Origin: Methanolobus vulcani
Lineage (GTDB): Archaea; Halobacteriota; Methanosarcinia; Methanosarcinales; Methanosarcinaceae
Assembly: GCF_900100715.1 (NCBI RefSeq)
Contig: NZ_FNCA01000003.1
Coordinates: forward strand, 62,001 to 126,000
Direction of reading: 5' to 3'
Length of the DNA stretch: 64,000 nt
The position numbers and the translations under genes are program-made. Shown here piece by piece: positions 1 to 64,000 of this stretch (its first letter is position 1; every line of letters starts with the position of its first letter). Under the pieces are notes generated by a model that saw nothing but the letters and a program-made list of their open reading frames with translations, was not told the DNA's origin and made no database searches.

Positions 1-216
1 GGGAGTATCCCAAAGTTTAGAAAGGGCTTTTTCTGATGCTATCGCTGTATCCATCCGTGTCTCAATATCATCTAGTGGACGAATTTCAATACGATCTTTT
101 TTGGCTATGACTGCAACTTTATTTCCGACTTCAAAAAGCCCTTTTCGCATGGCAGATGGGATTACAATTTGTCCCTTGCTTGTTATTGTTGCAGTGCGAA
201 TGTCTATTACAGACAT
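1..216 (-). CDS. AbrB/SpoVT-type DNA-binding protein, C-terminus cut by window edge
   Basis: The protein begins MSVIDIRTATITSKGQIVIP and runs off the window after 72 codons. The TSKGQIVIPSAMRK segment is the hallmark of the swapped-hairpin SpoVT/AbrB fold, which binds DNA as a dimer. In archaea this fold is common in antitoxins of VapB type and in small transcription regulators. The start is supported by AGGAGG (complement of 226-231) 9 bases upstream of the ATG at 216. If it is an antitoxin, a toxin gene such as a PIN-domain VapC would be expected just beyond base 1. That part is not visible, so the toxin-antitoxin role is inference. Confidence 0.85.
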   Translation of the reverse strand, partial: MSVIDIRTATITSKGQIVIPSAMRKGLFEVGNKVAVIAKKDRIEIRPLDDIETRMDTAIASEKALSKLWDTP

Positions 217-371
217 GTATATTTTCCTCCTGAAAGTTTTTGTACCACACGTCCTTACATGTAATATCTGTAAGACACGTAAGATATAATTTGTTTTTTT
301 GCTATAAATACTTAAGCACCATAAATCTCATAATAAAGGAAGATTGCACAAAAAAGGAATGATTGGTACCT

Positions 372-390
372 AAGAGGATAGAATCCTCTT
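372..390 (-). terminator. Hairpin downstream of the possible 31-aa gene
   Basis: AAGAGGAT (372-379) and ATCCTCTT (383-390) form a perfect 8-bp stem with a 3-base loop. On the minus strand a run of six T follows about 16 bases later (complement of 350-355). It lies 25 bases past the stop of the small minus-strand frame, where a transcript end would be expected. Confidence 0.4.
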
Positions 391-415
391 TGGTTTGTAT
401 GTTAAGTTCTTTTGC

Positions 416-511
416 TTATTTCTTCTTATGATATCGTGCAATGATACGGCTACCATAATCAGCAATCTGAATAACTTTTAATGCGATTATTAACGCAAAT
501 TCGATATCCAT
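416..511 (-). CDS. Possible 31-aa small protein
   Basis: A 31-codon frame begins MDIEFALIIALKV and ends in a basic RYHKKK tail. It has a hydrophobic, helix-forming first half and a positively charged end, the layout of a tiny membrane-associated peptide. GAGG stands 8 bases before the ATG, and a hairpin with a T run follows the stop. I do not recognise the sequence. The evidence is the ribosome binding site, amphipathic composition and terminator-like hairpin only, so it may be a chance frame. Confidence 0.3.
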   Translation of the reverse strand: MDIEFALIIALKVIQIADYGSRIIARYHKKK

Positions 512-540
512 GGCTATGCCTCATTTTAATATGCTGAGAA

Positions 541-618
541 CTTAAAACAAGTGCGATCATCGCAACCTATATTAATTAATTGTTACAATGGTAACATGTG
601 AAATTGGCTTGTTTTAAG
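541..618. other. Inverted-repeat cluster able to fold as a three-way junction
   Basis: CTTAAAACAAG (541-551) pairs perfectly with CTTGTTTTAAG (608-618). Within this 11-bp outer stem lie two more perfect dyads: TGCGAT-C-ATCGCA (552-564) and TGTTAC-AATG-GTAACA (581-596). A separate CAGGCA/TGCCTG hairpin follows at 631-649. This could be a small RNA, a regulatory region or a decayed mobile element. No family assignment is possible from the sequence alone. Confidence 0.35.
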
Positions 619-1174
619 CTATCTTTACAGCAGGCACTGTGAATGCCTGTAATCCATTGTATGTAGCTTTTACAGAGCTGCATACTTATTATTTTCCTAC
701 TTATTAATCATCTCGCAATTCTATGTTTGTGCCATCCTGTATTTATTTTTGTTGTCACTGTTGATACGAATATCTACCATATTAATATCAACTAAAAGAG
801 ATAAAGTGGTGCAAACATTAATTACTTTTCCTGAATATTGGGTAATAAACCACCCAGTAGAGGAAATAAATAACAAGGGGCACTTATATCTCAACAATTA
901 AAGAAATGTGTGGTCATCTACTTCTAGCAGTTTCTGCCTTGGAAGCTATTCTGTTACATGGAAGCTTCCCGAACCACCCATAAAAGAAAAACTTCCAACA
1001 ACCGCTATTAAATCTCTTTTTTGTTTATATGCAATCTCGGATTTTGTTGAATCGGTAGAAGGTGTGGAAATTAATTTCCTATTATGCTGACTAATAGGAA
1101 GTTCGGATTCTAAAAAACGCTCCAAAAAACAGAAAACAAAGAATGGTTAAAAAAACCACCCTCAAAAATCAATC

Positions 1175-1633
1175 TTAAAATCCAAACAATGACGTTACGT
1201 CCATTACTACACTGGCAACGGTATATTTCACAGTACTTGTAATACCCACAGGTTCCACAACTATCTCACCGTTGTCTTTTGCTGCGATGAACTCTGTCAA
1301 CGGATCAGATGACCTGAGAACTGACCTTACAGTGAATGCATTGGCACCGACAACCATGGTCGCACCAAAATCCTCATCTCCATCTACTTCTTCAAATGTT
1401 GTGATTTTGGCACCCTCTGTAATGGCTTTTATGTAGACCTTATCTCCGTCATCATCGACTATTACAAGTTTAATGGTCTCATCACCCAGAAGAGTTACAA
1501 GATAAGATGGGACAGCAGCCACATTCGCATTATATTCGGCTACATCAGCCTTAAGATCAGTAACGATGTCAGCACTGGCAACCGGCATCATCATTGACAT
1601 CAGCAGCATTAAAATAACTATTATTTTTTTCAT
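1175..1633 (-). CDS. Secreted protein of unknown function
   Basis: The protein has 152 residues. It starts MKKIIVILMLLMSMMMPVASA, a typical Sec signal peptide (Lys-Lys, hydrophobic core, ASA cleavage site near residue 21). The mature part is acidic and mixed alpha/beta, with no cysteine or transmembrane segment, so it should be released or held at the pseudoperiplasmic surface. Similar small exported proteins of unknown role occur in methanogens. No enzymatic motif is seen. It stands alone, with long AT-rich stretches on both sides. Confidence 0.75.
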   Translation of the reverse strand: MKKIIVILMLLMSMMMPVASADIVTDLKADVAEYNANVAAVPSYLVTLLGDETIKLVIVDDDGDKVYIKAITEGAKITTFEEVDGDEDFGATMVVGANAFTVRSVLRSSDPLTEFIAAKDNGEIVVEPVGITSTVKYTVASVVMDVTSLFGF

Positions 1634-1888
1634 CCGCTTACTCCATTCCTATTTATTGTTTACAACACATACCTGAAAACTTCATATCAGGAAATATGCA
1701 AATTCTATATTTATTATTTATACACACATACGTAATAAATCTAGCCATACTTTTTTACAGTATAATTAAAAATAAGTCAACTGTTATAAACAAAAATAGA
1801 CAAATTGAACACTTCATTATTCTATAAAACAGAAACAACATCCTGTGAAAAATAGTTATCAGAGACTATGACAATTAGGAAGGAATGT

Positions 1889-3070
1889 TCAGCTAAACCA
1901 TCCTTTGGTTCTCAGGCATATCCTCACAAGCATCAGCATAACAGGAACTTCGATAAGAACACTTACAACAGTTGCCAGCGCTGTACCGGAAGACAGACCA
2001 AAAAGAATGGTTGCTGTTGCAATAGCTACCTCAAAGTGGTTTGATGCACCAATCATTGCCGAGGGAGCAGCATCCTCATAACTAAGTTTAAGCAGCTTCG
2101 CAAGAACATATCCAAGTGTAAAGATGAACACTGTCTGGATGAAAAGTGGTATGGCTATCCACAGTATTGTTAGCGGCTGTGCCAGAATAGTCTCACCCTT
2201 GAAACTAAAAAGCAATATCAGTGTTATAAGAAGGGCTGTTATTGTTATCGGTGTCAGCAAATGGACAAAACTTGTATTGAACCATTCCTCGCCTTTTGTC
2301 CTGATTATCATTTTTCTGGAAATATAACCTGCTGCAAGCGGAAGTGCAACATATATTCCTATGGACAATGCCAGCGCTTGCCATGGAACAGGAAGTTTTC
2401 CAACTCCAAGCAGGAAACCTCCAAGAGGACCATAGAGGAAAAGCATTGTCAGGGAGTTTATCGCAACCATAACAAGTGTGTGACAGTCATTTCCGCGTGC
2501 CAGATATCCCCATACAAGCACCATTGCAGTACACGGAGCGATTCCCAGAAGGATGCATCCTGCAAGGTAACTTCTCCACAACGGAACCTCAAGCATTTTC
2601 ACACCTTCGTGGAGTACGACAGTACCTACACCATAACTTGCACCAACAGGCAGGTCAAGTCCGAACGGCATCTTTACGAGGTCAGTTGCTTCAGGACCTA
2701 TGAAACCGAGGAACAGTGTTCCAAGGAAGAAGAGAGAGATAGCATACATTGTGAATGGTTTTATAGCCCAGTTAATGAACAGAGTAAGACCGACAGGTTT
2801 CAGATTCTGGCTGGCCTTGACAACTTCCCCGAAATCGATCTTCACCATAATAGGATACATCATAAAGAACAGGCAAATAGCAATCGGAATTGAAACAACC
2901 GGTGCTCCCTCTACATAAATTGAAAGACTGTCAAGATACAGAGCAACTTCGGGTGCTAATTTTCCAAGAAATATCCCGGCAATTATACAGAGAATTACCC
3001 ATAAAGGAAGATATTTTTCAAAGAAAGCCAGCCCTTGAGGTTGTTTAGTTATACATGCTTTTGTAGCCAC
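1889..3070 (-). CDS. acr3: Arsenite efflux permease, Acr3 family
   Basis: This 393-aa polytopic membrane protein is an Acr3-type arsenite carrier (BART superfamily, unrelated to ArsB), expected to expel As(III) from the cytoplasm. It shows about ten hydrophobic segments, the family cysteine in GIAPCTAMV (about residue 178) and the conserved [13 protein letters not shown] segment (about residue 345) with its glutamate. Translation starts at GTG (3070) behind GGGGTAATATTTC. The two arsenate reductase genes lie immediately upstream on the same strand (87-base gap), so arsenate reduced by them would be exported here. It is slightly longer than usual because of an insertion around residues 112-135. 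Confidence 0.93.
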
Positions 3071-3156
3071 GAAATATTACCCCAATATTCCCAATAACAT
3101 ATCTCTTTACAAGCATATATAAATGGTACCACGTCGGTGCCAGAAAATATACAAAG

Positions 3157-3603
3157 CTATTTACCAAAAACCATAACAATCCAGTCCTTAATCTCATCCC
3201 GTATCTGCCTGAAAAATTCAAGTTGCTCGGCATCTGAACCTGTAGCTCCTGCAGGGTCCTTAAAAGTCCTGTGCATCAACTTTTTCGCCTGTGGCTGATC
3301 ATTTCTGACATTTACACCTACAAGTTCCGGTGTGTTGCAAACAGGACATGCCTGTTTAGCTTTATCACAAACGGTTACAAGGACATCAAATACAACATCC
3401 TTATATTCACTCATTGTTTTTGAACGCTGACCTGAAATATCAATATCAATCTCCCGCATTACCTGAATAGCACGAGGGTCAACAGCAGTTGTTTCCACAC
3501 CTGCGCTGTATACCTCATAACTATCACCATAGATAGACTTCATTAACCCTTCAGCCATCTGTGATCTTGCAGAATTGTGGTAGCACACAAAAAGGATCTT
3601 CAT
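3157..3603 (-). CDS. arsC: Arsenate reductase, LMW-PTPase (ArsC) type, copy 1
   Basis: The 148-aa protein opens MKILFVCYHNSARSQMAEG, holding the P-loop C-x5-R (CYHNSAR) of low-molecular-weight tyrosine phosphatases and thioredoxin-coupled arsenate reductases. Further cysteines in TVCDKAKQACPVC match the redox relay of ArsC enzymes, which reduce As(V) to As(III). The ATG at 3603 gives the family's usual N-terminus. An in-frame GTG nine codons upstream (3630) is possible, but it has its GGAGG directly against the codon. It is the middle gene of a same-strand set with acr3 and a second arsC, and about one-quarter identical to that second copy by eye. Confidence 0.88.
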   Translation of the reverse strand: MKILFVCYHNSARSQMAEGLMKSIYGDSYEVYSAGVETTAVDPRAIQVMREIDIDISGQRSKTMSEYKDVVFDVLVTVCDKAKQACPVCNTPELVGVNVRNDQPQAKKLMHRTFKDPAGATGSDAEQLEFFRQIRDEIKDWIVMVFGK

Positions 3604-3688
3604 TTTATTCTGCTTTTCTATAATTTCCACCTCCGGAATCCTTCAAATCCAGGCTCATAAAACTCATTGATATGAAAATAAACTGGAT

Positions 3689-4135
3689 TTATGAATTGTT
3701 AATGTCTTCCACAAATTGTTCAATTCTTTTCTTTATTGAATCCCTGAGCTTACGTGCCTGTTCCTGTTTTTCTTCTTCAGAACCAGTAAAGGTTTCAGGA
3801 TCCGGATAAGGCCAGTGAAGTTGAAGAAATGGTTTTGGGAAAAGCGGGCATTCTTCTTCATGTGCCCTGTCACATACCGTGATTATATACTGGTACAATT
3901 TTCCCTCTTTGAAAAGGTTCCATGCTGACTGAGGTTTGCTCCCACTCAGGTCAAAGCCATCCTCTTCCATAACTTTCAGCACCAGAGAATTTATTGGTTC
4001 TGGTTTGTAGCCTGCACTTTCAACCTCAAACCTTTCACCGCCAATTTTTTTCAGATAAGCTTCGGCAATCTGGCTTCTGCCACTGTTACGAATACAAATA
4101 AAAAGAACATTGATTTTATTTTTGTCAGACACCAT
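3689..4135 (-). CDS. arsC: Arsenate reductase, LMW-PTPase (ArsC) type, copy 2
   Basis: This 148-aa relative of the downstream gene has the catalytic loop CIRNSGR (residues 14-20) in VLFICIRNSGRSQIAEA. A distal CDRAHEEECPLFP segment carries the partner cysteines expected for thioredoxin-linked arsenate reduction. The two copies differ through most of their length, so this is an old paralogy rather than a recent duplication. It is the first gene of the ars set. The 177 bases upstream hold a dyad (4172-4190) that could be an operator. No ArsR-like gene is adjacent. Confidence 0.87.
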   Translation of the reverse strand: MVSDKNKINVLFICIRNSGRSQIAEAYLKKIGGERFEVESAGYKPEPINSLVLKVMEEDGFDLSGSKPQSAWNLFKEGKLYQYIITVCDRAHEEECPLFPKPFLQLHWPYPDPETFTGSEEEKQEQARKLRDSIKKRIEQFVEDINNS

Positions 4136-4171
4136 GTAGTAGAGTTGTCAACAGTCCATGATATAAAGTTA

Positions 4172-4190
4172 CTCTATATAGATTATAGAG
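4172..4190. promoter_or_regulatory. Dyad upstream of the arsenic genes
   Basis: CTCTATA (4172-4178) and TATAGAG (4184-4190) form a perfect 7-bp dyad with a 5-base spacer, 37 bases upstream of the first arsC start. The position suits an operator overlapping the core promoter. The regulator is unknown. Confidence 0.4.
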
Positions 4191-4312
4191 GGTATAGTTA
4201 GAAGCACATATCAACTTTCTATGATACATAATATATGAAATAAAAGAAAAAGAAAAAAATAGTAAGATAGAAGAAACTGCTTCGACTATCTAGTAGATTG
4301 CCAACCGGCCAT

Positions 4313-4894
4313 TCACCGTGTGGATGGCCTGTCAAAGAAGATGTTCTTACCCTTAACACTCAGCGGCATTGCCATTGCAACATCTGCATCGATCATTCCT
4401 GAATAACATGCAGCTGCTCCCGCAGAATAGAGAATCCTGTTATCTATGCACAGGTCCTTTGCCCTGGCAGCAGCGCAGCCTACTGCAATTCCCAGATCCA
4501 TATACTTGATCATACAGTGAGGACCTGTGAATTCAACCTTTACTTTTTTGTGCATAACCATATCAGCACAGGTCTCAAATCCACATGCCCCGCAATTAAG
4601 TGAACTTACACCTGAAGGTTTCAGACCAATTATCAACAAACAATCAGCATCCCTGACATTCTGAGCATCGCGTATCAGGAATTTCAGACCTTTGATCTTA
4701 CTGAGTTCCACCATCTTATCAGCAAGCTCCATTTTCTCGTCATCATCGAAAATATAGGTCACTATATCATCGATACCTTTACCTTTCGGTGCAGTCCTCG
4801 CAGCCACAAGAATAGTATTTCCAAGCGATTCAACCACTTCAAGTTCAGGATTCTGTTTCATAAAAGAAGAAATGTTTTGATTGTATATATTCAT
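4313..4894 (-). CDS. DUF2148 ferredoxin-domain protein
   Basis: The protein has 193 residues. Its central LNCGACGFETCADM motif (about residues 99-112) with a following GPHC cysteine matches DUF2148 proteins, which are predicted to bind a 4Fe-4S cluster. The C-terminal half is alanine- and glycine-rich with more cysteines (VGCAAARAKDLC). The function is unknown; Fe-S binding is inferred from cysteine spacing. It follows the cupin gene by 29 bases and is probably co-transcribed with it. No good ribosome binding site precedes the ATG at 4894, and an internal Met at residue 12 is an alternative start. Confidence 0.8.
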   Translation of the reverse strand: MNIYNQNISSFMKQNPELEVVESLGNTILVAARTAPKGKGIDDIVTYIFDDDEKMELADKMVELSKIKGLKFLIRDAQNVRDADCLLIIGLKPSGVSSLNCGACGFETCADMVMHKKVKVEFTGPHCMIKYMDLGIAVGCAAARAKDLCIDNRILYSAGAAACYSGMIDADVAMAMPLSVKGKNIFFDRPSTR

Positions 4895-4923
4895 TGAGGA
4901 TTCTGATTCGACCTTTTCAGAAC

Positions 4924-5322
4924 CTACTCTGTTGTCTTTCCATCAAATTCCGCTTCATTTGCCTCGGCTTCTTCCTTCGTGGAACGTACGATTCCATCCT
5001 TGTGGTGTGCCGGGGAATAGATGGTATACAATTTAAGTTCCTCTGTTTTTGAGGTGTTGACAACGTTGTGCTGTGCACCTGCCGGTACTACTACTGCAAC
5101 ACCGTCACCAAGTTCATACTCATTACCATCAATTATGCATTTGCCCTGTCCGCTTTCAAAACGGAAGAACTGGTCGTTTTCCTCATGAACTTCCATTCCT
5201 ATTTCTTCCATGGGCTTAAGACTCATAAGTACAAGCTGGCTGTGCTTTGATGTGTAGAGAACCTTGCGGAAATTGGTATTTTCCAGAGTAGCCTCTTCGA
5301 TATTGATAGAAAATCCTTTCAT
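4924..5322 (-). CDS. Small single-domain cupin protein
   Basis: The 132-aa protein is a beta-barrel cupin. Motif 1 is recognisable in GMEVHEENDQFFRFESGQG (about residues 42-60) and motif 2 in PAGAQHNVVN (about 80-89), with His and Glu placed to bind a divalent metal. Family members range from sugar isomerases to sensors, so no substrate is proposed. It is the leading gene of a pair with the DUF2148 protein. No ribosome binding site is seen before ATG 5322, and an AT-rich element resembling a TATA box lies about 50 bases upstream. Confidence 0.82.
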   Translation of the reverse strand: MKGFSINIEEATLENTNFRKVLYTSKHSQLVLMSLKPMEEIGMEVHEENDQFFRFESGQGKCIIDGNEYELGDGVAVVVPAGAQHNVVNTSKTEELKLYTIYSPAHHKDGIVRSTKEEAEANEAEFDGKTTE

Positions 5323-5460
5323 GCTAAATAATAGGAGTTAATTGGATATAAACTCACATGTACCAATATTTAAATAAGAATATATTAATGAATGTGAGAA
5401 CGAAAGGTTGTAGAAAAAATCTATCAAACCGATTATCGTTCACACTAAAAAAACGAAAGA

Positions 5461-6513
5461 TCAAAGATTAAGACTCAGGAAATTAGGTTCATCATGAACA
5501 TGAGAATGGGTCTTTTCAAACTCCACAGCTTCCTTTTTGAGATTAGCCTGGATGCAACTGTCCACAATCTTCACAAGTTTTTCTTTCTCAACCTTGGTAA
5601 CAGCACTAAGGAACTTGATATGTTCATCCCCATTTCCTTTCTCATCAAGGATCTCAACCACGGGTTCACCATCTGAAGATGTCAGGCTGCCCTTGACAAG
5701 ACCAGAGGATGATTTGAAACTTATCTTTACATGACCCACAAAATCAGGATTCTGTTCCTTTACCTTCTCCTTAATATCCACAAGCATATGAACAAGCATA
5801 GATGTAATCCTGTCAACATCTTTGCCATTGGAAGTAATGGAATACTCACCTGCATAGCTTCCAACACCTGAAACTTCCATGGAGTTCATGTCCTCACGTT
5901 CCTGATGAAGATCACTTTCACCGGTAAGCAGGTCCATGAACCTCTCAAACTTATCATCGGCATTCTTTGCAGAGAACTCAACAACAATAGCATCAGGATT
6001 TATTTCCAGTGCCTTCTGAGTTGAGGAAGCTATTGTTTCCCTGTCAACAAGATCGATCTTATTGATACAAACTATCTCAGACTCTTTTATCTGGTTCTCG
6101 ATGAACTTTGGGATCTGCTTCCATTCAGCACCAAACCTGCTGGCATCAATAATTGTAACAACCGGAGCAAAGGAAAGTTCGCCAAGATCCATAAGTTCAA
6201 TGTGCTCCTTTATCTGAAGCGGGAATGCAATTCCGGTAGGTTCGATGATAACAACATCAGGATTATAATCCTCGATAAGAGTATCCAGAGTAAACTCCAT
6301 ACTTACCTTGAGTGAACAACATATGCAACCACTTGTGAGTTCCTTTGTCACAAGACCGCTGCTTGAAATGGTCTCACCGTCCACTCCAACCTCACCAACT
6401 TCATTGACAATTATGGCTATCTTGTGACCTTTATCAATTAGATGTTTTCCAAGATTCCTTAACGTAGTTGTTTTGCCACTGCCAAGAAAACCGCCTATGA
6501 TTATGACTTTCAT
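5461..6513 (-). CDS. CobW/P47K-type G3E GTPase, putative metallochaperone
   Basis: The protein has 350 residues from ATG 6513, chosen because GGTGA lies 6 bases upstream and MKVIIIGGFLGSGKTTTL gives the family N-terminus. An upstream in-frame extension to 6639 has no such site. Walker A is GGFLGSGKTT, the metal-site CxCC is GCICCSLK, and NKID binds guanine. The C-terminal region ends with a His-bearing stretch (HSHVHDEPN), typical of metal-inserting GTPases that deliver Zn, Co or Ni. The neighbouring Fe-S and cupin genes are also metal-related. The client metal is not determinable from sequence. Confidence 0.88.
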   Translation of the reverse strand: MKVIIIGGFLGSGKTTTLRNLGKHLIDKGHKIAIIVNEVGEVGVDGETISSSGLVTKELTSGCICCSLKVSMEFTLDTLIEDYNPDVVIIEPTGIAFPLQIKEHIELMDLGELSFAPVVTIIDASRFGAEWKQIPKFIENQIKESEIVCINKIDLVDRETIASSTQKALEINPDAIVVEFSAKNADDKFERFMDLLTGESDLHQEREDMNSMEVSGVGSYAGEYSITSNGKDVDRITSMLVHMLVDIKEKVKEQNPDFVGHVKISFKSSSGLVKGSLTSSDGEPVVEILDEKGNGDEHIKFLSAVTKVEKEKLVKIVDSCIQANLKKEAVEFEKTHSHVHDEPNFLSLNL

Positions 6514-6645
6514 TTTTTCACCATAACATAATATCTTAATATTGCCTGTAATTAGTGTGGGTCCAAAAGCAAATATACCCATAAATCCGACTACTAAACT
6601 AAAAGCTTTTTGAAAATAGTCCGTGATGCAGGATTTCAAAGAGAT

Positions 6646-9600
6646 TCATTGTTCAAGAGGAAGACGAACATGAACTGTTGTTCCTTTACCCTCTTCACTG
6701 CTGACGTAAATGTCACCTTTATGGTCTTCAACTATCTTCTTACAGATATAAAGACCAAGTCCGGTACCGCCGTATCTTCTCTTCACAGAAGAATCAACCT
6801 GATAGAAACGCTGGAAAAGCATTGGAATCTTATCTTCAGGAATTCCGATACCTGTATCCTCTACATCCATATACATCGAACCTTCGGAAACATGTGCTGA
6901 AACTGTAACTTTTCCACCATCATGAGTAAACTTAACAGCATTGTCGATCAGGTTCACAAATACATCCATCATTTTATCGCGATCAAGAACAAGTTGTGGC
7001 AGGTCGGACGGAATATCAGTTACAAGTTCTATATTCTTACTTGCAGCCTGAAGTGCAAGATCCTGAACCGAATGTTCAAGTATGTCCTTGATAGAAAACT
7101 TTTCAAAAGAATAATTCAGCTTGCCGGACTGAGCACGGCTTAGATACAATAAAGAGTCTACAAGTCTGCGAAGACGTTCCGAGTTCCTGAGAACAGTTTC
7201 AACAGCTTTTTGCTGCTGCTCGTTAACCTCACCCAGTGTTCCGTCCGAAATGAGCTGACTATATCCCTGAATAGATGTCAGCGGAGTCTTGAACTCATGG
7301 CTGACATTTGAGAGGAAATCATCCTTCATCCTGTCAAGGGACTTCAATTCCTCGTTTGCCTGTGAAAGTTCTTCGTTTGTCTTTGAAAGTTCCTCATTGA
7401 CTTTGGAGAGTTCATTGGCATACTCACGTAAAGTATCTTCTGATTTCTGGCGCTGGATAAGTTTCCACATGCCTTCCATGAACAGTGTTAGTTGCCTTAC
7501 ATCAGTCTTATCGTAGTCATCATCCTTGTTTCCAACACCAGCAACACCTACTATTTTCTTTCCATCAAATATTGGAATACTCATGTAACGTCTGAGCCTT
7601 ATATGACCTTTAGGGTAACCATGTTTTAACGGATTGGGAGCAGCGAAATCATTTACAATTACAGCTTTTTTCTGCCTGATTGGTTCTCCCCAGAGACCTG
7701 TTTCTTCAATAGTGTACTCCAGCTTCTTTCCCTTCACCTTACATTTGTCCATGATGCTTTGTGACCATGAATAAATTATGAGCTTTGTAGCTGTTTCATT
7801 GAGGAAAGCAAGATAACCGATCTTACTCTGGGTCAACCTTACAGCCTCTTCCTGTACAAAGTCTGCAACACCACTGAGAGAGAGATCTGTGACATGACTT
7901 ATCTTCAGTAATGCTTCAAGACGTGATTCATCAAGACGTAAAGCCTCCTCTGCTCTTTTACGAATAGAAACATCGCCATAGATACCAATGCCTCCAAGCA
8001 GAGTTCCATCGTCTGCAAGGTTAGGACTAAAATCAGCTTTGAGATAAAGGTCTTTGCCACTGATGACAGTATGATATTTGCCTTCAAAATGACCGCTTTT
8101 TCTTGACAGGACATCCGAAATTGCCTTTTTCATATCCTCATCGTGTATCTGGGTCACCATGTTAAAACCAATTACCTTATCCTTGTTTTCGACTCCTATT
8201 ATCTGAAGGAACTTTTCATTACAGTGAGATACAATGCCCTCTTCATTGAAATGAAAGATCCCGACCGGAGAGTTCTCAAATATAAGGCGGTATTTCTTCT
8301 CCGCTTCAAGAACAGCATCTTCTGCTTTTTTTTTCTCAGAGATATCCTCAAAAACACCTATGCCACCGAGGAAACTGCCATCTTCTGCAATATTTGGACT
8401 GTAATATGCTTTTATATAGATTGTAATATCTGTGGAAACTGTATGATATTCTCCTTCAAAGAAACCCTGCTTTCTTGAAAGAGCGTCATCAACTGCTTTT
8501 TTCATATCTTTATCTATAATTGAGGCTCCAAGATCGAATCCAATGATATCTTCCTTGCTTTTCAGCGCCATTATTTCCAGGAACTTTTCGTTGCAGTGAG
8601 TAATGATTCCTTTTTCATTGAAATGAAAAATTCCAAGAGGGGAATTCTCAAAAATAAGACGATATTTCTTCTCAGAAGCAAGAGCGGTTTCTTCTGCTTT
8701 TTTCCTTTCCGTAACATCTATGATTATTCCCTGATAGTAAGCAGGATCACCTTTTTCATCCCTGATAAGGTGTGACCTTTCCGTAACCCAGCGAACCTTG
8801 CCGGATTTTGTCATTAGGCGGTATTCCTTTGAGAAGAACATCTTGCCCTGAACTTCAAGCTCCGATACATCGGTGCGTACATGATCCAGGTCACCAGGAT
8901 GGATGATGTCTCCGTAATTCATTTTACCGGAGATCAGGTCCTCTGGAGTATAGCCAAACTGGGAAATATTCTCTGAAACAAAAGCAACAGGCCAGTCATC
9001 CTCTGCACTCCACAGGAATGCAACAACAGGACTTTTTCTGTATATATCTTCCAGTTTTTCTATGGATTTGAACTTATCACGCAGTGTTTCATGATCGATG
9101 GTCTGCTCCACAAGCTTACCTATAGTACCTATCATACCGCTGTAATTTCCCTTGTCATCTGTGAGAGGAAGCAGGAAACCACTATGATAAATGAACTGAC
9201 CGTCCGGTTTTACAAATGGAAAAACGTCATAACTTCTTGATTGCAGATCTTCTTTCACAGCCTGAAAAACATCTGCAAATCCGGGGTCATCGCCCCCAAT
9301 GCTTTGTGGTATGAAATTAGTTAGTCTCTTCCCGCATACATCACTTTTTGATAAGCCGGATATAGACTCCATACCCTTGTTGAAAAAGACGATCTTGTCA
9401 TTCTCATCAACAGCCCAGAAACCTGTCCAGACATTTTCAAGGATCTCATCTCTGAAATACTGACTCCTACTAACAGTCTTGCAGGACGATGAACTCTGAA
9501 GCAGGGTCCACTTGCCATTCTTCTCAATAATTGTCCCGTCATGCATACTGATAAGTTCGATCATTTCCATTCTTGAACGTGCCTCAAGGAGAAATGCAAA

Positions 9601-10029
9601 AAGACCTGTGATCTTTTTTGCCCTGATAAGGTCCATGGCCTTTTTCTCATATTCCACAAAGCTGTCCCAGGAATCACCATCTACAATTGTGAATTTGTCA
9701 ACGATCCGCAGACCATTGTAACCTTCATACATTGCAATATTGTATATCTCTTCCCATTTCAGAAGATCCATGTCAGAAACTGCACCTTCTCCGGCAATGT
9801 AGCATTCATTACACTGCGAAAGTATCAACTGTCCGCTCTCAACATACCTGTCAACATCAAGTCCTGAATCCCTGAGAAGGTTTTTCACATTTTCAGTATC
9901 AAGTTGCCCTGCTACACCCCAGAGACAGCACTCATTGTTTTTTAGCCCAGCATCAAAAAAGGAAGCAACTATATCCACAAGTTGCTCTGTGGTGTCATAG
10001 AGCAGGGAAAATGAATTACCCTGTATCAT
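6646..10029 (-). CDS. MEDS-PAS4-GAF hybrid sensor histidine kinase
   Basis: This is a 1127-aa soluble sensor kinase. An N-terminal MEDS domain (methanogen/methylotroph DcmR sensory, about 1-185) with several cysteines (ECCLWG, SQCNECY) is followed by PAS domains at about 195-305, 325-440, 455-570 and 575-690. A GAF domain follows at about 705-850, then a NEEL heptad coiled coil. HisKA contains SHEFKTPLTSIQG, and the HATPase has DNAVKF, DTGIGIP and GGTGLGL. PAS 3 and 4 are close internal duplicates (both begin YRLIFENSP). There is no membrane segment, so it should sense a cytoplasmic signal. GAGAGG precedes ATG 10029. No response regulator gene is nearby, so the partner is unknown. Confidence 0.93.
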   Translation of the reverse strand: MIQGNSFSLLYDTTEQLVDIVASFFDAGLKNNECCLWGVAGQLDTENVKNLLRDSGLDVDRYVESGQLILSQCNECYIAGEGAVSDMDLLKWEEIYNIAMYEGYNGLRIVDKFTIVDGDSWDSFVEYEKKAMDLIRAKKITGLFAFLLEARSRMEMIELISMHDGTIIEKNGKWTLLQSSSSCKTVSRSQYFRDEILENVWTGFWAVDENDKIVFFNKGMESISGLSKSDVCGKRLTNFIPQSIGGDDPGFADVFQAVKEDLQSRSYDVFPFVKPDGQFIYHSGFLLPLTDDKGNYSGMIGTIGKLVEQTIDHETLRDKFKSIEKLEDIYRKSPVVAFLWSAEDDWPVAFVSENISQFGYTPEDLISGKMNYGDIIHPGDLDHVRTDVSELEVQGKMFFSKEYRLMTKSGKVRWVTERSHLIRDEKGDPAYYQGIIIDVTERKKAEETALASEKKYRLIFENSPLGIFHFNEKGIITHCNEKFLEIMALKSKEDIIGFDLGASIIDKDMKKAVDDALSRKQGFFEGEYHTVSTDITIYIKAYYSPNIAEDGSFLGGIGVFEDISEKKKAEDAVLEAEKKYRLIFENSPVGIFHFNEEGIVSHCNEKFLQIIGVENKDKVIGFNMVTQIHDEDMKKAISDVLSRKSGHFEGKYHTVISGKDLYLKADFSPNLADDGTLLGGIGIYGDVSIRKRAEEALRLDESRLEALLKISHVTDLSLSGVADFVQEEAVRLTQSKIGYLAFLNETATKLIIYSWSQSIMDKCKVKGKKLEYTIEETGLWGEPIRQKKAVIVNDFAAPNPLKHGYPKGHIRLRRYMSIPIFDGKKIVGVAGVGNKDDDYDKTDVRQLTLFMEGMWKLIQRQKSEDTLREYANELSKVNEELSKTNEELSQANEELKSLDRMKDDFLSNVSHEFKTPLTSIQGYSQLISDGTLGEVNEQQQKAVETVLRNSERLRRLVDSLLYLSRAQSGKLNYSFEKFSIKDILEHSVQDLALQAASKNIELVTDIPSDLPQLVLDRDKMMDVFVNLIDNAVKFTHDGGKVTVSAHVSEGSMYMDVEDTGIGIPEDKIPMLFQRFYQVDSSVKRRYGGTGLGLYICKKIVEDHKGDIYVSSEEGKGTTVHVRLPLEQ

Positions 10030-10180
10030 ATCCTCTCTAAAATTAATATCTGACCGGATACTCTGTATAGTAATAATATAACCCCGCTAATGTGAATATG
10101 AATGTAATGTTGTTATGAGAACAACATAAATTAGTTCACTATAACTGTATCCAACTCTTATATTTAAGTAGTTCCTTTTT

Positions 10181-11365
10181 TCAGTCTGCATAGTGTATCC
10201 TGTATATCTTTCCGGCATTGTCATCACTAACAAAAAGCGAACCATCATCTGCAACTATAACATCAACAGGTCTGCCGCTTATTGTTGCTGCCTTGAGCCA
10301 TCCGGTTGCAAAATCATTGACCTGAAGAGTGTCCATATCAATATTGACTATCTTGTATCCTGTGGGTTCCTGACGGTTCCATGAGCCGTGGAAACACACG
10401 AACAGGTCACCCTGATACTTTTCAGGGAACATGTCACCATCGTAGAATGTTAGTCCAAGTGGTGCGGAATGAGCCTGAAGGTCAATCAAACTTGGTATCC
10501 TGCCACTGTCATTACAGGGGTTTCCGATGTACTCACTATTGTTGAAATCAGTGTCAAAGATATTCTTGCCATAGCAATCCGGCCATCCGTAATTTCCGCC
10601 TTCAACTATCAGGTTGATCTCGTCAGGCGGAGTGTTGTCACCAAGCCAGTCCCTTCCGTTCTCAGTTGCATATAACTCTCCTGTTACAGGGTGGAATGCA
10701 AGACCTACTGAATTTCGAAGTCCACTTGCAAATACTGTAAGGTTACTTCCGTCAAGGTCACTCTTTGATATAGCTGCTCTCATTTTATTGGACTCGTCAC
10801 AGACATTACATGAAGAGCCCATACTCAGGTAAAGTTCACCATCATGAACTTTGACGGTCCTTGTATAATGACCTCCTGTAGGAAGATTGTCTATCAGCAC
10901 TTCAATACTACCATTATCAGCTACAAGATCTTCATCATCATCCCTAACTCGAATGACACGACTTTCCTCTGCAATGTAATACCAGCCATCATAATAGTCA
11001 ATTCCATGCGGATAATCAAGGTCCTGAATGAAAACCTGCAACTTATCGGCAACATTGTCATCGTTCCTGTCAGGCAGAATAGCTATCATTCCTTTGTTCG
11101 GTATTGAGACAAAAAGCAGACCATCTTTTATCATCATCATGCGAGGACCTGGTGAAGGGCCACCGAAAGAAAGCAGGGTGCTTCCAAGATCCTCAGCATA
11201 GACATCGATAACAAAACCTTCAGGTAAAGTGATTCCTTCCACTCCTGAACCTGTAACTGTTGGACGAACACCCAGATAATTGGCAGACAGGACAAGAATT
11301 ACAAGAATTGATATGAAAACAAAAGCTATCCACCAAACCCTCTGACTTGATAATAATCGTGACAT
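10181..11365 (-). CDS. Membrane-anchored sorbosone/glucose dehydrogenase-like beta-propeller
   Basis: The protein has 394 residues from ATG 11365. An N-terminal hydrophobic anchor (WWIAFVFISILVILVLSA) is followed by a six-bladed propeller of the PQQ-type glucose/sorbosone dehydrogenase family. Family landmarks include DYPHGIDYYDG, FASGLRNSVGLAFHP, GELYATENGRDWLG, NYGWPDCYG and FHGSWNR. Bacterial relatives oxidise sugars with PQQ; whether this archaeal protein carries a cofactor or only shares the fold is unclear. Paired cysteines (CNVC; C in GNPCND) suit an exported protein. An upstream frame extension to 11443 is possible but lacks support. The gene is divergent from the winged-helix/AhpD operon. 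Confidence 0.87.
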   Translation of the reverse strand: MSRLLSSQRVWWIAFVFISILVILVLSANYLGVRPTVTGSGVEGITLPEGFVIDVYAEDLGSTLLSFGGPSPGPRMMMIKDGLLFVSIPNKGMIAILPDRNDDNVADKLQVFIQDLDYPHGIDYYDGWYYIAEESRVIRVRDDDEDLVADNGSIEVLIDNLPTGGHYTRTVKVHDGELYLSMGSSCNVCDESNKMRAAISKSDLDGSNLTVFASGLRNSVGLAFHPVTGELYATENGRDWLGDNTPPDEINLIVEGGNYGWPDCYGKNIFDTDFNNSEYIGNPCNDSGRIPSLIDLQAHSAPLGLTFYDGDMFPEKYQGDLFVCFHGSWNRQEPTGYKIVNIDMDTLQVNDFATGWLKAATISGRPVDVIVADDGSLFVSDDNAGKIYRIHYAD

Positions 11366-11522
11366 CACAACCCCTGTTAATAATTGGAACCAAGGAAATA
11401 AAAGTTTTTGCAAGCCGGTCCCGGATAATACAACCAGACCCATAAAATTAAATAAATTAAAGTTTTATAACTTTCTGTAATTACTGAAATTTTGATAACT
11501 TAGAATATAAACCGGTGGTCAG

Positions 11523-11858
11523 ATGAGTGAAAAAGAAAACTCAACAAAAAAACATGAATGGCTTAACAGGCTGGAGAAAGAAGGAAGACTGAAGGCAAAT
11601 CCGACTGAAGATCATAAGATAGGACTGCAGACGATGCAAAACCCGACACGTCGTAAGATTCTCAAAATGCTCAATGGCTGTCCACTTTGCATAGAAGAGA
11701 TAAGGAATAGCCTGAACCTCAATAGCTCTATGACCAAGTTTCATGTTGAAATGCTGGAAAACGCACTTTACGTAGACAGAGTTGTGGACAGTGAGCCGCT
11801 CATGTACCAGATATCGCCTAGAGGAGAAGCTTTTCTTGAGAATGTAGAGGAGACATAA
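11523..11858 (+). CDS. Winged-helix transcriptional regulator (ArsR-like)
   Basis: The 111-aa protein has a single winged-helix domain: NPTRRKILKMLNG leads helix 1, and SLNLNSSMTKFHVEMLENA fits helix 3, the recognition helix. A wing and a short C-terminal helix follow. Two cysteines in NGCPLC could bind metal or sense redox state. GGTGGTC lies just before the ATG. The stop codon overlaps the next start (TAATG), so the two genes are translationally coupled, and it may regulate its own AhpD-like partner. Confidence 0.85.
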   Translation: MSEKENSTKKHEWLNRLEKEGRLKANPTEDHKIGLQTMQNPTRRKILKMLNGCPLCIEEIRNSLNLNSSMTKFHVEMLENALYVDRVVDSEPLMYQISPRGEAFLENVEET

Positions 11859-12142
11859 TGATGAACGACCAGGAAAAAATTGACGAAATTGACAGGAAGA
11901 TCGGCTTCTCGGCCATGAAAAAAACCATTATGGAAGATGGAGCAATAGACAGCAGAACCAAGAAACTCCTTTTAATTGCAAGTGCTGTTGCCGTTGGTTG
12001 TGATGCATGTTTTTCAGCTAACAAAAAGCGTGCAATGGATGCAGGAATTTCGGACGAGGAAATCAATGAAGCAATACTTGTAGCTTCACTGATAAGAATG
12101 AGTTCGGGTCTTAACTATATGTGGAAGGCTATCGACGAATAA
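11858..12142 (+). CDS. AhpD/carboxymuconolactone decarboxylase-family protein
   Basis: The 94-aa protein covers one CMD domain. The redox motif CDACF (C-x2-C, about residues 49-52) with the downstream family position A-N-K-K matches AhpD-like peroxidase adaptors rather than true decarboxylases. Such proteins use the CxxC pair in thiol-disulfide or alkylhydroperoxide chemistry. Two adjacent ATG codons (11858 and 11861) can start translation, the first overlapping the upstream stop. Coupling to a cysteine-bearing regulator suggests a redox-responsive pair. This is inference. Confidence 0.87.
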   Translation: MMNDQEKIDEIDRKIGFSAMKKTIMEDGAIDSRTKKLLLIASAVAVGCDACFSANKKRAMDAGISDEEINEAILVASLIRMSSGLNYMWKAIDE

Positions 12143-12158
12143 CAGATTAAACGAAGTT

Positions 12159-12190
12159 ATGGAAGGAGGAAAGCAATTTCTTTTTTCCAT
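12159..12190 (+). terminator. Hairpin after the AhpD-like gene
   Basis: A 14-bp stem including three G-U pairs joins 12159-12172 to 12177-12190 with loop GCAA. It begins 17 bases after the stop codon and its 3' arm is a T-rich run, consistent with a transcript 3' end. Confidence 0.5.
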
Positions 12191-12250
12191 TTCTCAATCA
12201 GCTTTCAACAATTCTGATCGGGAACAAGCTACTATAGAATACTGAAATTA

Positions 12251-12595
12251 GGACTCTGTAGAAATCCTGCGATTAAAACTTAAAAGCAAGCAGCAAATCA
12301 TTTCCTCTTGGTTCATGGATAACTGAAGTTATCCCGGAGGGCCTGGCAAAGCCGGCGTTTTCCCACAAAACAAAACAAAATGATTTGCATAATACTCTCA
12401 AATACTTTCGTCTCAGGACTTCTGTAGAATTATTAATATTAATGTAATGATCTTATGACTAATACTCTGCACAGCAGCATGGGAATGTGCCGCTTTCGGC
12501 GGATGGTTGCTTTGTTTTCTGATTGCCAATTGTTTTGTGGAAATAAAATATGGCAAAGACTGTATAATTCATATGATCAGGATTTCTACAGAGCC
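12251..12595. mobile_element. MITE-like element with 18/19-bp terminal inverted repeats and 7-bp target duplication
   Basis: The left end GGACTCTGTAGAAATCCTG (12251-12269) is matched in inverse orientation by CAGGATTTCTACAGAGCC (12578-12595); 16 bases are a perfect inverted match. The element is flanked by a direct repeat GAAATTA at 12244-12250 and 12596-12602, as left by transposition. It is 345 bp, too short for a transposase, and no intact gene lies inside, so it must have been moved in trans. A third partial copy of the end (AGGACT-T-CTGTAGAA, 12415-12429) sits inside in direct orientation, pointing to nesting or internal deletion. The parent IS family is not identified. Confidence 0.7.
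12293..12388. ncRNA. GC-rich foldable segment inside the MITE-like element, candidate structured RNA
   Basis: GCAAATCATTT (12293-12303) pairs perfectly with AAATGATTTGC (12378-12388), closing a 96-base segment. Inside are GGATAAC-TGAA-GTTATCC (12317-12334) and a six-pair GC hairpin (GCC-t-GGC loop AAA GCC-GGC, 12341-12356). The segment is much richer in GC than the surrounding intergenic DNA, a common sign of structured RNA in AT-rich archaea. I do not recognise a known riboswitch or RNA family. It could equally be a DNA structure used in transposition. The strand is undetermined. Confidence 0.35.
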
Positions 12596-12676
12596 GAAAT
12601 TAGCGAGTTCCAGTACTTTTTTCATAGAAAACATTATAGGCATGGAATTCATGACTAAAATATCGTATTTTCGCAC

Positions 12677-12688
12677 ATATTCGAATAT
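12677..12688. promoter_or_regulatory. Palindrome before the GbsR-like gene
   Basis: ATATTCGAATAT is a perfect 12-bp palindrome 28 bases upstream of the GbsR-like start. It may be an operator for autoregulation. Confidence 0.3.
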
Positions 12689-12716
12689 CCGGCAATTTCG
12701 ATATTGAGGCAGTTCC

Positions 12717-13346
12717 ATGGATGATAACGAAAAAAAAACAGCAAATGTAACATCTCTGCATTCGGACGATGAAAGAGGATGCAATACAAGAGAACAATGT
12801 TCTTTGCTCTATCCGAATACGAAAAGGGAAACCAGAGCTGTATCCTGGATACCTTCTGATCCGGAAAGCCCTAAGCAGGAATTTACGGAACTTATAGTAG
12901 AGAATTTAAAGTCAGAGGGTTTTGACGAGATATCTTCAAGAATTGTCGGAGTGCTCTTCATAGAACCTGAAGAAATGTCACTTGAAGAGATATCCATTGA
13001 GACCGGATACAGTTTGTCTGCTGTCAGCACAGCTATGAAGAACCTCTCACAGTTCCATATTATAAAAAGATTCAAAAAACCAGGCTCAAAAAAAGCTTTC
13101 TTTTTCCTTGATAAGAATCTTGCAGCTATCGGTGCACAGGCACTGCGAATGAAATACGACAATGTGATCCTTCCGTCTAAAAAAATATTACCGGATATCA
13201 TCGAAAAATACGAGCGTGACGGATCAGATAAAACTGCCAGTGAACTGGAAATAGTTACCCGTTATTACAGGCAGATACTGAAACTCGAATCAATTGTCGA
13301 AAATTTCCTTGACGAAATGGAAAACATCGATACCGATGAAGAGTAG
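12717..13346 (+). CDS. GbsR/MarR-like winged-helix transcriptional regulator
   Basis: The 209-aa protein has a polar N-terminal extension of about 50 residues. A winged-helix domain follows (about 55-125): IVGVLFIEPEEMSLEEISIE, then TGYSLSAVSTAMKNL as the recognition helix. A long helical C-terminal dimerisation region (ITRYYRQILKLE-like) completes it. This is the layout of the GbsR family (COG1510), whose archaeal members often sit beside osmotic or membrane-transport genes. Here the only neighbour on this strand is a nucleotide-salvage gene, so the target is unknown. GAGG stands 8 bases before the ATG. Confidence 0.82.
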   Translation: MDDNEKKTANVTSLHSDDERGCNTREQCSLLYPNTKRETRAVSWIPSDPESPKQEFTELIVENLKSEGFDEISSRIVGVLFIEPEEMSLEEISIETGYSLSAVSTAMKNLSQFHIIKRFKKPGSKKAFFFLDKNLAAIGAQALRMKYDNVILPSKKILPDIIEKYERDGSDKTASELEIVTRYYRQILKLESIVENFLDEMENIDTDEE

Positions 13347-13440
13347 ACCACCATACATTATTTTCACCCCGCTTACAACACTGTTATTAATCAGGTAGTC
13401 AATTATAGATTTCTCTTAAATTAAATGGATGGAATAATTA

Positions 13441-13869
13441 ATGGATGGAAAAAAACAGATATACTTAGCAGGACCACTTTTTTCACAGGCGGAGAGGGAT
13501 TTTAACGTACTGCTCAGGGACAAACTGATTGAGATGGGGTTCTCTGTATTCCTGCCACAGGAGGATGGTAATGACACCGAATCAAGCCGTATGGAGGACA
13601 GGCAGAAAACTATCTTTGACAACGATGTTCGGGGAATTGATAACTCAGACATTGTACTGGCAGTGCTGGATGGTGGCAGCGATGTGGATTCAGGAACAGC
13701 ATGGGAAATGGGTTATGCCTATGCAAAAGGAATTCCGGTACTTGGACTTAAGACCGACTTCAGGACTTTTGGTGATGAAGGAATCGTCAATTTGATGATG
13801 GAAATGGCAGTTGAAGCACTTGAAAGAGATGTGGATTCCATACTCAAAGTGCTTGAGAACTACCTTTAG
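13441..13869 (+). CDS. Nucleoside 2-deoxyribosyltransferase
   Basis: The 142-aa protein has the family signatures IYLAGPLFSQAERDFN (substrate loop), GIDNSDIVLAVLDGGSDVDSGTAWEMGYAYAKGIPVLGLKTD and the catalytic Glu in TAWEMG (about residue 88). These enzymes cleave or exchange the glycosidic bond of deoxynucleosides or nucleotides in nucleotide salvage or pool cleaning. Its size is standard for the family. The start fits the N-terminal beta strand. It follows the GbsR-like gene by 94 bases. Confidence 0.9.
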   Translation: MDGKKQIYLAGPLFSQAERDFNVLLRDKLIEMGFSVFLPQEDGNDTESSRMEDRQKTIFDNDVRGIDNSDIVLAVLDGGSDVDSGTAWEMGYAYAKGIPVLGLKTDFRTFGDEGIVNLMMEMAVEALERDVDSILKVLENYL

Positions 13870-13919
13870 AAAATGAATAAAAAATTATTTTGCAATAAAA
13901 TTTCATGTCAGGTAATCGA

Positions 13920-14555
13920 TCATTTACCTGAACATGATCCTTCCTTGAAATCTTTTTCTGTAACTTCGCCACGAGGTTCAGATTCTGTAAATATCTGACC
14001 TTCAAAAGCATAAACTTCAGCACCTGTAACCCATGCATCATGTGGCAGACCTGCTTTTATACATGTATGATTCAGGAACTCTATTTCATCAAAATCGTTT
14101 TCCGGAGCCACCTGCGGTAATAGCAGACCCTGCCTGTAACCACTTTTAACGATCAGTCCATGTCTGCCGATCTTAATAGATGATGGCAGGTCCTTTGGCG
14201 GAACATCTACAAGCTCAGGTTTTGTGAGTATAGTTACTTCCACAGTTATGTCCTCCATTTCCTCCTTTTTCACCGGAGGGAATCTTGGGTCACGGAGTGC
14301 TGCAGAGAGAGCTGAATCTGTAATTGCGTGCCTTAATGATGAATCAGCATACGGATGACCAATACAACCACGCAGATCGTGATTTTTGGTCAAGGTTACA
14401 AAAACACCTCTTACTTCATTGAATATAGCAGGAAGCTGAATCTCCGAACCATCCATCATCTCGCCTGTTCGTAAATACAATTCAATGGCATCCCTGGCAA
14501 GCTGAACAGCTGCCTGACCTTCGGTATCTGAAAGCAATTTTACCCCTTCACTCAT
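13920..14555 (-). CDS. AMMECR1 domain protein
   Basis: The 211-aa protein starts at ATG 14555 with GGAGT 8 bases upstream; the longer in-frame start at 14594 lacks a site. It carries the conserved LRGCIGH motif (about residue 64), followed by DPRFPPV and [15 protein letters not shown], the core of the AMMECR1/COG2078 family. The biochemical role is not established for the archaeal proteins. The gene lies 52 bases downstream of pgk on the same strand, so the two may share a transcript. Confidence 0.9.
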
Positions 14556-14607
14556 AAATAAGACTCCTTTTTGCTGACCTTTTATCATCAGCAAATTAAT
14601 TTAGTTC

Positions 14608-15840
14608 TTATCTGTTAAGTCTGTATCGAGTGGCTGCAGCCTTAAGAGCTTCAATTCCCGGCAACTCTGCCCCTGCAAGGTAATCAATGCAGGCCCCGCC
14701 ACCAGTACTGAGGTGAGAGAATTTCTCTTCGTAACCAAGGTTTCTTACTTCTGCTGAAATGTGACCACCACCTGCAATAGAATATTCAGACTGCACAGCA
14801 GCTTTTATAATCTCATGAGTACCAAGAGCAAATGGCTCAACTTCTGAAAGACCTGCAGGACCATTAAGGACCACTGTCTTTGCAGCTTTTATTTCATCAG
14901 AAAAAGCAACAATTGTCTCAAGACCAATATCATTTATCGGAAGATTTCCGTCAGGCAACTCACTCACAAGAGCTTCAATCCTTTTTCCACCATCATTAAA
15001 TGCAACATCAACAGGAAGTCCAATCTTGCCATTAAATTTGCCAAGTATCTCTTTTCCTCTTTCTATCTGCTCAGTATAACCCTGTGATTCAATAAAATCA
15101 AGATTTGTAGAACCAATGTCCACACCTGATGCTGCAAGCATCACATTTGCAACAACACCAGTAACAAGCACTTTGTCAGCACCACCATTACTGAGCACAT
15201 TCTCAGCAACTGTCAGGGAATCATCAACCTTTGCTCCGCCAAGTACAAAGATACATGGCCTCTCACCACCTTTTACTCCTCTGTCAAGGGATGAGATCTC
15301 TTTCTCCATGACGCGTCCTGCACCAGTTGGAAGAGTTTCAGTAAAGCCCATGATGGAAAGATGACTTCTGTGGGAAACAGCAAAAGCGTCATTAAGGAAA
15401 ATATCGATCAAAGGAGACAGTTTTCTTACCATATGTGTACCTGAATGTTCGATTGCAGGCCTTGTTATACTTTCTTCAGAATAGAACCTAACGTTCTCAA
15501 GTAAAATCACATCGCCTTTTTTCATGGAAGCAATAGAAGAACGTGCATGTGTTCCAAAAATGTCGTCCACATACTTTACTTCTTTACCAAGATATTGAGA
15601 CATCAGCTGAGAATGCGGTTTCATAGTTGTGAAATCTTTTTTACCTGCACGGCTCTGGTGAGCCATGAGTACAACCTTTGCATCCTCAAGGTCCTTTATA
15701 GTAGGTATATGGCTTTTTATTCTCATATCATCGAGAATATTATCTTCAGTATCCATTGGAGTGTTTAGGTCCACCCGCACAAGTATGGTTTTACCGTCTA
15801 TATCAAAATCATCAATAGTAAGATAGTCCCTGCTAGTCAA
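14608..15840 (-). CDS. pgk: Phosphoglycerate kinase
   Basis: The 410-aa enzyme interconverts 3-phosphoglycerate and 1,3-bisphosphoglycerate, here mainly for gluconeogenesis. Landmarks include ILVRVDLNTPMD, LMAHQSRAGKKD, LLENVRFYSEE, LNDAFAVSHRSHLS, FVLGGAKVDDS and the C-terminal GGGHISAE and STGGGACIDYLAG. I place the start at TTG 15840, because GGTGATG lies 6 bases upstream and the protein then begins TSRDYLTIDDFD, matching archaeal Pgk. The ATG-led extension to 15927 would add 29 unrelated residues and overlap the promoter. Confidence 0.94.
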   Translation of the reverse strand: MTSRDYLTIDDFDIDGKTILVRVDLNTPMDTEDNILDDMRIKSHIPTIKDLEDAKVVLMAHQSRAGKKDFTTMKPHSQLMSQYLGKEVKYVDDIFGTHARSSIASMKKGDVILLENVRFYSEESITRPAIEHSGTHMVRKLSPLIDIFLNDAFAVSHRSHLSIMGFTETLPTGAGRVMEKEISSLDRGVKGGERPCIFVLGGAKVDDSLTVAENVLSNGGADKVLVTGVVANVMLAASGVDIGSTNLDFIESQGYTEQIERGKEILGKFNGKIGLPVDVAFNDGGKRIEALVSELPDGNLPINDIGLETIVAFSDEIKAAKTVVLNGPAGLSEVEPFALGTHEIIKAAVQSEYSIAGGGHISAEVRNLGYEEKFSHLSTGGGACIDYLAGAELPGIEALKAAATRYRLNR

Positions 15841-16036
15841 AATTCCATCACCGCTTCTTTTAACCTGAATGACCTGATCAATATAATATATAGAGTAAAT
15901 AAGTCTATGTAAGTATATAAATGACACATGTTGTCTAATTTTTTGTCATAATGAACTAATCTTATTATATCTTTTCTATAAAGCAAATCAGCCAAAAACT
16001 AATATTGCTTGCCTTCTATTGCAAAGTGGTGATCAT

Positions 16037-16600
16037 ATGAAGATACTTGGAATATCAGGAAGCCCAAAAGTTGGCCAGAATAATGACACTTTGATAAAGA
16101 AAGTGCTTGAGATCGCAAGTGAAAGAGGTTTTGAAACTGATGCTGTATTTCTCTCAGAATCAAAAGTAGCTCCATGTACTGCATGTGGAGTTTGCGCAAA
16201 GGGAGAAAAATGCGTAATTGATGATGATATGCAACCAGTCTATGACAAGCTTGTAGAAGCAGATGCAATCGTTGTTTCTTCCCCGGTCTATTTCGGAACC
16301 ATGACAGCACAGCTCAAAGCACTTTGTGACAGAAGCGTTGTTCACAGAAGACAGGGATTCAAGCTCAGCAACAAACTTGGTGCAGCAATGGCAATCGGCG
16401 GTTCAAGAAATGGTGGCCAGGAAAAAACAATACAGACCATTCACGAGTGGATGCACATCCATGGAATGATAGTTGTCGGTGACGGCGGACACTTCGGTGG
16501 AATTCTCCAGAAACCTGCTGCCGAAGATGATGAAGGCATGAAAACAGCAATTGATACGATCAACAAAGTCTGTGATGTACTTGAAATGATGAAGAAATGA
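16037..16600 (+). CDS. Iron-sulfur flavoprotein (Isf) family protein
   Basis: The 187-aa protein has the FMN-binding flavodoxin-like start MKILGISGSPKVGQNND and SSPVYFGTMTAQLKALCDR. The compact cysteine motif CTACGVCAKGEKC (C-x2-C-x2-C-x5-C, about residues 48-60) binds a 4Fe-4S cluster in Methanosarcina Isf. Such proteins accept electrons from ferredoxin and reduce oxygen, peroxide or other acceptors. GGTGATC just before ATG 16037 fixes the start. It is divergent from pgk and upstream of acetyl-CoA synthetase, but separated from it by a 160-base gap. Confidence 0.9.
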   Translation: MKILGISGSPKVGQNNDTLIKKVLEIASERGFETDAVFLSESKVAPCTACGVCAKGEKCVIDDDMQPVYDKLVEADAIVVSSPVYFGTMTAQLKALCDRSVVHRRQGFKLSNKLGAAMAIGGSRNGGQEKTIQTIHEWMHIHGMIVVGDGGHFGGILQKPAAEDDEGMKTAIDTINKVCDVLEMMKK

Positions 16601-16764
16601 AATATTTTCTTCACATCTTTAGTCAATCTATATTAATTTACAATTTGTCATTTCAATTTATTATGAATGATTTCTCATCAGCCTACAACAAACCATATAA
16701 ACAAATTCATACAATCTTATTTTAAGGACAAATATAGGATTTATTTGTCCATGTGGGTGTTACC

Positions 16765-18708
16765 ATGGGAGAAAAATCAGACCAATCTCAAAAAAGCGGA
16801 GCTCTGTTCAAAGCACCGGAAGATTTCGCCAAAAGCGCAAATGTCAATGATCCTGATATTTACAGAATAGCTGATGAAAACCCGGAAAAGTTCTGGGAAA
16901 AGAATGCAGAGAACATTGAGTGGTATAGCAAATGGGAAAAAGTCCTGGAATGGGAACCTCCGCATTCAAAGTGGTTCGTTGGAGGAAAACTCAATGCCTG
17001 CTACAATTGTCTTGATGTGAATCTAAAGGAAAGGGCAGATAAGAATGCTCTTATCTGGGAATCCGAGAGTGGGGAGATTCTCAAATATACATATAAAGAA
17101 CTGCTTGAGGAGGTCTGTAAATTTGCAAACGTTCTCAAAGACCTCGGAGTGAAAAAAGGAGATATTGTTACAATATACCTTCCGATGATACCTCAGGTCA
17201 TCATTTCTATGCTGGCATGCGCACGTATTGGAGCACCGCATAGTGTTGTTTTTGCAGCGTTCTCCGGGGAATCACTTGCGACCAGGATTGGAAATGCCAA
17301 TAGCCGGATCCTTGTAACCTGTGACGGATACTCACGTCGTGGAAAAGTTGTTGAGCAAAAGAACAAGGTAGACGACGGAATCCGTTCCTGCGGAATTGTG
17401 GACAAAGTAGTTGTTGTCAAACACCAGAACAATGATATTCAGATGAAAGATGGAAGAGACCTCTGGTGGCATGATGTCATGGAAGGAGCGGATACTTCCT
17501 GTGAACCCGAGATAATGGATTCAGAGGATATGCTCTTTTTGATGTACACCAGCGGTACTACAGGAAAACCAAAGGGAATTGTCCATACAACCGGCGGATA
17601 CATGGTTGCAACCCAAACAACAAGCAAATTTATCTTCGACCTGAAAGAAGATGATATCTACTGGTGTACTGCGGATTGTGGATGGATAACAGGACACTCA
17701 TACATTGTTTACGGACCACTGGCCAACGGTACTACCCTTGTAACTTACGAAGGAGCGCCTGATTATCCTGATAAGGACAGGTACTGGGATATTATTGAAA
17801 GACATAAGGTAACGATACTTTACACCGCCCCAACAGCCATCAGAACATTCATGAAATGGGGACCTTCATGGCCTCAGATGCATGATATATCCACACTCAG
17901 GCTGATAGGTTCTGTGGGTGAACCTATAAACCCGGGTGCATGGTTGTGGTATCATGAAAATATAGGACTTGGAAAATGTCCGGTGGTCGATACATGGTGG
18001 CAGACCGAGACCGGAATGATAATGATATCCGCACTTCCCGGAATAACAACAACAAAACCAGGAAGTGCCACAATGGCATTCCCTGGAATTAAAGCAGCAG
18101 TCCTTGATGAGAAAGGAAACGAGACTGCACCTGGAGAGGATGGTTATCTTGCTATCCTTAATCCGTGGCCAAGTATGGTACGCACTGTGTTTGGAAATGA
18201 AGAACGATTCATAGAAACTTACTGGAGCAAATGGGACAATAAGACCTACTTTGCAGGTGATGGTGCAAAAAGAGACGATGATGGCTACTTCTGGATAATA
18301 GGCCGTGTGGATGATGTCATTAAAGTTTCAGGCCATCGTATCGGAAGTGCTGAGTTTGAAAGCATAATGGTGTCACATCCTTCAGTAGCTGAAGCAGGAG
18401 TTGTAGGAAAGGAAGATGAGATCAGAGGTGAAGTAATCTACTGTTACGTAACTCTCAGAACAGGGGTTGAGGAAAGTGAAGACATCAAGAAAGAGCTCAT
18501 AACCTATGTTGAAAGGAATATTGGTCCTTTTGCCCGCCCTAAACAGATAATCTTTGCCGATGACCTGCCAAAAACAAGAAGTGGCAAGATTATGAGAAGA
18601 GTGCTTAAAGCAATTGCAAATGAAAAAGACCCTGGAGATCTTACAACCCTGCAAGATCCTGATGTAGTTCAGGTACTAAAACAAAAAACAAAGTTGCTTG
18701 ATGGTTAA
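16765..18708 (+). CDS. acs: Acetyl-CoA synthetase, AMP-forming
   Basis: The 647-aa enzyme activates acetate to acetyl-CoA using ATP, giving AMP and PPi. The adenylate-forming signature YTSGTTGKPKGIVHTTGGY (about residue 258) is present, as are DTWWQTETGM, YFAGDGAKRDDDGYFWIIGR and the C-terminal catalytic lysine in PKTRSGKIMRR. ATG 16765 is preceded by GGTG; an in-frame GTG four codons upstream (16753) is less likely. In a methylotrophic methanogen it would serve carbon assimilation rather than energy. The ADP-forming enzyme lies close by on the opposite strand. Confidence 0.95.
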   Translation: MGEKSDQSQKSGALFKAPEDFAKSANVNDPDIYRIADENPEKFWEKNAENIEWYSKWEKVLEWEPPHSKWFVGGKLNACYNCLDVNLKERADKNALIWESESGEILKYTYKELLEEVCKFANVLKDLGVKKGDIVTIYLPMIPQVIISMLACARIGAPHSVVFAAFSGESLATRIGNANSRILVTCDGYSRRGKVVEQKNKVDDGIRSCGIVDKVVVVKHQNNDIQMKDGRDLWWHDVMEGADTSCEPEIMDSEDMLFLMYTSGTTGKPKGIVHTTGGYMVATQTTSKFIFDLKEDDIYWCTADCGWITGHSYIVYGPLANGTTLVTYEGAPDYPDKDRYWDIIERHKVTILYTAPTAIRTFMKWGPSWPQMHDISTLRLIGSVGEPINPGAWLWYHENIGLGKCPVVDTWWQTETGMIMISALPGITTTKPGSATMAFPGIKAAVLDEKGNETAPGEDGYLAILNPWPSMVRTVFGNEERFIETYWSKWDNKTYFAGDGAKRDDDGYFWIIGRVDDVIKVSGHRIGSAEFESIMVSHPSVAEAGVVGKEDEIRGEVIYCYVTLRTGVEESEDIKKELITYVERNIGPFARPKQIIFADDLPKTRSGKIMRRVLKAIANEKDPGDLTTLQDPDVVQVLKQKTKLLDG

Positions 18709-18765
18709 ATTGCAAAATCGAATATTAGAATTCAAAATTAATATTCAGAATAAATAGTAATGGTA

Positions 18766-18786
18766 AAAGGAGAACACATCTCCTTT
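18766..18786. terminator. Bidirectional hairpin between convergent genes
   Basis: AAAGGAGA (18766-18773) and TCTCCTTT (18779-18786) form a perfect 8-bp stem with a 5-base loop between the acs stop and the stop of the convergent DRTGG gene, which it touches. Confidence 0.6.
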
Positions 18787-19864
18787 ATTCATTTAATTCA
18801 ATGCCGATACTTTCTGCAATAGCATTTATGTCCAGATGATTTCTCAAAAGCTCAGTGACCCTGTCGAGCTTTACCTGCTGTTTTATATGAGCATGACCAA
18901 TCAGGTTTTCCATTCTTTCAATTGTGTTCATGGTATCACCACGCACCAGGATAACAGGGATTCCTGCTTCCTCTGCACTTGCAAGAACAGCACCACTTGG
19001 ACGCATATTACCAGTAAGAATGAGACATTTCACTCTTGAATCAATGGCTGCCATCTGTATATCTGCCCTGTCACCACCGGTGATAACAACGCTGTTTGGC
19101 TGACGTCTGAAGTATTTGATTGCAGAGCCGACTTCCATTGCGCCTACAAGGTAGTTCTCAACAAGCTGGTCCAGTTTATCAGGAGCTACAAGAACCTCGG
19201 CATGCAGGTCTTCCACGATCTCAGAAATGAATACCGAACGTAGAGTATGGTCTTCGTAGATAACTCCAAAAACCTTTATGCCTTTACGCTCAAGGAAAGG
19301 AACAACTATCTCAGTAACCCTGTCTTCCATATTGCGTGGAACTTCGTTGAGTATCACACCTGTAAGAGTTGCTTTATCCCCTACAATACGCACGTCACAT
19401 AGTATTCTGTCAATTGCAGATATAGAATCAAAGCGTGTGACAAGCAGCATTGGGATTCCGAGTTTAGATGCCACTTCAGGGTCTGAAAGACCGTACATTG
19501 AACCGCCACCGATACAACCGGTGCCCTCAACGAATATTACATCTTTGTCTTTTGAGATCACAGAATATGCATCTGAAAGTCTTTTATCAAGATCTTTCTC
19601 AACACCTTTGAGAGCATCGTCTATGAGACTATCAGTAAGATGGATAGGAGTTACATATTTTGCAGGGTCTTCAATTCCCAGTAATCTCTTAATACCTTCA
19701 GAATCTTCATCCGTAAGTGAACCATCCACATCGATCAGGAGATTTCCAACAGGTTTCATGTAACCGATTTTCAAAGTGTTTTCCTGGAATATTTTACCCA
19801 GACCCATACATATAGAGCTCTTACCAGAGTACTCTTCTGATGAACTAACCAATATTGAAGCCAT
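18785..19864 (-). CDS. AAA_26/DRTGG-domain protein resembling the N-terminal part of bacterial phosphotransacetylase
   Basis: The 359-aa protein starts at ATG 19864, with GGAG 9 bases upstream. The N-terminal half (1-210) is a dethiobiotin synthetase-like P-loop domain: SSSEEYSGKSSICMGLG, KIGYMKPVG, FVEGTGCIGGG. The C-terminal half is a DRTGG regulatory domain. The same two domains precede the catalytic domain in long bacterial Pta proteins, but no Pta catalytic domain is present here. It lies 13 bases downstream of the ADP-forming acyl-CoA synthetase and is almost certainly in its operon, suggesting a regulatory or accessory role in acyl-CoA metabolism. Confidence 0.85.
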   Translation of the reverse strand: MASILVSSSEEYSGKSSICMGLGKIFQENTLKIGYMKPVGNLLIDVDGSLTDEDSEGIKRLLGIEDPAKYVTPIHLTDSLIDDALKGVEKDLDKRLSDAYSVISKDKDVIFVEGTGCIGGGSMYGLSDPEVASKLGIPMLLVTRFDSISAIDRILCDVRIVGDKATLTGVILNEVPRNMEDRVTEIVVPFLERKGIKVFGVIYEDHTLRSVFISEIVEDLHAEVLVAPDKLDQLVENYLVGAMEVGSAIKYFRRQPNSVVITGGDRADIQMAAIDSRVKCLILTGNMRPSGAVLASAEEAGIPVILVRGDTMNTIERMENLIGHAHIKQQVKLDRVTELLRNHLDINAIAESIGIELNE

Positions 19865-19877
19865 ACTTACCATCTCC

Positions 19878-21977
19878 TTACTCATTCAGGTTCAGTGTGA
19901 ACCTGATATCCATTGCAACACATCCCTGACCTTCAGGCATTACCATTAAAGGATTAATTTCAAATTCTAATATTTCCGGAAAATCCGTAACTAGCTGTGA
20001 CACCTTAAGCAGAGTCTTAACTATTGAGTCGATATCCGATGCTGCCTCACCCCTTACACCTGCAATTAACGGATAAGTCTTAATTGACGACACCATGTGC
20101 TTCGCCTCAGCCTCTGTGATAGGAGCAACTGCAAACGAAACATCTTTCAGGAACTCAACATAAGTTCCTCCAAGTCCGAACATCAACAGTGGACCAAATT
20201 GCGGATCCCTGTCCATTCCAATGATGACCTCTTTTCCTCCGCTGATCATCTTCTGGAGCTGAACACCTGTAATAGTGGCATCGGGCATGTAATGCCTCAC
20301 ATCCGACATCATCGAATTATAAGCACGTTCCACGTCATCTGCATGCTTGAGGTTCAAACGGATACCACCCACATCACTCTTATGTGAGATGTCAGGTGAC
20401 AGGATTTTCATAACAATGGGATATCCCATGTCTTCTGCTGCTTTGACCGCATCTGGAAGTGTTTTTGCTATTCTTGCATCAACAACCGGAATATCGTATG
20501 CTTTCAGTATATCCATTGATTCCAGACCATGCATTCTTCTTTTATTCTCAGAAGCAGAATCTATAAACGATTGGGCATACTCTTTGTCAGCTTTAATCTC
20601 TGCAGGCTCACCACGTTTGTGATTCCTTATCGTATAATAGTTGCACAGAGCATTCATACTTGCAACTGCCCTTTCTGCAGATGAGTAATTTGGTATCCCA
20701 TATTTGTTGAGAATTTCCTCACCTGCTGCAATTCTACTTCCACCTGCAAAATTGCAGAGTATCGGCTTTTTAGAATCCTTGATCTTTGCTGCGACTTTTT
20801 CCGCTATTCCCGGAACGTCTGTCATTGACTGTGGTGAAACAAGAACTATGATACCGTTTACGTTTATATCATCCATGACAACATCAAGAGCATGTTCGTA
20901 AAGGTCGGCACCTGCATCTCCGAGCACATCAACCGGGTCGTAGAAATTTGATGCTGGTGGTAATTTCTCTCTTAATCTTTCCACTGTTTTCTCTTCAAAT
21001 GAAGCGATTGAAAGACCTGAATTATAACATGCATCTGCTGTCAGGATACCAAGACCACCAGCATTAGTGATAATGGCAATGTTCCTGCCTTCCGGCAGAG
21101 GACAAACTGAAAATGCACGGCTGTAATCAAGCATTTCCTCAAGTGAATCTGCACGCAGGACACCACCCTGCTTAAAAGCTGCATTATATGCAGCATCCGA
21201 ACCTGCAAGTGTACCGGTGTGTGATGAAACTGCTTTAGAACCAACTGAGGTTCGTCCCGATTTTACAATGACAATTGGTTTTGAACGTGATACACGCTCT
21301 GCAATCTTTATGAATTCCGGACCGTCTTTTACACCTTCAAGATATGCTGCAATAACTGCTGTTGTAGAATCTGTCTCAAAAAGCTGTAAAAAATCATTTT
21401 CTGCAAGTACTGCTTTATTTCCAAGGCTTATGAATTTGGAAAAACCAACGCCAATTCTTTCAGCCCAGTCAAGAGTAACCGTACATATCGCACCCGACTG
21501 GGACATCATGGCTATGTTTCCTTCATATGCCATATTGGCTGCAAATGATGCGTTAAGTCCTGAAGCAGTATCAATTATACCAAGACAATTCGGACCTATA
21601 AGGTTTATTCCATATTTTTCACATAATGCTATACATTCGCGTTCAAGACGTGCACCTTCAATGCCAGCTTCCTTAAAACCGGCAGATATGACAATGACAT
21701 TTCCAACGCCGGCTCTGCCGCACTCATCAATAGAGCCGGGCACAAACTTTGCTGGAACCACGACTATTGCAAGGTCTACCTTGGTTTCAGCCGGAACGTC
21801 CAGTATATTATGATAACACGGAAGTCCCAGTATTTCATCGACATTAGGATTGATAGGTATGATGGTGAGTTTGCTATTCTGCATGAGGTTTTCAAGCACT
21901 GCCCTCCCTACTTTACCTTCTTTCCTGGATGCACCGATAACGGCTACAGAATCAGGATTGAACATTTTCTCGAGCAT
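19878..21977 (-). CDS. Acetate-CoA ligase (ADP-forming), fused alpha and beta subunits
   Basis: The 699-aa protein joins the CoA-binding/ligase alpha part (about 1-460; VAVIGASRKEGKVG, LIGPNCLGI, MSQSGA, with the phosphorylated His in SSHTGTLAGSD near residue 253) to an ATP-grasp beta part (about 470-699; DMGYPIVMKILSPDISHKSDVGG). It interconverts acetyl- or acyl-CoA, ADP and phosphate with the acid and ATP. The chain order is the usual archaeal and bacterial fusion. GGGAG lies 6 bases before ATG 21977. It leads an operon with the DRTGG protein. Acyl specificity cannot be read from sequence. Confidence 0.93.
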   Translation of the reverse strand: MLEKMFNPDSVAVIGASRKEGKVGRAVLENLMQNSKLTIIPINPNVDEILGLPCYHNILDVPAETKVDLAIVVVPAKFVPGSIDECGRAGVGNVIVISAGFKEAGIEGARLERECIALCEKYGINLIGPNCLGIIDTASGLNASFAANMAYEGNIAMMSQSGAICTVTLDWAERIGVGFSKFISLGNKAVLAENDFLQLFETDSTTAVIAAYLEGVKDGPEFIKIAERVSRSKPIVIVKSGRTSVGSKAVSSHTGTLAGSDAAYNAAFKQGGVLRADSLEEMLDYSRAFSVCPLPEGRNIAIITNAGGLGILTADACYNSGLSIASFEEKTVERLREKLPPASNFYDPVDVLGDAGADLYEHALDVVMDDINVNGIIVLVSPQSMTDVPGIAEKVAAKIKDSKKPILCNFAGGSRIAAGEEILNKYGIPNYSSAERAVASMNALCNYYTIRNHKRGEPAEIKADKEYAQSFIDSASENKRRMHGLESMDILKAYDIPVVDARIAKTLPDAVKAAEDMGYPIVMKILSPDISHKSDVGGIRLNLKHADDVERAYNSMMSDVRHYMPDATITGVQLQKMISGGKEVIIGMDRDPQFGPLLMFGLGGTYVEFLKDVSFAVAPITEAEAKHMVSSIKTYPLIAGVRGEAASDIDSIVKTLLKVSQLVTDFPEILEFEINPLMVMPEGQGCVAMDIRFTLNLNE

Positions 21978-22092
21978 GTATTTCTCCCTGTGTTTATTCC
22001 CTTTTTATTAATAATGTTCAATAATAGATAAAATTAAGGGAGAAAGTGAAAAGAAAAAGAGATTTTGCGTTAAATTGGAAATCTCCCTATAA

Positions 22093-25000
22093 CTACTGTT
22101 TTTGTCTTTCCTTTATTTCAGCCAGTTTCTTTTCATAGATAGCCTTATAATCAGCAGTCTTGAACTCATTCCATTTCACACCGAGGGTTGCATAGTCCTT
22201 ATGCATGGATTCGGAGCTTAGTTTATGAATTGTCCATTCTGTTGCATTCTTTATTCCAAGAACAAATGCATGAATTGCCTCATAATATCTTTTCAGGACA
22301 GGAGATTCATTCCTTGAACGATATCCAATTGCAGAGCCTATTAACAAAATACCTATAATTCCTATGAAGAAGAAACTTGTATTAAAAGGACTGATTGGTT
22401 CCTGCTCCAGTGCCTTGCTCATTATTTCCACATCTGGGACATCATTCACGGAGTTTAATCCGGCATTGCTCTTATATGTGATTTGTGTGTTCTGTGCCGT
22501 AGACTCAGGAACTGAATTGCGCAAGATTTGACCGCTGCCTGTACTCACAATAGCAAACGGAGAGAAGCCAGGAGTTTGGGCTTTGAAATAATAATTATTT
22601 GCATCAGTACCGATTCTGGAAGTCTTTAATTCATTCCATGAACCACCGGAATACCTGTAAAGTCTTACAGAAGTAGGGTCTGCATCGTTATCCTCAAGCC
22701 ATTGTTTTGAAACTTTGAATGTGATCTCTGCTGATGAGAAATAATTTCCTGAATTGAACTTGACATCACCCACCCATATATTGATATTGCGATAGACATC
22801 TCCAGGTGGATTCGTGTTCACCAGGGAAGAACGATCATACAGGATCTCAATTATTGCCTTTACCTGGCCTGCAGCCTTAAGTGCGGAAAACTCCACGGAT
22901 TCAAGATCATTCTCTGAATTTGGGAATTTGAATTCTATTTGCTGACCACGGGTCACATATTTGATTGAATAATCTTTGAATGCAACATTATTGTAGTCTT
23001 CAGCGCCACTGGAAGCACCTGCACCACCGCCACTACTACTGCTGCTTGATGTTGAAAAACCACTGTAATCTGTAACCTTGGTATTAACATCATAGACTCT
23101 GATGGTAATGGCCTCTGAATCATTGAGCTGGCCATCAGTTACATGGAATTCTACAGAATAAGTGCCTGACTGACCATAATCTGGAATCCAGTAAAAAAGA
23201 TGTGTTACCGGATCAAAGGAGGATCCTGATGGTGCACCACTTACCGAATAAATAAGGCTGTCGTTGTCATCATCAGTTGCATTAACATAGAATTTCAATG
23301 TCTCGTTCTCATAAATGTAACGTGAGCCAATAGATTCTATTTCAGGAGGCATATTTGTCGGGTTCACTTTTACATGAACCGTAGTACTATCATAAAGACT
23401 GCCGTCTGTGGCATTGAAAAGTATGTAATATTCTCCACTGTCATAATAACCAGTATCCCAGACAAATGTATCTCCGATTATTTTTCCATTATTGAAAGCA
23501 GTTGAGAAGGAAACAGAATCACCGTCAGGGTCTGTGGCACTGAGATTGATCATTACCTGTTCTGTCTCATTTACTTCATACATGGGCATTGAATCAAATA
23601 CAGGTGGACGATTGACATTCTCTACATTGATGATTACAGTGTCAACAGCTGTGTACCGAATATCGGATACACGGAATTCAACGGTGTATTTACCTGATTG
23701 CTCATAGGTTGGGGTCCATGAGAAATGACCTGTTGAATTATCAAAGAAGGAGCCCTCCGGAAGACCTGTTACTGCATAGCTTAGAGTATCGTTATTCGGA
23801 TCCGTGGCATTCAGAGTAAACTCAATACTCTCATTTTCTTTTACATATTGTGTTCCCATATGAACTATGCCTGGAGGAAGGTTAGTACTACCAACTGCAA
23901 CAATAGCGATCTTAGAATCAGATAGCTGCCCATCTGATACTGTGAAGAGAATTTCATAGAATCCTTTTTTATTTAATCCGGGAGTCCAGGTAAATACATT
24001 ATCTACGATTTCACCAAATTCTACATCCTTGGAGAACGTCAGTTCATCACCATCTATATCCTCTGCCGTAAGGTTGATCTTCACCGTCTCAAGTTCATTA
24101 ACAACTACACTTGTTATCGATGAAAGTATCGGTGCAGAATTGGATCCTATTACAATGACCTCTACTGTCTCACTCACTGATAACTCTCCGTCACTGACGG
24201 TAAAGGTAACATCGTAACTGCCCTCATCCTCATAACCTGGAGTCCAGATGAAAATACCATTATTCAAGGAACCCCTGGAGAAATCCTTAGTAATACCAAG
24301 TGGAGTATTATCTGGATCAGAAGCGTTGAGATCAAGTACCAATGTACTGCTCTCATTCACATAAACCTGAGAAGGAACATCGATCTGTGGTGGAAGGTTA
24401 ATGTTCTGCACTGTAATTTCAACATTTTGAGTATCTTTTGCCGTACCATCTGAAACGGAAAATACAACATTATATACGCCAGCATCATCATATGAAGGAA
24501 TCCAGGTGAAAACACCTGTAGACGTATTTATTGAAGAACTTTCCGATGCACCAGTCACAGAATAAAAAAGAATGTCACTTTCATCATACTCATCAGCCTG
24601 CAGACTTATGGTTACTAATTCATTTTCATCTACCGATACATCCTCTATGACAGAAAGGATAGGAGCACGGTTGACATGATTTACTGTAATAGTGATAGTT
24701 TCCAGATCTGATAGTGATCCATCACTTATGCTGAAAGTTACATTATAGGTTCCTGACTGGTCATAATCGGGATTCCAGACGAATTCCTGTGTATCTTCAT
24801 CGAACTCTGCACCTGATGGAAGACCTGTTGCTGAATAGGTCAGACCGTTTGAATCGGGGTCGGAACCTGATATGGTGAATCTTAGTTCTGAACCTTCATC
24901 AACTGTTCTATCTCCAATAGGAACAAGTTCAGGAGCGCGATTTACTGAACCTACGTTGATAGTGATAGTTTCAGAATCAACAAGATAACCATCACTTACA

Positions 25001-28000
25001 TAGAAAGTTAGGGAATAAGTACCGGAGTCTTCATAATCAGGAATCCATGTAAACTCTTGTGTGTTGGGGTCAAAATTTGCACCTTGCGGGATTCTGCTTG
25101 CATAATAGATCAATGAGTCACCATCTTCATCGTGTGCTGATACATTGAATGTAAGTGATGAACCTTCATTTACTTGCATATTGCCAATATTATCAAGAAT
25201 TGGAGCACGATTGATATTATGTACAGTAATAGTGATGGTTTCGGAATCAGTAAGGTTGCCATCGCTCACCCTGAATGTTACAGTATAGGTCCCTGATGCA
25301 TTATAATCAGGAGTCCAGCGGAACTGGCCTGTACCTTCATCAAAATAGGAACCATCCGGTTTATTTTCAATCGAATATGTGAGGTCATCAACGTCCGGGT
25401 CTGTTGCAGTAACAAAGAACAATAGTTCGGAGTTTTCATTGATATCCTTATTCCCTATGGAGGAAAGCACAGGCGGACGATTTACTGAACCAACGCTAAT
25501 AATAATGGTTTCGGAATCAGAAAGGTCACTATCACTTACTGTAAATGTTACTTCATAAGAACCGGAATCCTCATAGTCAGGGGTCCAGACAAAACTGCGG
25601 CTCAAAGGATTGAAATCAGCATCATCAGGTACACCTGAAGCTGAGTAGCTAAGTGAATCGTAGTCCGGGTCACTGCCATTTATCGTGAATGAAAGTTTTT
25701 CACCTTCTGCAACGTTCTTGTTTCCGATTTCCGATAGGATTGGAGCGCGATTTGTGTTCGCAACATCTATGGATATTGTTTCGGAATCAGAAAGACTACC
25801 ATCGCTTACGGTAAAGGTGACGGAGTGACTGCCTGATTGATCATAATCCGGGGTCCAGGAGAATGCATGAGAGTGTTCATCAAAATCGGCTCCGTCAGGA
25901 AGCACAGATGTAGAGTATTCAAGAGTATCCTCATCAGGATCAATGGCACTTATAGTGAAATTGAGTGATGAACCTTCTAAGGCGGTTTTGTCACCAATAG
26001 AGGCAAGTTCAGGAGGGCGATTTACTGAACCAACACTAACTGTAATTGTTTCAGAATCGGAAAGATCACCATCACTAACAGTGAAAGTTACATCATAAAT
26101 TCCTGATTGATCATAGTCAGGAATCCAGCTAAAAGTATGTGTCAGTTCATCAAAGTCCGCACCTGAAGGAACGTTACTGGCAGAATATGCTAAAGAGTCA
26201 CCATCCAAATCATTTGCACTTATTGTGAATGACAGTTCCGCTGCTTCATTGACAACTTTATTGCCAATAGGTGTCAGTTCTGGAGCACGGTTGACATTCT
26301 GAACTTCAATGTATATGGTTTCTGAGTCGGAAAGGTCACCGTCACTTGCAGTAAAAGTAAGGTTGTAGGTTCCAGCATCATCATAATCAGGAGTCCAGCG
26401 GAATTCATGGGTTATGGAGTTGAAACTTCCTATATGGGAAGGATTTGATACTGAGTATTCAAGATTATCCTTATCATGATCTGTAGCTGTTACAATAAAG
26501 CTGAGTTCTGAATTCTCATTGACCGTCATATTGCCTATAGGTACAAGAACTGGAGCAATGTTGACATTGTTGACAACTATTTGCACAAGTTCTGCATCAA
26601 TAAAGGTCCCATCGGTGACTTCAAAAACCACATTATGAGTTCCTGACTGGTTATATGTAGGAATCCATGAGAACTGACGTGTCTGAGCATTGAATGATGC
26701 ACCAAGAGGAAGACCTGATGCGGAATAAGTTAAAGTATCGCCTGAATCTTCATCAATTGCATTTATAGTGAACGAAAGATACTGGTTCTCATCTATAGAT
26801 TTCCCTCCTATATATTCAAGAACAGGTGGAACATTGGTGTTACCGACTGCTATTTTGAAACTCTCCGTATAAGACAGATTTCCATCTGAAGCTGTGAAAC
26901 TCACATCATATATTCCACTATCATTGTAACCCGGTTTCCAGGTGAAAATGTTGTTATCAAGAATACCAAAATCTACACTTTTCTCATAAGTCAGAATATC
27001 ATCGTCAGGATCATTTCCATTTATCTCGATAATCAACTCTTGATTTTCATTAATCAATTTGTCAGGAATATAATCGATATATGGTGCACGATTCGTATTA
27101 GTTACAGCGATGATAGCAATAGCAGAATCGGAAAGGTTGCCGTCACTTACAGTAAAGTTGATTTCATGAGTACCCGAAGAGTTGTAATCTGGAATCCATG
27201 TGAATATGTTATCTTCTATGTTTCCAAAAGTCACATTGTCATTATATGCAAGAGTGTCTTCTGAATCTGAATCGGTTGCAGAAAGAGTAATCATAAGTGA
27301 AGAATTTTCAGCAATATAGTAAGAACCCGGGGATGAAAGGACTGGAGCACGGTTGACATTATTTACAGTAACAATAGCAACTTCTGAATCATATGCATCA
27401 CCATCACTTACAGTGAATTCAATAGCATAAACACCCGATTTTTCATAGTCAGGAACCCAGGTGAAGATATTGTTATTTAGATTTCCAAAACTAACATTGC
27501 AATCATAATCCAAAGTGTCTTCTGAATCTAGATCCGTTGCATCAAGGGAAATTATAAGCGACGAATTCTCATCCACTATATAAGAACCAGGAGGTGAGAG
27601 GATTGGAGCACGATTAACATTGTTCACTTTGATAGTAACAAGTTCTGTATCAGAATCGGACTCATCCCTAACAGTAAATTCAATTATATAGATTCCTGCA
27701 GCTTCATAATCAGGAGTCCAGTTAAAGACATTAACAGACACGTTGCCAAATGAAACGTTGCTCGAATAGACAAGCTCATTACCATCTGGGTCTGAGCCTT
27801 GCAAAGCAATTGCAAGAGATTCGTTTTCATCGATCTCAACATTGGAAATTGTGGATAGTACCGGAGCACGGTTTATATTTTCAACATTTATGATTACTGT
27901 TTTGGAATCAGAATCAATACCATCACTTACAGTGAATTCAGCAACATGAACCCCGGCTGAATCAGAATCTGGTGTCCAGCTAAAAGTATTACCTGACAGG

Positions 28001-30210
28001 TTACCAAACGTAGCATTAGTTGAATAAGTCAAGCTGGCATCTGTATCTGCATCAGTGGCAGAAAGAGAGATAATTAAAGTGTCATTTTCATTGACATATT
28101 GCTCGCCAATTTCTGACAAAACTGGTTTGTTATTAACATTACTGACAGTAATTGTTACTACTTCATAATCTATTAGCGAACCGTCGCTTACATTAAATTC
28201 AACATTGTAAACACCCGAATCATTAAATCCAGTGTTCCAGGTGAAAACATTGCCTGCCATACTACCGAAGCTGGCATTTGAGCCATAGGTCAAAGAATCA
28301 TCTATATCAGGGTCTGTAGCTGAGAGATTAATCTCAAGAAGAGAATTTTCCAGAACTGATTGTGGGCCTATAACATTTAGAACAGGAGCACGATTAATGT
28401 TATTCACATTTATAGTAGTAAGCTCTGAATCAGAATCGATACCATCACTCACGGTGAATTCAACAACATAAGTACCAGCATGATCAAAATCGGGAATCCA
28501 AGTGAAAATGTTGCCTAAAATATTTCCAAAAGAAACATTGGATGAATATTCCAAATTATTCCCATCCGGATCGGTAGCTGACAAGTTTATTGATAAAGAT
28601 TCGTTCTCATCTATCTCAAAATCATCTAGTGGGGAAAGAATTGGTGGACGGTTTGTATTTTCAACATTAATAACTACGGTTTCTGAATCTGTATCCATGG
28701 TGTCATCTACAGTGAATTTTACAACATAAATACCGGCTGCATCATAATCTGGAGTCCAGGTGAAAACATTGTCAGAGAGATTACCAAATGTAGCATTGGT
28801 ATAGTAACTAAGGATGTCACCTGAATCGGTATCATTAGCAGAGAGGCTGATCTGTAGGGGTTCCGCTTCGTTTACATATTGTTCACCAATCTCTTCCAAA
28901 ACAGGAGCATGATTAACATTACTCACTGTTATAGTTACTATTTCGGAATCTACAAGTGAACCATCGGTGACATTGAATTTAACATTATAAGTCCCGGAAT
29001 CGTTTGAACCAGGAGTCCATGTGAAAATGTTTTCAGAAAGATTGCCAAAGCTGGCGTTTGTAGAGTATGTCAGAGAATCTTCCAAATCTTCGTCCGTTGC
29101 TGAGAGAATAATCTCAAGAACAGAATTCTCCAATACAGATTGGGAGCCTATATCATTAAGAGCTGGAGCGCGATTGACACCTAAAACTTCAATATAAATT
29201 GTTTCAGAATCTGTGAGATCAGTTGAGGAAGCTACTAACTCTACAATATATTCCCCGGCATCGGAATAACCAGTGACCCAGTTAAATTCACCTGAAGTTT
29301 CATTCAATGTGGAATTTCCCGGAAGAGAATCCGCAGAGTATGTAATTGGATCTGAATCAAGGTCATTTGCCTTAATCACAAATGAAAGGGTTTCTGTTTC
29401 ATTTACTGACTTATTACCTATGGGCTGAAGTTCCGGTGGATGATCAATGACTGCTGCTACTTCATTAACAAATATGGTTGCATAAGTAGAGTTTGATGCA
29501 TAACCATCAGAAACAGAGAATTTCACATTATAGTTTCCAACATCTGTTTCAGTTGGTGTCCATGAAAATGATCCGTTACTGGAATTGAGAGTATAACCTT
29601 CCGGAAGCTTTTCTACACCAAAACTCAGATCTGTATCATCAAAATCAACTGCGACTATTGAGAAATTAAGATTTGAACCTGCATTCACTGTTTTATTATC
29701 AATCTCGTCTATTTCAGGAGGGTAGTTAACCCTCACTGAGCCATTCACAACATATTCTGCCGGGAATGAAGTTGTATCATTTGAAAATGAGACATTTCTG
29801 AGTACGACATCATAATGACCGCTGACCAGAGATCTGAATAACAGGTTAACAACATGAATCTCATCTTCGCTTGAAAGATTATCAAACTCCAGTGTCATAT
29901 TGGAAAAACCAGTGGAGTTATCAAGATAGAATTGGCTATCTGATATCGACGAACTATTGCCATCAATATCATCTATTCGAAGAGAAGAATTGTCAAATAG
30001 GATATCAAGAGACAAGAACCTGATATTCGTTATATTATCTATAAAAACCGGCAATGAAAATGAAACCCCTGGATTTACTACAGTTGACCCCACAATTACT
30101 GTTTCATTGGAATATGCACTGGCAAATACCGATAACAACAACACTGACAAAACTATACTTATAAAAACAAAGCCCACTTTTTTACATTTTTCCTTTCCAT
30201 TAGGAAACAT
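22093..30210 (-). CDS. Giant surface protein with 25 cadherin/Ig-like repeats and PGF-pre-PGF domain
   Basis: The 2705-aa exported protein has a signal peptide (FVFISIVLSVLLLSVFASA) and a cohesin-like first domain to about residue 160. About 25 repeats of 86-95 residues follow (162-2375), each opening NRAPVL-type, with an AxDxDxDxL calcium-type motif, F-x-WTPDY and FTVSDG. After a Ser/Gly linker comes a PGF-pre-PGF domain (about 2408-2556, ending AQTPGFSPFAIVS), one transmembrane helix (about 2611-2631) and a charged cytoplasmic tail of about 75 residues. Asn-x-Ser/Thr sequons recur in the FGNLS-type repeats, fitting N-glycosylation. The start at 30210 has GGGG upstream; 30228 is the alternative. 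The role is probably cell-surface adhesion or sheath formation, inferred. Confidence 0.9.
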   Translation of the reverse strand: MFPNGKEKCKKVGFVFISIVLSVLLLSVFASAYSNETVIVGSTVVNPGVSFSLPVFIDNITNIRFLSLDILFDNSSLRIDDIDGNSSSISDSQFYLDNSTGFSNMTLEFDNLSSEDEIHVVNLLFRSLVSGHYDVVLRNVSFSNDTTSFPAEYVVNGSVRVNYPPEIDEIDNKTVNAGSNLNFSIVAVDFDDTDLSFGVEKLPEGYTLNSSNGSFSWTPTETDVGNYNVKFSVSDGYASNSTYATIFVNEVAAVIDHPPELQPIGNKSVNETETLSFVIKANDLDSDPITYSADSLPGNSTLNETSGEFNWVTGYSDAGEYIVELVASSTDLTDSETIYIEVLGVNRAPALNDIGSQSVLENSVLEIILSATDEDLEDSLTYSTNASFGNLSENIFTWTPGSNDSGTYNVKFNVTDGSLVDSEIVTITVSNVNHAPVLEEIGEQYVNEAEPLQISLSANDTDSGDILSYYTNATFGNLSDNVFTWTPDYDAAGIYVVKFTVDDTMDTDSETVVINVENTNRPPILSPLDDFEIDENESLSINLSATDPDGNNLEYSSNVSFGNILGNIFTWIPDFDHAGTYVVEFTVSDGIDSDSELTTINVNNINRAPVLNVIGPQSVLENSLLEINLSATDPDIDDSLTYGSNASFGSMAGNVFTWNTGFNDSGVYNVEFNVSDGSLIDYEVVTITVSNVNNKPVLSEIGEQYVNENDTLIISLSATDADTDASLTYSTNATFGNLSGNTFSWTPDSDSAGVHVAEFTVSDGIDSDSKTVIINVENINRAPVLSTISNVEIDENESLAIALQGSDPDGNELVYSSNVSFGNVSVNVFNWTPDYEAAGIYIIEFTVRDESDSDTELVTIKVNNVNRAPILSPPGSYIVDENSSLIISLDATDLDSEDTLDYDCNVSFGNLNNNIFTWVPDYEKSGVYAIEFTVSDGDAYDSEVAIVTVNNVNRAPVLSSPGSYYIAENSSLMITLSATDSDSEDTLAYNDNVTFGNIEDNIFTWIPDYNSSGTHEINFTVSDGNLSDSAIAIIAVTNTNRAPYIDYIPDKLINENQELIIEINGNDPDDDILTYEKSVDFGILDNNIFTWKPGYNDSGIYDVSFTASDGNLSYTESFKIAVGNTNVPPVLEYIGGKSIDENQYLSFTINAIDEDSGDTLTYSASGLPLGASFNAQTRQFSWIPTYNQSGTHNVVFEVTDGTFIDAELVQIVVNNVNIAPVLVPIGNMTVNENSELSFIVTATDHDKDNLEYSVSNPSHIGSFNSITHEFRWTPDYDDAGTYNLTFTASDGDLSDSETIYIEVQNVNRAPELTPIGNKVVNEAAELSFTISANDLDGDSLAYSASNVPSGADFDELTHTFSWIPDYDQSGIYDVTFTVSDGDLSDSETITVSVGSVNRPPELASIGDKTALEGSSLNFTISAIDPDEDTLEYSTSVLPDGADFDEHSHAFSWTPDYDQSGSHSVTFTVSDGSLSDSETISIDVANTNRAPILSEIGNKNVAEGEKLSFTINGSDPDYDSLSYSASGVPDDADFNPLSRSFVWTPDYEDSGSYEVTFTVSDSDLSDSETIIISVGSVNRPPVLSSIGNKDINENSELLFFVTATDPDVDDLTYSIENKPDGSYFDEGTGQFRWTPDYNASGTYTVTFRVSDGNLTDSETITITVHNINRAPILDNIGNMQVNEGSSLTFNVSAHDEDGDSLIYYASRIPQGANFDPNTQEFTWIPDYEDSGTYSLTFYVSDGYLVDSETITINVGSVNRAPELVPIGDRTVDEGSELRFTISGSDPDSNGLTYSATGLPSGAEFDEDTQEFVWNPDYDQSGTYNVTFSISDGSLSDLETITITVNHVNRAPILSVIEDVSVDENELVTISLQADEYDESDILFYSVTGASESSSINTSTGVFTWIPSYDDAGVYNVVFSVSDGTAKDTQNVEITVQNINLPPQIDVPSQVYVNESSTLVLDLNASDPDNTPLGITKDFSRGSLNNGIFIWTPGYEDEGSYDVTFTVSDGELSVSETVEVIVIGSNSAPILSSITSVVVNELETVKINLTAEDIDGDELTFSKDVEFGEIVDNVFTWTPGLNKKGFYEILFTVSDGQLSDSKIAIVAVGSTNLPPGIVHMGTQYVKENESIEFTLNATDPNNDTLSYAVTGLPEGSFFDNSTGHFSWTPTYEQSGKYTVEFRVSDIRYTAVDTVIINVENVNRPPVFDSMPMYEVNETEQVMINLSATDPDGDSVSFSTAFNNGKIIGDTFVWDTGYYDSGEYYILFNATDGSLYDSTTVHVKVNPTNMPPEIESIGSRYIYENETLKFYVNATDDDNDSLIYSVSGAPSGSSFDPVTHLFYWIPDYGQSGTYSVEFHVTDGQLNDSEAITIRVYDVNTKVTDYSGFSTSSSSSSGGGAGASSGAEDYNNVAFKDYSIKYVTRGQQIEFKFPNSENDLESVEFSALKAAGQVKAIIEILYDRSSLVNTNPPGDVYRNINIWVGDVKFNSGNYFSSAEITFKVSKQWLEDNDADPTSVRLYRYSGGSWNELKTSRIGTDANNYYFKAQTPGFSPFAIVSTGSGQILRNSVPESTAQNTQITYKSNAGLNSVNDVPDVEIMSKALEQEPISPFNTSFFFIGIIGILLIGSAIGYRSRNESPVLKRYYEAIHAFVLGIKNATEWTIHKLSSESMHKDYATLGVKWNEFKTADYKAIYEKKLAEIKERQKQ
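23086..29727 (-). repeat. Tandem array of 25 protein-domain repeats
   Basis: The array has a unit of about 265 bases. Two repeat classes are visible: a short class with FGN before the WTP motif (repeats 3-11, 21, 22, 24) and a long class with a proline-glycine turn such as LPSGAEFD (most of 12-20, 23, 25). The classes are grouped in blocks, indicating block-wise expansion. Repeats 3-5 and 6-8 form a tandem duplicate of 780 bases. Confidence 0.85.
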
Positions 30211-30319
30211 GCTTTTCCCCCAAAGCATTTTTTAAGGAGGATGAAACTGCCTTCTAATTAAACTTATTATATTGGTGTACCCTTAAAGAAGAAAGCACTA
30301 CCACCCACCATATAAAATC

Positions 30320-30336
30320 TAATCTCTAATAGATTA
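30320..30336. promoter_or_regulatory. Dyad in the upstream region of the giant surface-protein gene
   Basis: TAATCT (30320-30325) and AGATTA (30331-30336) form a perfect dyad, next to a run of A/T resembling a TATA box on the minus strand, 110 bases before the start codon. It is the only clear structure in the 243-base gap. Confidence 0.3.
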
Positions 30337-30453
30337 TATATTTTTTTAATTACATCGATATAATAATTATAGAAGAACAGAATCAAAATAGATAATATGT
30401 TATAGGATATAATGCTTCAAAAAATAGAATAAATTTCGATGCCTGGTATGACA

Positions 30454-32955
30454 TCATTTCTTCAGGCGTCTGTATCTCTTCCCATCGGGATTGCTAATTT
30501 GGAGATACAATTGTTCATAGTGCCCTTTGTATCTATATCCTGCAATTCCCACTGCAGCAACTATACCCACAAATAAAAGTAACAGAACTCCTTTGTTACT
30601 CTGTTTGTCTTGAGGTACCTCTGTTCCAACAGGAACTATCTCATCGCCTATTGACATAACAGATTGATTTTCAGCTGAGCTGTTCTCGCTCAGAATTGTT
30701 TCAGTGATATTGGGAACAAGAATAGCAAAGGGTGAGAATCCGGGAGTTTCAGCTACATAATACATATAATCCCCATCTTCTCTTTCAAATGATGTATCCA
30801 GAAGTGCCCACTTTCCATTTGAGTAACGTGAAAGCACTATTGAATCCTGTTCGACATTATTGGAATATACCCATGATTTTTCTACCTTGAACCGGATAAG
30901 CACATTCGAAATTACTTCGGATGGAAACTTTGAATCGCCTACCCAGATATTAAGATTCTTGTATACGTTACCGGGAGGAGATGAACTTACAATAGATGAA
31001 GTTCCCTTTAACATCTCAATTACCGCTTTTGTCTGGCCACCATTAAGTTTGGATAGGAAACTTATGGACACTATATTATTAGCAGGTTTATCGAACTCAA
31101 ATATGGTTTCTCTATCCTTCATAACGTATTTGATGGAATAGTCCTTGGATTCAATATTCTCAAATTTCTCTCCGGTATTCAGAGACCCACCGCCTCCGCC
31201 ACTACTTCCTGAAGATGAAGTTGCTTCACTACTGGAAGAAGAAGGTTCTGTTACTGTTATAGATACGGTTTCATAATCTTCTGCACTGCCATCAGTGACA
31301 TAGAAACTTACAGAATAAGTACCCATCTGACTCTCAACAGGCATCCAGGTAAACAAACCAGAGGAAGCATCCAGCATGGCATTTGAAGGAGTTTCCAGAC
31401 AGGTATATGTCAGAGTCTCACCGGAATCTACATCTTCAGTGGATAAATTAAACTCCAGAGTATCATTATAAGCTATTTCCTTTGAACTTATAGATTCAAG
31501 CTTTGGAGGCATGTTGACATCTGTCACTTTAATCGTTGCAGTTGTGCTGTTACTTAGACTGCCATCTGAAACTGTGAATAACACATCATAAATTCCGGAA
31601 TCAGTATAATCCGGGGTGCAGATGAAAGTGTTTCCTCTAATGGTTCCAAGAGTGCTATTTGTGGAATATGTAAGTGCATCGTTGTCTGCGTCTGAACCTG
31701 TAAGGTTGATGTATAGCACATCGTTCTCTGAAACTGTACTATTTGCTACAGAACCCATGACCGGAGCACGATCTACATCTGAGACAACTATATCAACCAC
31801 TCTATAACTTGAATGAGTGTCTGCTACCCTGAATACTGCATGGTAATCACCTGCTTCTTCATATGTAGGTGTCCAGGTGACATTTACCGAGGAACTTTGC
31901 ATAGATATAGATGCAGTATTTGGTAATCCTGTTGGCCAGGAAAATGCCAATGAATCACCTTCATCATCTTTTGCTGATAATTCAAAGCTTAGTGTGGAAT
32001 TCTCATTTACGTAGAGAGTTTGAAGTGTGTCTATTACAGGAGGGAGATTGGGGCCACTTGCAACTATTGTTATTGTAGCGGTTTGTGTATCTGACCCTGA
32101 GCCATCATCTACTTTAAAGGTCAATGCTTTTGTGCCAAGTTCTGTTGGATTGATCCAGGTGAAAACACCTGTTGAAGCATCAAGTGTCGCACCGGAAGGT
32201 AATGCAGTAACGCTTGAATAATTGAGAGAATCACCATCCGGATCAAAGCCATTTAATTCAATTGTAATGTCAGAACCGACTGCCACAACCGTATCGCTGA
32301 TCGGGTATAATACAGGATCCCTGTTTACGTTTGAAACATTGACTTCAACACTCTGATGTATTGTGGACTGACCATCACTAACACTAAATACGATATTATG
32401 AATTCCCTGATCATTGAATCCAGGTGTCCAGGTAAAAACGTTGTTATCGATAAGTCCATAGGAAACATCTTTACCAAATACAAGAAGGTCATCGTCCTCA
32501 TCTGTTGCTGAAAGTGTTATTTTCAACTCAGTGTCCTCATTTACCGTGACCGGAGATGGGGATGAAAAATCAGGATAACGGTTGACATTATTCACAGTTA
32601 TTGTGATGTATTCTGAATCCACATTGGATCCGTCAGAAACAATAAACTTAGTCAGGTAACTGCCGGCCTGATCAAAAGTAGGGGTCCAGGTGAACACACC
32701 TGTCGAATTATTAAAAACTGCACCTAATGGAATATTTGATGCAGAGAACACAAGAGAATCATTATTAGGATCTGTTGCAGAAAGACCAAATACAAGTTGG
32801 CTATTCTCGTTTACAGAACGATCTCCAATTACTGAAAGCACAGGGGAGTTGGTCGATGCTGAAACCCCTGAGATCAATAATAATGAAATAACTGCAAGAA
32901 ATAATAACGTTCTTAATGAGATTATGTGATTTCCAGTATTCCTAAAATAGTTCAA
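30454..32955 (-). CDS. Surface protein with six cadherin/Ig-like repeats and PGF-pre-PGF domain
   Basis: The 833-aa paralogue has a signal peptide (LLFLAVISLLLISGVSA) and no separate N-terminal domain. Six repeats cover residues 35-571, followed by a Ser/Gly linker (SSGGGGG), a PGF-pre-PGF domain (about 595-748, ending AETPGFSPFAILV), a transmembrane helix (about 788-807) and a short basic tail ending NPDGKRYRRLKK. The tail is nearly identical to that of the 1620-aa neighbour. Translation appears to begin at TTG 32955 behind GGAAA; no ATG precedes the signal peptide closely. It is the middle of three same-strand genes, each with its own upstream AT-rich gap. Confidence 0.88.
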   Translation of the reverse strand: MNYFRNTGNHIISLRTLLFLAVISLLLISGVSASTNSPVLSVIGDRSVNENSQLVFGLSATDPNNDSLVFSASNIPLGAVFNNSTGVFTWTPTFDQAGSYLTKFIVSDGSNVDSEYITITVNNVNRYPDFSSPSPVTVNEDTELKITLSATDEDDDLLVFGKDVSYGLIDNNVFTWTPGFNDQGIHNIVFSVSDGQSTIHQSVEVNVSNVNRDPVLYPISDTVVAVGSDITIELNGFDPDGDSLNYSSVTALPSGATLDASTGVFTWINPTELGTKALTFKVDDGSGSDTQTATITIVASGPNLPPVIDTLQTLYVNENSTLSFELSAKDDEGDSLAFSWPTGLPNTASISMQSSSVNVTWTPTYEEAGDYHAVFRVADTHSSYRVVDIVVSDVDRAPVMGSVANSTVSENDVLYINLTGSDADNDALTYSTNSTLGTIRGNTFICTPDYTDSGIYDVLFTVSDGSLSNSTTATIKVTDVNMPPKLESISSKEIAYNDTLEFNLSTEDVDSGETLTYTCLETPSNAMLDASSGLFTWMPVESQMGTYSVSFYVTDGSAEDYETVSITVTEPSSSSSEATSSSGSSGGGGGSLNTGEKFENIESKDYSIKYVMKDRETIFEFDKPANNIVSISFLSKLNGGQTKAVIEMLKGTSSIVSSSPPGNVYKNLNIWVGDSKFPSEVISNVLIRFKVEKSWVYSNNVEQDSIVLSRYSNGKWALLDTSFEREDGDYMYYVAETPGFSPFAILVPNITETILSENSSAENQSVMSIGDEIVPVGTEVPQDKQSNKGVLLLLFVGIVAAVGIAGYRYKGHYEQLYLQISNPDGKRYRRLKK
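31243..32853 (-). repeat. Six protein-domain repeats
   Basis: These are six diverged repeats of 86-95 residues with the same WTP and VSDG signature positions as in the neighbouring genes. They are less alike than those of the giant protein, and I see no recent duplication. Confidence 0.8.
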
Positions 32956-33172
32956 ATTTCCAGATTTTTGTGGAAATCTATACCTGACGTGTTTAAAGAT
33001 AAAATCCCCTCCATAATAATTATATCTTAAGTTTTTAAAATAATAAACTTAATTGAGTATGGAGTGGAAAATATATATTTGAAAGAATAAATACGAGTGA
33101 AATAAGTATAAAAAAGAAAATACTGGCAGAACACATCAAGAGAATATGACCTGCCGCATTGTCGCTCTGTTT

Positions 33173-36100
33173 TTATTTTTTAGTGCGCCTGTAACGCTTT
33201 CCATCCGGATTTCCTAGCTGCAACTTTACCTTCTCATAGTAATCTCTGTTCCTGTAACCGAATATTCCTACAACTGCCAAAGCTATCAGACCCAACAGGA
33301 CAACTACAGGCACGATGGAAGAGTTACCTTGCTGAGGTGCTTCTGCTGTCTGCCCCAGAGGTGTTGTATCGTCTGTAGACATCATTGAGGTTGCATCCTG
33401 TTGGATCTCTTCAGTAGCTTTAGCAGCAGATGTGTCGCCTGTCATCTCAAGTGCAGGATCGATGCTTGATATTGCAAATGGGGAGAATCCCGGAGTTGTG
33501 GCTACGAAATAATGGTATACATCATCCTCACCTTCAAGTTCGGTTGGTAGTTGTGTCCAACCGCTTGCATACCTGCAGAGTACAATGTTAGAAACATCGA
33601 CCTTGTTATCTTCGATCCATTTATTATCCACCTTGAAATGGATCTTTGAATTACCAATAACATCTGAAGATAGCTTTGCGTTTGTGTAGATATTCATGTT
33701 CTTGTAGACAAGACCCGGTGCAGCAGAACTTACCTGACTGGAAGTGTCATATAGCATTTCAACTACTGCCTTGACCTGACCACCATTGAGCTCTGAGGTA
33801 AAGCTCACCGAGACAATGCTGTTCTTCTCTTTCTCGAATGTGAACACTGTCTCAATATTCCTCACCACGGATTTGAGTACATAATCCTTGAGGAAAATGT
33901 TCTCGAATTTTTCACCGGTGGACAGTGAACCTCCACCGCCGCCACCACTGCTTGAACTGGAACTGGAGCTACTGCTTGAAGAAACAGCACTTACAGTTAT
34001 TGTTACATTCTCTGTATCAGTAAGTTTTCCATCCGTCACTCCAAACAATACATAATAAGTGCCATTCTCACCATCTATTGGAGTCCAATCGAACTTACCT
34101 GTGGAACTATCGAAAGTAGCATTTGTAGGTCGATTTGCGATAGTATATTCCAGAGAATCACCATCTACATCAGTTGCTGTGAGATTAATTGTGAGTGCGT
34201 CACCTTCGTCTACACTCTTGGAACCAATTGTACCCAGCACAGGTGGAGCATTGACATTGTTGACTTTCACGGTAGTGTTAGAGTAACTTGTAACAGTACC
34301 ATCAGAGATTCCGAATTCTATGGTATAATTTCCAGAATCATAATAATCCGTATCCCATGAGTAAACTCCACTACTTGAAAGTGAACCTGAAGCGTTGCCT
34401 GTATTATTGATCCATACAGAAACATCATCGTCCGTATCTGCATCATATGGATTCAGGTTAATTGTTAGAGTTTCAGTTTCGTTTACCTCATAGCTTGAGT
34501 TAAGTGATGAGAAATATGGTGCCCTGTTTACATCCAGAACAGTGATAGGTACTTTAAGAGTATCAGAATACTGCATTTCGTCCTTTACGATGAATATTAC
34601 AGTATAATTTCCTGCTTCCGTGTAAGAAGGAGTCCAACTGAATTCAATTCCTCCAGAAGGAACTGTAGATATAGTTGCATTTCCAGGGTTCCCTGAAATA
34701 CTATAAGTCAAATAATCACCGTCTGCATCAGTGGCATTTACGGTAAATGAAATGTATTCACCTTCACTAATATTCTGTGCACCCACTGCACTAATAAATT
34801 CAGGAGCGCGGTTAGTCTCATTAACACCTATGACTGCCGTTTTTGTGTCAGAAAGATCACCGTCGCTTACTGTGAAATTGATATAATGAGTTCCAGTGTC
34901 ATTATAATCCGGCGTCCAGGTGAACACATTACCTGTTAGGTTACCCAGAGTGGAGTCCTTTGAGTAGTACAGTGGACTGTCTCCATCAGGGTCAGTAGCA
35001 TTCAGGTTAATTGTGACATTTTCAGTTTCATTCACAGATATACTTTGGATGTAATCAAGAACTGGAGCCCTGTTAGTATTTTCTACATTAATACCGACTT
35101 CCTGATAAACTACTGCCTCTCCATCGGATACACTGAAATTAGCTGTATAAGTTCCATTTGTATCATATCCAGGAGTCCAGGAGAAATCACCGGAAGCTGA
35201 ATCAAATGTTGCTCCTGCTGGCAAAGATATTGCATTGTAAGATACAGAAGTTCCATCCGCATCAGTTGCATTGACGGTGAAAGACAGTGTATTGCCTTCA
35301 CCCACTGTCTGATCTGCAATTGTTGTGAATACAGGTACTCTGTTAGTGTTTGTTACATCGATAACAACTTCCTGATAAACAACATCCTCCCCATCAGTCA
35401 CACTGAAAATTGCAGTGTAGTCTCCTGACATATCATATCCGGGAGTCCAGGAGAAAACACCGGTACTGGGATCCAGTGTTGCTTCAGAAGGAAGACCTGT
35501 TACGCTGTATGTGAGAGAATCACCATCTGCATCGATTGCATTGACAGTGAAAGACAGTGCATTGCCTTCACCCACTGTCTTGTCTGCAATTGTTGTGAAT
35601 ACAGGTACCCTGTTAGTGTTTGTTACATTGATAGCAACCTCTTGATAAACAACATCCTCTCCATCGGATACACTGAAATTAGCAGTGTACTCTCCTGCCA
35701 TGTCATATCCAGGAGTCCAGGAGAAGTCACCTGTATTTGTGTCCAGTGTTGCTCCTGAAGGAAGACCACTTATATTATAGACAAGAGTGTCTCCGTCAGC
35801 ATCTATTGCATTGAGAGTGAATGCAAGTTCCTGACCTTCAAAGACAGACTGCGGACTAATTGCTGCAAATTCCGGAGCAGTATTTACCTTACTTACTGTA
35901 ATCTCTACAACCTGTGAATCTTTGGAACCGTATCCGTCAGATACTGTTAATTTAACATAATGTGTTCCAATGTCCTTGTGCTTGCTATCCCAGCTAGCTA
36001 CACCAGTTGCCGAATCAATATCAAAGATGTAAGTATCATTAGAACTGAATACAGCACTGTCTCCATCGATATCCGTATAATTTGCATCTATATACAGAGT

Positions 36101-38035
36101 GTCTCCTTCATTTATTGAGTAAGATGGAGCAACATCAGTGATGTTTATCGGATTATTTGGGATCTGAACATTGCTTTCAATTCCGGATGAAAGCATGGAA
36201 CTTGTAACATTGTAAGCATAAACTGTAATGTTTGACCAGCTGTGAGCTTTCAGATCTATTGTGTTATTAAACTCTGAATCGGTTATATTGTACCAGCTTC
36301 CATTGTAACTGACATTGTATCCATCAGCTACATTTCCATTTCCTGAATCCCAGTCATGAAGAACCCAGAAGTTGCCGGTTGTACTGACAAAGTTAGTTGG
36401 GTCTGCCGGTGTATATATTACGGAACTTAGTTCGTTTACCGTGATATTTGCAAGATAGTAGTCCCAGAACTCACCGTCTGTTACACTAAAGTTCACATAA
36501 TGAGTTCCAACCTCAGATGAATCTGGAGTCCAGCTAAAAACCTCACCTGAAATATCACCGAAGCCGACATCCTTAGAGTATGTAAGTGGGTCACCGTCTA
36601 TATCAGTTGCATTGAGTGTGATAACCAGAGTTTCAGACTCATTTACAGTTCTATCTGCTATAGGCGTAAAAACAGGTGCACTGTTTGTGGTAACAATCAC
36701 ATCATTGACTGTTATGTGTATAATTTCAGAATCATTCCCACCATTTCCATCACTGACATTGAAGTTCACTGCATAGGTTCCTGAAGCATTATAATCAGGA
36801 GTCCAGCTGAAAATATGACCTGTGATATTACCGAAGCTGGCATTGCTTGAGTATGTAAGCGAATCACCATCAATATCGGTTGCATTAAGTGGAATCTCAA
36901 GAAGTTCGGACTCGTTGACACTGTGATCTCCTATTGGGGTAAGAACGGGAGCATGGTTAATTTCAACGACAACATCATCAACTGTAATTCTGGCATTAAG
37001 AGAATCATTGCCACCGTTTCCATCATCTACACCAAAGTTCACAATATATGTACCATTGGATGAAGGAGTCCAGACGAAGCTCTGGTTACCAGGGTAGAAC
37101 AGAGCACCTGCTGGCAATATGGAATTATTGTAATATGTAAGTGGATCATTGTCTGCATCATTTGCAGAAATTGTGAAGTTTACAAGGTTTCCTACAGTTG
37201 TGTTGATATCAGCAATAGTATTGAACACTGGTGCAGAATTGCTTGTGGAAGATGTTGTTTTTGCGATTACTGTTATTGTAATGTTTTCTGAATCCTCTTC
37301 GTAACCATCGGAAACTGTGAAATTTACCGGGAATACACCGATTTCACCTGATACAGGAGTCCAGTTAAAATCACCAGTAGAAGAATCAAAGGTGGCATTG
37401 TCTGGCTTATTCATCACTGAATACACAAGAATATCATCATTATCTGCATCGGTTGCAGAAACTGTGAAGTTCACAGGACTTCCTACAGTTGAATTAATAT
37501 CAGCAATAGGATCAAACAATGGAGCAGAGTTTACAATGACTTTTCCAACAGCTTCTGGCACAATTGAGGAACTACCATCATTATAAGTGATTTCTACATC
37601 CTGCAATACCAGACTGGAAGTACCACTAACCAATCCCTCCATTGCCACATCTGCTACTGGAGTGTTAGCTGTTGTTATAGAATCAAGTCCATTAAGACTG
37701 ATATTCACTTTTCCAGAGCCCAGGTCAGTATAATTTACAGAATGACCTGTCATTACCGTGTTGTTCAGAGTGACATTCTTTAGAGAAACTATGCCAGGAC
37801 CATACACCAGAGTCATGTTCACTCCGGTTACATTCTCGCAATTAGCAAGAGAAATAACCACATTGGCGACATCGCCCTGTATGACCTTATCTGAACTGAT
37901 TGAAACGCCTATTACTGAGCTCGCGCTCGCTACTAGCATTGGGTTGAATGCCGAAAGAACTATCGAGATCGACAAAAGAACCCTTATATAATTCAATACC
38001 CCGTTTTCCTTACTGTTTTTCATAAAGGGATGCAT
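33173..38035 (-). CDS. Surface protein with cohesin-like domain, 12 cadherin/Ig-like repeats and PGF-pre-PGF domain
   Basis: The 1620-aa protein starts at ATG 38035 behind GGTGA; the frame is open to 38116, but the extension precedes the signal peptide and lacks support. After the signal peptide (ending MLVASA) comes a cohesin-like domain (about residues 42-165; SVIGVSISSDKVIQGD). Twelve repeats follow (169-1349), interrupted after the fourth by a fibronectin-like insert (WVLHDWDSGNGNVADGYNV). The remainder is a Ser-rich linker, PGF-pre-PGF domain (about 1376-1520, ATTPGFSPFAIS), transmembrane helix (about 1575-1594) and tail NPDGKRYRRTKK. It should stand on the outer face of the membrane as an S-layer-penetrating adhesin or structural protein. 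This is inferred. Confidence 0.9.
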   Translation of the reverse strand: MHPFMKNSKENGVLNYIRVLLSISIVLSAFNPMLVASASSVIGVSISSDKVIQGDVANVVISLANCENVTGVNMTLVYGPGIVSLKNVTLNNTVMTGHSVNYTDLGSGKVNISLNGLDSITTANTPVADVAMEGLVSGTSSLVLQDVEITYNDGSSSIVPEAVGKVIVNSAPLFDPIADINSTVGSPVNFTVSATDADNDDILVYSVMNKPDNATFDSSTGDFNWTPVSGEIGVFPVNFTVSDGYEEDSENITITVIAKTTSSTSNSAPVFNTIADINTTVGNLVNFTISANDADNDPLTYYNNSILPAGALFYPGNQSFVWTPSSNGTYIVNFGVDDGNGGNDSLNARITVDDVVVEINHAPVLTPIGDHSVNESELLEIPLNATDIDGDSLTYSSNASFGNITGHIFSWTPDYNASGTYAVNFNVSDGNGGNDSEIIHITVNDVIVTTNSAPVFTPIADRTVNESETLVITLNATDIDGDPLTYSKDVGFGDISGEVFSWTPDSSEVGTHYVNFSVTDGEFWDYYLANITVNELSSVIYTPADPTNFVSTTGNFWVLHDWDSGNGNVADGYNVSYNGSWYNITDSEFNNTIDLKAHSWSNITVYAYNVTSSMLSSGIESNVQIPNNPINITDVAPSYSINEGDTLYIDANYTDIDGDSAVFSSNDTYIFDIDSATGVASWDSKHKDIGTHYVKLTVSDGYGSKDSQVVEITVSKVNTAPEFAAISPQSVFEGQELAFTLNAIDADGDTLVYNISGLPSGATLDTNTGDFSWTPGYDMAGEYTANFSVSDGEDVVYQEVAINVTNTNRVPVFTTIADKTVGEGNALSFTVNAIDADGDSLTYSVTGLPSEATLDPSTGVFSWTPGYDMSGDYTAIFSVTDGEDVVYQEVVIDVTNTNRVPVFTTIADQTVGEGNTLSFTVNATDADGTSVSYNAISLPAGATFDSASGDFSWTPGYDTNGTYTANFSVSDGEAVVYQEVGINVENTNRAPVLDYIQSISVNETENVTINLNATDPDGDSPLYYSKDSTLGNLTGNVFTWTPDYNDTGTHYINFTVSDGDLSDTKTAVIGVNETNRAPEFISAVGAQNISEGEYISFTVNATDADGDYLTYSISGNPGNATISTVPSGGIEFSWTPSYTEAGNYTVIFIVKDEMQYSDTLKVPITVLDVNRAPYFSSLNSSYEVNETETLTINLNPYDADTDDDVSVWINNTGNASGSLSSSGVYSWDTDYYDSGNYTIEFGISDGTVTSYSNTTVKVNNVNAPPVLGTIGSKSVDEGDALTINLTATDVDGDSLEYTIANRPTNATFDSSTGKFDWTPIDGENGTYYVLFGVTDGKLTDTENVTITVSAVSSSSSSSSSSSSGGGGGGSLSTGEKFENIFLKDYVLKSVVRNIETVFTFEKEKNSIVSVSFTSELNGGQVKAVVEMLYDTSSQVSSAAPGLVYKNMNIYTNAKLSSDVIGNSKIHFKVDNKWIEDNKVDVSNIVLCRYASGWTQLPTELEGEDDVYHYFVATTPGFSPFAISSIDPALEMTGDTSAAKATEEIQQDATSMMSTDDTTPLGQTAEAPQQGNSSIVPVVVLLGLIALAVVGIFGYRNRDYYEKVKLQLGNPDGKRYRRTKK
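33989..37531 (-). repeat. Twelve protein-domain repeats with one non-repeat insert
   Basis: The repeats have a unit of about 270 bases. Two neighbouring repeats remain nearly identical at DNA level: 35267-35455 and 35537-35725 are offset by exactly 270 bases. The insert of about 90 residues after repeat 4 is the only break in the array. Confidence 0.82.
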
Positions 38036-38404
38036 ACTCTCACCCTTGAAATATCTGAGATCTGAGTCCGATATATCATTTACTACATTTTGAGCTGCAT
38101 ACAACCATAAATACAACTACGTCTATTGCTTTTACGGACATACAGTGGTATCACTGATGCCCCCACATTACTCCACGATTACCAATATATCCTGATATAT
38201 TATAAAAGTATTCAATATCATTGTTTTTATAAATCGTACACGATTAATATACAAATCAATATATACTAATTTAGTATGAAATTGAATACATTAGTAATGT
38301 ATTGGCAACTACACCATAAATCATTGTAATGATAGATAAGAATAGTGATTCAAAAAATATATCTATCATGTGCATGTTACACCAGCCACCTATCATGAAT
38401 AGAG
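38036..38404. other. Divergent promoter region between a surface-protein gene and the ClC channel gene
   Basis: This is a 369-base AT-rich region. The half near the ClC gene carries three dyads (38232-38303). The other half should hold the promoter of the surface-protein gene. No coding sequence is seen. Confidence 0.5.
38232..38303. promoter_or_regulatory. Three closely spaced dyads upstream of the ClC channel gene
   Basis: The dyads are AATCG-TACA-CGATT (38232-38245), ATACTAA-T-TTAGTAT (38263-38277) and AATACATTA-G-TAATGTATT (38285-38303). The last two are perfect, with centres 24 bases apart. Together they suggest cooperative operators around the promoter of the downstream gene, about 100 bases before its start. 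Confidence 0.4.
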
Positions 38405-40159
38405 ATGAAATCTTTGGATGAAAAAACAGCCTTCCAAAAATTCAAGCAGAATATAGTTCAGTGGTTGCACACAGAGTCACTGATTTCTAACTCGCTTGCG
38501 ATGATCATAGGAATTTTGACCGGACTCGTAATTGTTTTTTACGATACAATGCTGGAGATGGGTCACAACGTTTTCTTTGGAACAATTTCATCCTCACCAC
38601 GATACTTCATTATTCTTTTGCCTGCAATCGGGGGACTTATTGTAGGTCTTATCGTCCATTATTCAATCAATACCAGAAGATATGACATAGAAGAGATTAT
38701 CGAGGCAACTGCCCTGCGTGGTGGCAGAATGTCAGTTCGTAATGCTTTTCTTGAAGTACTGGCATCCATAATATCCATTGGATCAGGCGGATCGGCCGGA
38801 AAGGAAGCACCAGTTGTTCTTGCGGGTTCAGGAATAGGATCTGCTCTTGCCGAAACACTGAATATCCACGGAAACAGAGTAAAGATACTCATCGGATGTG
38901 GGGCTGCAAGTAGTATTGCTGCAGCATATAACGCCCCTCTTGCAGGCGTTGTCTTTGTCGTAGAAGTGATTCTTGGTGAACTGGAAGCAAGCAGTTTCAT
39001 ACCAATTGTAGTATCAGCAGTATTTGCCACAATCGTTTCAAGCCTTGTTTTTGGTGTTGATAATATAGGAGTTGCAACATACGAATTCGTAGATCCATCC
39101 CATGAATTCGCGCTCTACCTTCTACTTGGAATTTTAGCAGGACTTATATCTGCACTGCTGATGCGCGCTCTTTTCAGTACACACCAAGCCTTTGAATCCC
39201 TGCAGATACATCCTGCGATAAAACCTGCGGTAGGTGGACTTTTTGTAGGACTTATCGGATTTTTCTATCCTCAGGTATTTGGTGTGGGTTATGATGTGAT
39301 AACAGATGCCTTAAACGGCAATCTTACACTGCAACTAATGTTTTTACTGATTTTTTTGAAGATAATTGCCTTCTCATTCACAATGGGTTCCGGCGGATCA
39401 GGAGGGTCAATTGTACCTGCTCTTTTTGTAGGAGCAATGATGGGAGGAAGTTATGGATCTATAGTTCATGGAATATTCCCGCAAGTCACAGCAGAATCCG
39501 GAGCATATGCACTTGTTGGAATGGGAGCTGTCTTCGCAGGAACCAGCAGAGCACCTCTTACTTCCATTCTTATTCTCTTCGAACTTACAAGGGACTATAA
39601 TATGATACTGCCAATCATGCTGGCATGTGTCGTCAGTAACGTGATATCCAGTTCTATCAATTCCGAGTCCATATTCACAGAAGGACTGCGCCGCAGAGGA
39701 TTTACCATCAGAAAAGGCAGAGAAGTCGACATTATGGAAGCACTTCTTGTTAAAGACGCAATGAAACATAATGTCCAGACAGTTTCCGAGAACAAGAATG
39801 TAGGTGCACTTATCGCACTCATGCAGTCAAGCAGACACGCAGGCTTCCCGGTACTTGATTCCAATGGTCAGCTATCAGGGATTGTAACCCTCAAAGATGT
39901 CAGGGACAAAGTAGGTCATGACGAACTGGAAAAAACTATTACAGAAATATGTTCCAAAGATGTTGCAGTGGCATATCAGGATGAAACACTTAACACCGTA
40001 CTAAAACGTCTTGCTGCAAAAGACATAGGCAGGCTCCCTGTGGTGTCAAGGTCAGACAGCACTAAGTTATTGGGAATAATCACCCGTAGTGATATTGTTA
40101 AGCTCTATGACAAAAAAATATTGGATAAGGTTCAGAGACTACAAAAAAATGAACCCTGA
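38405..40159 (+). CDS. ClC-type chloride channel/antiporter with C-terminal CBS pair
   Basis: The 584-aa membrane protein has about eleven hydrophobic helices. ClC selectivity motifs are GSGGSAGKEAPVVLAGSGIGS (with the gating Glu of GKExP) and GSGGSGGSIVPALFVGAMMGG. Two CBS domains follow at about 455-575 (VKDAMKHNVQTVSENKNVGA and ICSKDVAVAYQDETLNT), which often bind adenine nucleotides and gate transport. It moves chloride or another anion. The presence of GKEAP rather than GREGP is a modest variation. There is no strong ribosome binding site; AGAG sits directly before the ATG. The dyad cluster upstream suggests specific control. Confidence 0.92.
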   Translation: MKSLDEKTAFQKFKQNIVQWLHTESLISNSLAMIIGILTGLVIVFYDTMLEMGHNVFFGTISSSPRYFIILLPAIGGLIVGLIVHYSINTRRYDIEEIIEATALRGGRMSVRNAFLEVLASIISIGSGGSAGKEAPVVLAGSGIGSALAETLNIHGNRVKILIGCGAASSIAAAYNAPLAGVVFVVEVILGELEASSFIPIVVSAVFATIVSSLVFGVDNIGVATYEFVDPSHEFALYLLLGILAGLISALLMRALFSTHQAFESLQIHPAIKPAVGGLFVGLIGFFYPQVFGVGYDVITDALNGNLTLQLMFLLIFLKIIAFSFTMGSGGSGGSIVPALFVGAMMGGSYGSIVHGIFPQVTAESGAYALVGMGAVFAGTSRAPLTSILILFELTRDYNMILPIMLACVVSNVISSSINSESIFTEGLRRRGFTIRKGREVDIMEALLVKDAMKHNVQTVSENKNVGALIALMQSSRHAGFPVLDSNGQLSGIVTLKDVRDKVGHDELEKTITEICSKDVAVAYQDETLNTVLKRLAAKDIGRLPVVSRSDSTKLLGIITRSDIVKLYDKKILDKVQRLQKNEP

Positions 40160-40223
40160 CAAGTAAGATCTCCAGAGATTTAAGTCCAAAGAACTTTGTT
40201 TCATTTCTAGAACAAATCAAATA

Positions 40224-41516
40224 TCACTTATCACTAACAATGCGACCGAGGAAATAACCCGGAGTCGCATCATATATATGTACAAGGCAAGTTATTCCCG
40301 GTTGAAGATCGCACTGCGGAATTACAACTGGTTTGTATGATGCGGTCCGTGCCATCATACCTTTTTGCTTTGCTGGTTTTGACAGGAAAACTTCCACCTC
40401 TTTTCCGATCATTCCTTCACGAGTAGCAAGTTTGACAGCCTCACACACCTCATGCAGCTCATTTGACCTGTTAACAACAACACGGGAATCAATTTTGCGC
40501 ATATCCCATGCTTTTGTATGTGGCCTTGGAGTAAAGCGAGAAATATTTATCTTTTCAGGCTTCCATTCCTTCACCCATTCAACTGTTTTTTCAAAATCCT
40601 CATCGGACTCTCCGGGATAACCCGCAATTATATCTGTAAAGATGGTCATGTCAGAGAACCTGTTCCTGAAAGCCTCAATAATAGTATTGGCCTCTAAAAT
40701 AGAGTGATAGCGATTCATATTATTCAGAACATCATCAGATGCAGATTGAATTGGAAGGTGAAGGAACTTGTATATCCTTTCATCCTCAAATGCATCAAGC
40801 AGGTCATCAAGAATAGGAATAACTGAGAATGGGTTCATCATTCCCACACGTATCCTGTAATTACCAGGAATGCTGCATATCATTTTCAACAACTGAGGAA
40901 GTAGGATCTCTTTGTCAGTTCCGTATTGCCCGTTATCCTGGGAAGTCAACCAGATCTCCCTGCATCCTTCATCGACTGCTTTCTGGATATCATCAACTAT
41001 ATCTTCCGGTTCAAAAGAAGATAATTTTCCACGTGCAATTGTCACTATGCAATATGCACACGCATAATTACAACCTTGGGAAAGCTGACAGATATGAATA
41101 TTAGAATTATAGCGGATCCTTGGAACACTCTGAAAACCCTCTGGTTCCTCAAGGAAGAGTTTCACACTGCCGCCTGTCAGTTCATTGCGTGAAAGAGAAT
41201 CAAGAACCTGACCTAATCTGGATATTGAGTTAACGCCCAGAATATGAGCATCAGGGTTCTGGTGCATTATGTCCTCAAGCTGTACTTCCGGCATGCATCC
41301 TGTGACTATAACAGCTATTCCTTTTTCGCCAAGCTCCCATATCTTATGGAGAATCTTCTGCTCGGTGCTATACTTCACAGTACAGGTGTTAATAACCACA
41401 ACCTCGGCATTGTTCTCAGGGACAAGTTCATGTCCTGCATCCCTGACACTCGCCTTCATAATTTCGGCTGATGCCTGACTGGCAGAGCAGCCATATGTAG
41501 AAATATGTACTTTCAT
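40224..41516 (-). CDS. tRNA t6A37 methylthiotransferase (CDKAL1/e-MtaB type)
   Basis: The 430-aa radical SAM enzyme has an N-terminal UPF0004 domain with three cysteines (STYGCSASQ, INTCTVKYST, VTGCMPEVQ). The radical SAM cluster motif is CNYACAYC (C-x3-C-x2-C, about residue 147), and a TRAM domain is C-terminal (about 370-430). This is the archaeal/eukaryal CDKAL1 branch that turns t6A into ms2t6A at tRNA position 37. ATG 41516 gives the family start MKVHISTYGCS; a TTG overlapping the upstream stop is less likely. It is co-directional with FBPase and Cgi121, and Cgi121 belongs to the t6A-making KEOPS complex. Confidence 0.9.
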   Translation of the reverse strand: MKVHISTYGCSASQASAEIMKASVRDAGHELVPENNAEVVVINTCTVKYSTEQKILHKIWELGEKGIAVIVTGCMPEVQLEDIMHQNPDAHILGVNSISRLGQVLDSLSRNELTGGSVKLFLEEPEGFQSVPRIRYNSNIHICQLSQGCNYACAYCIVTIARGKLSSFEPEDIVDDIQKAVDEGCREIWLTSQDNGQYGTDKEILLPQLLKMICSIPGNYRIRVGMMNPFSVIPILDDLLDAFEDERIYKFLHLPIQSASDDVLNNMNRYHSILEANTIIEAFRNRFSDMTIFTDIIAGYPGESDEDFEKTVEWVKEWKPEKINISRFTPRPHTKAWDMRKIDSRVVVNRSNELHEVCEAVKLATREGMIGKEVEVFLSKPAKQKGMMARTASYKPVVIPQCDLQPGITCLVHIYDATPGYFLGRIVSDK

Positions 41517-41536
41517 TTTAAGTTGCTGAAAATGTA

Positions 41537-42658
41537 TCAAGCCATTCTGAGAGGGGTTTTCTCTTTGTCATGGATGTAGATAGTGTCAGTAAATTTCACA
41601 ACACCGGAGCTACCCATGGTAATACTGTGAACCCTGGCATCACCTTCACCGAAAAGACTTACGCCTTTGAGAAGGATTCCGGGAGTTACCCCTGTTGCCG
41701 AGAATATGATATCCTTACCTGGAGCAAGTTTCTCAATATCCAGGACATCATTGATATTTTCTTCAGTGATCCCCATTGTTTCAAGTCTTGGCATTTTTTC
41801 AGCTTTTTCCTTTTCAATCTCCTCAGCTGTACCGCCATTTGCAACTGTTGGGAGAACAAGTCTTGCAAGCATCTTACCACCAAGGATCTTCATTGCTGCA
41901 GCAGTCAGGACTGCTTCACCTGAACCGCCTGCACCAAGAACCATGTGAATTCCTGAACCACGAATAGCAGTTGCAATTCCAGGCATCAGGTCACCGTCAC
42001 TGATGAGATTCACTCTTGCACCTGTTTCCCTGATCTCTTTAATCTTATCCTTGTGCCTTTGCCTGTCAAGAATAACAACAACAAGCTCATCAATATTCCT
42101 GTTAAAGGCTTTTGAAACGATCTCAAGGTTGCGTATAACAGGTGCATCCAGATCAATTCTTTCATCCGGATGTGCTTTTTCATACTTTACAACTTCAGGA
42201 CCGACAACGATCTTATCCATATAGATATCTGGTCCGTGGAAAAGTCCTTCCCTCTCTGCCATAGCCATTACGGCTATTGCACCGGGGATCCCGTCAGCAG
42301 CGAGGTTTGTTCCTTCCAGAGGATCAACTGCGATATCAACTTCAAGATCTCCCTCACCTGTACCAACTTCTTCACCGATGAAAAGCATAGGTGCTTCATC
42401 GCGTTCTCCTTCACCGATCTTGATAATACCCTTCATATCAAGACAGTTCAACATCCTGCGCATGGCTTCAACTGAAACCTGGTCTGCGTAGTTCTTGTCA
42501 CCACGACCCATCTGGTAAGAAGCTGCAATTGCGGCTGCTTCAGTGACATGTAAAAGTCTGGGTAAAAGGGAACATTCGATTGGTCCTGCACATTTAATTA
42601 AAGCTTCGGCGGTTTTCGGATGAGGCATAATTATCTTTTCCTTATCGTTTTCTTTCAT
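41537..42658 (-). CDS. glpX: Fructose-1,6-bisphosphatase, class II (GlpX type)
   Basis: The 373-aa enzyme has the GlpX signatures MGRGDKNYADQVSVEAMR, KIGEGERDEAPMLFIGEEVG, the metal and phosphate site DIAVDPLEGTNLAADG and LGAGGSGEAVLTAAA. It hydrolyses fructose 1,6-bisphosphate in gluconeogenesis. Most archaea use the bifunctional FBP aldolase/phosphatase; this lineage instead carries a GlpX-type phosphatase, and a separate class I aldolase is encoded in the window. Starts at 42658 or at the internal Met of IIMPHPKTAE (42628, AAGGA upstream) are both possible. Confidence 0.92.
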   Translation of the reverse strand: MKENDKEKIIMPHPKTAEALIKCAGPIECSLLPRLLHVTEAAAIAASYQMGRGDKNYADQVSVEAMRRMLNCLDMKGIIKIGEGERDEAPMLFIGEEVGTGEGDLEVDIAVDPLEGTNLAADGIPGAIAVMAMAEREGLFHGPDIYMDKIVVGPEVVKYEKAHPDERIDLDAPVIRNLEIVSKAFNRNIDELVVVILDRQRHKDKIKEIRETGARVNLISDGDLMPGIATAIRGSGIHMVLGAGGSGEAVLTAAAMKILGGKMLARLVLPTVANGGTAEEIEKEKAEKMPRLETMGITEENINDVLDIEKLAPGKDIIFSATGVTPGILLKGVSLFGEGDARVHSITMGSSGVVKFTDTIYIHDKEKTPLRMA

Positions 42659-42745
42659 GAATGATTGTGTGCCACATGTATTAATGTTTACTATATTAGA
42701 GTTGCGAGGGCTTCAATACGCAGTCATTGTCCATTTAGAACAAAC

Positions 42746-43255
42746 CTATTTTAAGATATCAACAAGAGCAACCCTTTCCAGTACCAACAATGGAACGCTG
42801 TCTTTTCCTGTTGCCTTAATTTCCTGTTCGGTTATAGAGAACTGACCTGCAAGAGTTTCATTTTTGCTTTCAGAGTAATCTGCCACAGGTTTTACGTCTA
42901 TGATATTTCTGAGATCCTGCAAAGTGTTTTCGATATTTTCGGGGTCACCGAGAACAACAAAGACCACATTCATGTCACCTTCACGAACTCCCATGGAGAA
43001 TGCTTCTTCGATCTGCCTCCTCCCCGAAGCATACCTCATTATTTCCACGCCTGTGTCACGGGCAACATTTGATCCATTCTCAACAGCCCTTAATGCTTTT
43101 TCAACAGCAAAAGAGATATGATCATCACCTGCGATCTTGTCTGCATCCATTGCCTGTACAACAGTACTGTGCAAAGAAGAAATAGATGCAAGTTCTTTCA
43201 AAAAAATAGGTACATTCTGGATAGATACAGAACCGCCAATCGTCTTGAACTCCAT
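42746..43255 (-). CDS. cgi121: KEOPS complex subunit Cgi121
   Basis: The 169-aa protein matches archaeal Cgi121/TPRKB: VVQAMDADKIAGDDHISFAV, then the conserved EIMRYASGRRQIEEAFSMGV segment, and the C-terminal LLVLERVALVDILK tail that contacts Bud32. Cgi121 helps KEOPS recognise tRNA for N6-threonylcarbamoyladenosine formation at A37. The start at ATG 43255 (MEFKTIGGSVSIQNV) fits the family; the open frame continues to 43357 without likeness. The ms2t6A methylthiotransferase lies two genes downstream, consistent with coordinated tRNA modification. Confidence 0.88.
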   Translation of the reverse strand: MEFKTIGGSVSIQNVPIFLKELASISSLHSTVVQAMDADKIAGDDHISFAVEKALRAVENGSNVARDTGVEIMRYASGRRQIEEAFSMGVREGDMNVVFVVLGDPENIENTLQDLRNIIDVKPVADYSESKNETLAGQFSITEQEIKATGKDSVPLLVLERVALVDILK

Positions 43256-43390
43256 ATTACTGAATACACAGGTAACCGAGAATAAGCGTATCGGTCTGAA
43301 AGAAAAAAACATTATCACATCATAATGTGCACTTGTGTAACTGGTTAACTTTATCACTAGTGGAATCTAATGATAATGTGGAGATGGGAC

Positions 43391-43540
43391 ATGAACGAAC
43401 AACTTGTAACTTCAGTTAGAGAACGTTTTCGATGTCTTAACTGCGGATACCAAATGGAAATCAGAAATCCTTGCCACAGTTGTGGTGATGGACAATTCAA
43501 GTGTCTTTTTTGTGGAGAACACATGTCTAAACAATGGTAG
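43391..43540 (+). CDS. 49-aa zinc-ribbon microprotein
   Basis: This small gene begins MNEQLVTSVRERFRCLNCGY and ends KQW. It contains three CxxC knuckles: CLNC (residues 15-18), CHSC (28-31) and CLFC (about 38-41), plus a His near the end, enough for one or two zinc sites. GGAG stands 8 bases before the ATG. Its role is unknown; similar tiny zinc ribbons occur as nucleic-acid or protein-binding modules in haloarchaea and methanogens. It is divergent from cgi121 (135-base gap). Confidence 0.75.
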   Translation: MNEQLVTSVRERFRCLNCGYQMEIRNPCHSCGDGQFKCLFCGEHMSKQW

Positions 43541-43863
43541 ATAAATAAGATTTACTAGTTGTTTTCATTTTCAGCTATAATCGAATCTACTTTTGAAAGC
43601 ACCTTGAGGGCAACTTACATTGCCTTTTCCGTGTGTTTTATGTAGGTTGTTATTTATTACCACATCAAATACTACTGAAAATAGACAATTGAATTTCATT
43701 CTGAAGTTTCATTTTAAATTCTGGAATGAAAAATAAGAGTTCATGAATGAAAGTTGTGAGTTCGATCAATTCAGGATGAATACAGAAAGTTAATATTTTA
43801 CCTGACTTAAGTTAATATACAAACTCTTGCGGTTAATTACACCCGGTGTGAGAGGTGCTGACA
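43541..43863. other. AT-rich region upstream of leuS
   Basis: These 323 bases contain a TTTCATTC/GAATGAAA dyad (43694-43731, 22-base spacer), a TATA-like TTAATATAC (43812-43820) about 44 bases before the leuS start, and a short ACACC-C-GGTGT dyad (43839-43849) in the presumed leader. There is no gene. Confidence 0.45.
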
Positions 43864-46752
43864 ATGGAACAGGATTATGATCCACATGGAATAGAAAACA
43901 AATGGCAAAGCCGTTGGAATGAAAGCAGGATATTCGAGCCAGAGCCTGATGAAAGGGAAAAATTCTTTATCACTATCCCCTACCCATACTTAAACGGCAA
44001 TTTACACGCCGGGCACACAAGGACATTCACCATTGGTGACGTTATTGCCAGGCACAAGAGAATGCTTGGTTACAACGTACTTTACCCAATGGGCTTCCAC
44101 GTAACAGGAACACCTATTGTAGGTCTTGCAGAACTTATTGCAAACAAAGACCCACAGACAATGGATGTTTACTCCCGTCTACATGGGATTCCCGAAGATA
44201 TACTTGTAACGCTTACAACACCTGAAAGCATAGTTGACTATTTCAGTGTGGAAGCTGAAAAAGCAATGCGTGCAATTGGTTACTCCATTGATTGGAGACG
44301 CAAGTTCACAACCACCGACCCTACTTATAAGAAATTCATTGAATGGCAGTTCAATCTTCTTCATGACAAAGGTCTGATCGTCAAAGGAGCACACCCTGTA
44401 AAATGGTGTCCAAACGACAACAACCCTGTTGAAGATCATGATATTCTCCATGGTGAGGAAGCTACCATCGTTGATTTCACACTTGTAAAATTCACTTATG
44501 ACGGCATGGTACTCCCATGTGCCACCCTTAGACCTGAAACTATTTTTGGTGTTACAAATCTCTGGATCAACCCTGAAGTAGAACATGCAAAGATCAAGGT
44601 TACAAAAGATGGACGCGAAGAGATATGGATCGTCAGTCAGGAAGCTCATAGAAAACTTACTTTTACAGACAGGACCATCGAATTCATAGAGAATGTTCCA
44701 GGTAAAGACCTTGTGGGAATAAAAGTTCAAAATCCGCTTTCAGGAAAGGAGGTAATCACACTTCCAGCATCATTTGTCAAACCTGGAAACGGCAGTGGTA
44801 TTGTCATGAGTGTGCCTGCTCATGCACCTTATGACTATCTGGCACTCAAGGACCTCTATGACAAAGACCTTTCAGAATACGGAATTACAGAAGATCTGAA
44901 AGATATCAAACTGATATCACTTATCCAGGCCAAGGAATTCGGAGAATATCCGGCAGTTGAAGCTGTTGAACAACTTGGCGTAAAGGATCAGAACGATCCG
45001 AAGGCCGAGGAAGCAACAAAGATGGTTTACCGCCGTGAATTCCATGGTGGGGTCCTGAAAGAGAACACCGGCAAATATGCAGGTGTTGCTGTTTCCAAGA
45101 TCAAGGACATCCTCACACACGACCTTCTTGATGAAGGTATAGGAGAAGTGTTCTATGAATTCAGTGAACCTGTTGTATGCCGCTGCGGAACAAAATGTGT
45201 AGTGAACATGGTAAAAGGGCAGTGGTTCCTCAACTACTCTGACCCGCAGTGGAAAGCAAAGGTCTACAAATGCATTGAGAAAATGGACATCATCCCGGAG
45301 GAGATCAGGGTTGAGTTCAACAATAAGGTAGACTGGCTAAAAGACAAGGCATGTGCCAGAAAGAAAGGTCTTGGAACGAGACTTCCATTTGACACTAACT
45401 GGCTTATCGAGTCGCTTGGTGATTCTACAATCTACATGTCATATTACATAACTAACAAGTTCTTTGCACAGGGTGTTGATGTCGAGCAACTGAAACCTTC
45501 ACTCTTTGATTATGTACTACTTGCAAAAGGTACGGTCCAGCAGGTAGCCAAAGATACGGGACTTTCAGTCAAACTCATTGCAAACATCAAATCTGATTTC
45601 GATTACTGGTATCCTGTTGACCTGAGATCATCAGGTAAAGACCTTGTACCAAATCACCTGTTGTTCTTCCTCTTCCACCACGTTGCAATATTTGAAGAGG
45701 ACAAATGGCCACGCAGTCTTGCAGTTAACGGATTTGTATCCCTTGAAGGCCAGAAGATGAGCAAGTCCAAAGGACCAATACTTACTCTCATGGAAGCTGT
45801 GGGCAACTATGGTGCGGACATCTCCCGTATGTATATCCTTTCAAGTGCCGAACAGACACAGGATGCTGACTGGAGAAACGTGGGCGTTGAAAGTGCAAAG
45901 AAACAGGTGGAAAGGTTCTACAAACTTGCAATGGAGATAATTGATTCTGGTGCCACATCAGGAATTGATGGTGAACTGAAACTTATCGACCGCTGGATGC
46001 TCAGCAGACTCCAGCAGTGTGTCAGGGAAACTAACAATGACATGACATCGATCAGGACAAGGAGTGCACTCCAGAATGCATTCTTCCTGCTCTACAACGA
46101 TGTAAAGTGGTACCAGAGAAGAGGCGGAAGCGCATTGCTTTACGATGTCCTTGATACATGGGTGCGTCTGATGGCTCCGTTCACACCACATATCTGTGAA
46201 GAGCTCTGGAGCGCAATGGGTCACGGTGAAGGAGACTTTGTATCCCAGGCAGCGTATCCAATATTCTGCCCAAGGTTGGTAGATAACGATGCTGAACTTG
46301 CCGAGGAACTCATGTGCAGCACACTTTCAGACATTGAAGAGATTATCAAAGTCACAAAGATAACGCCAAATATGGTAGCTCTTTACACTGCACCAGAGTG
46401 GAAAATAAAAGCCTTCAAGATGGCTCTTGAGATGAAGAATAAAGAAGAACTCAATCCTGGTGTTTTGATCAAGACACTGATGGCAGACCCTGATAACCGT
46501 AAGTATGGCAAGGAAATACCAAAATATATCCAGAAACTTGTACCTGATATATCCAGCATGAAGACTGAAAGATTCGAGATGCTGCTGGGAATGAGTCTTG
46601 ATGAGATGACAATTCTCAAAGAGAATATCGGTTGCCTTGCAAACGAAATCGGTTGTACCATACAGGTATACAATGCCGATAAGCCAGAGTATGACCCGGA
46701 GAATAAATCCAGGTTTGCAGCACCACTCAGACCTGCAATATATCTTGAATAA
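43864..46752 (+). CDS. leuS: Leucyl-tRNA synthetase, archaeal/eukaryal type
   Basis: The 962-aa class I synthetase has the HIGH-equivalent PYPYLNGNLHAGHTRTF (about residue 40) and the KMSKS loop QKMSKSKGP (about residue 635). A large editing domain is inserted before the second half of the Rossmann fold (about 155-450, with CATLRPETIFG). The archaeal C-terminal anticodon and extension domain ends the protein. It charges tRNA-Leu. ATG 43864 is preceded by GAGGTG; the in-frame GTG three codons earlier overlaps that site. A terminator hairpin follows the stop. Confidence 0.96.
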   Translation: MEQDYDPHGIENKWQSRWNESRIFEPEPDEREKFFITIPYPYLNGNLHAGHTRTFTIGDVIARHKRMLGYNVLYPMGFHVTGTPIVGLAELIANKDPQTMDVYSRLHGIPEDILVTLTTPESIVDYFSVEAEKAMRAIGYSIDWRRKFTTTDPTYKKFIEWQFNLLHDKGLIVKGAHPVKWCPNDNNPVEDHDILHGEEATIVDFTLVKFTYDGMVLPCATLRPETIFGVTNLWINPEVEHAKIKVTKDGREEIWIVSQEAHRKLTFTDRTIEFIENVPGKDLVGIKVQNPLSGKEVITLPASFVKPGNGSGIVMSVPAHAPYDYLALKDLYDKDLSEYGITEDLKDIKLISLIQAKEFGEYPAVEAVEQLGVKDQNDPKAEEATKMVYRREFHGGVLKENTGKYAGVAVSKIKDILTHDLLDEGIGEVFYEFSEPVVCRCGTKCVVNMVKGQWFLNYSDPQWKAKVYKCIEKMDIIPEEIRVEFNNKVDWLKDKACARKKGLGTRLPFDTNWLIESLGDSTIYMSYYITNKFFAQGVDVEQLKPSLFDYVLLAKGTVQQVAKDTGLSVKLIANIKSDFDYWYPVDLRSSGKDLVPNHLLFFLFHHVAIFEEDKWPRSLAVNGFVSLEGQKMSKSKGPILTLMEAVGNYGADISRMYILSSAEQTQDADWRNVGVESAKKQVERFYKLAMEIIDSGATSGIDGELKLIDRWMLSRLQQCVRETNNDMTSIRTRSALQNAFFLLYNDVKWYQRRGGSALLYDVLDTWVRLMAPFTPHICEELWSAMGHGEGDFVSQAAYPIFCPRLVDNDAELAEELMCSTLSDIEEIIKVTKITPNMVALYTAPEWKIKAFKMALEMKNKEELNPGVLIKTLMADPDNRKYGKEIPKYIQKLVPDISSMKTERFEMLLGMSLDEMTILKENIGCLANEIGCTIQVYNADKPEYDPENKSRFAAPLRPAIYLE

Positions 46753-46778
46753 AATACTGGCTTTTTAATCAGTATTTT
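46751..46778 (+). terminator. leuS terminator hairpin
   Basis: AAAATACTG (46751-46759) pairs with CAGTATTTT (46770-46778), and a long T-rich run follows. It begins at the leuS stop. Confidence 0.65.
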
Positions 46779-46886
46779 TCTCTTTTTCTTTTTTCATTAT
46801 TTTTGTTCTACTGTATTGGAAATGTTAAAATATACGATAAATATAAATTTGAAGCCAATAAAACATAGTTAATTATTGAGCATCAA

Positions 46887-48575
46887 ATGAACGAAAGAAA
46901 TCTGACTCCAGATGAAAGCAACAAAACCATAATCAGGCTTGTAGCCAGAACATTTCTTGTTTTCATAACACTCAGTTTCCTGCTGGTTCCCTGTGCTGGT
47001 GCCAATTCCACCATGGAACTCAAAGTAGGGGTCTATCCGAATGAGCCACTCATCTCACAGGATCAGAATGGAACAGCCGTCGGGCTTTATGCAGAGATAC
47101 TGGAAAGTATAGCCACAAAAGAAGGCTGGGAGTTAAGATATATCCCTGGCACACTCGAACAATGTTATCAAAGACTTGATAACAATAGCATAGATATCCT
47201 TCCTGCAGTTCCTTATATACCCGAAATAGAGCAACACTATATTTTGACATCAGAAGCTCCATACACAGACTGGGGAATAGTTTACACATACAAAGGTTCA
47301 GGAATCAGTTCCATGAATGACCTTAGCGGGAAGAGAATAGCCCATGTGGATGACATATTCTATGAAAATTTCAATGCCAGTCCTGGAAATGGCAACACCA
47401 GTTATGTGTTCATTGAAACTGAAAGTTATATGCAGATATTCGAACTTGTAGAAAGAAGGGAAGTTGATGCAGGGATAATAGCAAGATCATATGGAGAACT
47501 ACATGAAACGCAATTCAATCTGCAAAAAATACCCTTCGTGATATCACCCACAGATATGGTCTTTGCACTATCTGAAGAAACAGACCCTGCCGTCAGTGAA
47601 AAGATCGATCAGGACATACGCCAGATGGTGCTGGAAGACGGTAACATACAATACCTTTCAAATAAAGAAGAAAATAATGCAGAGAATCTCGCAACGTGGG
47701 AAAGTCCGTCATGGCTTAAATTCTCTGTGGGCATCGGTGGCGGCCTTCTCCTGATATTTCTCATATTGAGCCTTACTCTAAAGAACAAGGTTGAAGAGAA
47801 AACCTATGAATTAAATTCAAAGAATAGGGAACTTGAAGTTGAGATAAGGGAGAGAAAGATTGCAGAGGAAAAACTGAAACAGTACTCTCTTGAACTTAAG
47901 AACTCAAATGAGTTGAAGGATCTTTTTACAGACATACTCAGACATGATCTCATAAACCCTGCAACTGTGATCAAAGGTTATGTTGAGTTCCTTATTGAAG
48001 TGGAAGACGAGCCCAGAAAAAAAGATGCAATGGAAGCCATCGAAAGAAATAACAAAAAGCTAATAGAACTCATAGAGAATGCAGCAAATCTTGCAAAACT
48101 TGAGAACATGGATGATATGTCCTTTAAGACACTAGATCTTAAAGAGATAATAGAAGAAGTTATAGAACACCTTATTCCAAAACTTGAAGAAAAAGACATG
48201 AATATCACTTTCAATCCATCTGCCAAGTATCCTGCTGATGTGAATACTACAATAGAGGATGTTTTTTCTAATCTGATAGGGAACGCTATCAAATACAGTC
48301 CATCAGGAAGCAATATCAATATAGATGTCAAAGATGTCGATGACACATGGGAAATAACGATCTCTGATGAAGGCGAGGGAATTCCTGATGAAGAAAAACC
48401 ATATGTATTTGATCGCTTTAAAAGAGCTCATAAGGTCAACATTAAAGGAACCGGGCTTGGACTTGCAATTGTTAAACGTATAGTTGATCTTCATGAGGGA
48501 ACAGTTGAGGTCTTTGACAGAACTGACCGACAAGGAACAACATTCAAAGTAACGTTGCAAAAAACGAAGATATGA
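46887..48575 (+). CDS. Membrane histidine kinase with extracellular solute-binding (SBP_bac_3) domain
   Basis: The 562-aa protein has an N-terminal membrane segment (about 17-38). An amino-acid-binding-protein-like domain lies outside the membrane (about 45-270; LKVGVYPNEPLISQDQNG, GLYAEILESIA, FELVERREVDAGIIA). A second membrane helix (about 282-302), a coiled coil, HisKA with the phospho-acceptor in LRHDLINP (about residue 350) and HATPase (NLIGNAIKYSP, DEGEGIP, GTGLGLAIVKR) follow. This BvgS-like layout suggests direct binding of a small solute in the pseudoperiplasm. No response regulator adjoins it. The N-terminal 15 residues are polar and unusual before a signal anchor. Confidence 0.92.
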   Translation: MNERNLTPDESNKTIIRLVARTFLVFITLSFLLVPCAGANSTMELKVGVYPNEPLISQDQNGTAVGLYAEILESIATKEGWELRYIPGTLEQCYQRLDNNSIDILPAVPYIPEIEQHYILTSEAPYTDWGIVYTYKGSGISSMNDLSGKRIAHVDDIFYENFNASPGNGNTSYVFIETESYMQIFELVERREVDAGIIARSYGELHETQFNLQKIPFVISPTDMVFALSEETDPAVSEKIDQDIRQMVLEDGNIQYLSNKEENNAENLATWESPSWLKFSVGIGGGLLLIFLILSLTLKNKVEEKTYELNSKNRELEVEIRERKIAEEKLKQYSLELKNSNELKDLFTDILRHDLINPATVIKGYVEFLIEVEDEPRKKDAMEAIERNNKKLIELIENAANLAKLENMDDMSFKTLDLKEIIEEVIEHLIPKLEEKDMNITFNPSAKYPADVNTTIEDVFSNLIGNAIKYSPSGSNINIDVKDVDDTWEITISDEGEGIPDEEKPYVFDRFKRAHKVNIKGTGLGLAIVKRIVDLHEGTVEVFDRTDRQGTTFKVTLQKTKI

Positions 48576-48591
48576 GACTACCTAGCCTTTT

Positions 48592-49392
48592 CTAATAAAG
48601 AATCGTCCTTCGATCATCAAATACGGAAATCTCATCTCTAATTCTATTAGTTCTTTCAAGATCAATAGTACCAATAATTACTGTCTCATGATCGCCAGCT
48701 TCTTCCATTACATCACCCAACTGGTCCACGATTATAGAACCTCCGAAGAATGATGAATCTGAGCCTTCTCCCACCCTGTTACATGCAATGTGTGGAATCT
48801 GGTTCTCAATGGCTCTTGCAATTGCAAGTGAACGCCATATGTGCCCTCTGGGACTTGGGAACTCGGCTATTGTTATGAGAATGTCAGAACCCATTAAAGC
48901 AAGTTTTCTGGATACTTCCGGGAAACGTATCTCATAGCAGATCTGAAGACCAATTGTTAATTTCCTTATTGGAAGTCTGATAGGAATAATAGAATCTCCT
49001 GCTGAAAAATACTGTTTTTCACGCTTGAAAGGATGTGTTTTTCGATAAGTGCCTACCACATATCCGTCTTCCACACAAACACCCAGATTGTAATACTCTA
49101 ATCCCGTTGAAGACATCTGTTTTTCAATAATGGAAAATACCATTGCACATCCATGTTCCTTTGAAAAAGCACACATATCCCGTATTGTATCTCCATTTTC
49201 TGTTTCGCCTGATATTTCTATATTGTCATAACAGAAACCTGTGGAAAAAACCTCAGGAAAGACCAGAAGTTCTGAGCCTGTAGAAGCAGCATCTTTTGCC
49301 ATAGCTAATGCTTTTTCAATATTACACAATTTATTACAATCAGATATACTCATCTGAATACAGGCTACTTTAATGCTGTTTTTTCCAGACAT
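48592..49392 (-). CDS. Carbon-nitrogen hydrolase (nitrilase superfamily)
   Basis: The 266-aa protein has the Glu-Lys-Cys triad: Glu in VFPEVFSTGF (about residue 45), Lys in TYRKTHPF and Cys in GLQICYEIRFPEVSR (about 145). It should hydrolyse an amide or nitrile such as an omega-amide. The substrate is not evident. ATG 49392 has GGAG 9 bases upstream; Met codons further upstream in the frame lie within the spacer or the trmO end. It lies 55 bases downstream of trmO on the same strand. Confidence 0.9.
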   Translation of the reverse strand: MSGKNSIKVACIQMSISDCNKLCNIEKALAMAKDAASTGSELLVFPEVFSTGFCYDNIEISGETENGDTIRDMCAFSKEHGCAMVFSIIEKQMSSTGLEYYNLGVCVEDGYVVGTYRKTHPFKREKQYFSAGDSIIPIRLPIRKLTIGLQICYEIRFPEVSRKLALMGSDILITIAEFPSPRGHIWRSLAIARAIENQIPHIACNRVGEGSDSSFFGGSIIVDQLGDVMEEAGDHETVIIGTIDLERTNRIRDEISVFDDRRTILY

Positions 49393-49447
49393 GGATACTA
49401 TCTCCATCCTTATGTTATCGGCAAATACGAAGTTTTTTGAAAATAGC

Positions 49448-49849
49448 TCATTCAGACATATAAGGTTTGATATCAAGAACAGGAGTGCCGTTTACCGCAT
49501 CAAGTCCTTTTACGTGAAGAATGTTATTATCCACTTTAAGAAGTTCCACAACCGTAACACCAATACCATTTGGTCTTCTTGGACTTCTTGAAGCAAAGAC
49601 ACCAGCTACTTTTCCATCATATCTGCGCTTCTGTATCATAGAGAAACTTTCTGATAGATGGAAATAGAAAAATACTTGTATTCTTTCAAAGTCCGTAATA
49701 TTATCCAGACCTTCAGCATATTCACTTTTTAGAACTATCAGAGATTCAGTATCTTTTTTCTCTCTTGCATATGCAGGGTCGGAGATGATATTATTTACAA
49801 ATCCAATTGGATGCATTACAATGGAAATATCATTGCTATTTTCAGACAT
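49448..49849 (-). CDS. trmO: tRNA t6A N6-methyltransferase, TrmO family
   Basis: The 133-aa protein carries the signature GVFASRSPRRPNGIGVTVVE (about residues 83-102) and HLSESF of the TrmO/UPF0066 family, a compact beta-barrel SAM-dependent enzyme that methylates t6A37 to m6t6A in certain tRNAs. The central position of the signature matches the family. ATG 49849 is preferred over the in-frame GTG at 49858. It is the third t6A-related gene within 10 kb, after the CDKAL1-type enzyme and Cgi121. Confidence 0.88.
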   Translation of the reverse strand: MSENSNDISIVMHPIGFVNNIISDPAYAREKKDTESLIVLKSEYAEGLDNITDFERIQVFFYFHLSESFSMIQKRRYDGKVAGVFASRSPRRPNGIGVTVVELLKVDNNILHVKGLDAVNGTPVLDIKPYMSE

Positions 49850-49900
49850 AGATATCACGTACCATAACGAGTGAAACAGAACTCATTGACAAATGGATTA

Positions 49901-50512
49901 TCAACTGAAATCCTCTAACGAAGTGGACTTTGTTTTGGGGATCAGACCTGTGAGGTCAACGGAGTTTCTGAGAATCTTGAGAAGTATACAATTTGAATGC
50001 TTAAGAATGACCTCATTTATCTTTTCAAGCTCATAGGCCGGTTCTGCAGAACTGATCTTCAGCTTGGTTATTCCAGTTGCATATTCTTTTGGACTCTTTT
50101 CCGCAGGTTTTAGAACGCAATCCAGCGAAGCAAGATAATCTGTCAGGCTTTTTGGACCGATACCCATACGTACAAATTCTTCCTTGAAAACTGGTCTTTC
50201 AACCGTCCTGGAAAGTACATAAGCTGCTACAGGAACCATGTATGCAGAGTCTACTGATCTTATGTTTTCAGCTATAAGAGAATATATGTCTTCGGTGTCG
50301 GCCTGCTCTGTTTCTGCAAGACTGTAGACTTTTGAAGGTGGAATCTCAACTTCATTCAGCTTTCTTAGATCCTTCAGAGCACGCAGATAACCTGTCATTA
50401 CAAGGCGATGTTCATCAACACCTTTGTCCTTAAGTTCTCTTGTAACACCGCTAATGGAAAGCTGTCGACCTTTCAGGATATCGTTTATGAGTAAATAGAT
50501 ATTATCGGACAT
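49901..50512 (-). CDS. Uncharacterised protein with predicted helix-turn-helix N-terminus
   Basis: The 203-aa protein begins MSDNIYLLINDILKGRQLSI. The first 70 residues are helical and resemble a winged-helix fold (ISGVTRELKDKGVDEHRLVM, then RKLNEVEIPPSKVYSL). The rest is helical without recognisable motifs. I recall comparable proteins in Methanosarcinales without an assigned function. ATG 50512 is preferred over an upstream in-frame start at 50566, although neither has a strong ribosome binding site. It may be co-transcribed with trmO and the nitrilase. Confidence 0.7.
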   Translation of the reverse strand: MSDNIYLLINDILKGRQLSISGVTRELKDKGVDEHRLVMTGYLRALKDLRKLNEVEIPPSKVYSLAETEQADTEDIYSLIAENIRSVDSAYMVPVAAYVLSRTVERPVFKEEFVRMGIGPKSLTDYLASLDCVLKPAEKSPKEYATGITKLKISSAEPAYELEKINEVILKHSNCILLKILRNSVDLTGLIPKTKSTSLEDFS

Positions 50513-51154
50513 AATAATTGTATCATAATTGATAACAAACCTGATATATTTGCCGGTCTCTTCCAAATTTAATTTAGCAGAAAACAGGTACCTTTAATAG
50601 GAATAATGACGTTATAAGAGTCCCTCTTAAGAGGATGGAAATAGATAGTTATACGGTAGTAGTATATGCGGCTTTTACCGACATGAAAAGACGGTCCTCT
50701 CCTGTAATCTGTATGCAACAGTACATCAGAGTTATTTCTATGTTCCTATTCAATTAAAGGAATATATGACATCTTACCGGGCTTTTGAAAGCCATTAATA
50801 CTATACAAGTACCATATAATTATGGTTCATGTCGCGGTGCAGGAAATGATGAATCGAACATTGTTTTATCATTTATGTATATTTCGGAGGATTGATGGAT
50901 GCGAACCAATGTACTTTGCAAATAGAAAAACAAAAGAACATGTTCCAAAGAAGTCTTCATTCAAATTGAACTGTGAAAAGGCCAGTATCTATTTCGAAAC
51001 ATTATGAAATCACAACAGATTTATTAAGTTTAACCTCCATATGATAGGTACTAAAAATAGACAACATATAGGCAATATTTATCGCATTCCAAAGTGTTTC
51101 ATGCCCTGATGTGTCTGTTTTGTACCTGGTCCGTTGGCTATACGAGGTAATTAG
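50513..51154. other. Intergenic region with palindromes and small open frames
   Basis: These 642 bases hold a perfect CCTCTTAAGAGG palindrome (50624-50635), a GGCTTT-TG-AAAGCC dyad (50780-50793) and a TATA-like stretch before 50820. A 24-codon frame beginning MDANQCTLQ (50895-50969) stands 4 bases after a perfect GGAGG (50886-50890). A longer 61-codon frame (50822-51007) overlaps it without a ribosome binding site. Nothing here resembles a known family. A small RNA or leader peptide is possible. Confidence 0.4.
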
Positions 51155-51670
51155 ATGAGTAAACGAACAAGAATTATCAATGATCCTTCCGAACTCGTAC
51201 CTCTGCTTCAGGTTTTTGGATCCCAGAGACACAAAAAAGTATTTGATGCACTTCTGAACCTTTGGATGACAAAGGAAGATCTTGAGGAGCTTTTAGGAAC
51301 CGATGTAACAAAGAGTATTAACATACTCAAAAAGAGTGGTCTGATAGAAAGTCAGTGGCACATGCCAGAACCTGGAAAGACCCCTGAAAAAGAGTATCGT
51401 ACATCCTATTCTAAAGTCCAGACAAACTTCCAGTGCTCTTTTGAGGACATGAGCGACATCATAATGCTTACTTTTATGCCATATGAAGAAGTAAAGGATG
51501 CCATTGAAGAACTTGAACAACTGGTAGAGCAGGGTAATGACTCTATGAGTAGTCTTACCAGAGCGTTGAACAAGAGTCCCTTGTATATTCGCGCTGTTGC
51601 CCGCAGATCCGATAAGCTTTCTGTTATGGGGCAGAGACTCAAGGTCCTTCAGAATGGGGAGACAGAATGA
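51155..51670 (+). CDS. ArsR-like winged-helix regulator
   Basis: The 171-aa protein begins MSKRTRIINDPSELVPLLQV. Its N-terminal half is a winged helix (FGSQRHKKVFDALLNLWMTK, then a helix-turn-helix at EDLEELLGTDVTKSINILKKSG). A C-terminal helical region (EDMSDIIMLTFMPYEEVKDA) probably dimerises. GAGGT lies 8 bases before the ATG. Its stop overlaps the next start (ATGA), so it forms a coupled pair with a second regulator, suggesting the two act together or bind a common target. Confidence 0.8.
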   Translation: MSKRTRIINDPSELVPLLQVFGSQRHKKVFDALLNLWMTKEDLEELLGTDVTKSINILKKSGLIESQWHMPEPGKTPEKEYRTSYSKVQTNFQCSFEDMSDIIMLTFMPYEEVKDAIEELEQLVEQGNDSMSSLTRALNKSPLYIRAVARRSDKLSVMGQRLKVLQNGETE

Positions 51671-52455
51671 TAGAACTCCTTCACAGTAAAAGCGGTATCA
51701 CTAAATTTCAGATCCTGATAGAAGTAGCTGCACATCAGCCCAATGTAAGACAAAAGGAAATTGCCGAGAAAATAGGTGTAACGCCCCAGGCTGTTTCTGA
51801 GTATATCAAAGAACTGGTTGCAGAAGGTCTTATCTATTCAGAAGGAAGAGTACGCTACAGGATCACAAAGCAGGGTGTTGAATGGGTACTTGAGAATGCA
51901 GCAGATATGAAGAGATATGCCCGCTACGTGATGAGCGATATTATAAGTCATGTCTCTACTTGGACTGCTATTGCAAGAGAAGATCTTGGGGAAGGTAAAG
52001 AAGTCTACCTGAAAATGGAAAGTGGATTGCTCTATGTAAGCACCACTGATGTAACAAATGCAACCGGAACAACTATTTCTGCTGCAAAGCAGGGCGAGGA
52101 TGTAGGTGTTACTGACCTGATGGGGCTTATCGATCTTGAGAATGCCAGCATTACTGTGTGCAGGATACCAAGGGTTGAGAGAGGCGGTTCCCGCAATGTT
52201 GATGTTGAAAGGCTCAGGGCACTTGCAAAGTCAAAAGCATATATTGCCACAATTGGCGTGGAATCCCTGATAGCTCTTAGAAGAATAGACATGGAACCAC
52301 ATGTGATGTTCGGTGCAAAGGAATCTGTTATCGAAGCTGCATACCACGGCCTGTCATCACTTGTACTTGCCATTGATGAAGAAGTTCCAACCATACTTAG
52401 CAGACTTGAGACTGAGAACCTGGAATACGAACTTGTTGATCTCAGTATACAATAA
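51667..52455 (+). CDS. MarR-like transcriptional regulator, two-domain archaeal type
   Basis: The 262-aa protein has an N-terminal winged helix (VRQKEIAEKIGVTPQAVSEY, then the wing EGRVRYRITKQGVEWV). A larger C-terminal domain (about 90-262) may bind a small ligand (TNATGTTISAAKQGEDVGV). I believe this matches the archaeal predicted regulators of COG1497. The start is coupled to the upstream regulator by a 4-base overlap, and a phosphodiesterase gene follows 17 bases after its stop. The ligand and targets are unknown. Confidence 0.8.
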   Translation: MIELLHSKSGITKFQILIEVAAHQPNVRQKEIAEKIGVTPQAVSEYIKELVAEGLIYSEGRVRYRITKQGVEWVLENAADMKRYARYVMSDIISHVSTWTAIAREDLGEGKEVYLKMESGLLYVSTTDVTNATGTTISAAKQGEDVGVTDLMGLIDLENASITVCRIPRVERGGSRNVDVERLRALAKSKAYIATIGVESLIALRRIDMEPHVMFGAKESVIEAAYHGLSSLVLAIDEEVPTILSRLETENLEYELVDLSIQ

Positions 52456-52472
52456 TACAATCTCGAGGAAAC

Positions 52473-53006
52473 ATGAAGATCATTATCATATCAGACACAC
52501 ATTTAAGCAATGATAGCGTTCCTGCTTACCTGTCAGAACTTTTTGAAAACTATGAAATGATCATCCATGCGGGAGATTTTGATACTCTTCCTTTTTACAA
52601 GGCACTTGAAGCCACGGGAAAACTGAAAGCTGTTCATGGCAACTCAGATGAACCTGCTGTAAGGGAAATTCTTCCTGAAAAACTTGTCTTAGAGGTTGAA
52701 GGAGTTAAGATAGGAGTTATTCACGAAGCATCCCTTTCTATTGTTGATACCACAGCAACAAGATATATGGCCCTTGAAATGGGAGTTGATGTTCTTATAT
52801 TCGGACACCTCCACAGGCCAATTATAGAAAAGAGTGATGTTCTTTTGATATGTCCCGGATCACCAACAAAACCGCGTATGTCTGATCCCTGCGCAGTTGA
52901 ACTGGAGATCAGGAACGGCTCTGTGACAACAAACATTGTTCCAATAACCGGCCAATCCTGCGGATATATTGATTTTTCCCGCAAACTAGGGAAAAATAAG
53001 AATTAA
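52473..53006 (+). CDS. YfcE/MJ0936-type metallophosphoesterase
   Basis: The 177-aa protein has the calcineurin-like motifs IIISDTH, IHAGDFD, VHGNSDE and IFGHLHRP, the ligands of a two-metal phosphodiesterase site. The usual VxHG at the fourth block is VIHEA here. Relatives hydrolyse artificial phosphodiesters; the natural substrate is open. It follows the two regulators as a probable third gene of the operon. Confidence 0.9.
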   Translation: MKIIIISDTHLSNDSVPAYLSELFENYEMIIHAGDFDTLPFYKALEATGKLKAVHGNSDEPAVREILPEKLVLEVEGVKIGVIHEASLSIVDTTATRYMALEMGVDVLIFGHLHRPIIEKSDVLLICPGSPTKPRMSDPCAVELEIRNGSVTTNIVPITGQSCGYIDFSRKLGKNKN

Positions 53007-53015
53007 TCTATTTTA

Positions 53016-53246
53016 TTACTGACCGTTCACAGTTTCTGTTTTAAACATTACACCGCTACCCTTTAGTGTCATCTGGATTTTATCGGAAAAATGAAGTATA
53101 TCATCCAGATTTACATTATCACCCCAGTCATAAACATAATCATAATTTCCCTGAACAGCCTTGAATCCCAGGGACATAAGACTTCTGTCTACTTCTGAGG
53201 GTAGAGCACCATTACTGTTGAACCAGAGTACTAAATAAGTCTTCAT
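53016..53246 (-). CDS. Small conserved archaeal protein of unknown function
   Basis: The 76-aa protein begins MKTYLVLWFNSNGALPSEVD. ATG 53246 has GGTG directly upstream. It has a ferredoxin-like beta-alpha-beta layout by eye: VVLW-like strand, SEVDRSLMSLGF helix, and the DYVYDWGDNV strand-turn. Similar short proteins occur across methanogens and haloarchaea without a known role. It lies convergent to the phosphodiesterase gene with only 9 bases between stops. Confidence 0.72.
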   Translation of the reverse strand: MKTYLVLWFNSNGALPSEVDRSLMSLGFKAVQGNYDYVYDWGDNVNLDDILHFSDKIQMTLKGSGVMFKTETVNGQ

Positions 53247-53369
53247 AACACCCACGATAGTATCAATGATGATGTTACTTATGGGGGTTTTGGTTGGAAA
53301 TTCTAATAAATAACAATTATTACGGATAATAAAAATAAATGAAAATCAGGGGAGAGTTCCCTGATAAAT

Positions 53370-53936
53370 TTAGTATGTTTCCTTCAGGGATTTCAATGCC
53401 TGGGAAACCATTGAAGAATAGTGCTTTGTGTCAGGATCGTAATATTCCTTTGCTCTCTGAGCATTTGGAGATGAACCATCCAGTTCTTTTATCCTGTCAA
53501 GAGTACATTTTGCTGTTTCAATTACCCACATATCCCTTGTTTGCCCATCTACTATATGAAGTGACTCCGGCCTTACTGATGTAAGAACATCACCTTCGTT
53601 AGTAGTGTAAGTGCTCGGTTTTCCGACAACAGCTACAAATGCTGGTGTTTCACATTCTGCAAGTACCTGTGCAGCTTCAGGTTGATACTGACCTGCATAT
53701 ATGAGGAATGAACCAGTCGGATCGCTTACTCTTCCACGCCAATACTCTGAATCAGTACCTATGTCTTCTTTTTCTATGAGAGTTCCTACTATGAAGATCC
53801 TGTTCACTTTAGCACCTGTTGGTGTAAGGAGATACTGTGGGGCATACTGGTCATCACCATCCTTGAAACTAAGATTAGATTCCCTGAACTCCTGTGCAAA
53901 TATCCTTCTGGCAACTTCCCTTGTATATCCTGCCAT
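53370..53936 (-). CDS. RPA-associated protein (COG3390), short form
   Basis: The 188-aa protein has an OB fold: YLLTPTGAKVNRIFIVGTLI, WRGRVSDPTGSFLIYAGQYQPEA, then VVGKPSTYTTNEGDVLTSVR. This is the RPA-associated family, which partners RPA in haloarchaea and Methanosarcinales. It begins 1 base after the RPA stop, so the two are coupled. It is a shorter paralogue of the 291-aa protein encoded by the second RPA operon, lacking that protein's C-terminal 100 residues. Confidence 0.88.
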   Translation of the reverse strand: MAGYTREVARRIFAQEFRESNLSFKDGDDQYAPQYLLTPTGAKVNRIFIVGTLIEKEDIGTDSEYWRGRVSDPTGSFLIYAGQYQPEAAQVLAECETPAFVAVVGKPSTYTTNEGDVLTSVRPESLHIVDGQTRDMWVIETAKCTLDRIKELDGSSPNAQRAKEYYDPDTKHYSSMVSQALKSLKETY

Positions 53937-53937
53937 T

Positions 53938-54864
53938 TCAGATCACCTCTGCGGCTGCAATAAGCTCACCCAGCTCGGACGCATCGTATGCAAATATCGG
54001 GGAAATAGATTCTACAATAAGATACCGGTCAACCCTTGACCCTTTTACATTATAATATCTTCCTACCAGTGAATCTTTCATTTTCTCAAGGACAACTCCC
54101 TGATCCAGGGCGTCTGCGGCAAGAGCTATTGCACTTTCAAGGGTCATTCCTGTGACCTCTTCCACAAGGTCTCTTTTAATAATTGCATCCTGTATTGAGC
54201 TACCATCATCCATAACCGCCTTGATGCGAAGGTCATAAACTCCATCCACCTTGCCATGTTCCATACATGCTCCCTTTGTAAGGGCACGGTTACATTCCGG
54301 ACACCTCTTGATAAGTCCCGAGCCTGATTGAATATCGACCATCGCTCCCCTGAACTCCACTGTGGCATTTCCAACTTCTATTTCTTCATCAAGAGATTCA
54401 ATAGAACTGCTTTTATTCACATTGAGCTGAAACTTACCGTTCCACTCGTTCACAACCACATTTTTCAGAAGATAGCTCTTTCCTTCTTCAACAGTAGAGA
54501 CTCCTGCACTTTCCCATATTGTGAACTTGATAGTTCCTGTTTCATCACCAATCAGACCTACCTGGGATATGGACTCATGTGTATTGTCCCACAGCTGGAC
54601 GATCTTTCCCCTGATATTTGCCCACTTGCCATCATCAACATCAGAAATGTTGATAAGAGGAGATTCGGACTGTCCTGTATAGAACTCGTTCCTCTTAATG
54701 TTGTATGATTTTAAAAAGTAGTTAACAACACTTCTGCGTGCTTCTTCCCTTGGCACCTTGAACTTATTGATCATCTTGTCAAGACGCTCTTCAATTTCCC
54801 CGATTGGGATCTCCACTCCAAGTTCGCTGAACCTGGCACTAATTTCCTGTGCTAATTGTTTCAT
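53938..54864 (-). CDS. Replication protein A-like ssDNA-binding protein, single OB plus zinc finger
   Basis: The 308-aa protein has an N-terminal helical region, one clear OB fold (about 70-165; KWANIRGKIVQLWDNTHE, IGDETGTIKFTIWES), and a zinc motif CPECNRALTKGACMEHG (about residue 188) leading into a C-terminal OB-like domain (DLRIKAVMDDGSSIQDAIIK). This is the layout of the RPA2/RPA3-type proteins of Methanosarcina. It binds ssDNA in replication and repair. It heads a two-gene operon with a COG3390 partner; its paralogue lies 6 kb downstream. Confidence 0.92.
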   Translation of the reverse strand: MKQLAQEISARFSELGVEIPIGEIEERLDKMINKFKVPREEARRSVVNYFLKSYNIKRNEFYTGQSESPLINISDVDDGKWANIRGKIVQLWDNTHESISQVGLIGDETGTIKFTIWESAGVSTVEEGKSYLLKNVVVNEWNGKFQLNVNKSSSIESLDEEIEVGNATVEFRGAMVDIQSGSGLIKRCPECNRALTKGACMEHGKVDGVYDLRIKAVMDDGSSIQDAIIKRDLVEEVTGMTLESAIALAADALDQGVVLEKMKDSLVGRYYNVKGSRVDRYLIVESISPIFAYDASELGELIAAAEVI

Positions 54865-55059
54865 TTCAAATCCTCAAGCCTCTTGTTTGTTTCGTCTTAT
54901 GGAGAGGCAATACTCTGTATGCATCCGGCCTATATAACCTAATTCTAAGCTAGGTGAAAGTAATATATAAAAGTATATTTAGTGGTAAAAATAAAAGTGA
55001 ACATAAAAAAATCAAAAATAGAAATAAAAGAGATTGGATAACAGTAATTCTGTGATCCA

Positions 55060-56895
55060 TTATCTGTAAAGTATGTCTGCAACCTCTCTTGCAGCATCAT
55101 CTTCGCCAATGACCGTTACAAGATCATCGTATTCAAGGACAAGGTTACCATTTGCAATATAGGATTTCTCACCTCTTCTGATCATGAGCAGAAGACTATT
55201 CTCCGGGAGATTCAGTTCCTTAATAGCTTTACCTGCTACCTTAGGATTGGTGACCCTAACCTCAAGTATCTCACCTTCTTCTCCAACCTCACACATTGAG
55301 AACATAGATGGCTTACCTACCATATTATCAAGTACCAGTGCAGTGGTCATCTGAGGACTCATAGAACGAATAGACAAGTCCCAGAATGCATGGAGATTCT
55401 CAACATTGTTGACCCTTGCAACTATCTGGTCTTCCTTTAAATTGAACTTACTCTTTGCTATCTGCGAGACCAGCAGATTGGTATTATCCTGATCTGTGGT
55501 GGCAACCACATACTTTGCCTTCTCAATACCTGCTTCTTTCAGGACATTGATGTCCTCTGCGTCACCATGGACAACACGGATTCCCTGCTTTAACAGGCGT
55601 TGACATTTTTCCTCGGAATTGTCCACTACAACAACATTCTCGCCTCGCTTCTCAAATCTCTCGGCCAGGATCTTCCCAACCTCTCCGCCTCCAATAATAA
55701 GAATCTCCATGGGTATAACTCCTAAAAGATTGGCAACTCTTCTTGCAAAGGTTCCGGTCATTATGACTGTAATAATAACTGTAAGGAATACCAGCCCTAC
55801 AAGCATCTGGCCGCCTAATATGTTCATAGCATCAAGCTTGATAGCAAAATAAGTTGCAATGGATGCCGGGACAACACCCCTTGGCCCAATGAATGATACG
55901 AACAGTTTTTCATTAGTCCTCAGGCGGGAATTCGCAGTAGAGCCGAAAACCGCCAATGGACGTACTACAAATATAAGCAATAATACTACAATAATTCCCT
56001 TGAAACCTATTCCTATGATATACTCAAATTTCAGCATGGCTGCCAGCAGAATGAAAATTATCGACAGCATCATCATTACAAGATCAGACTTGAACTCTTT
56101 TAGCGCATTCTTATGTGGGATGTTGGAAGTTCCTGTAACTATTCCAAAAACCGCAACTGCAAGTATACCGGATTCATTGCCAAGAAGCTCGGAAAGCACG
56201 TAAGAAAATACCACAAGTGTCAGAGTAAAGAACCTGGCAGTCTGGTCTGTTACCAGAGAACCACTTGATAAAAAACGCTTGAGAATATTTCCACTGACAA
56301 GACCAATGACAATTCCAATGATAAGCCTCTGTATGATAAAAGATGCTGCACTGAAACCATTGAGCTGTGAAACTATCCATTCGAACATGAAAGCAGCAAG
56401 AATTACACTGGCCGCATCGTTGAAAACACCTTCAATTTCAAGGATCTTTCCAACCTTATGATTTACATGTATGTTCCTGACAAGCGGAGTTATCACAGTT
56501 GGACCGGTTGCTGCTACAAGTGCACCGAATAGTGCTGCAAGCTTCAAATCAACGTCAAGTATGAAATATGTGACAAGAGTTGCACCTGTAAATGTAATCA
56601 AAACACCGATGGTTGTAAGTTTGAAGGCAGTTTTCTGTATTGTACGGATATTTTTCACATCAATGTGCAGACCGCCATCAAATACGATCACAGCAACTGA
56701 AAGCGACACAATAGCTGTAAGCCCATCACCAAATGTAGAAGGATCAATAAAGTTCAGAACCTCCGGGCCCACAAGTATGCCTTCCAACAATAGGAACATG
56801 ATTATTGGCACTTTGAAATGCTTGCTGAGAGTCTGTGCAACCATGCTCATGAAAAGGACTGAAACAACGATCTCAAGGAAGAATATTGAGTCCAC
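55060..56895 (-). CDS. CPA-family cation/proton antiporter with TrkA-N and TrkA-C domains
   Basis: The 611-aa protein has about twelve transmembrane helices to residue 400 (GILVGPEVLNF, VFDGGLHIDVKNI, ATGPTVITPLVRN, IEGVFNDAASVILAA with the ion-binding ND pair, FIGPRGVVPASIA). An RCK module follows: TrkA-N Rossmann fold (EILIIGGGEVGKILAERFE) and TrkA-C (about 530-611). This NhaP-like antiporter should exchange Na+ or K+ for H+ under NAD(H) or ligand control. The nearest neighbours are on unrelated operons. Confidence 0.92.
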   Translation of the reverse strand: MDSIFFLEIVVSVLFMSMVAQTLSKHFKVPIIMFLLLEGILVGPEVLNFIDPSTFGDGLTAIVSLSVAVIVFDGGLHIDVKNIRTIQKTAFKLTTIGVLITFTGATLVTYFILDVDLKLAALFGALVAATGPTVITPLVRNIHVNHKVGKILEIEGVFNDAASVILAAFMFEWIVSQLNGFSAASFIIQRLIIGIVIGLVSGNILKRFLSSGSLVTDQTARFFTLTLVVFSYVLSELLGNESGILAVAVFGIVTGTSNIPHKNALKEFKSDLVMMMLSIIFILLAAMLKFEYIIGIGFKGIIVVLLLIFVVRPLAVFGSTANSRLRTNEKLFVSFIGPRGVVPASIATYFAIKLDAMNILGGQMLVGLVFLTVIITVIMTGTFARRVANLLGVIPMEILIIGGGEVGKILAERFEKRGENVVVVDNSEEKCQRLLKQGIRVVHGDAEDINVLKEAGIEKAKYVVATTDQDNTNLLVSQIAKSKFNLKEDQIVARVNNVENLHAFWDLSIRSMSPQMTTALVLDNMVGKPSMFSMCEVGEEGEILEVRVTNPKVAGKAIKELNLPENSLLLMIRRGEKSYIANGNLVLEYDDLVTVIGEDDAAREVADILYR

Positions 56896-57211
56896 ACTTA
56901 TACTCCATTAGTCTACAAAATATTAGATTGTTTTGTAAATACATTAATTATTAAGTATGTAATAATTATCTGATAGGTCTATAAATATAAAACACTAATG
57001 CAAAGCATTAATGTAAAATGCCGGTTCATGTGTGAGATCTGACTGAGCAGGAAAATAATTATACTAAATAAATCAATTTATTAATCGGCTCAATTTCAAT
57101 ATATTTAAGAAATGAATTACACTTTAGTGTAAACTACACAACAATTAAAATAGAAAAACGTGATTTAGGGTACTAGAAGACAAGACCAATTAATAAAGCT
57201 GAGTGATTTAA
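56896..57211. other. Divergent promoter region between antiporter and aldolase genes
   Basis: This is a 316-base AT-rich region with two perfect dyads: TAATGC-AAA-GCATTA (56996-57010) and TTACACT-TT-AGTGTAA (57117-57132). A TATA-like ATATATTTAAG (57099-57109) lies just before the second dyad, which would therefore overlap the aldolase transcription start. There is no gene. Confidence 0.5.
57117..57132 (+). promoter_or_regulatory. Dyad downstream of the aldolase TATA box
   Basis: TTACACT-TT-AGTGTAA is a perfect 16-bp dyad about 8 bases after a TATA-like element, 80 bases before the aldolase ATG. In archaea a repressor here would block RNA polymerase recruitment. Confidence 0.45.
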
Positions 57212-58135
57212 ATGGCCTTAATAAAAGAAGAAGATATTAAAGTTCCACTGGATGTACCACGGGATGCACGTGAAACATATATTAAGAACTATATGAAGAT
57301 AACATCAAACAGCGGGAACATGATGCTCTTTGCAGGTGACCAGAAAGTTGAACACCTAAACGATGACTTTTTTGGAGAGGGTGTACCTGCAGATGATAAT
57401 GATCCGGAACATCTTTTCAAGATAGCTGCAAATTCAAAGATCGGTGTTTTTGCTACACAACTTGGAATGATCGCAAGATACGGAATGGACTATGCAGATG
57501 TACCATATCTTGTCAAAGTCAACTCAAAATCACATCTTGTGAAGACAAAGCAGGATGACCCATACAGCGGCCAGTGGTATGACATGGACCAGATCGCCCA
57601 ATTCCGCGAAAACAGTGGTCTCAACATTCTTGGTATTGGCTATACAATATATCTCGGAAGCAAATATGAAGCTGAAATGTTCCACCAGGCTGCACAACTC
57701 ATCTATGAGGCACACCAGTACGGAATGGTAACTGTCCTCTGGATATACCCAAGAGGAGAAGCAGTTGCTAACGAGAAGGACCCACACCTTATTGCAGGTG
57801 CAACCGGTGTAGGTGCATGTCTTAATGCAGACTTTGTGAAGGTGAACTATCCAAAAGCCGAGGGAATGCCAACTGAAGAAGCATTCAAAGAAGCAGTTCT
57901 GGCAGCCGGCAGGACAAAGGTTGTTTGTGCAGGCGGCTCCAGCGATGATCCAAAATCATTCCTTGAAAAGCTTTATGCACAGATCCATGTAAGTGGCGCA
58001 TGCGGCAATGCAACAGGAAGGAATGTACACCAGAAATCCCTCGATGAGGCAGTCAGAATGTGTAATGCAATCTATGCTATAACTGTCGAGGATGCATCCG
58101 TTGAAGATGCTCTCAAGATATACAACGGCGAATAA
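57212..58135 (+). CDS. fba: Archaeal class I fructose-1,6-bisphosphate aldolase family enzyme
   Basis: The 307-aa TIM barrel belongs to the DhnA/FbaB class I aldolase family: MLFAGDQKVEHLND near the N-terminus, WIYPRGEAV, the Schiff-base lysine in ADFVKVNYPK (about residue 211), and the phosphate loops VCAGGSS and SGACGNATGRNVHQ. It joins dihydroxyacetone phosphate and glyceraldehyde 3-phosphate, feeding the GlpX phosphatase. GAGTGAT lies upstream of the ATG and a terminator follows the stop. Related enzymes make other sugar precursors for aromatic biosynthesis, a less likely alternative. Confidence 0.88.
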   Translation: MALIKEEDIKVPLDVPRDARETYIKNYMKITSNSGNMMLFAGDQKVEHLNDDFFGEGVPADDNDPEHLFKIAANSKIGVFATQLGMIARYGMDYADVPYLVKVNSKSHLVKTKQDDPYSGQWYDMDQIAQFRENSGLNILGIGYTIYLGSKYEAEMFHQAAQLIYEAHQYGMVTVLWIYPRGEAVANEKDPHLIAGATGVGACLNADFVKVNYPKAEGMPTEEAFKEAVLAAGRTKVVCAGGSSDDPKSFLEKLYAQIHVSGACGNATGRNVHQKSLDEAVRMCNAIYAITVEDASVEDALKIYNGE

Positions 58136-58145
58136 TTCATTTTAT

Positions 58146-58176
58146 TGCATGGTGTAAACCGTGCATACTTTTTTAA
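58146..58176 (+). terminator. Aldolase terminator
   Basis: TGCATGGT (58146-58153) pairs with ACCGTGCA (58158-58165) through one G-U pair and a GTAA loop. TAC and six T follow, 10 bases after the aldolase stop. Confidence 0.7.
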
Positions 58177-58279
58177 TTTTGATAGTGACCAGTGTTTACT
58201 TTCTTTTTGCATTTAGATTTCAAAATAAACAGGTCTATGAGTATTGATAAAAATTACAACACAGAATTATACAAGAATA

Positions 58280-58290
58280 ATTATATATAG
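58280..58290 (+). promoter_or_regulatory. TATA box before the 325-aa histidine kinase gene
   Basis: ATTATATATAG lies about 45 bases upstream of the ATG at 58334 within an A/T-rich stretch, the expected archaeal promoter geometry. Confidence 0.5.
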
Positions 58291-58333
58291 ATTGAGAGGA
58301 AATAAACTTCCTGATAAATAAAACGGGCCTACA

Positions 58334-59311
58334 ATGGATGAAAAATCGCTCAATCTGAGAAAAGAAACATATACTAAAAGGATGGTCACTGACACGATCC
58401 TGCTTATTACAGGCATCATCTGTATAGTATTTCTTTCATTGATAACAGACCTTTCAAGTATTTTTTCAGACACTACATGTCCACTTGAAGACTGGACAAT
58501 GGGCCAGATATTGATAACGATCTCACTTATTATGATAGCATCCTTGATTTTTGCATACAGGCGATACCATGATATTAAGGATGCAATTAAAGAATTCAAT
58601 TCTATTAACGCTATAAAAGAGGAGTTCATTGCAAATCTTCGGCACGAACTCAAAACTCCACTTGTACCAATAAGAGGTTACTCTGAGATCCTGTATGATG
58701 GAAGCCTTGGTGAGATTAACAAGAAACAAAAAGAAGCTCTCAAAAAGATGTTTGATTCCTCTGAAAAGCTGGAAAGACTCATTGATTCTCTTATTTTTAT
58801 AAGTGTTGCAAGGTCCGGAGATATCGAATACACATTTACAACACTCAAAATAAATGATGTTGCAACAGGAGCTATTGTTGATATAGCTGACCAGCTCAGC
58901 CAGAGAGAGCAGGAAATAGATATTGATATCAGATCAGATCTTCCATATATTGAAGGTGACAGGAAATATCTTAAGGAAGCATTGATCCAGATACTGGAAA
59001 ATGCAAGCAAGTTCAGTCCAAACGGGCAGAAGATTCAATTGATAATCCACGAAGGTTACAAAAGTCTTCACATAAAGGTGATTGACAGAGGAATTGGAAT
59101 ACCTGAAGAAGAACTGGATAACATATTTGCAAGGTTCTATCAGATAGACGGTTCAAAAACAAGACGTTATGGAGGGAATGGGCTTGGACTGCACATTGCC
59201 AGAACCATAGTGGAAGCTCACAGGGGAAACATATGGATTGAAAGTGAACCTGAAATTGGAACCACAGTCCATGTTAGATTACCTACTCCTAATCACGGAG
59301 TCAAAAAATAA
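58334..59311 (+). CDS. Two-helix membrane histidine kinase
   Basis: The 325-aa protein has two transmembrane helices (about 19-41 and 57-77) enclosing a short loop, and no PAS or GAF sensor domain. HisKA has the phospho-acceptor His in NLRHELKTPLVPIRGYSEIL (about residue 103). HATPase motifs are ILENASKFSP, DRGIGIP and GGNGLGLHIARTIVE. The minimal loop suggests it senses the membrane itself or works with a partner protein. The kinase core resembles that of the 1127-aa kinase. No response regulator is adjacent. Confidence 0.9.
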   Translation: MDEKSLNLRKETYTKRMVTDTILLITGIICIVFLSLITDLSSIFSDTTCPLEDWTMGQILITISLIMIASLIFAYRRYHDIKDAIKEFNSINAIKEEFIANLRHELKTPLVPIRGYSEILYDGSLGEINKKQKEALKKMFDSSEKLERLIDSLIFISVARSGDIEYTFTTLKINDVATGAIVDIADQLSQREQEIDIDIRSDLPYIEGDRKYLKEALIQILENASKFSPNGQKIQLIIHEGYKSLHIKVIDRGIGIPEEELDNIFARFYQIDGSKTRRYGGNGLGLHIARTIVEAHRGNIWIESEPEIGTTVHVRLPTPNHGVKK

Positions 59312-59327
59312 GAGTTAAATGTAAGAG

Positions 59328-59351
59328 AAATAGCTGCCTATGCAGCTATTT
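59328..59351. terminator. Bidirectional terminator between convergent genes
   Basis: AAATAGCTGC (59328-59337) and GCAGCTATTT (59342-59351) form a perfect 10-bp stem with a CTAT loop, flanked by A on the left and T on the right. It sits between the kinase stop and the stop of the opposite gene. Confidence 0.75.
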
Positions 59352-59356
59352 AGAAA

Positions 59357-59944
59357 TCAACCGCAGGAACAGTCAAAATCGAATCCCAACAGAAATGTGC
59401 CTGTGCCGTGAAGATTTTCAAGTCCCATCTTCTCCTTAAGATACTCATCACTTGGTGGAGAGGGGGAAGCAAGTATTACATTACAAACCTTATCCACTGC
59501 CTCTACGTCTGCACATGGTTTTGGAGGTAATACTACAATTAATGGATTGTTTTTCACATCCATCTTTTTGAGGACGCTTGTGTCATATATAACAATATTA
59601 CCGATAACGAGCTTGTCCTTGCATGATTTTACTTCTTCGAGTTTGGCCTCATCGTCGACATCCTGACCAACAACACAACCATCATGCATAAGAATGACAT
59701 TCGGACCTTCAGGCCAGCAGAAATCCATGTTGGTAGTAAAAGCAAATATAACATTATTCTTTAGAACTGCCTTCACACCCTTATTATCACCTCTGCCAAG
59801 TCCCATAAGAGTCATTTCATCAGCTTTCTTCTCGAGTTCTCTGATTATCTCTCTGTCCTCTTCGTTAAGCAGAAGAGTATTTCCTACACCCTGCATCTGA
59901 ATTATACTGTTTTTTACATTCTCTATGATCTCATCGTGTTCCAT
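59357..59944 (-). CDS. Uncharacterised protein with cysteine-rich C-terminus
   Basis: The 195-aa protein begins MEHDEIIENVKNSIIQMQGV at ATG 59944, behind AGGGG. It is soluble with mixed alpha/beta composition: GLGRGDNKGVKAVL, VILMHDGCVVGQDVDDEAK, VVLPPKPCADVEAVDKVC and an FDFDCSCG end. The scattered cysteines, including the terminal CSC, suggest metal or redox function, but no family is recognised. It stands alone between the terminator and RPA operon 2. Confidence 0.7.
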   Translation of the reverse strand: MEHDEIIENVKNSIIQMQGVGNTLLLNEEDREIIRELEKKADEMTLMGLGRGDNKGVKAVLKNNVIFAFTTNMDFCWPEGPNVILMHDGCVVGQDVDDEAKLEEVKSCKDKLVIGNIVIYDTSVLKKMDVKNNPLIVVLPPKPCADVEAVDKVCNVILASPSPPSDEYLKEKMGLENLHGTGTFLLGFDFDCSCG

Positions 59945-60074
59945 AAATACCCCTTCATAATATATGAGTAAGCAAAGCAGATGTATCAATAACTCTTCAG
60001 GAGTAATATTCCTCCGTATTTAAGCATATCGCATTAAACCTCTAACGCCTGTAGTGAACATATAGTCCGAGATA

Positions 60075-60950
60075 CTAGTGTATAACTTTAAAAATTCCAG
60101 CTCTGGGTTCATAAAGATGGCCTTTTGAAAGAAGTATCTTCAATTTGGAATCTGCAATTTTTTCCGGGACATTTCTGGAAATTGCTTTGTTAATAAAGAC
60201 AATATACTCAAATCCACTGCCATCATCAAGTTCCTCGGCAATCAATTGGACCTCAGCCTCATAATCGATATCATCTGTCTTATTGCCAGACGCCCTTATC
60301 GAACAAAGAGCTTTTTTGACATCATCCTTCAATGAATCATAATACTCTGCATCCTTGTGATAGTAATCTAGTGAAAGACACATGCCACCTGCAGATGATT
60401 CACAAACACCACTTCCCAGTATACGGTCCATAAGTTTTCCATCCCCTGTATTAACTGCGAAGAACTTTCCAAATTCATCCAGGCGATCAAGTGTCATTTC
60501 GGCAGTATCTACGATCCATCTGTCCCGTATGGATTCATCAACATAATTAATTTCCTCAGGTCTCAGGGATACAAATACTGAGCCATCACCCGGCTCGTAT
60601 GAACGAACTTTTCCAAGTACCATCACATAAGATGGAACCTGTATCGTTGACAGGAATACAGATGCCTCTGGCTGGTAACTTCCTGCATAAATGGTGAATG
60701 CCCCGGTTGGATCGGAAATGCGTGCTCTCCATAACTCACGTTCACTGCCCTTCTGTTCGGATAGTCGGTCAACTTCCGTAACAACACCAACAATAAGCAC
60801 CCTGTTGACTTTAAGCCCTGTAGGACTTATGAGAAAATTAGGCGAATACACATCCTGATCTGATGGTGAAGATGAGGAATATAAATGGAAGCGTGAATCG
60901 TTGAACTCCCTGGCAAACATTCTGTATGCAACTTCTCTTTCGACCATCAT
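60075..60950 (-). CDS. RPA-associated protein (COG3390), long form
   Basis: The 291-aa protein shares with the 188-aa paralogue the OB-fold blocks FLISPTGLKVNRVLIVGVVT, WRARISDPTGAFTIYAGSYQ and VSLRPEEINYVDE. It adds a C-terminal winged-helix-like region (about 215-291, ISRNVPEKIADSKLKILLS). Its start overlaps the RPA stop (ATGA), so it is coupled to its partner. The paralogy with 53370-53936 indicates duplication of the whole operon. Confidence 0.88.
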   Translation of the reverse strand: MMVEREVAYRMFAREFNDSRFHLYSSSSPSDQDVYSPNFLISPTGLKVNRVLIVGVVTEVDRLSEQKGSERELWRARISDPTGAFTIYAGSYQPEASVFLSTIQVPSYVMVLGKVRSYEPGDGSVFVSLRPEEINYVDESIRDRWIVDTAEMTLDRLDEFGKFFAVNTGDGKLMDRILGSGVCESSAGGMCLSLDYYHKDAEYYDSLKDDVKKALCSIRASGNKTDDIDYEAEVQLIAEELDDGSGFEYIVFINKAISRNVPEKIADSKLKILLSKGHLYEPRAGIFKVIH

Positions 60951-62254
60951 TCATCACATCCTGCACCCATTCTTTCAAGAAGTTCTTCAATACGTTTCTC
61001 AACATTATTCTCAGGAACCCATACTGATCTGGCAACAAGCGAAACCCCAAACTCATTTCGGGATGAATTACCCCTGGCTGCAAGATATTTACCATTAAGC
61101 ACTTTTTTCATATCTTCGAACACAGCTTCAGAAGAGAGTGAACTCTGTGCAAGCTTTTCAGCATCATGCATGCTTTTACCATAAACTGCCTCTGAAAGTT
61201 CCCTGTTAAGCATAAGGTGAACTGCACCTGTTCCATCATCAAGAATAGCTTTTATGCGCATGTCCGTAAGACACTCCACTTCCCCATGAGAACGACAGGA
61301 AGATTTCTGTGTCACACGATTACATTGTGGACAGCGCTCTATAAGTCCTGAACCTGACCTGATAGATATTATATTGCCACTGACAGTTACATCGAACATT
61401 CCTTCTTTCTCCAGGAGTTTTTCAATGGCAATAGAAGAACTTGCCAGGCTTACCGATTCCATTGTAAATGGCAATTCAGATGTATCAAGTATTTTTTCGA
61501 TGGATGTTGCCTCTGTGAAATTAATGGATGGAAGACCCCTGAATATTCTCACCGAAGCACCTTCAAAACGAATATAATCACCAATGTCAGGCCCTCCCAG
61601 AGGTACCCATGAAGTGAACGGCAGTTTTCCAGTCTCATCTGCCAGGACACCTTCAACAACAGTCACTTCTTCGCCTTTAAGCATGATATCTCGATGATAC
61701 ATCTCCACTATCAATACCACAGAACTCGCAAGTACATCTGCAGGAACAATTTCACCCAGTTTCTTTAAATTTGAATGCGATATCTCTTCAGATTCAGGAA
61801 ATTCATCATTCTGAAGGTATGTTATTGTTGACCTCTTTCCAAAATAGAGTTCCGGCCTGTTATTCCAGAGACGTGTATAAGCATTTTTGATATGTATCGC
61901 ATCTCCAGGTTTTAAGGACATGTCATCCCAGCATGTAAAAGAACAGATGCCTGTCCCATCACCAAGAGTTCCTGAGAATATGATTTTCTGCTCACCCTGT
62001 ATTGATACGTTTTTTTCAACAATATCAATAATACGTCCACTAATTTCGATGCCATTTAATCCCGGAGAAAGGTCTTTGACACTTACTGTATTAGAAGATA
62101 CAGAAAGATATTTGCTTTTTATCATCCGTTTGGCTTCATCCAGAGGAACCCGATATTTCAAAAGTTTACCAAGCTCTCTGCTGATCTCTTCCCTGCTAAT
62201 GTTTCCAAGCGCCATGGTTAATTCATCTATATGTGGCGCGATTTTCTCGTCCAT
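60947..62254 (-). CDS. Replication protein A-like ssDNA-binding protein, multiple OB folds plus zinc finger
   Basis: The 435-aa protein has a helical N-terminus and two OB folds (about 60-150, IFSGTLGDGTGICSFTCWDD; about 165-260, VVEGVLADETGKLPFTSWV). A zinc motif CPQCNRVTQKSSCRSHG (about residue 305) leads into a third OB-like domain (DMRIKAILDDGTGAVHLML). It is a longer paralogue of the 308-aa RPA, with one more OB fold. It should coat ssDNA. It is the first gene of the operon with the long COG3390 partner. Confidence 0.92.
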   Translation of the reverse strand: MDEKIAPHIDELTMALGNISREEISRELGKLLKYRVPLDEAKRMIKSKYLSVSSNTVSVKDLSPGLNGIEISGRIIDIVEKNVSIQGEQKIIFSGTLGDGTGICSFTCWDDMSLKPGDAIHIKNAYTRLWNNRPELYFGKRSTITYLQNDEFPESEEISHSNLKKLGEIVPADVLASSVVLIVEMYHRDIMLKGEEVTVVEGVLADETGKLPFTSWVPLGGPDIGDYIRFEGASVRIFRGLPSINFTEATSIEKILDTSELPFTMESVSLASSSIAIEKLLEKEGMFDVTVSGNIISIRSGSGLIERCPQCNRVTQKSSCRSHGEVECLTDMRIKAILDDGTGAVHLMLNRELSEAVYGKSMHDAEKLAQSSLSSEAVFEDMKKVLNGKYLAARGNSSRNEFGVSLVARSVWVPENNVEKRIEELLERMGAGCDE

Positions 62255-62415
62255 AGGGATTCTCCTTTAATTGAAGTCTCCATAATTGTATTCTCTGATT
62301 GGCAATAAAGATAACCAAATGTACAATTATATTAATCAGGAATGTTTATGAACGTGTAGACCACATATTTTTAAAATGGCAGTGGAAACTGTCATAAATC
62401 ATGGGGGTCAAAAAA

Positions 62416-62853
62416 ATGCCAAAACTAGCTATAGTATACCTTAGCACCCAAGGAAGTACAAAAATGATGGCTGAAGCCATCGCAGAGGGTGCACGTGAAA
62501 AGCATATAGATGTCGATATTGATAATTTTTATGAATGGGACCCGGCAGAAGTTGCAAAATACGATGCCATATGCATAGGCTCATCAACATTCTATTACAC
62601 AATGCTGGAACCCATAGCTAAATTCCTGGATAAATTAATAGATATAGGAATAGAAGGTAAACTGGGTGCTGCATTTGGATCTTATGGATGGAGCGGAGAA
62701 GCACCTGTCATGATTGCTGAAAAGCTCAGAAAAGCTGGGGTAGAGGTCATCGATCCGGTATTAAGAATACAATACGTACCCAATGAAAAAGATCTGGCCG
62801 AATGTATCAGACTTGGAAAAGATCTGGCCATAAAGATGAAAAAGAGAGAATAA
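62416..62853 (+). CDS. Flavodoxin-like protein
   Basis: The 145-aa protein has the FMN phosphate loop in LAIVYLSTQGSTKMMAEAIA (residues 4-23), the SSTFYYTM ring-binding loop and the AAFGSYGWSGEAP second loop. This is typical of the flavodoxin domain found in F420H2 oxidase-type diiron flavoproteins, here freestanding. It should carry single electrons. ATG 62416 has GGGGTC 7 bases upstream; an ATG at 62401 overlaps that site. Confidence 0.88.
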   Translation: MPKLAIVYLSTQGSTKMMAEAIAEGAREKHIDVDIDNFYEWDPAEVAKYDAICIGSSTFYYTMLEPIAKFLDKLIDIGIEGKLGAAFGSYGWSGEAPVMIAEKLRKAGVEVIDPVLRIQYVPNEKDLAECIRLGKDLAIKMKKRE

Positions 62854-62938
62854 ATTCATATCAGTCTTACAGGAAAAATATCCAAATAACCCTGAAAAGA
62901 CAAATAGGCTTGATTTGATTTGGAATTTTCTTTAAAAA

Positions 62939-62949
62939 ACTATATATAG
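62939..62949 (+). promoter_or_regulatory. Strong TATA box before the histone gene
   Basis: ACTATATATAG follows a run of A (purine-rich BRE-like AAAAAA). It stands about 68 bases before the histone ATG, implying a leader of about 40 bases. Confidence 0.6.
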
Positions 62950-63016
62950 GTTATTTTGCTAGTTGTTAGAGAATACTAAACCAGATTCAAAATATAATTC
63001 ATATAAGAGGATATTT

Positions 63017-63229
63017 ATGACAATAATTCCATTTGCACCTATTGAGAGAGTTATAAGAAATGCCGGAGCACAGAGAGTAAGCGAATCCGCAGGAATGGCA
63101 CTCACCGCCATACTTGAAGAATACGGCCTTGAAATCTCCAGGGAAGCTATCAAACTCGCTGAGCACGCAGGACGAAAAACAGTAAAGGCTGAAGATATAA
63201 ACCTTGCAAAAGAGATGTTGGGAAAATAA
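63017..63229 (+). CDS. Archaeal histone
   Basis: The 70-aa histone-fold protein reads IPFAPIERVIRNAGAQRVSE with the family residues for dimerisation and DNA contact (RVIRNAG, RVSESA, TVKAEDI near the end). It wraps and compacts DNA as dimers or longer stacks. GAGG lies 8 bases before ATG 63017; an upstream in-frame ATG at 62963 lies at the promoter and is unlikely. A T-rich stretch after the stop probably ends the transcript. Confidence 0.95.
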   Translation: MTIIPFAPIERVIRNAGAQRVSESAGMALTAILEEYGLEISREAIKLAEHAGRKTVKAEDINLAKEMLGK

Positions 63230-63301
63230 TCCCAAAAATCCCTACTTTTTAGATTTATTTTCTTATTAATTCTATTTTTGCAAACATCAGCAGAGTGTGT
63301 T

Positions 63302-63808
63302 TTAGCTGATGAGGTCTACCAGACTTATTCCACCTAATGTGATACTGCTTACAATTATCCCTGCGATCAGCACTCCTGCAAATATTGCCGGAAAAGCATG
63401 ACGGAACTTTATCCCGAAAACAAATGCTGCTGCACATCCGGTCCAAGCACCTGTTACTGGCAGTGGTACTGCTACAAAGAGAGTAAGGGCAAGTGTACCA
63501 TATTTCTCAAAGCTTTCCGAATGGTTACGTTGTGTTCTTCCAAAAAGCCATGAAAAGAATTTGTCAAATATGGAATAACGGCGAAGATAAGTGGAAACTG
63601 GATCGAGGAACAAGAGTAAAGGAACAACAGGAAGCATGTTACCCAAAACTGCAAAAATGAATGCCGAAGACGGACTCATCCCATATATTCCAAGTGCAAT
63701 CGGAATTGCACCCCTCAATTCAAATATCGGCAAAGCACCAATTATAATGGTTGCAAGCCAGTGGGGAAAAGAGGAAAGTAATTCCAGTACCGTTGCTTCA
63801 AGACTCAA
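63302..63808 (-). CDS. Small multi-drug export family membrane protein (PF06695)
   Basis: The 168-aa protein has about five hydrophobic segments and the family signature PIFELRGAIPIALGIYG (about residues 27-43), then VPLPVTGAWTGC. Despite the family name, the transport substrate is not established. It begins at TTG 63808, overlapping the stop of the RFC small subunit gene (TTGA), with AGGAA upstream, so it is coupled to the replication gene. The pairing may be only a matter of transcription. Confidence 0.85.
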   Translation of the reverse strand: MSLEATVLELLSSFPHWLATIIIGALPIFELRGAIPIALGIYGMSPSSAFIFAVLGNMLPVVPLLLFLDPVSTYLRRYSIFDKFFSWLFGRTQRNHSESFEKYGTLALTLFVAVPLPVTGAWTGCAAAFVFGIKFRHAFPAIFAGVLIAGIIVSSITLGGISLVDLIS

Positions 63809-64000
63809 TTACATTCCTTTCCTGATAATGCAAAGTGTGCCAGCAGGCATTCAAGCTGTATTCTCTCATTGGCACCTTCAGTTAACCTGAAATCGATCTC
63901 ACCGATGACATCTATCAGTTCGACCATCTTCTTTTCAGGAATATCAACGTCAAACATAGCCCTGTATATCTGGCCCACAACGTCCTCTCCGGAAAGACCC
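63805..64000 (-). CDS. rfcS: Replication factor C small subunit, C-terminal part (cut by window edge)
   Basis: The last 64 residues are visible: GLSGEDVVGQIYRAMFDVDI, then EKKMVELIDVIGEIDFRL and TEGANERIQLECLLAHFALS, ending GKECN. This is the C-terminal helical collar of the archaeal clamp-loader small subunit, which loads PCNA on primed DNA. The rest lies beyond base 64000. The stop overlaps the TTG start of the small membrane protein gene. Confidence 0.9.
   Translation of the reverse strand, partial: GLSGEDVVGQIYRAMFDVDIPEKKMVELIDVIGEIDFRLTEGANERIQLECLLAHFALSGKECN

Follow-up and report, generated by a model that had tools for sequence, protein, structure and literature searches.

Positions 12252-12595 of the window, the 64,000-nucleotide stretch of Methanolobus vulcani DNA analysed here, are occupied by a genuine transposase-less jumping element, which belongs to a repeat family spread through the methanogen genus Methanolobus. 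The element is very probably a type II MITE, a non-coding DNA transposon with ends that match those of an IS5-family insertion sequence (IS) of about 1000 bp and mobilized in trans by the transposase of that IS. Its features are listed in the table. On the upstream side lies a carboxymuconolactone-decarboxylase-like gene (11858-12142; PF02627) and on the other a gene at 12717-13346, which encodes 209 amino acids and has no Pfam match. Immediately to the right of the insertion, positions 12604-12716 (about 110 bp, starting TTTTTTCATAGAAAACATTATAGGCATGG and leading up to the 12717 gene) are strongly conserved in three congeners and are probably the promoter or leader of this gene.

Table. Features of the element and its target site, in window coordinates
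Feature	Position	Strand	Remarks
Non-autonomous element (MITE)	12252-12595	+	344 bp; 80% identity to genus-wide family consensus; borders from aligned copies and their target-site duplications (TSDs)
Left TSD copy, GAAATTAG	12244-12251		Identical to 12596-12603; single octamer at empty sites, GAAATTGG in G010 and GGAACTGG in G007
Right TSD copy, GAAATTAG	12596-12603		Identical to left copy; 8 bp
Left terminal inverted repeat, GACTCTGTAGAAATCCTG	12252-12269	+	One mismatch to family end GGCTCTGTAGAAATCCTG; same end on IS5-family element
Right terminal inverted repeat, reverse complement GGCTCTGTAGAAATCCTG	12578-12595	-	Perfect match to family end; 17/17 identical to right end of IS copies L171, L173, L170, L167 and L166
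Hairpin module 1, family ATCCCGAAGGGTCCGGCGAAGCCGGCGTTTTCC, this copy TATCCCGGAGGGCCTGGCAAAGCCGGCGTTTTCC	12332-12364	+	Most conserved left-core columns (50 aligned copies); stem partly decayed here
Internal end-like motif, GGACTTCTGTAGAATT	12416-12431	+	The first-pass annotation's third end; 73% over 22 nt; between the two modules
Hairpin module 2, GGAATGTGCCGCTTTCGGCGGATGGTT	12482-12508	+	Most conserved columns of family

The first-pass annotation had described a MITE-like element of 345 bp at 12251-12595, bounded by inverted ends of 18 bp and a direct repeat of 7 bp, GAAATTA. The element is real and the inverted ends are present, with a single mismatch between them. The repeat was read as 7 bp because the left border had been set one base early; it extends over 8 bp, and the element therefore starts at 12252 and is 344 bp long. 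A duplication of 7 bp is rejected, 12 copies of the family agreeing on 8 bp. The earlier statement that the element carries no transposase is borne out by a check of open reading frames, the longest of which encode 65-71 amino acids and run out beyond the element.

Evidence for transposition comes from the target sites. Perfect 8-bp TSDs surround 11 further independent copies, every octamer being different (for example CTTAAATC at L060, AAAACTTT at L061, GATGTATG at L078 and AAATCTAT at L043), and the A+T content of the 12 octamers, pooled, is 80%. The first-pass annotation had also pointed to the orthologous sites as a check on its reading. In the window the locus runs ACT-GAAATTAG-element-GAAATTAG-CGAGTTCC, while that of G010 reads ACTGAAATTGGCAAGTTCC and that of G007 ACTGGAACTGGTTAGTTCC, with one target octamer each; the site is thus empty in these two congeners. 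A separate copy in G007 (L061; G007:C2:2118050-2118389), at a different site and with its own TSD, lies close to the ortholog of the gene adjoining the window element, at a distance of about 1 kb.

Further copies, which had been anticipated in the host and its relatives, are found, in diverged form, in the host and in most of its congeners. A whole-element search of the host genome gave 12 strong matches, including the element itself (the others at 71-78% identity), together with weaker pieces, and 16 of 40 genomes were matched, all of the same genus and the host among them. With the family consensus (345 bp, from an alignment of 50 copies) matches were obtained in 31 of the 112 genomes of the taxonomic family, those outside the genus being short core pieces only. 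The conserved core is carried by the named records M. vulcani B1d and M. profundi Mob M; viral contigs held no match to the core motif. When 27 genomes were scanned for the 18-bp end, allowing at most two mismatches, G007 had 104 sites, G001 88 and the host 10; the reversed sequence, used as a control, matched nowhere in the 27. The element is short, multi-copy and devoid of a transposase gene, with inverted ends and a TSD of constant length. One long pair of inverted ends considered as a second IS (G001:274387-275834) was rejected, being an ordinary gene flanked by two MITE copies.

The first-pass annotation had held that the transposase is supplied elsewhere in the host genome, and that a full IS with the same ends and 7-bp duplications would support its reading. 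Such an IS was found, with duplications of 8 bp rather than 7 bp. A search for these ends paired at the spacing of an IS led to a 1001-bp element (G001:C1:818524-819524) encoding a transposase of 300 amino acids, which is of the IS5 family (NF033579, transpos_IS5_2, 221.6 bits with the cut-off at 140, E = 1.4e-65) and has a DDE_Tnp_1 domain (PF01609, 74.8 bits, E = 9.9e-21). Related elements of 1000-1055 bp, with left ends GGCTCTGTAGAAAACCT and right ends GGCTCTGTAGAAATCCT, are present in G020 (five copies), G017, G018, G008, G013 and G024, and the IS is intact in several congeners. Perfect 8-bp TSDs surround the copies L165, L171, L175 and L192; none was seen around the G001 copy. The ISH1 subgroup of IS5 comprises elements of 900-1150 bp with one ORF and an 8-bp TSD, for example ISTth7 (PMC6352166). 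The partner IS resembles these elements in size, in its one ORF, in its IS5-type DDE transposase and in its TSD, and its placement in the subgroup is based on size, single ORF and TSD length, not on a phylogeny. The window MITE differs from them in lacking a transposase and in having no internal sequence in common with the IS.

The likeness of MITE and IS is confined to the terminal 13-17 bp, the right end being identical over 17 bp; internally there are only 9-14-mer matches, which are at chance level. Since the two share only the terminal 17 bp, the element is assigned to type II, and its interior, as judged by sequence comparison, is not derived from the IS. We infer that the mobilizer is the transposase of the IS5-family IS or of a close relative: this DDE transposase would bind the shared inverted ends of 17-18 bp in trans, and the element would have been inserted at an AT-rich octamer that was duplicated in the process. 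In the MITE the conserved end runs on as CCTGCC, in the IS as CCTA or CCTC, and a closer, unsampled IS may therefore be the true partner. As to the supply of transposase, congeners do carry an autonomous IS whose ends are the same, but the host assembly holds only three fragment matches to its transposase and no intact copy; because only fragments are kept, the window copy appears to be stranded at present. It also counts against the pairing that some congeners, G002, G006 and G013 among them, are rich in the IS yet have few or no MITE copies. Many of the draft contigs of G013, G024, G012, G010 and G015 end inside the IS, and counts from draft assemblies therefore fall short of its true copy number. 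A shorter repeat of 132-133 bp, bounded by the left and right ends of the IS itself, occurs in other Methanolobus-like genomes (G013, C6:17407-17539, C12:8126-8257, C41:149063-149194 and C44:24288-24420; G040, C1:29172-29303 and 50125-50256) and apparently arose from the IS5 element by internal deletion, as a type I MITE.

The best conserved columns in the 50-copy alignment are the GC-rich modules TCCCGAAGGGTCCGGCGAAGCCGGCGTTTTCC and GGAATGTGCCGCCTTCGGCGGATGG rather than the ends. Both have 5-bp stems and a triloop, and in most copies one strand of the loop has the sequence GNA; in module 1 a perfect 5-bp stem with a triloop, mostly GAA, is found in 72 of 108 copies. DNA hairpins with GNA triloops are unusually stable. 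The modules may possibly aid transposition or represent an RNA or DNA structure that is tolerated by the host. A third partial copy of the end had been reported inside the element; the motif exists, but its likeness to the ends is barely above chance, the best match being 14/24 for the family consensus and 15/24 for the window, a value reached by 3.4% of shuffles. At this site 26 of 94 copies have TCTGTAGAA.

Three other explanations were weighed against that of a mobilized type II MITE. That the ends are an intergenic inverted repeat arisen by chance can be dismissed, since nothing but their short length speaks for it and the shuffles, the family copies and the empty site refute it. We searched the window for identical octamers no more than 1200 bp apart that enclose 18-bp inverted ends with at most five mismatches. 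The pair around 12252-12595, with one mismatch, is unique, while 100 dinucleotide-preserving shuffles of the window yielded 14 qualifying pairs in total, all with four or more mismatches. The conservation of the hairpin cores, the best conserved columns of the family, could be explained if the element were a structured non-coding RNA gene, conserved and dispersed through the genus, with incidental ends. Across nine old insertions at orthologous sites, the modules diverge by 8.3% (hairpin 1) and 13.0% and the spacers by 13.7, 22.2 (middle) and 14.0%, so that hairpin 1 has changed less than the middle; this slower change of modules than of spacers is mild, and suggestive only of retention because the copies were found through these same modules. 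An RNA gene is highly improbable, however, given the TSDs and empty sites that demonstrate transposition; moreover, an Rfam search of the element returned no family at a meaningful score, and the predicted pairs hardly vary, their covariation term being just 0.2, and give no compensatory signal.

Alternatively, a Y1 (RAYT-type) transposase might have moved the hairpins as independent REP/BIME-like repeats, a pair of which was captured by an IS5-type element. A second genus of the taxonomic family also has the module 2 motif, with 6-33 exact sites in every one of its seven genomes, and most remaining genera nearly lack it; in one genome of that second genus (G125), GNA-triloop hairpins form inverted pairs at the loci L238, L246, L249 and L252, with a spacing of 116-182 bp and without IS5-type ends. 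Such pairs of short GC-rich triloop hairpins are common to REP/BIME and the window family, which differs in its IS5-type inverted ends and 8-bp TSDs. Against this explanation, many seemingly solitary Methanolobus hairpins fall within a decayed sister family whose ends and geometry are the same, and the hairpin-bearing genomes G041 and G017 have no match to a Y1 transposase (PF01797), a result that speaks against a REP/RAYT system in these two genomes. An independent REP-like origin is thus decidedly unlikely, and in Methanolobus it is mostly rejected, as many of the hairpin-only matches of G041 and G017 lie in the sister family.

This sister family, of about 317 bp, was recognized from matches to module 2 in G041, G017 and G009 that have a TGC loop (loci L265-L281 in G041 and G017; L253 and L255 in G009). 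In the better preserved members the ends (with as few as one or two mismatches) and the spacing are those of the window family; no intact 8-bp duplication was found around the copies examined. Module 2 precedes module 1 in the sister family, whereas the window family has the order module 1 - module 2: sister positions 188-246 correspond to window-family positions 47-105 at 83% identity, and 42-152 to 177-292 at 71%. A modular or permuted origin of the family is possible on this comparison. It is conceivable, although we consider it rather unlikely, that two interchangeable hairpin modules with an end-like motif between them gave rise to the two orders, the swap proceeding via the internal end or via tandem or circular intermediates, and that the stable GNA-triloop hairpins are functional in mobility and not passengers.

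Type II prokaryotic MITEs have been described in Sulfolobus and other archaea (PMC10969869). Like these, the window element is short, multi-copy and flanked by TSDs, resembles an IS at its ends only, and has an AT-rich intergenic target and internal stem-loops; it differs in its IS family, ends and length (about 345 bp), in its two conserved hairpin modules and in having a sister family of swapped order. A limited literature search for insertion sequences or MITEs of Methanolobus found nothing specific, and within that search the family is previously undescribed, although as a kind of element it is ordinary. Only the conserved hairpin core, which is common to another genus, and the sister family of swapped order are unusual.

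A genus-wide MITE family of Methanolobus is thus documented, together with a probable IS5-family partner, its target size and its empty sites. The family supplies these methylotrophic methanogens with natural intergenic variation, and the MITE and IS provide a ready two-component system for tests of mobilization in trans.
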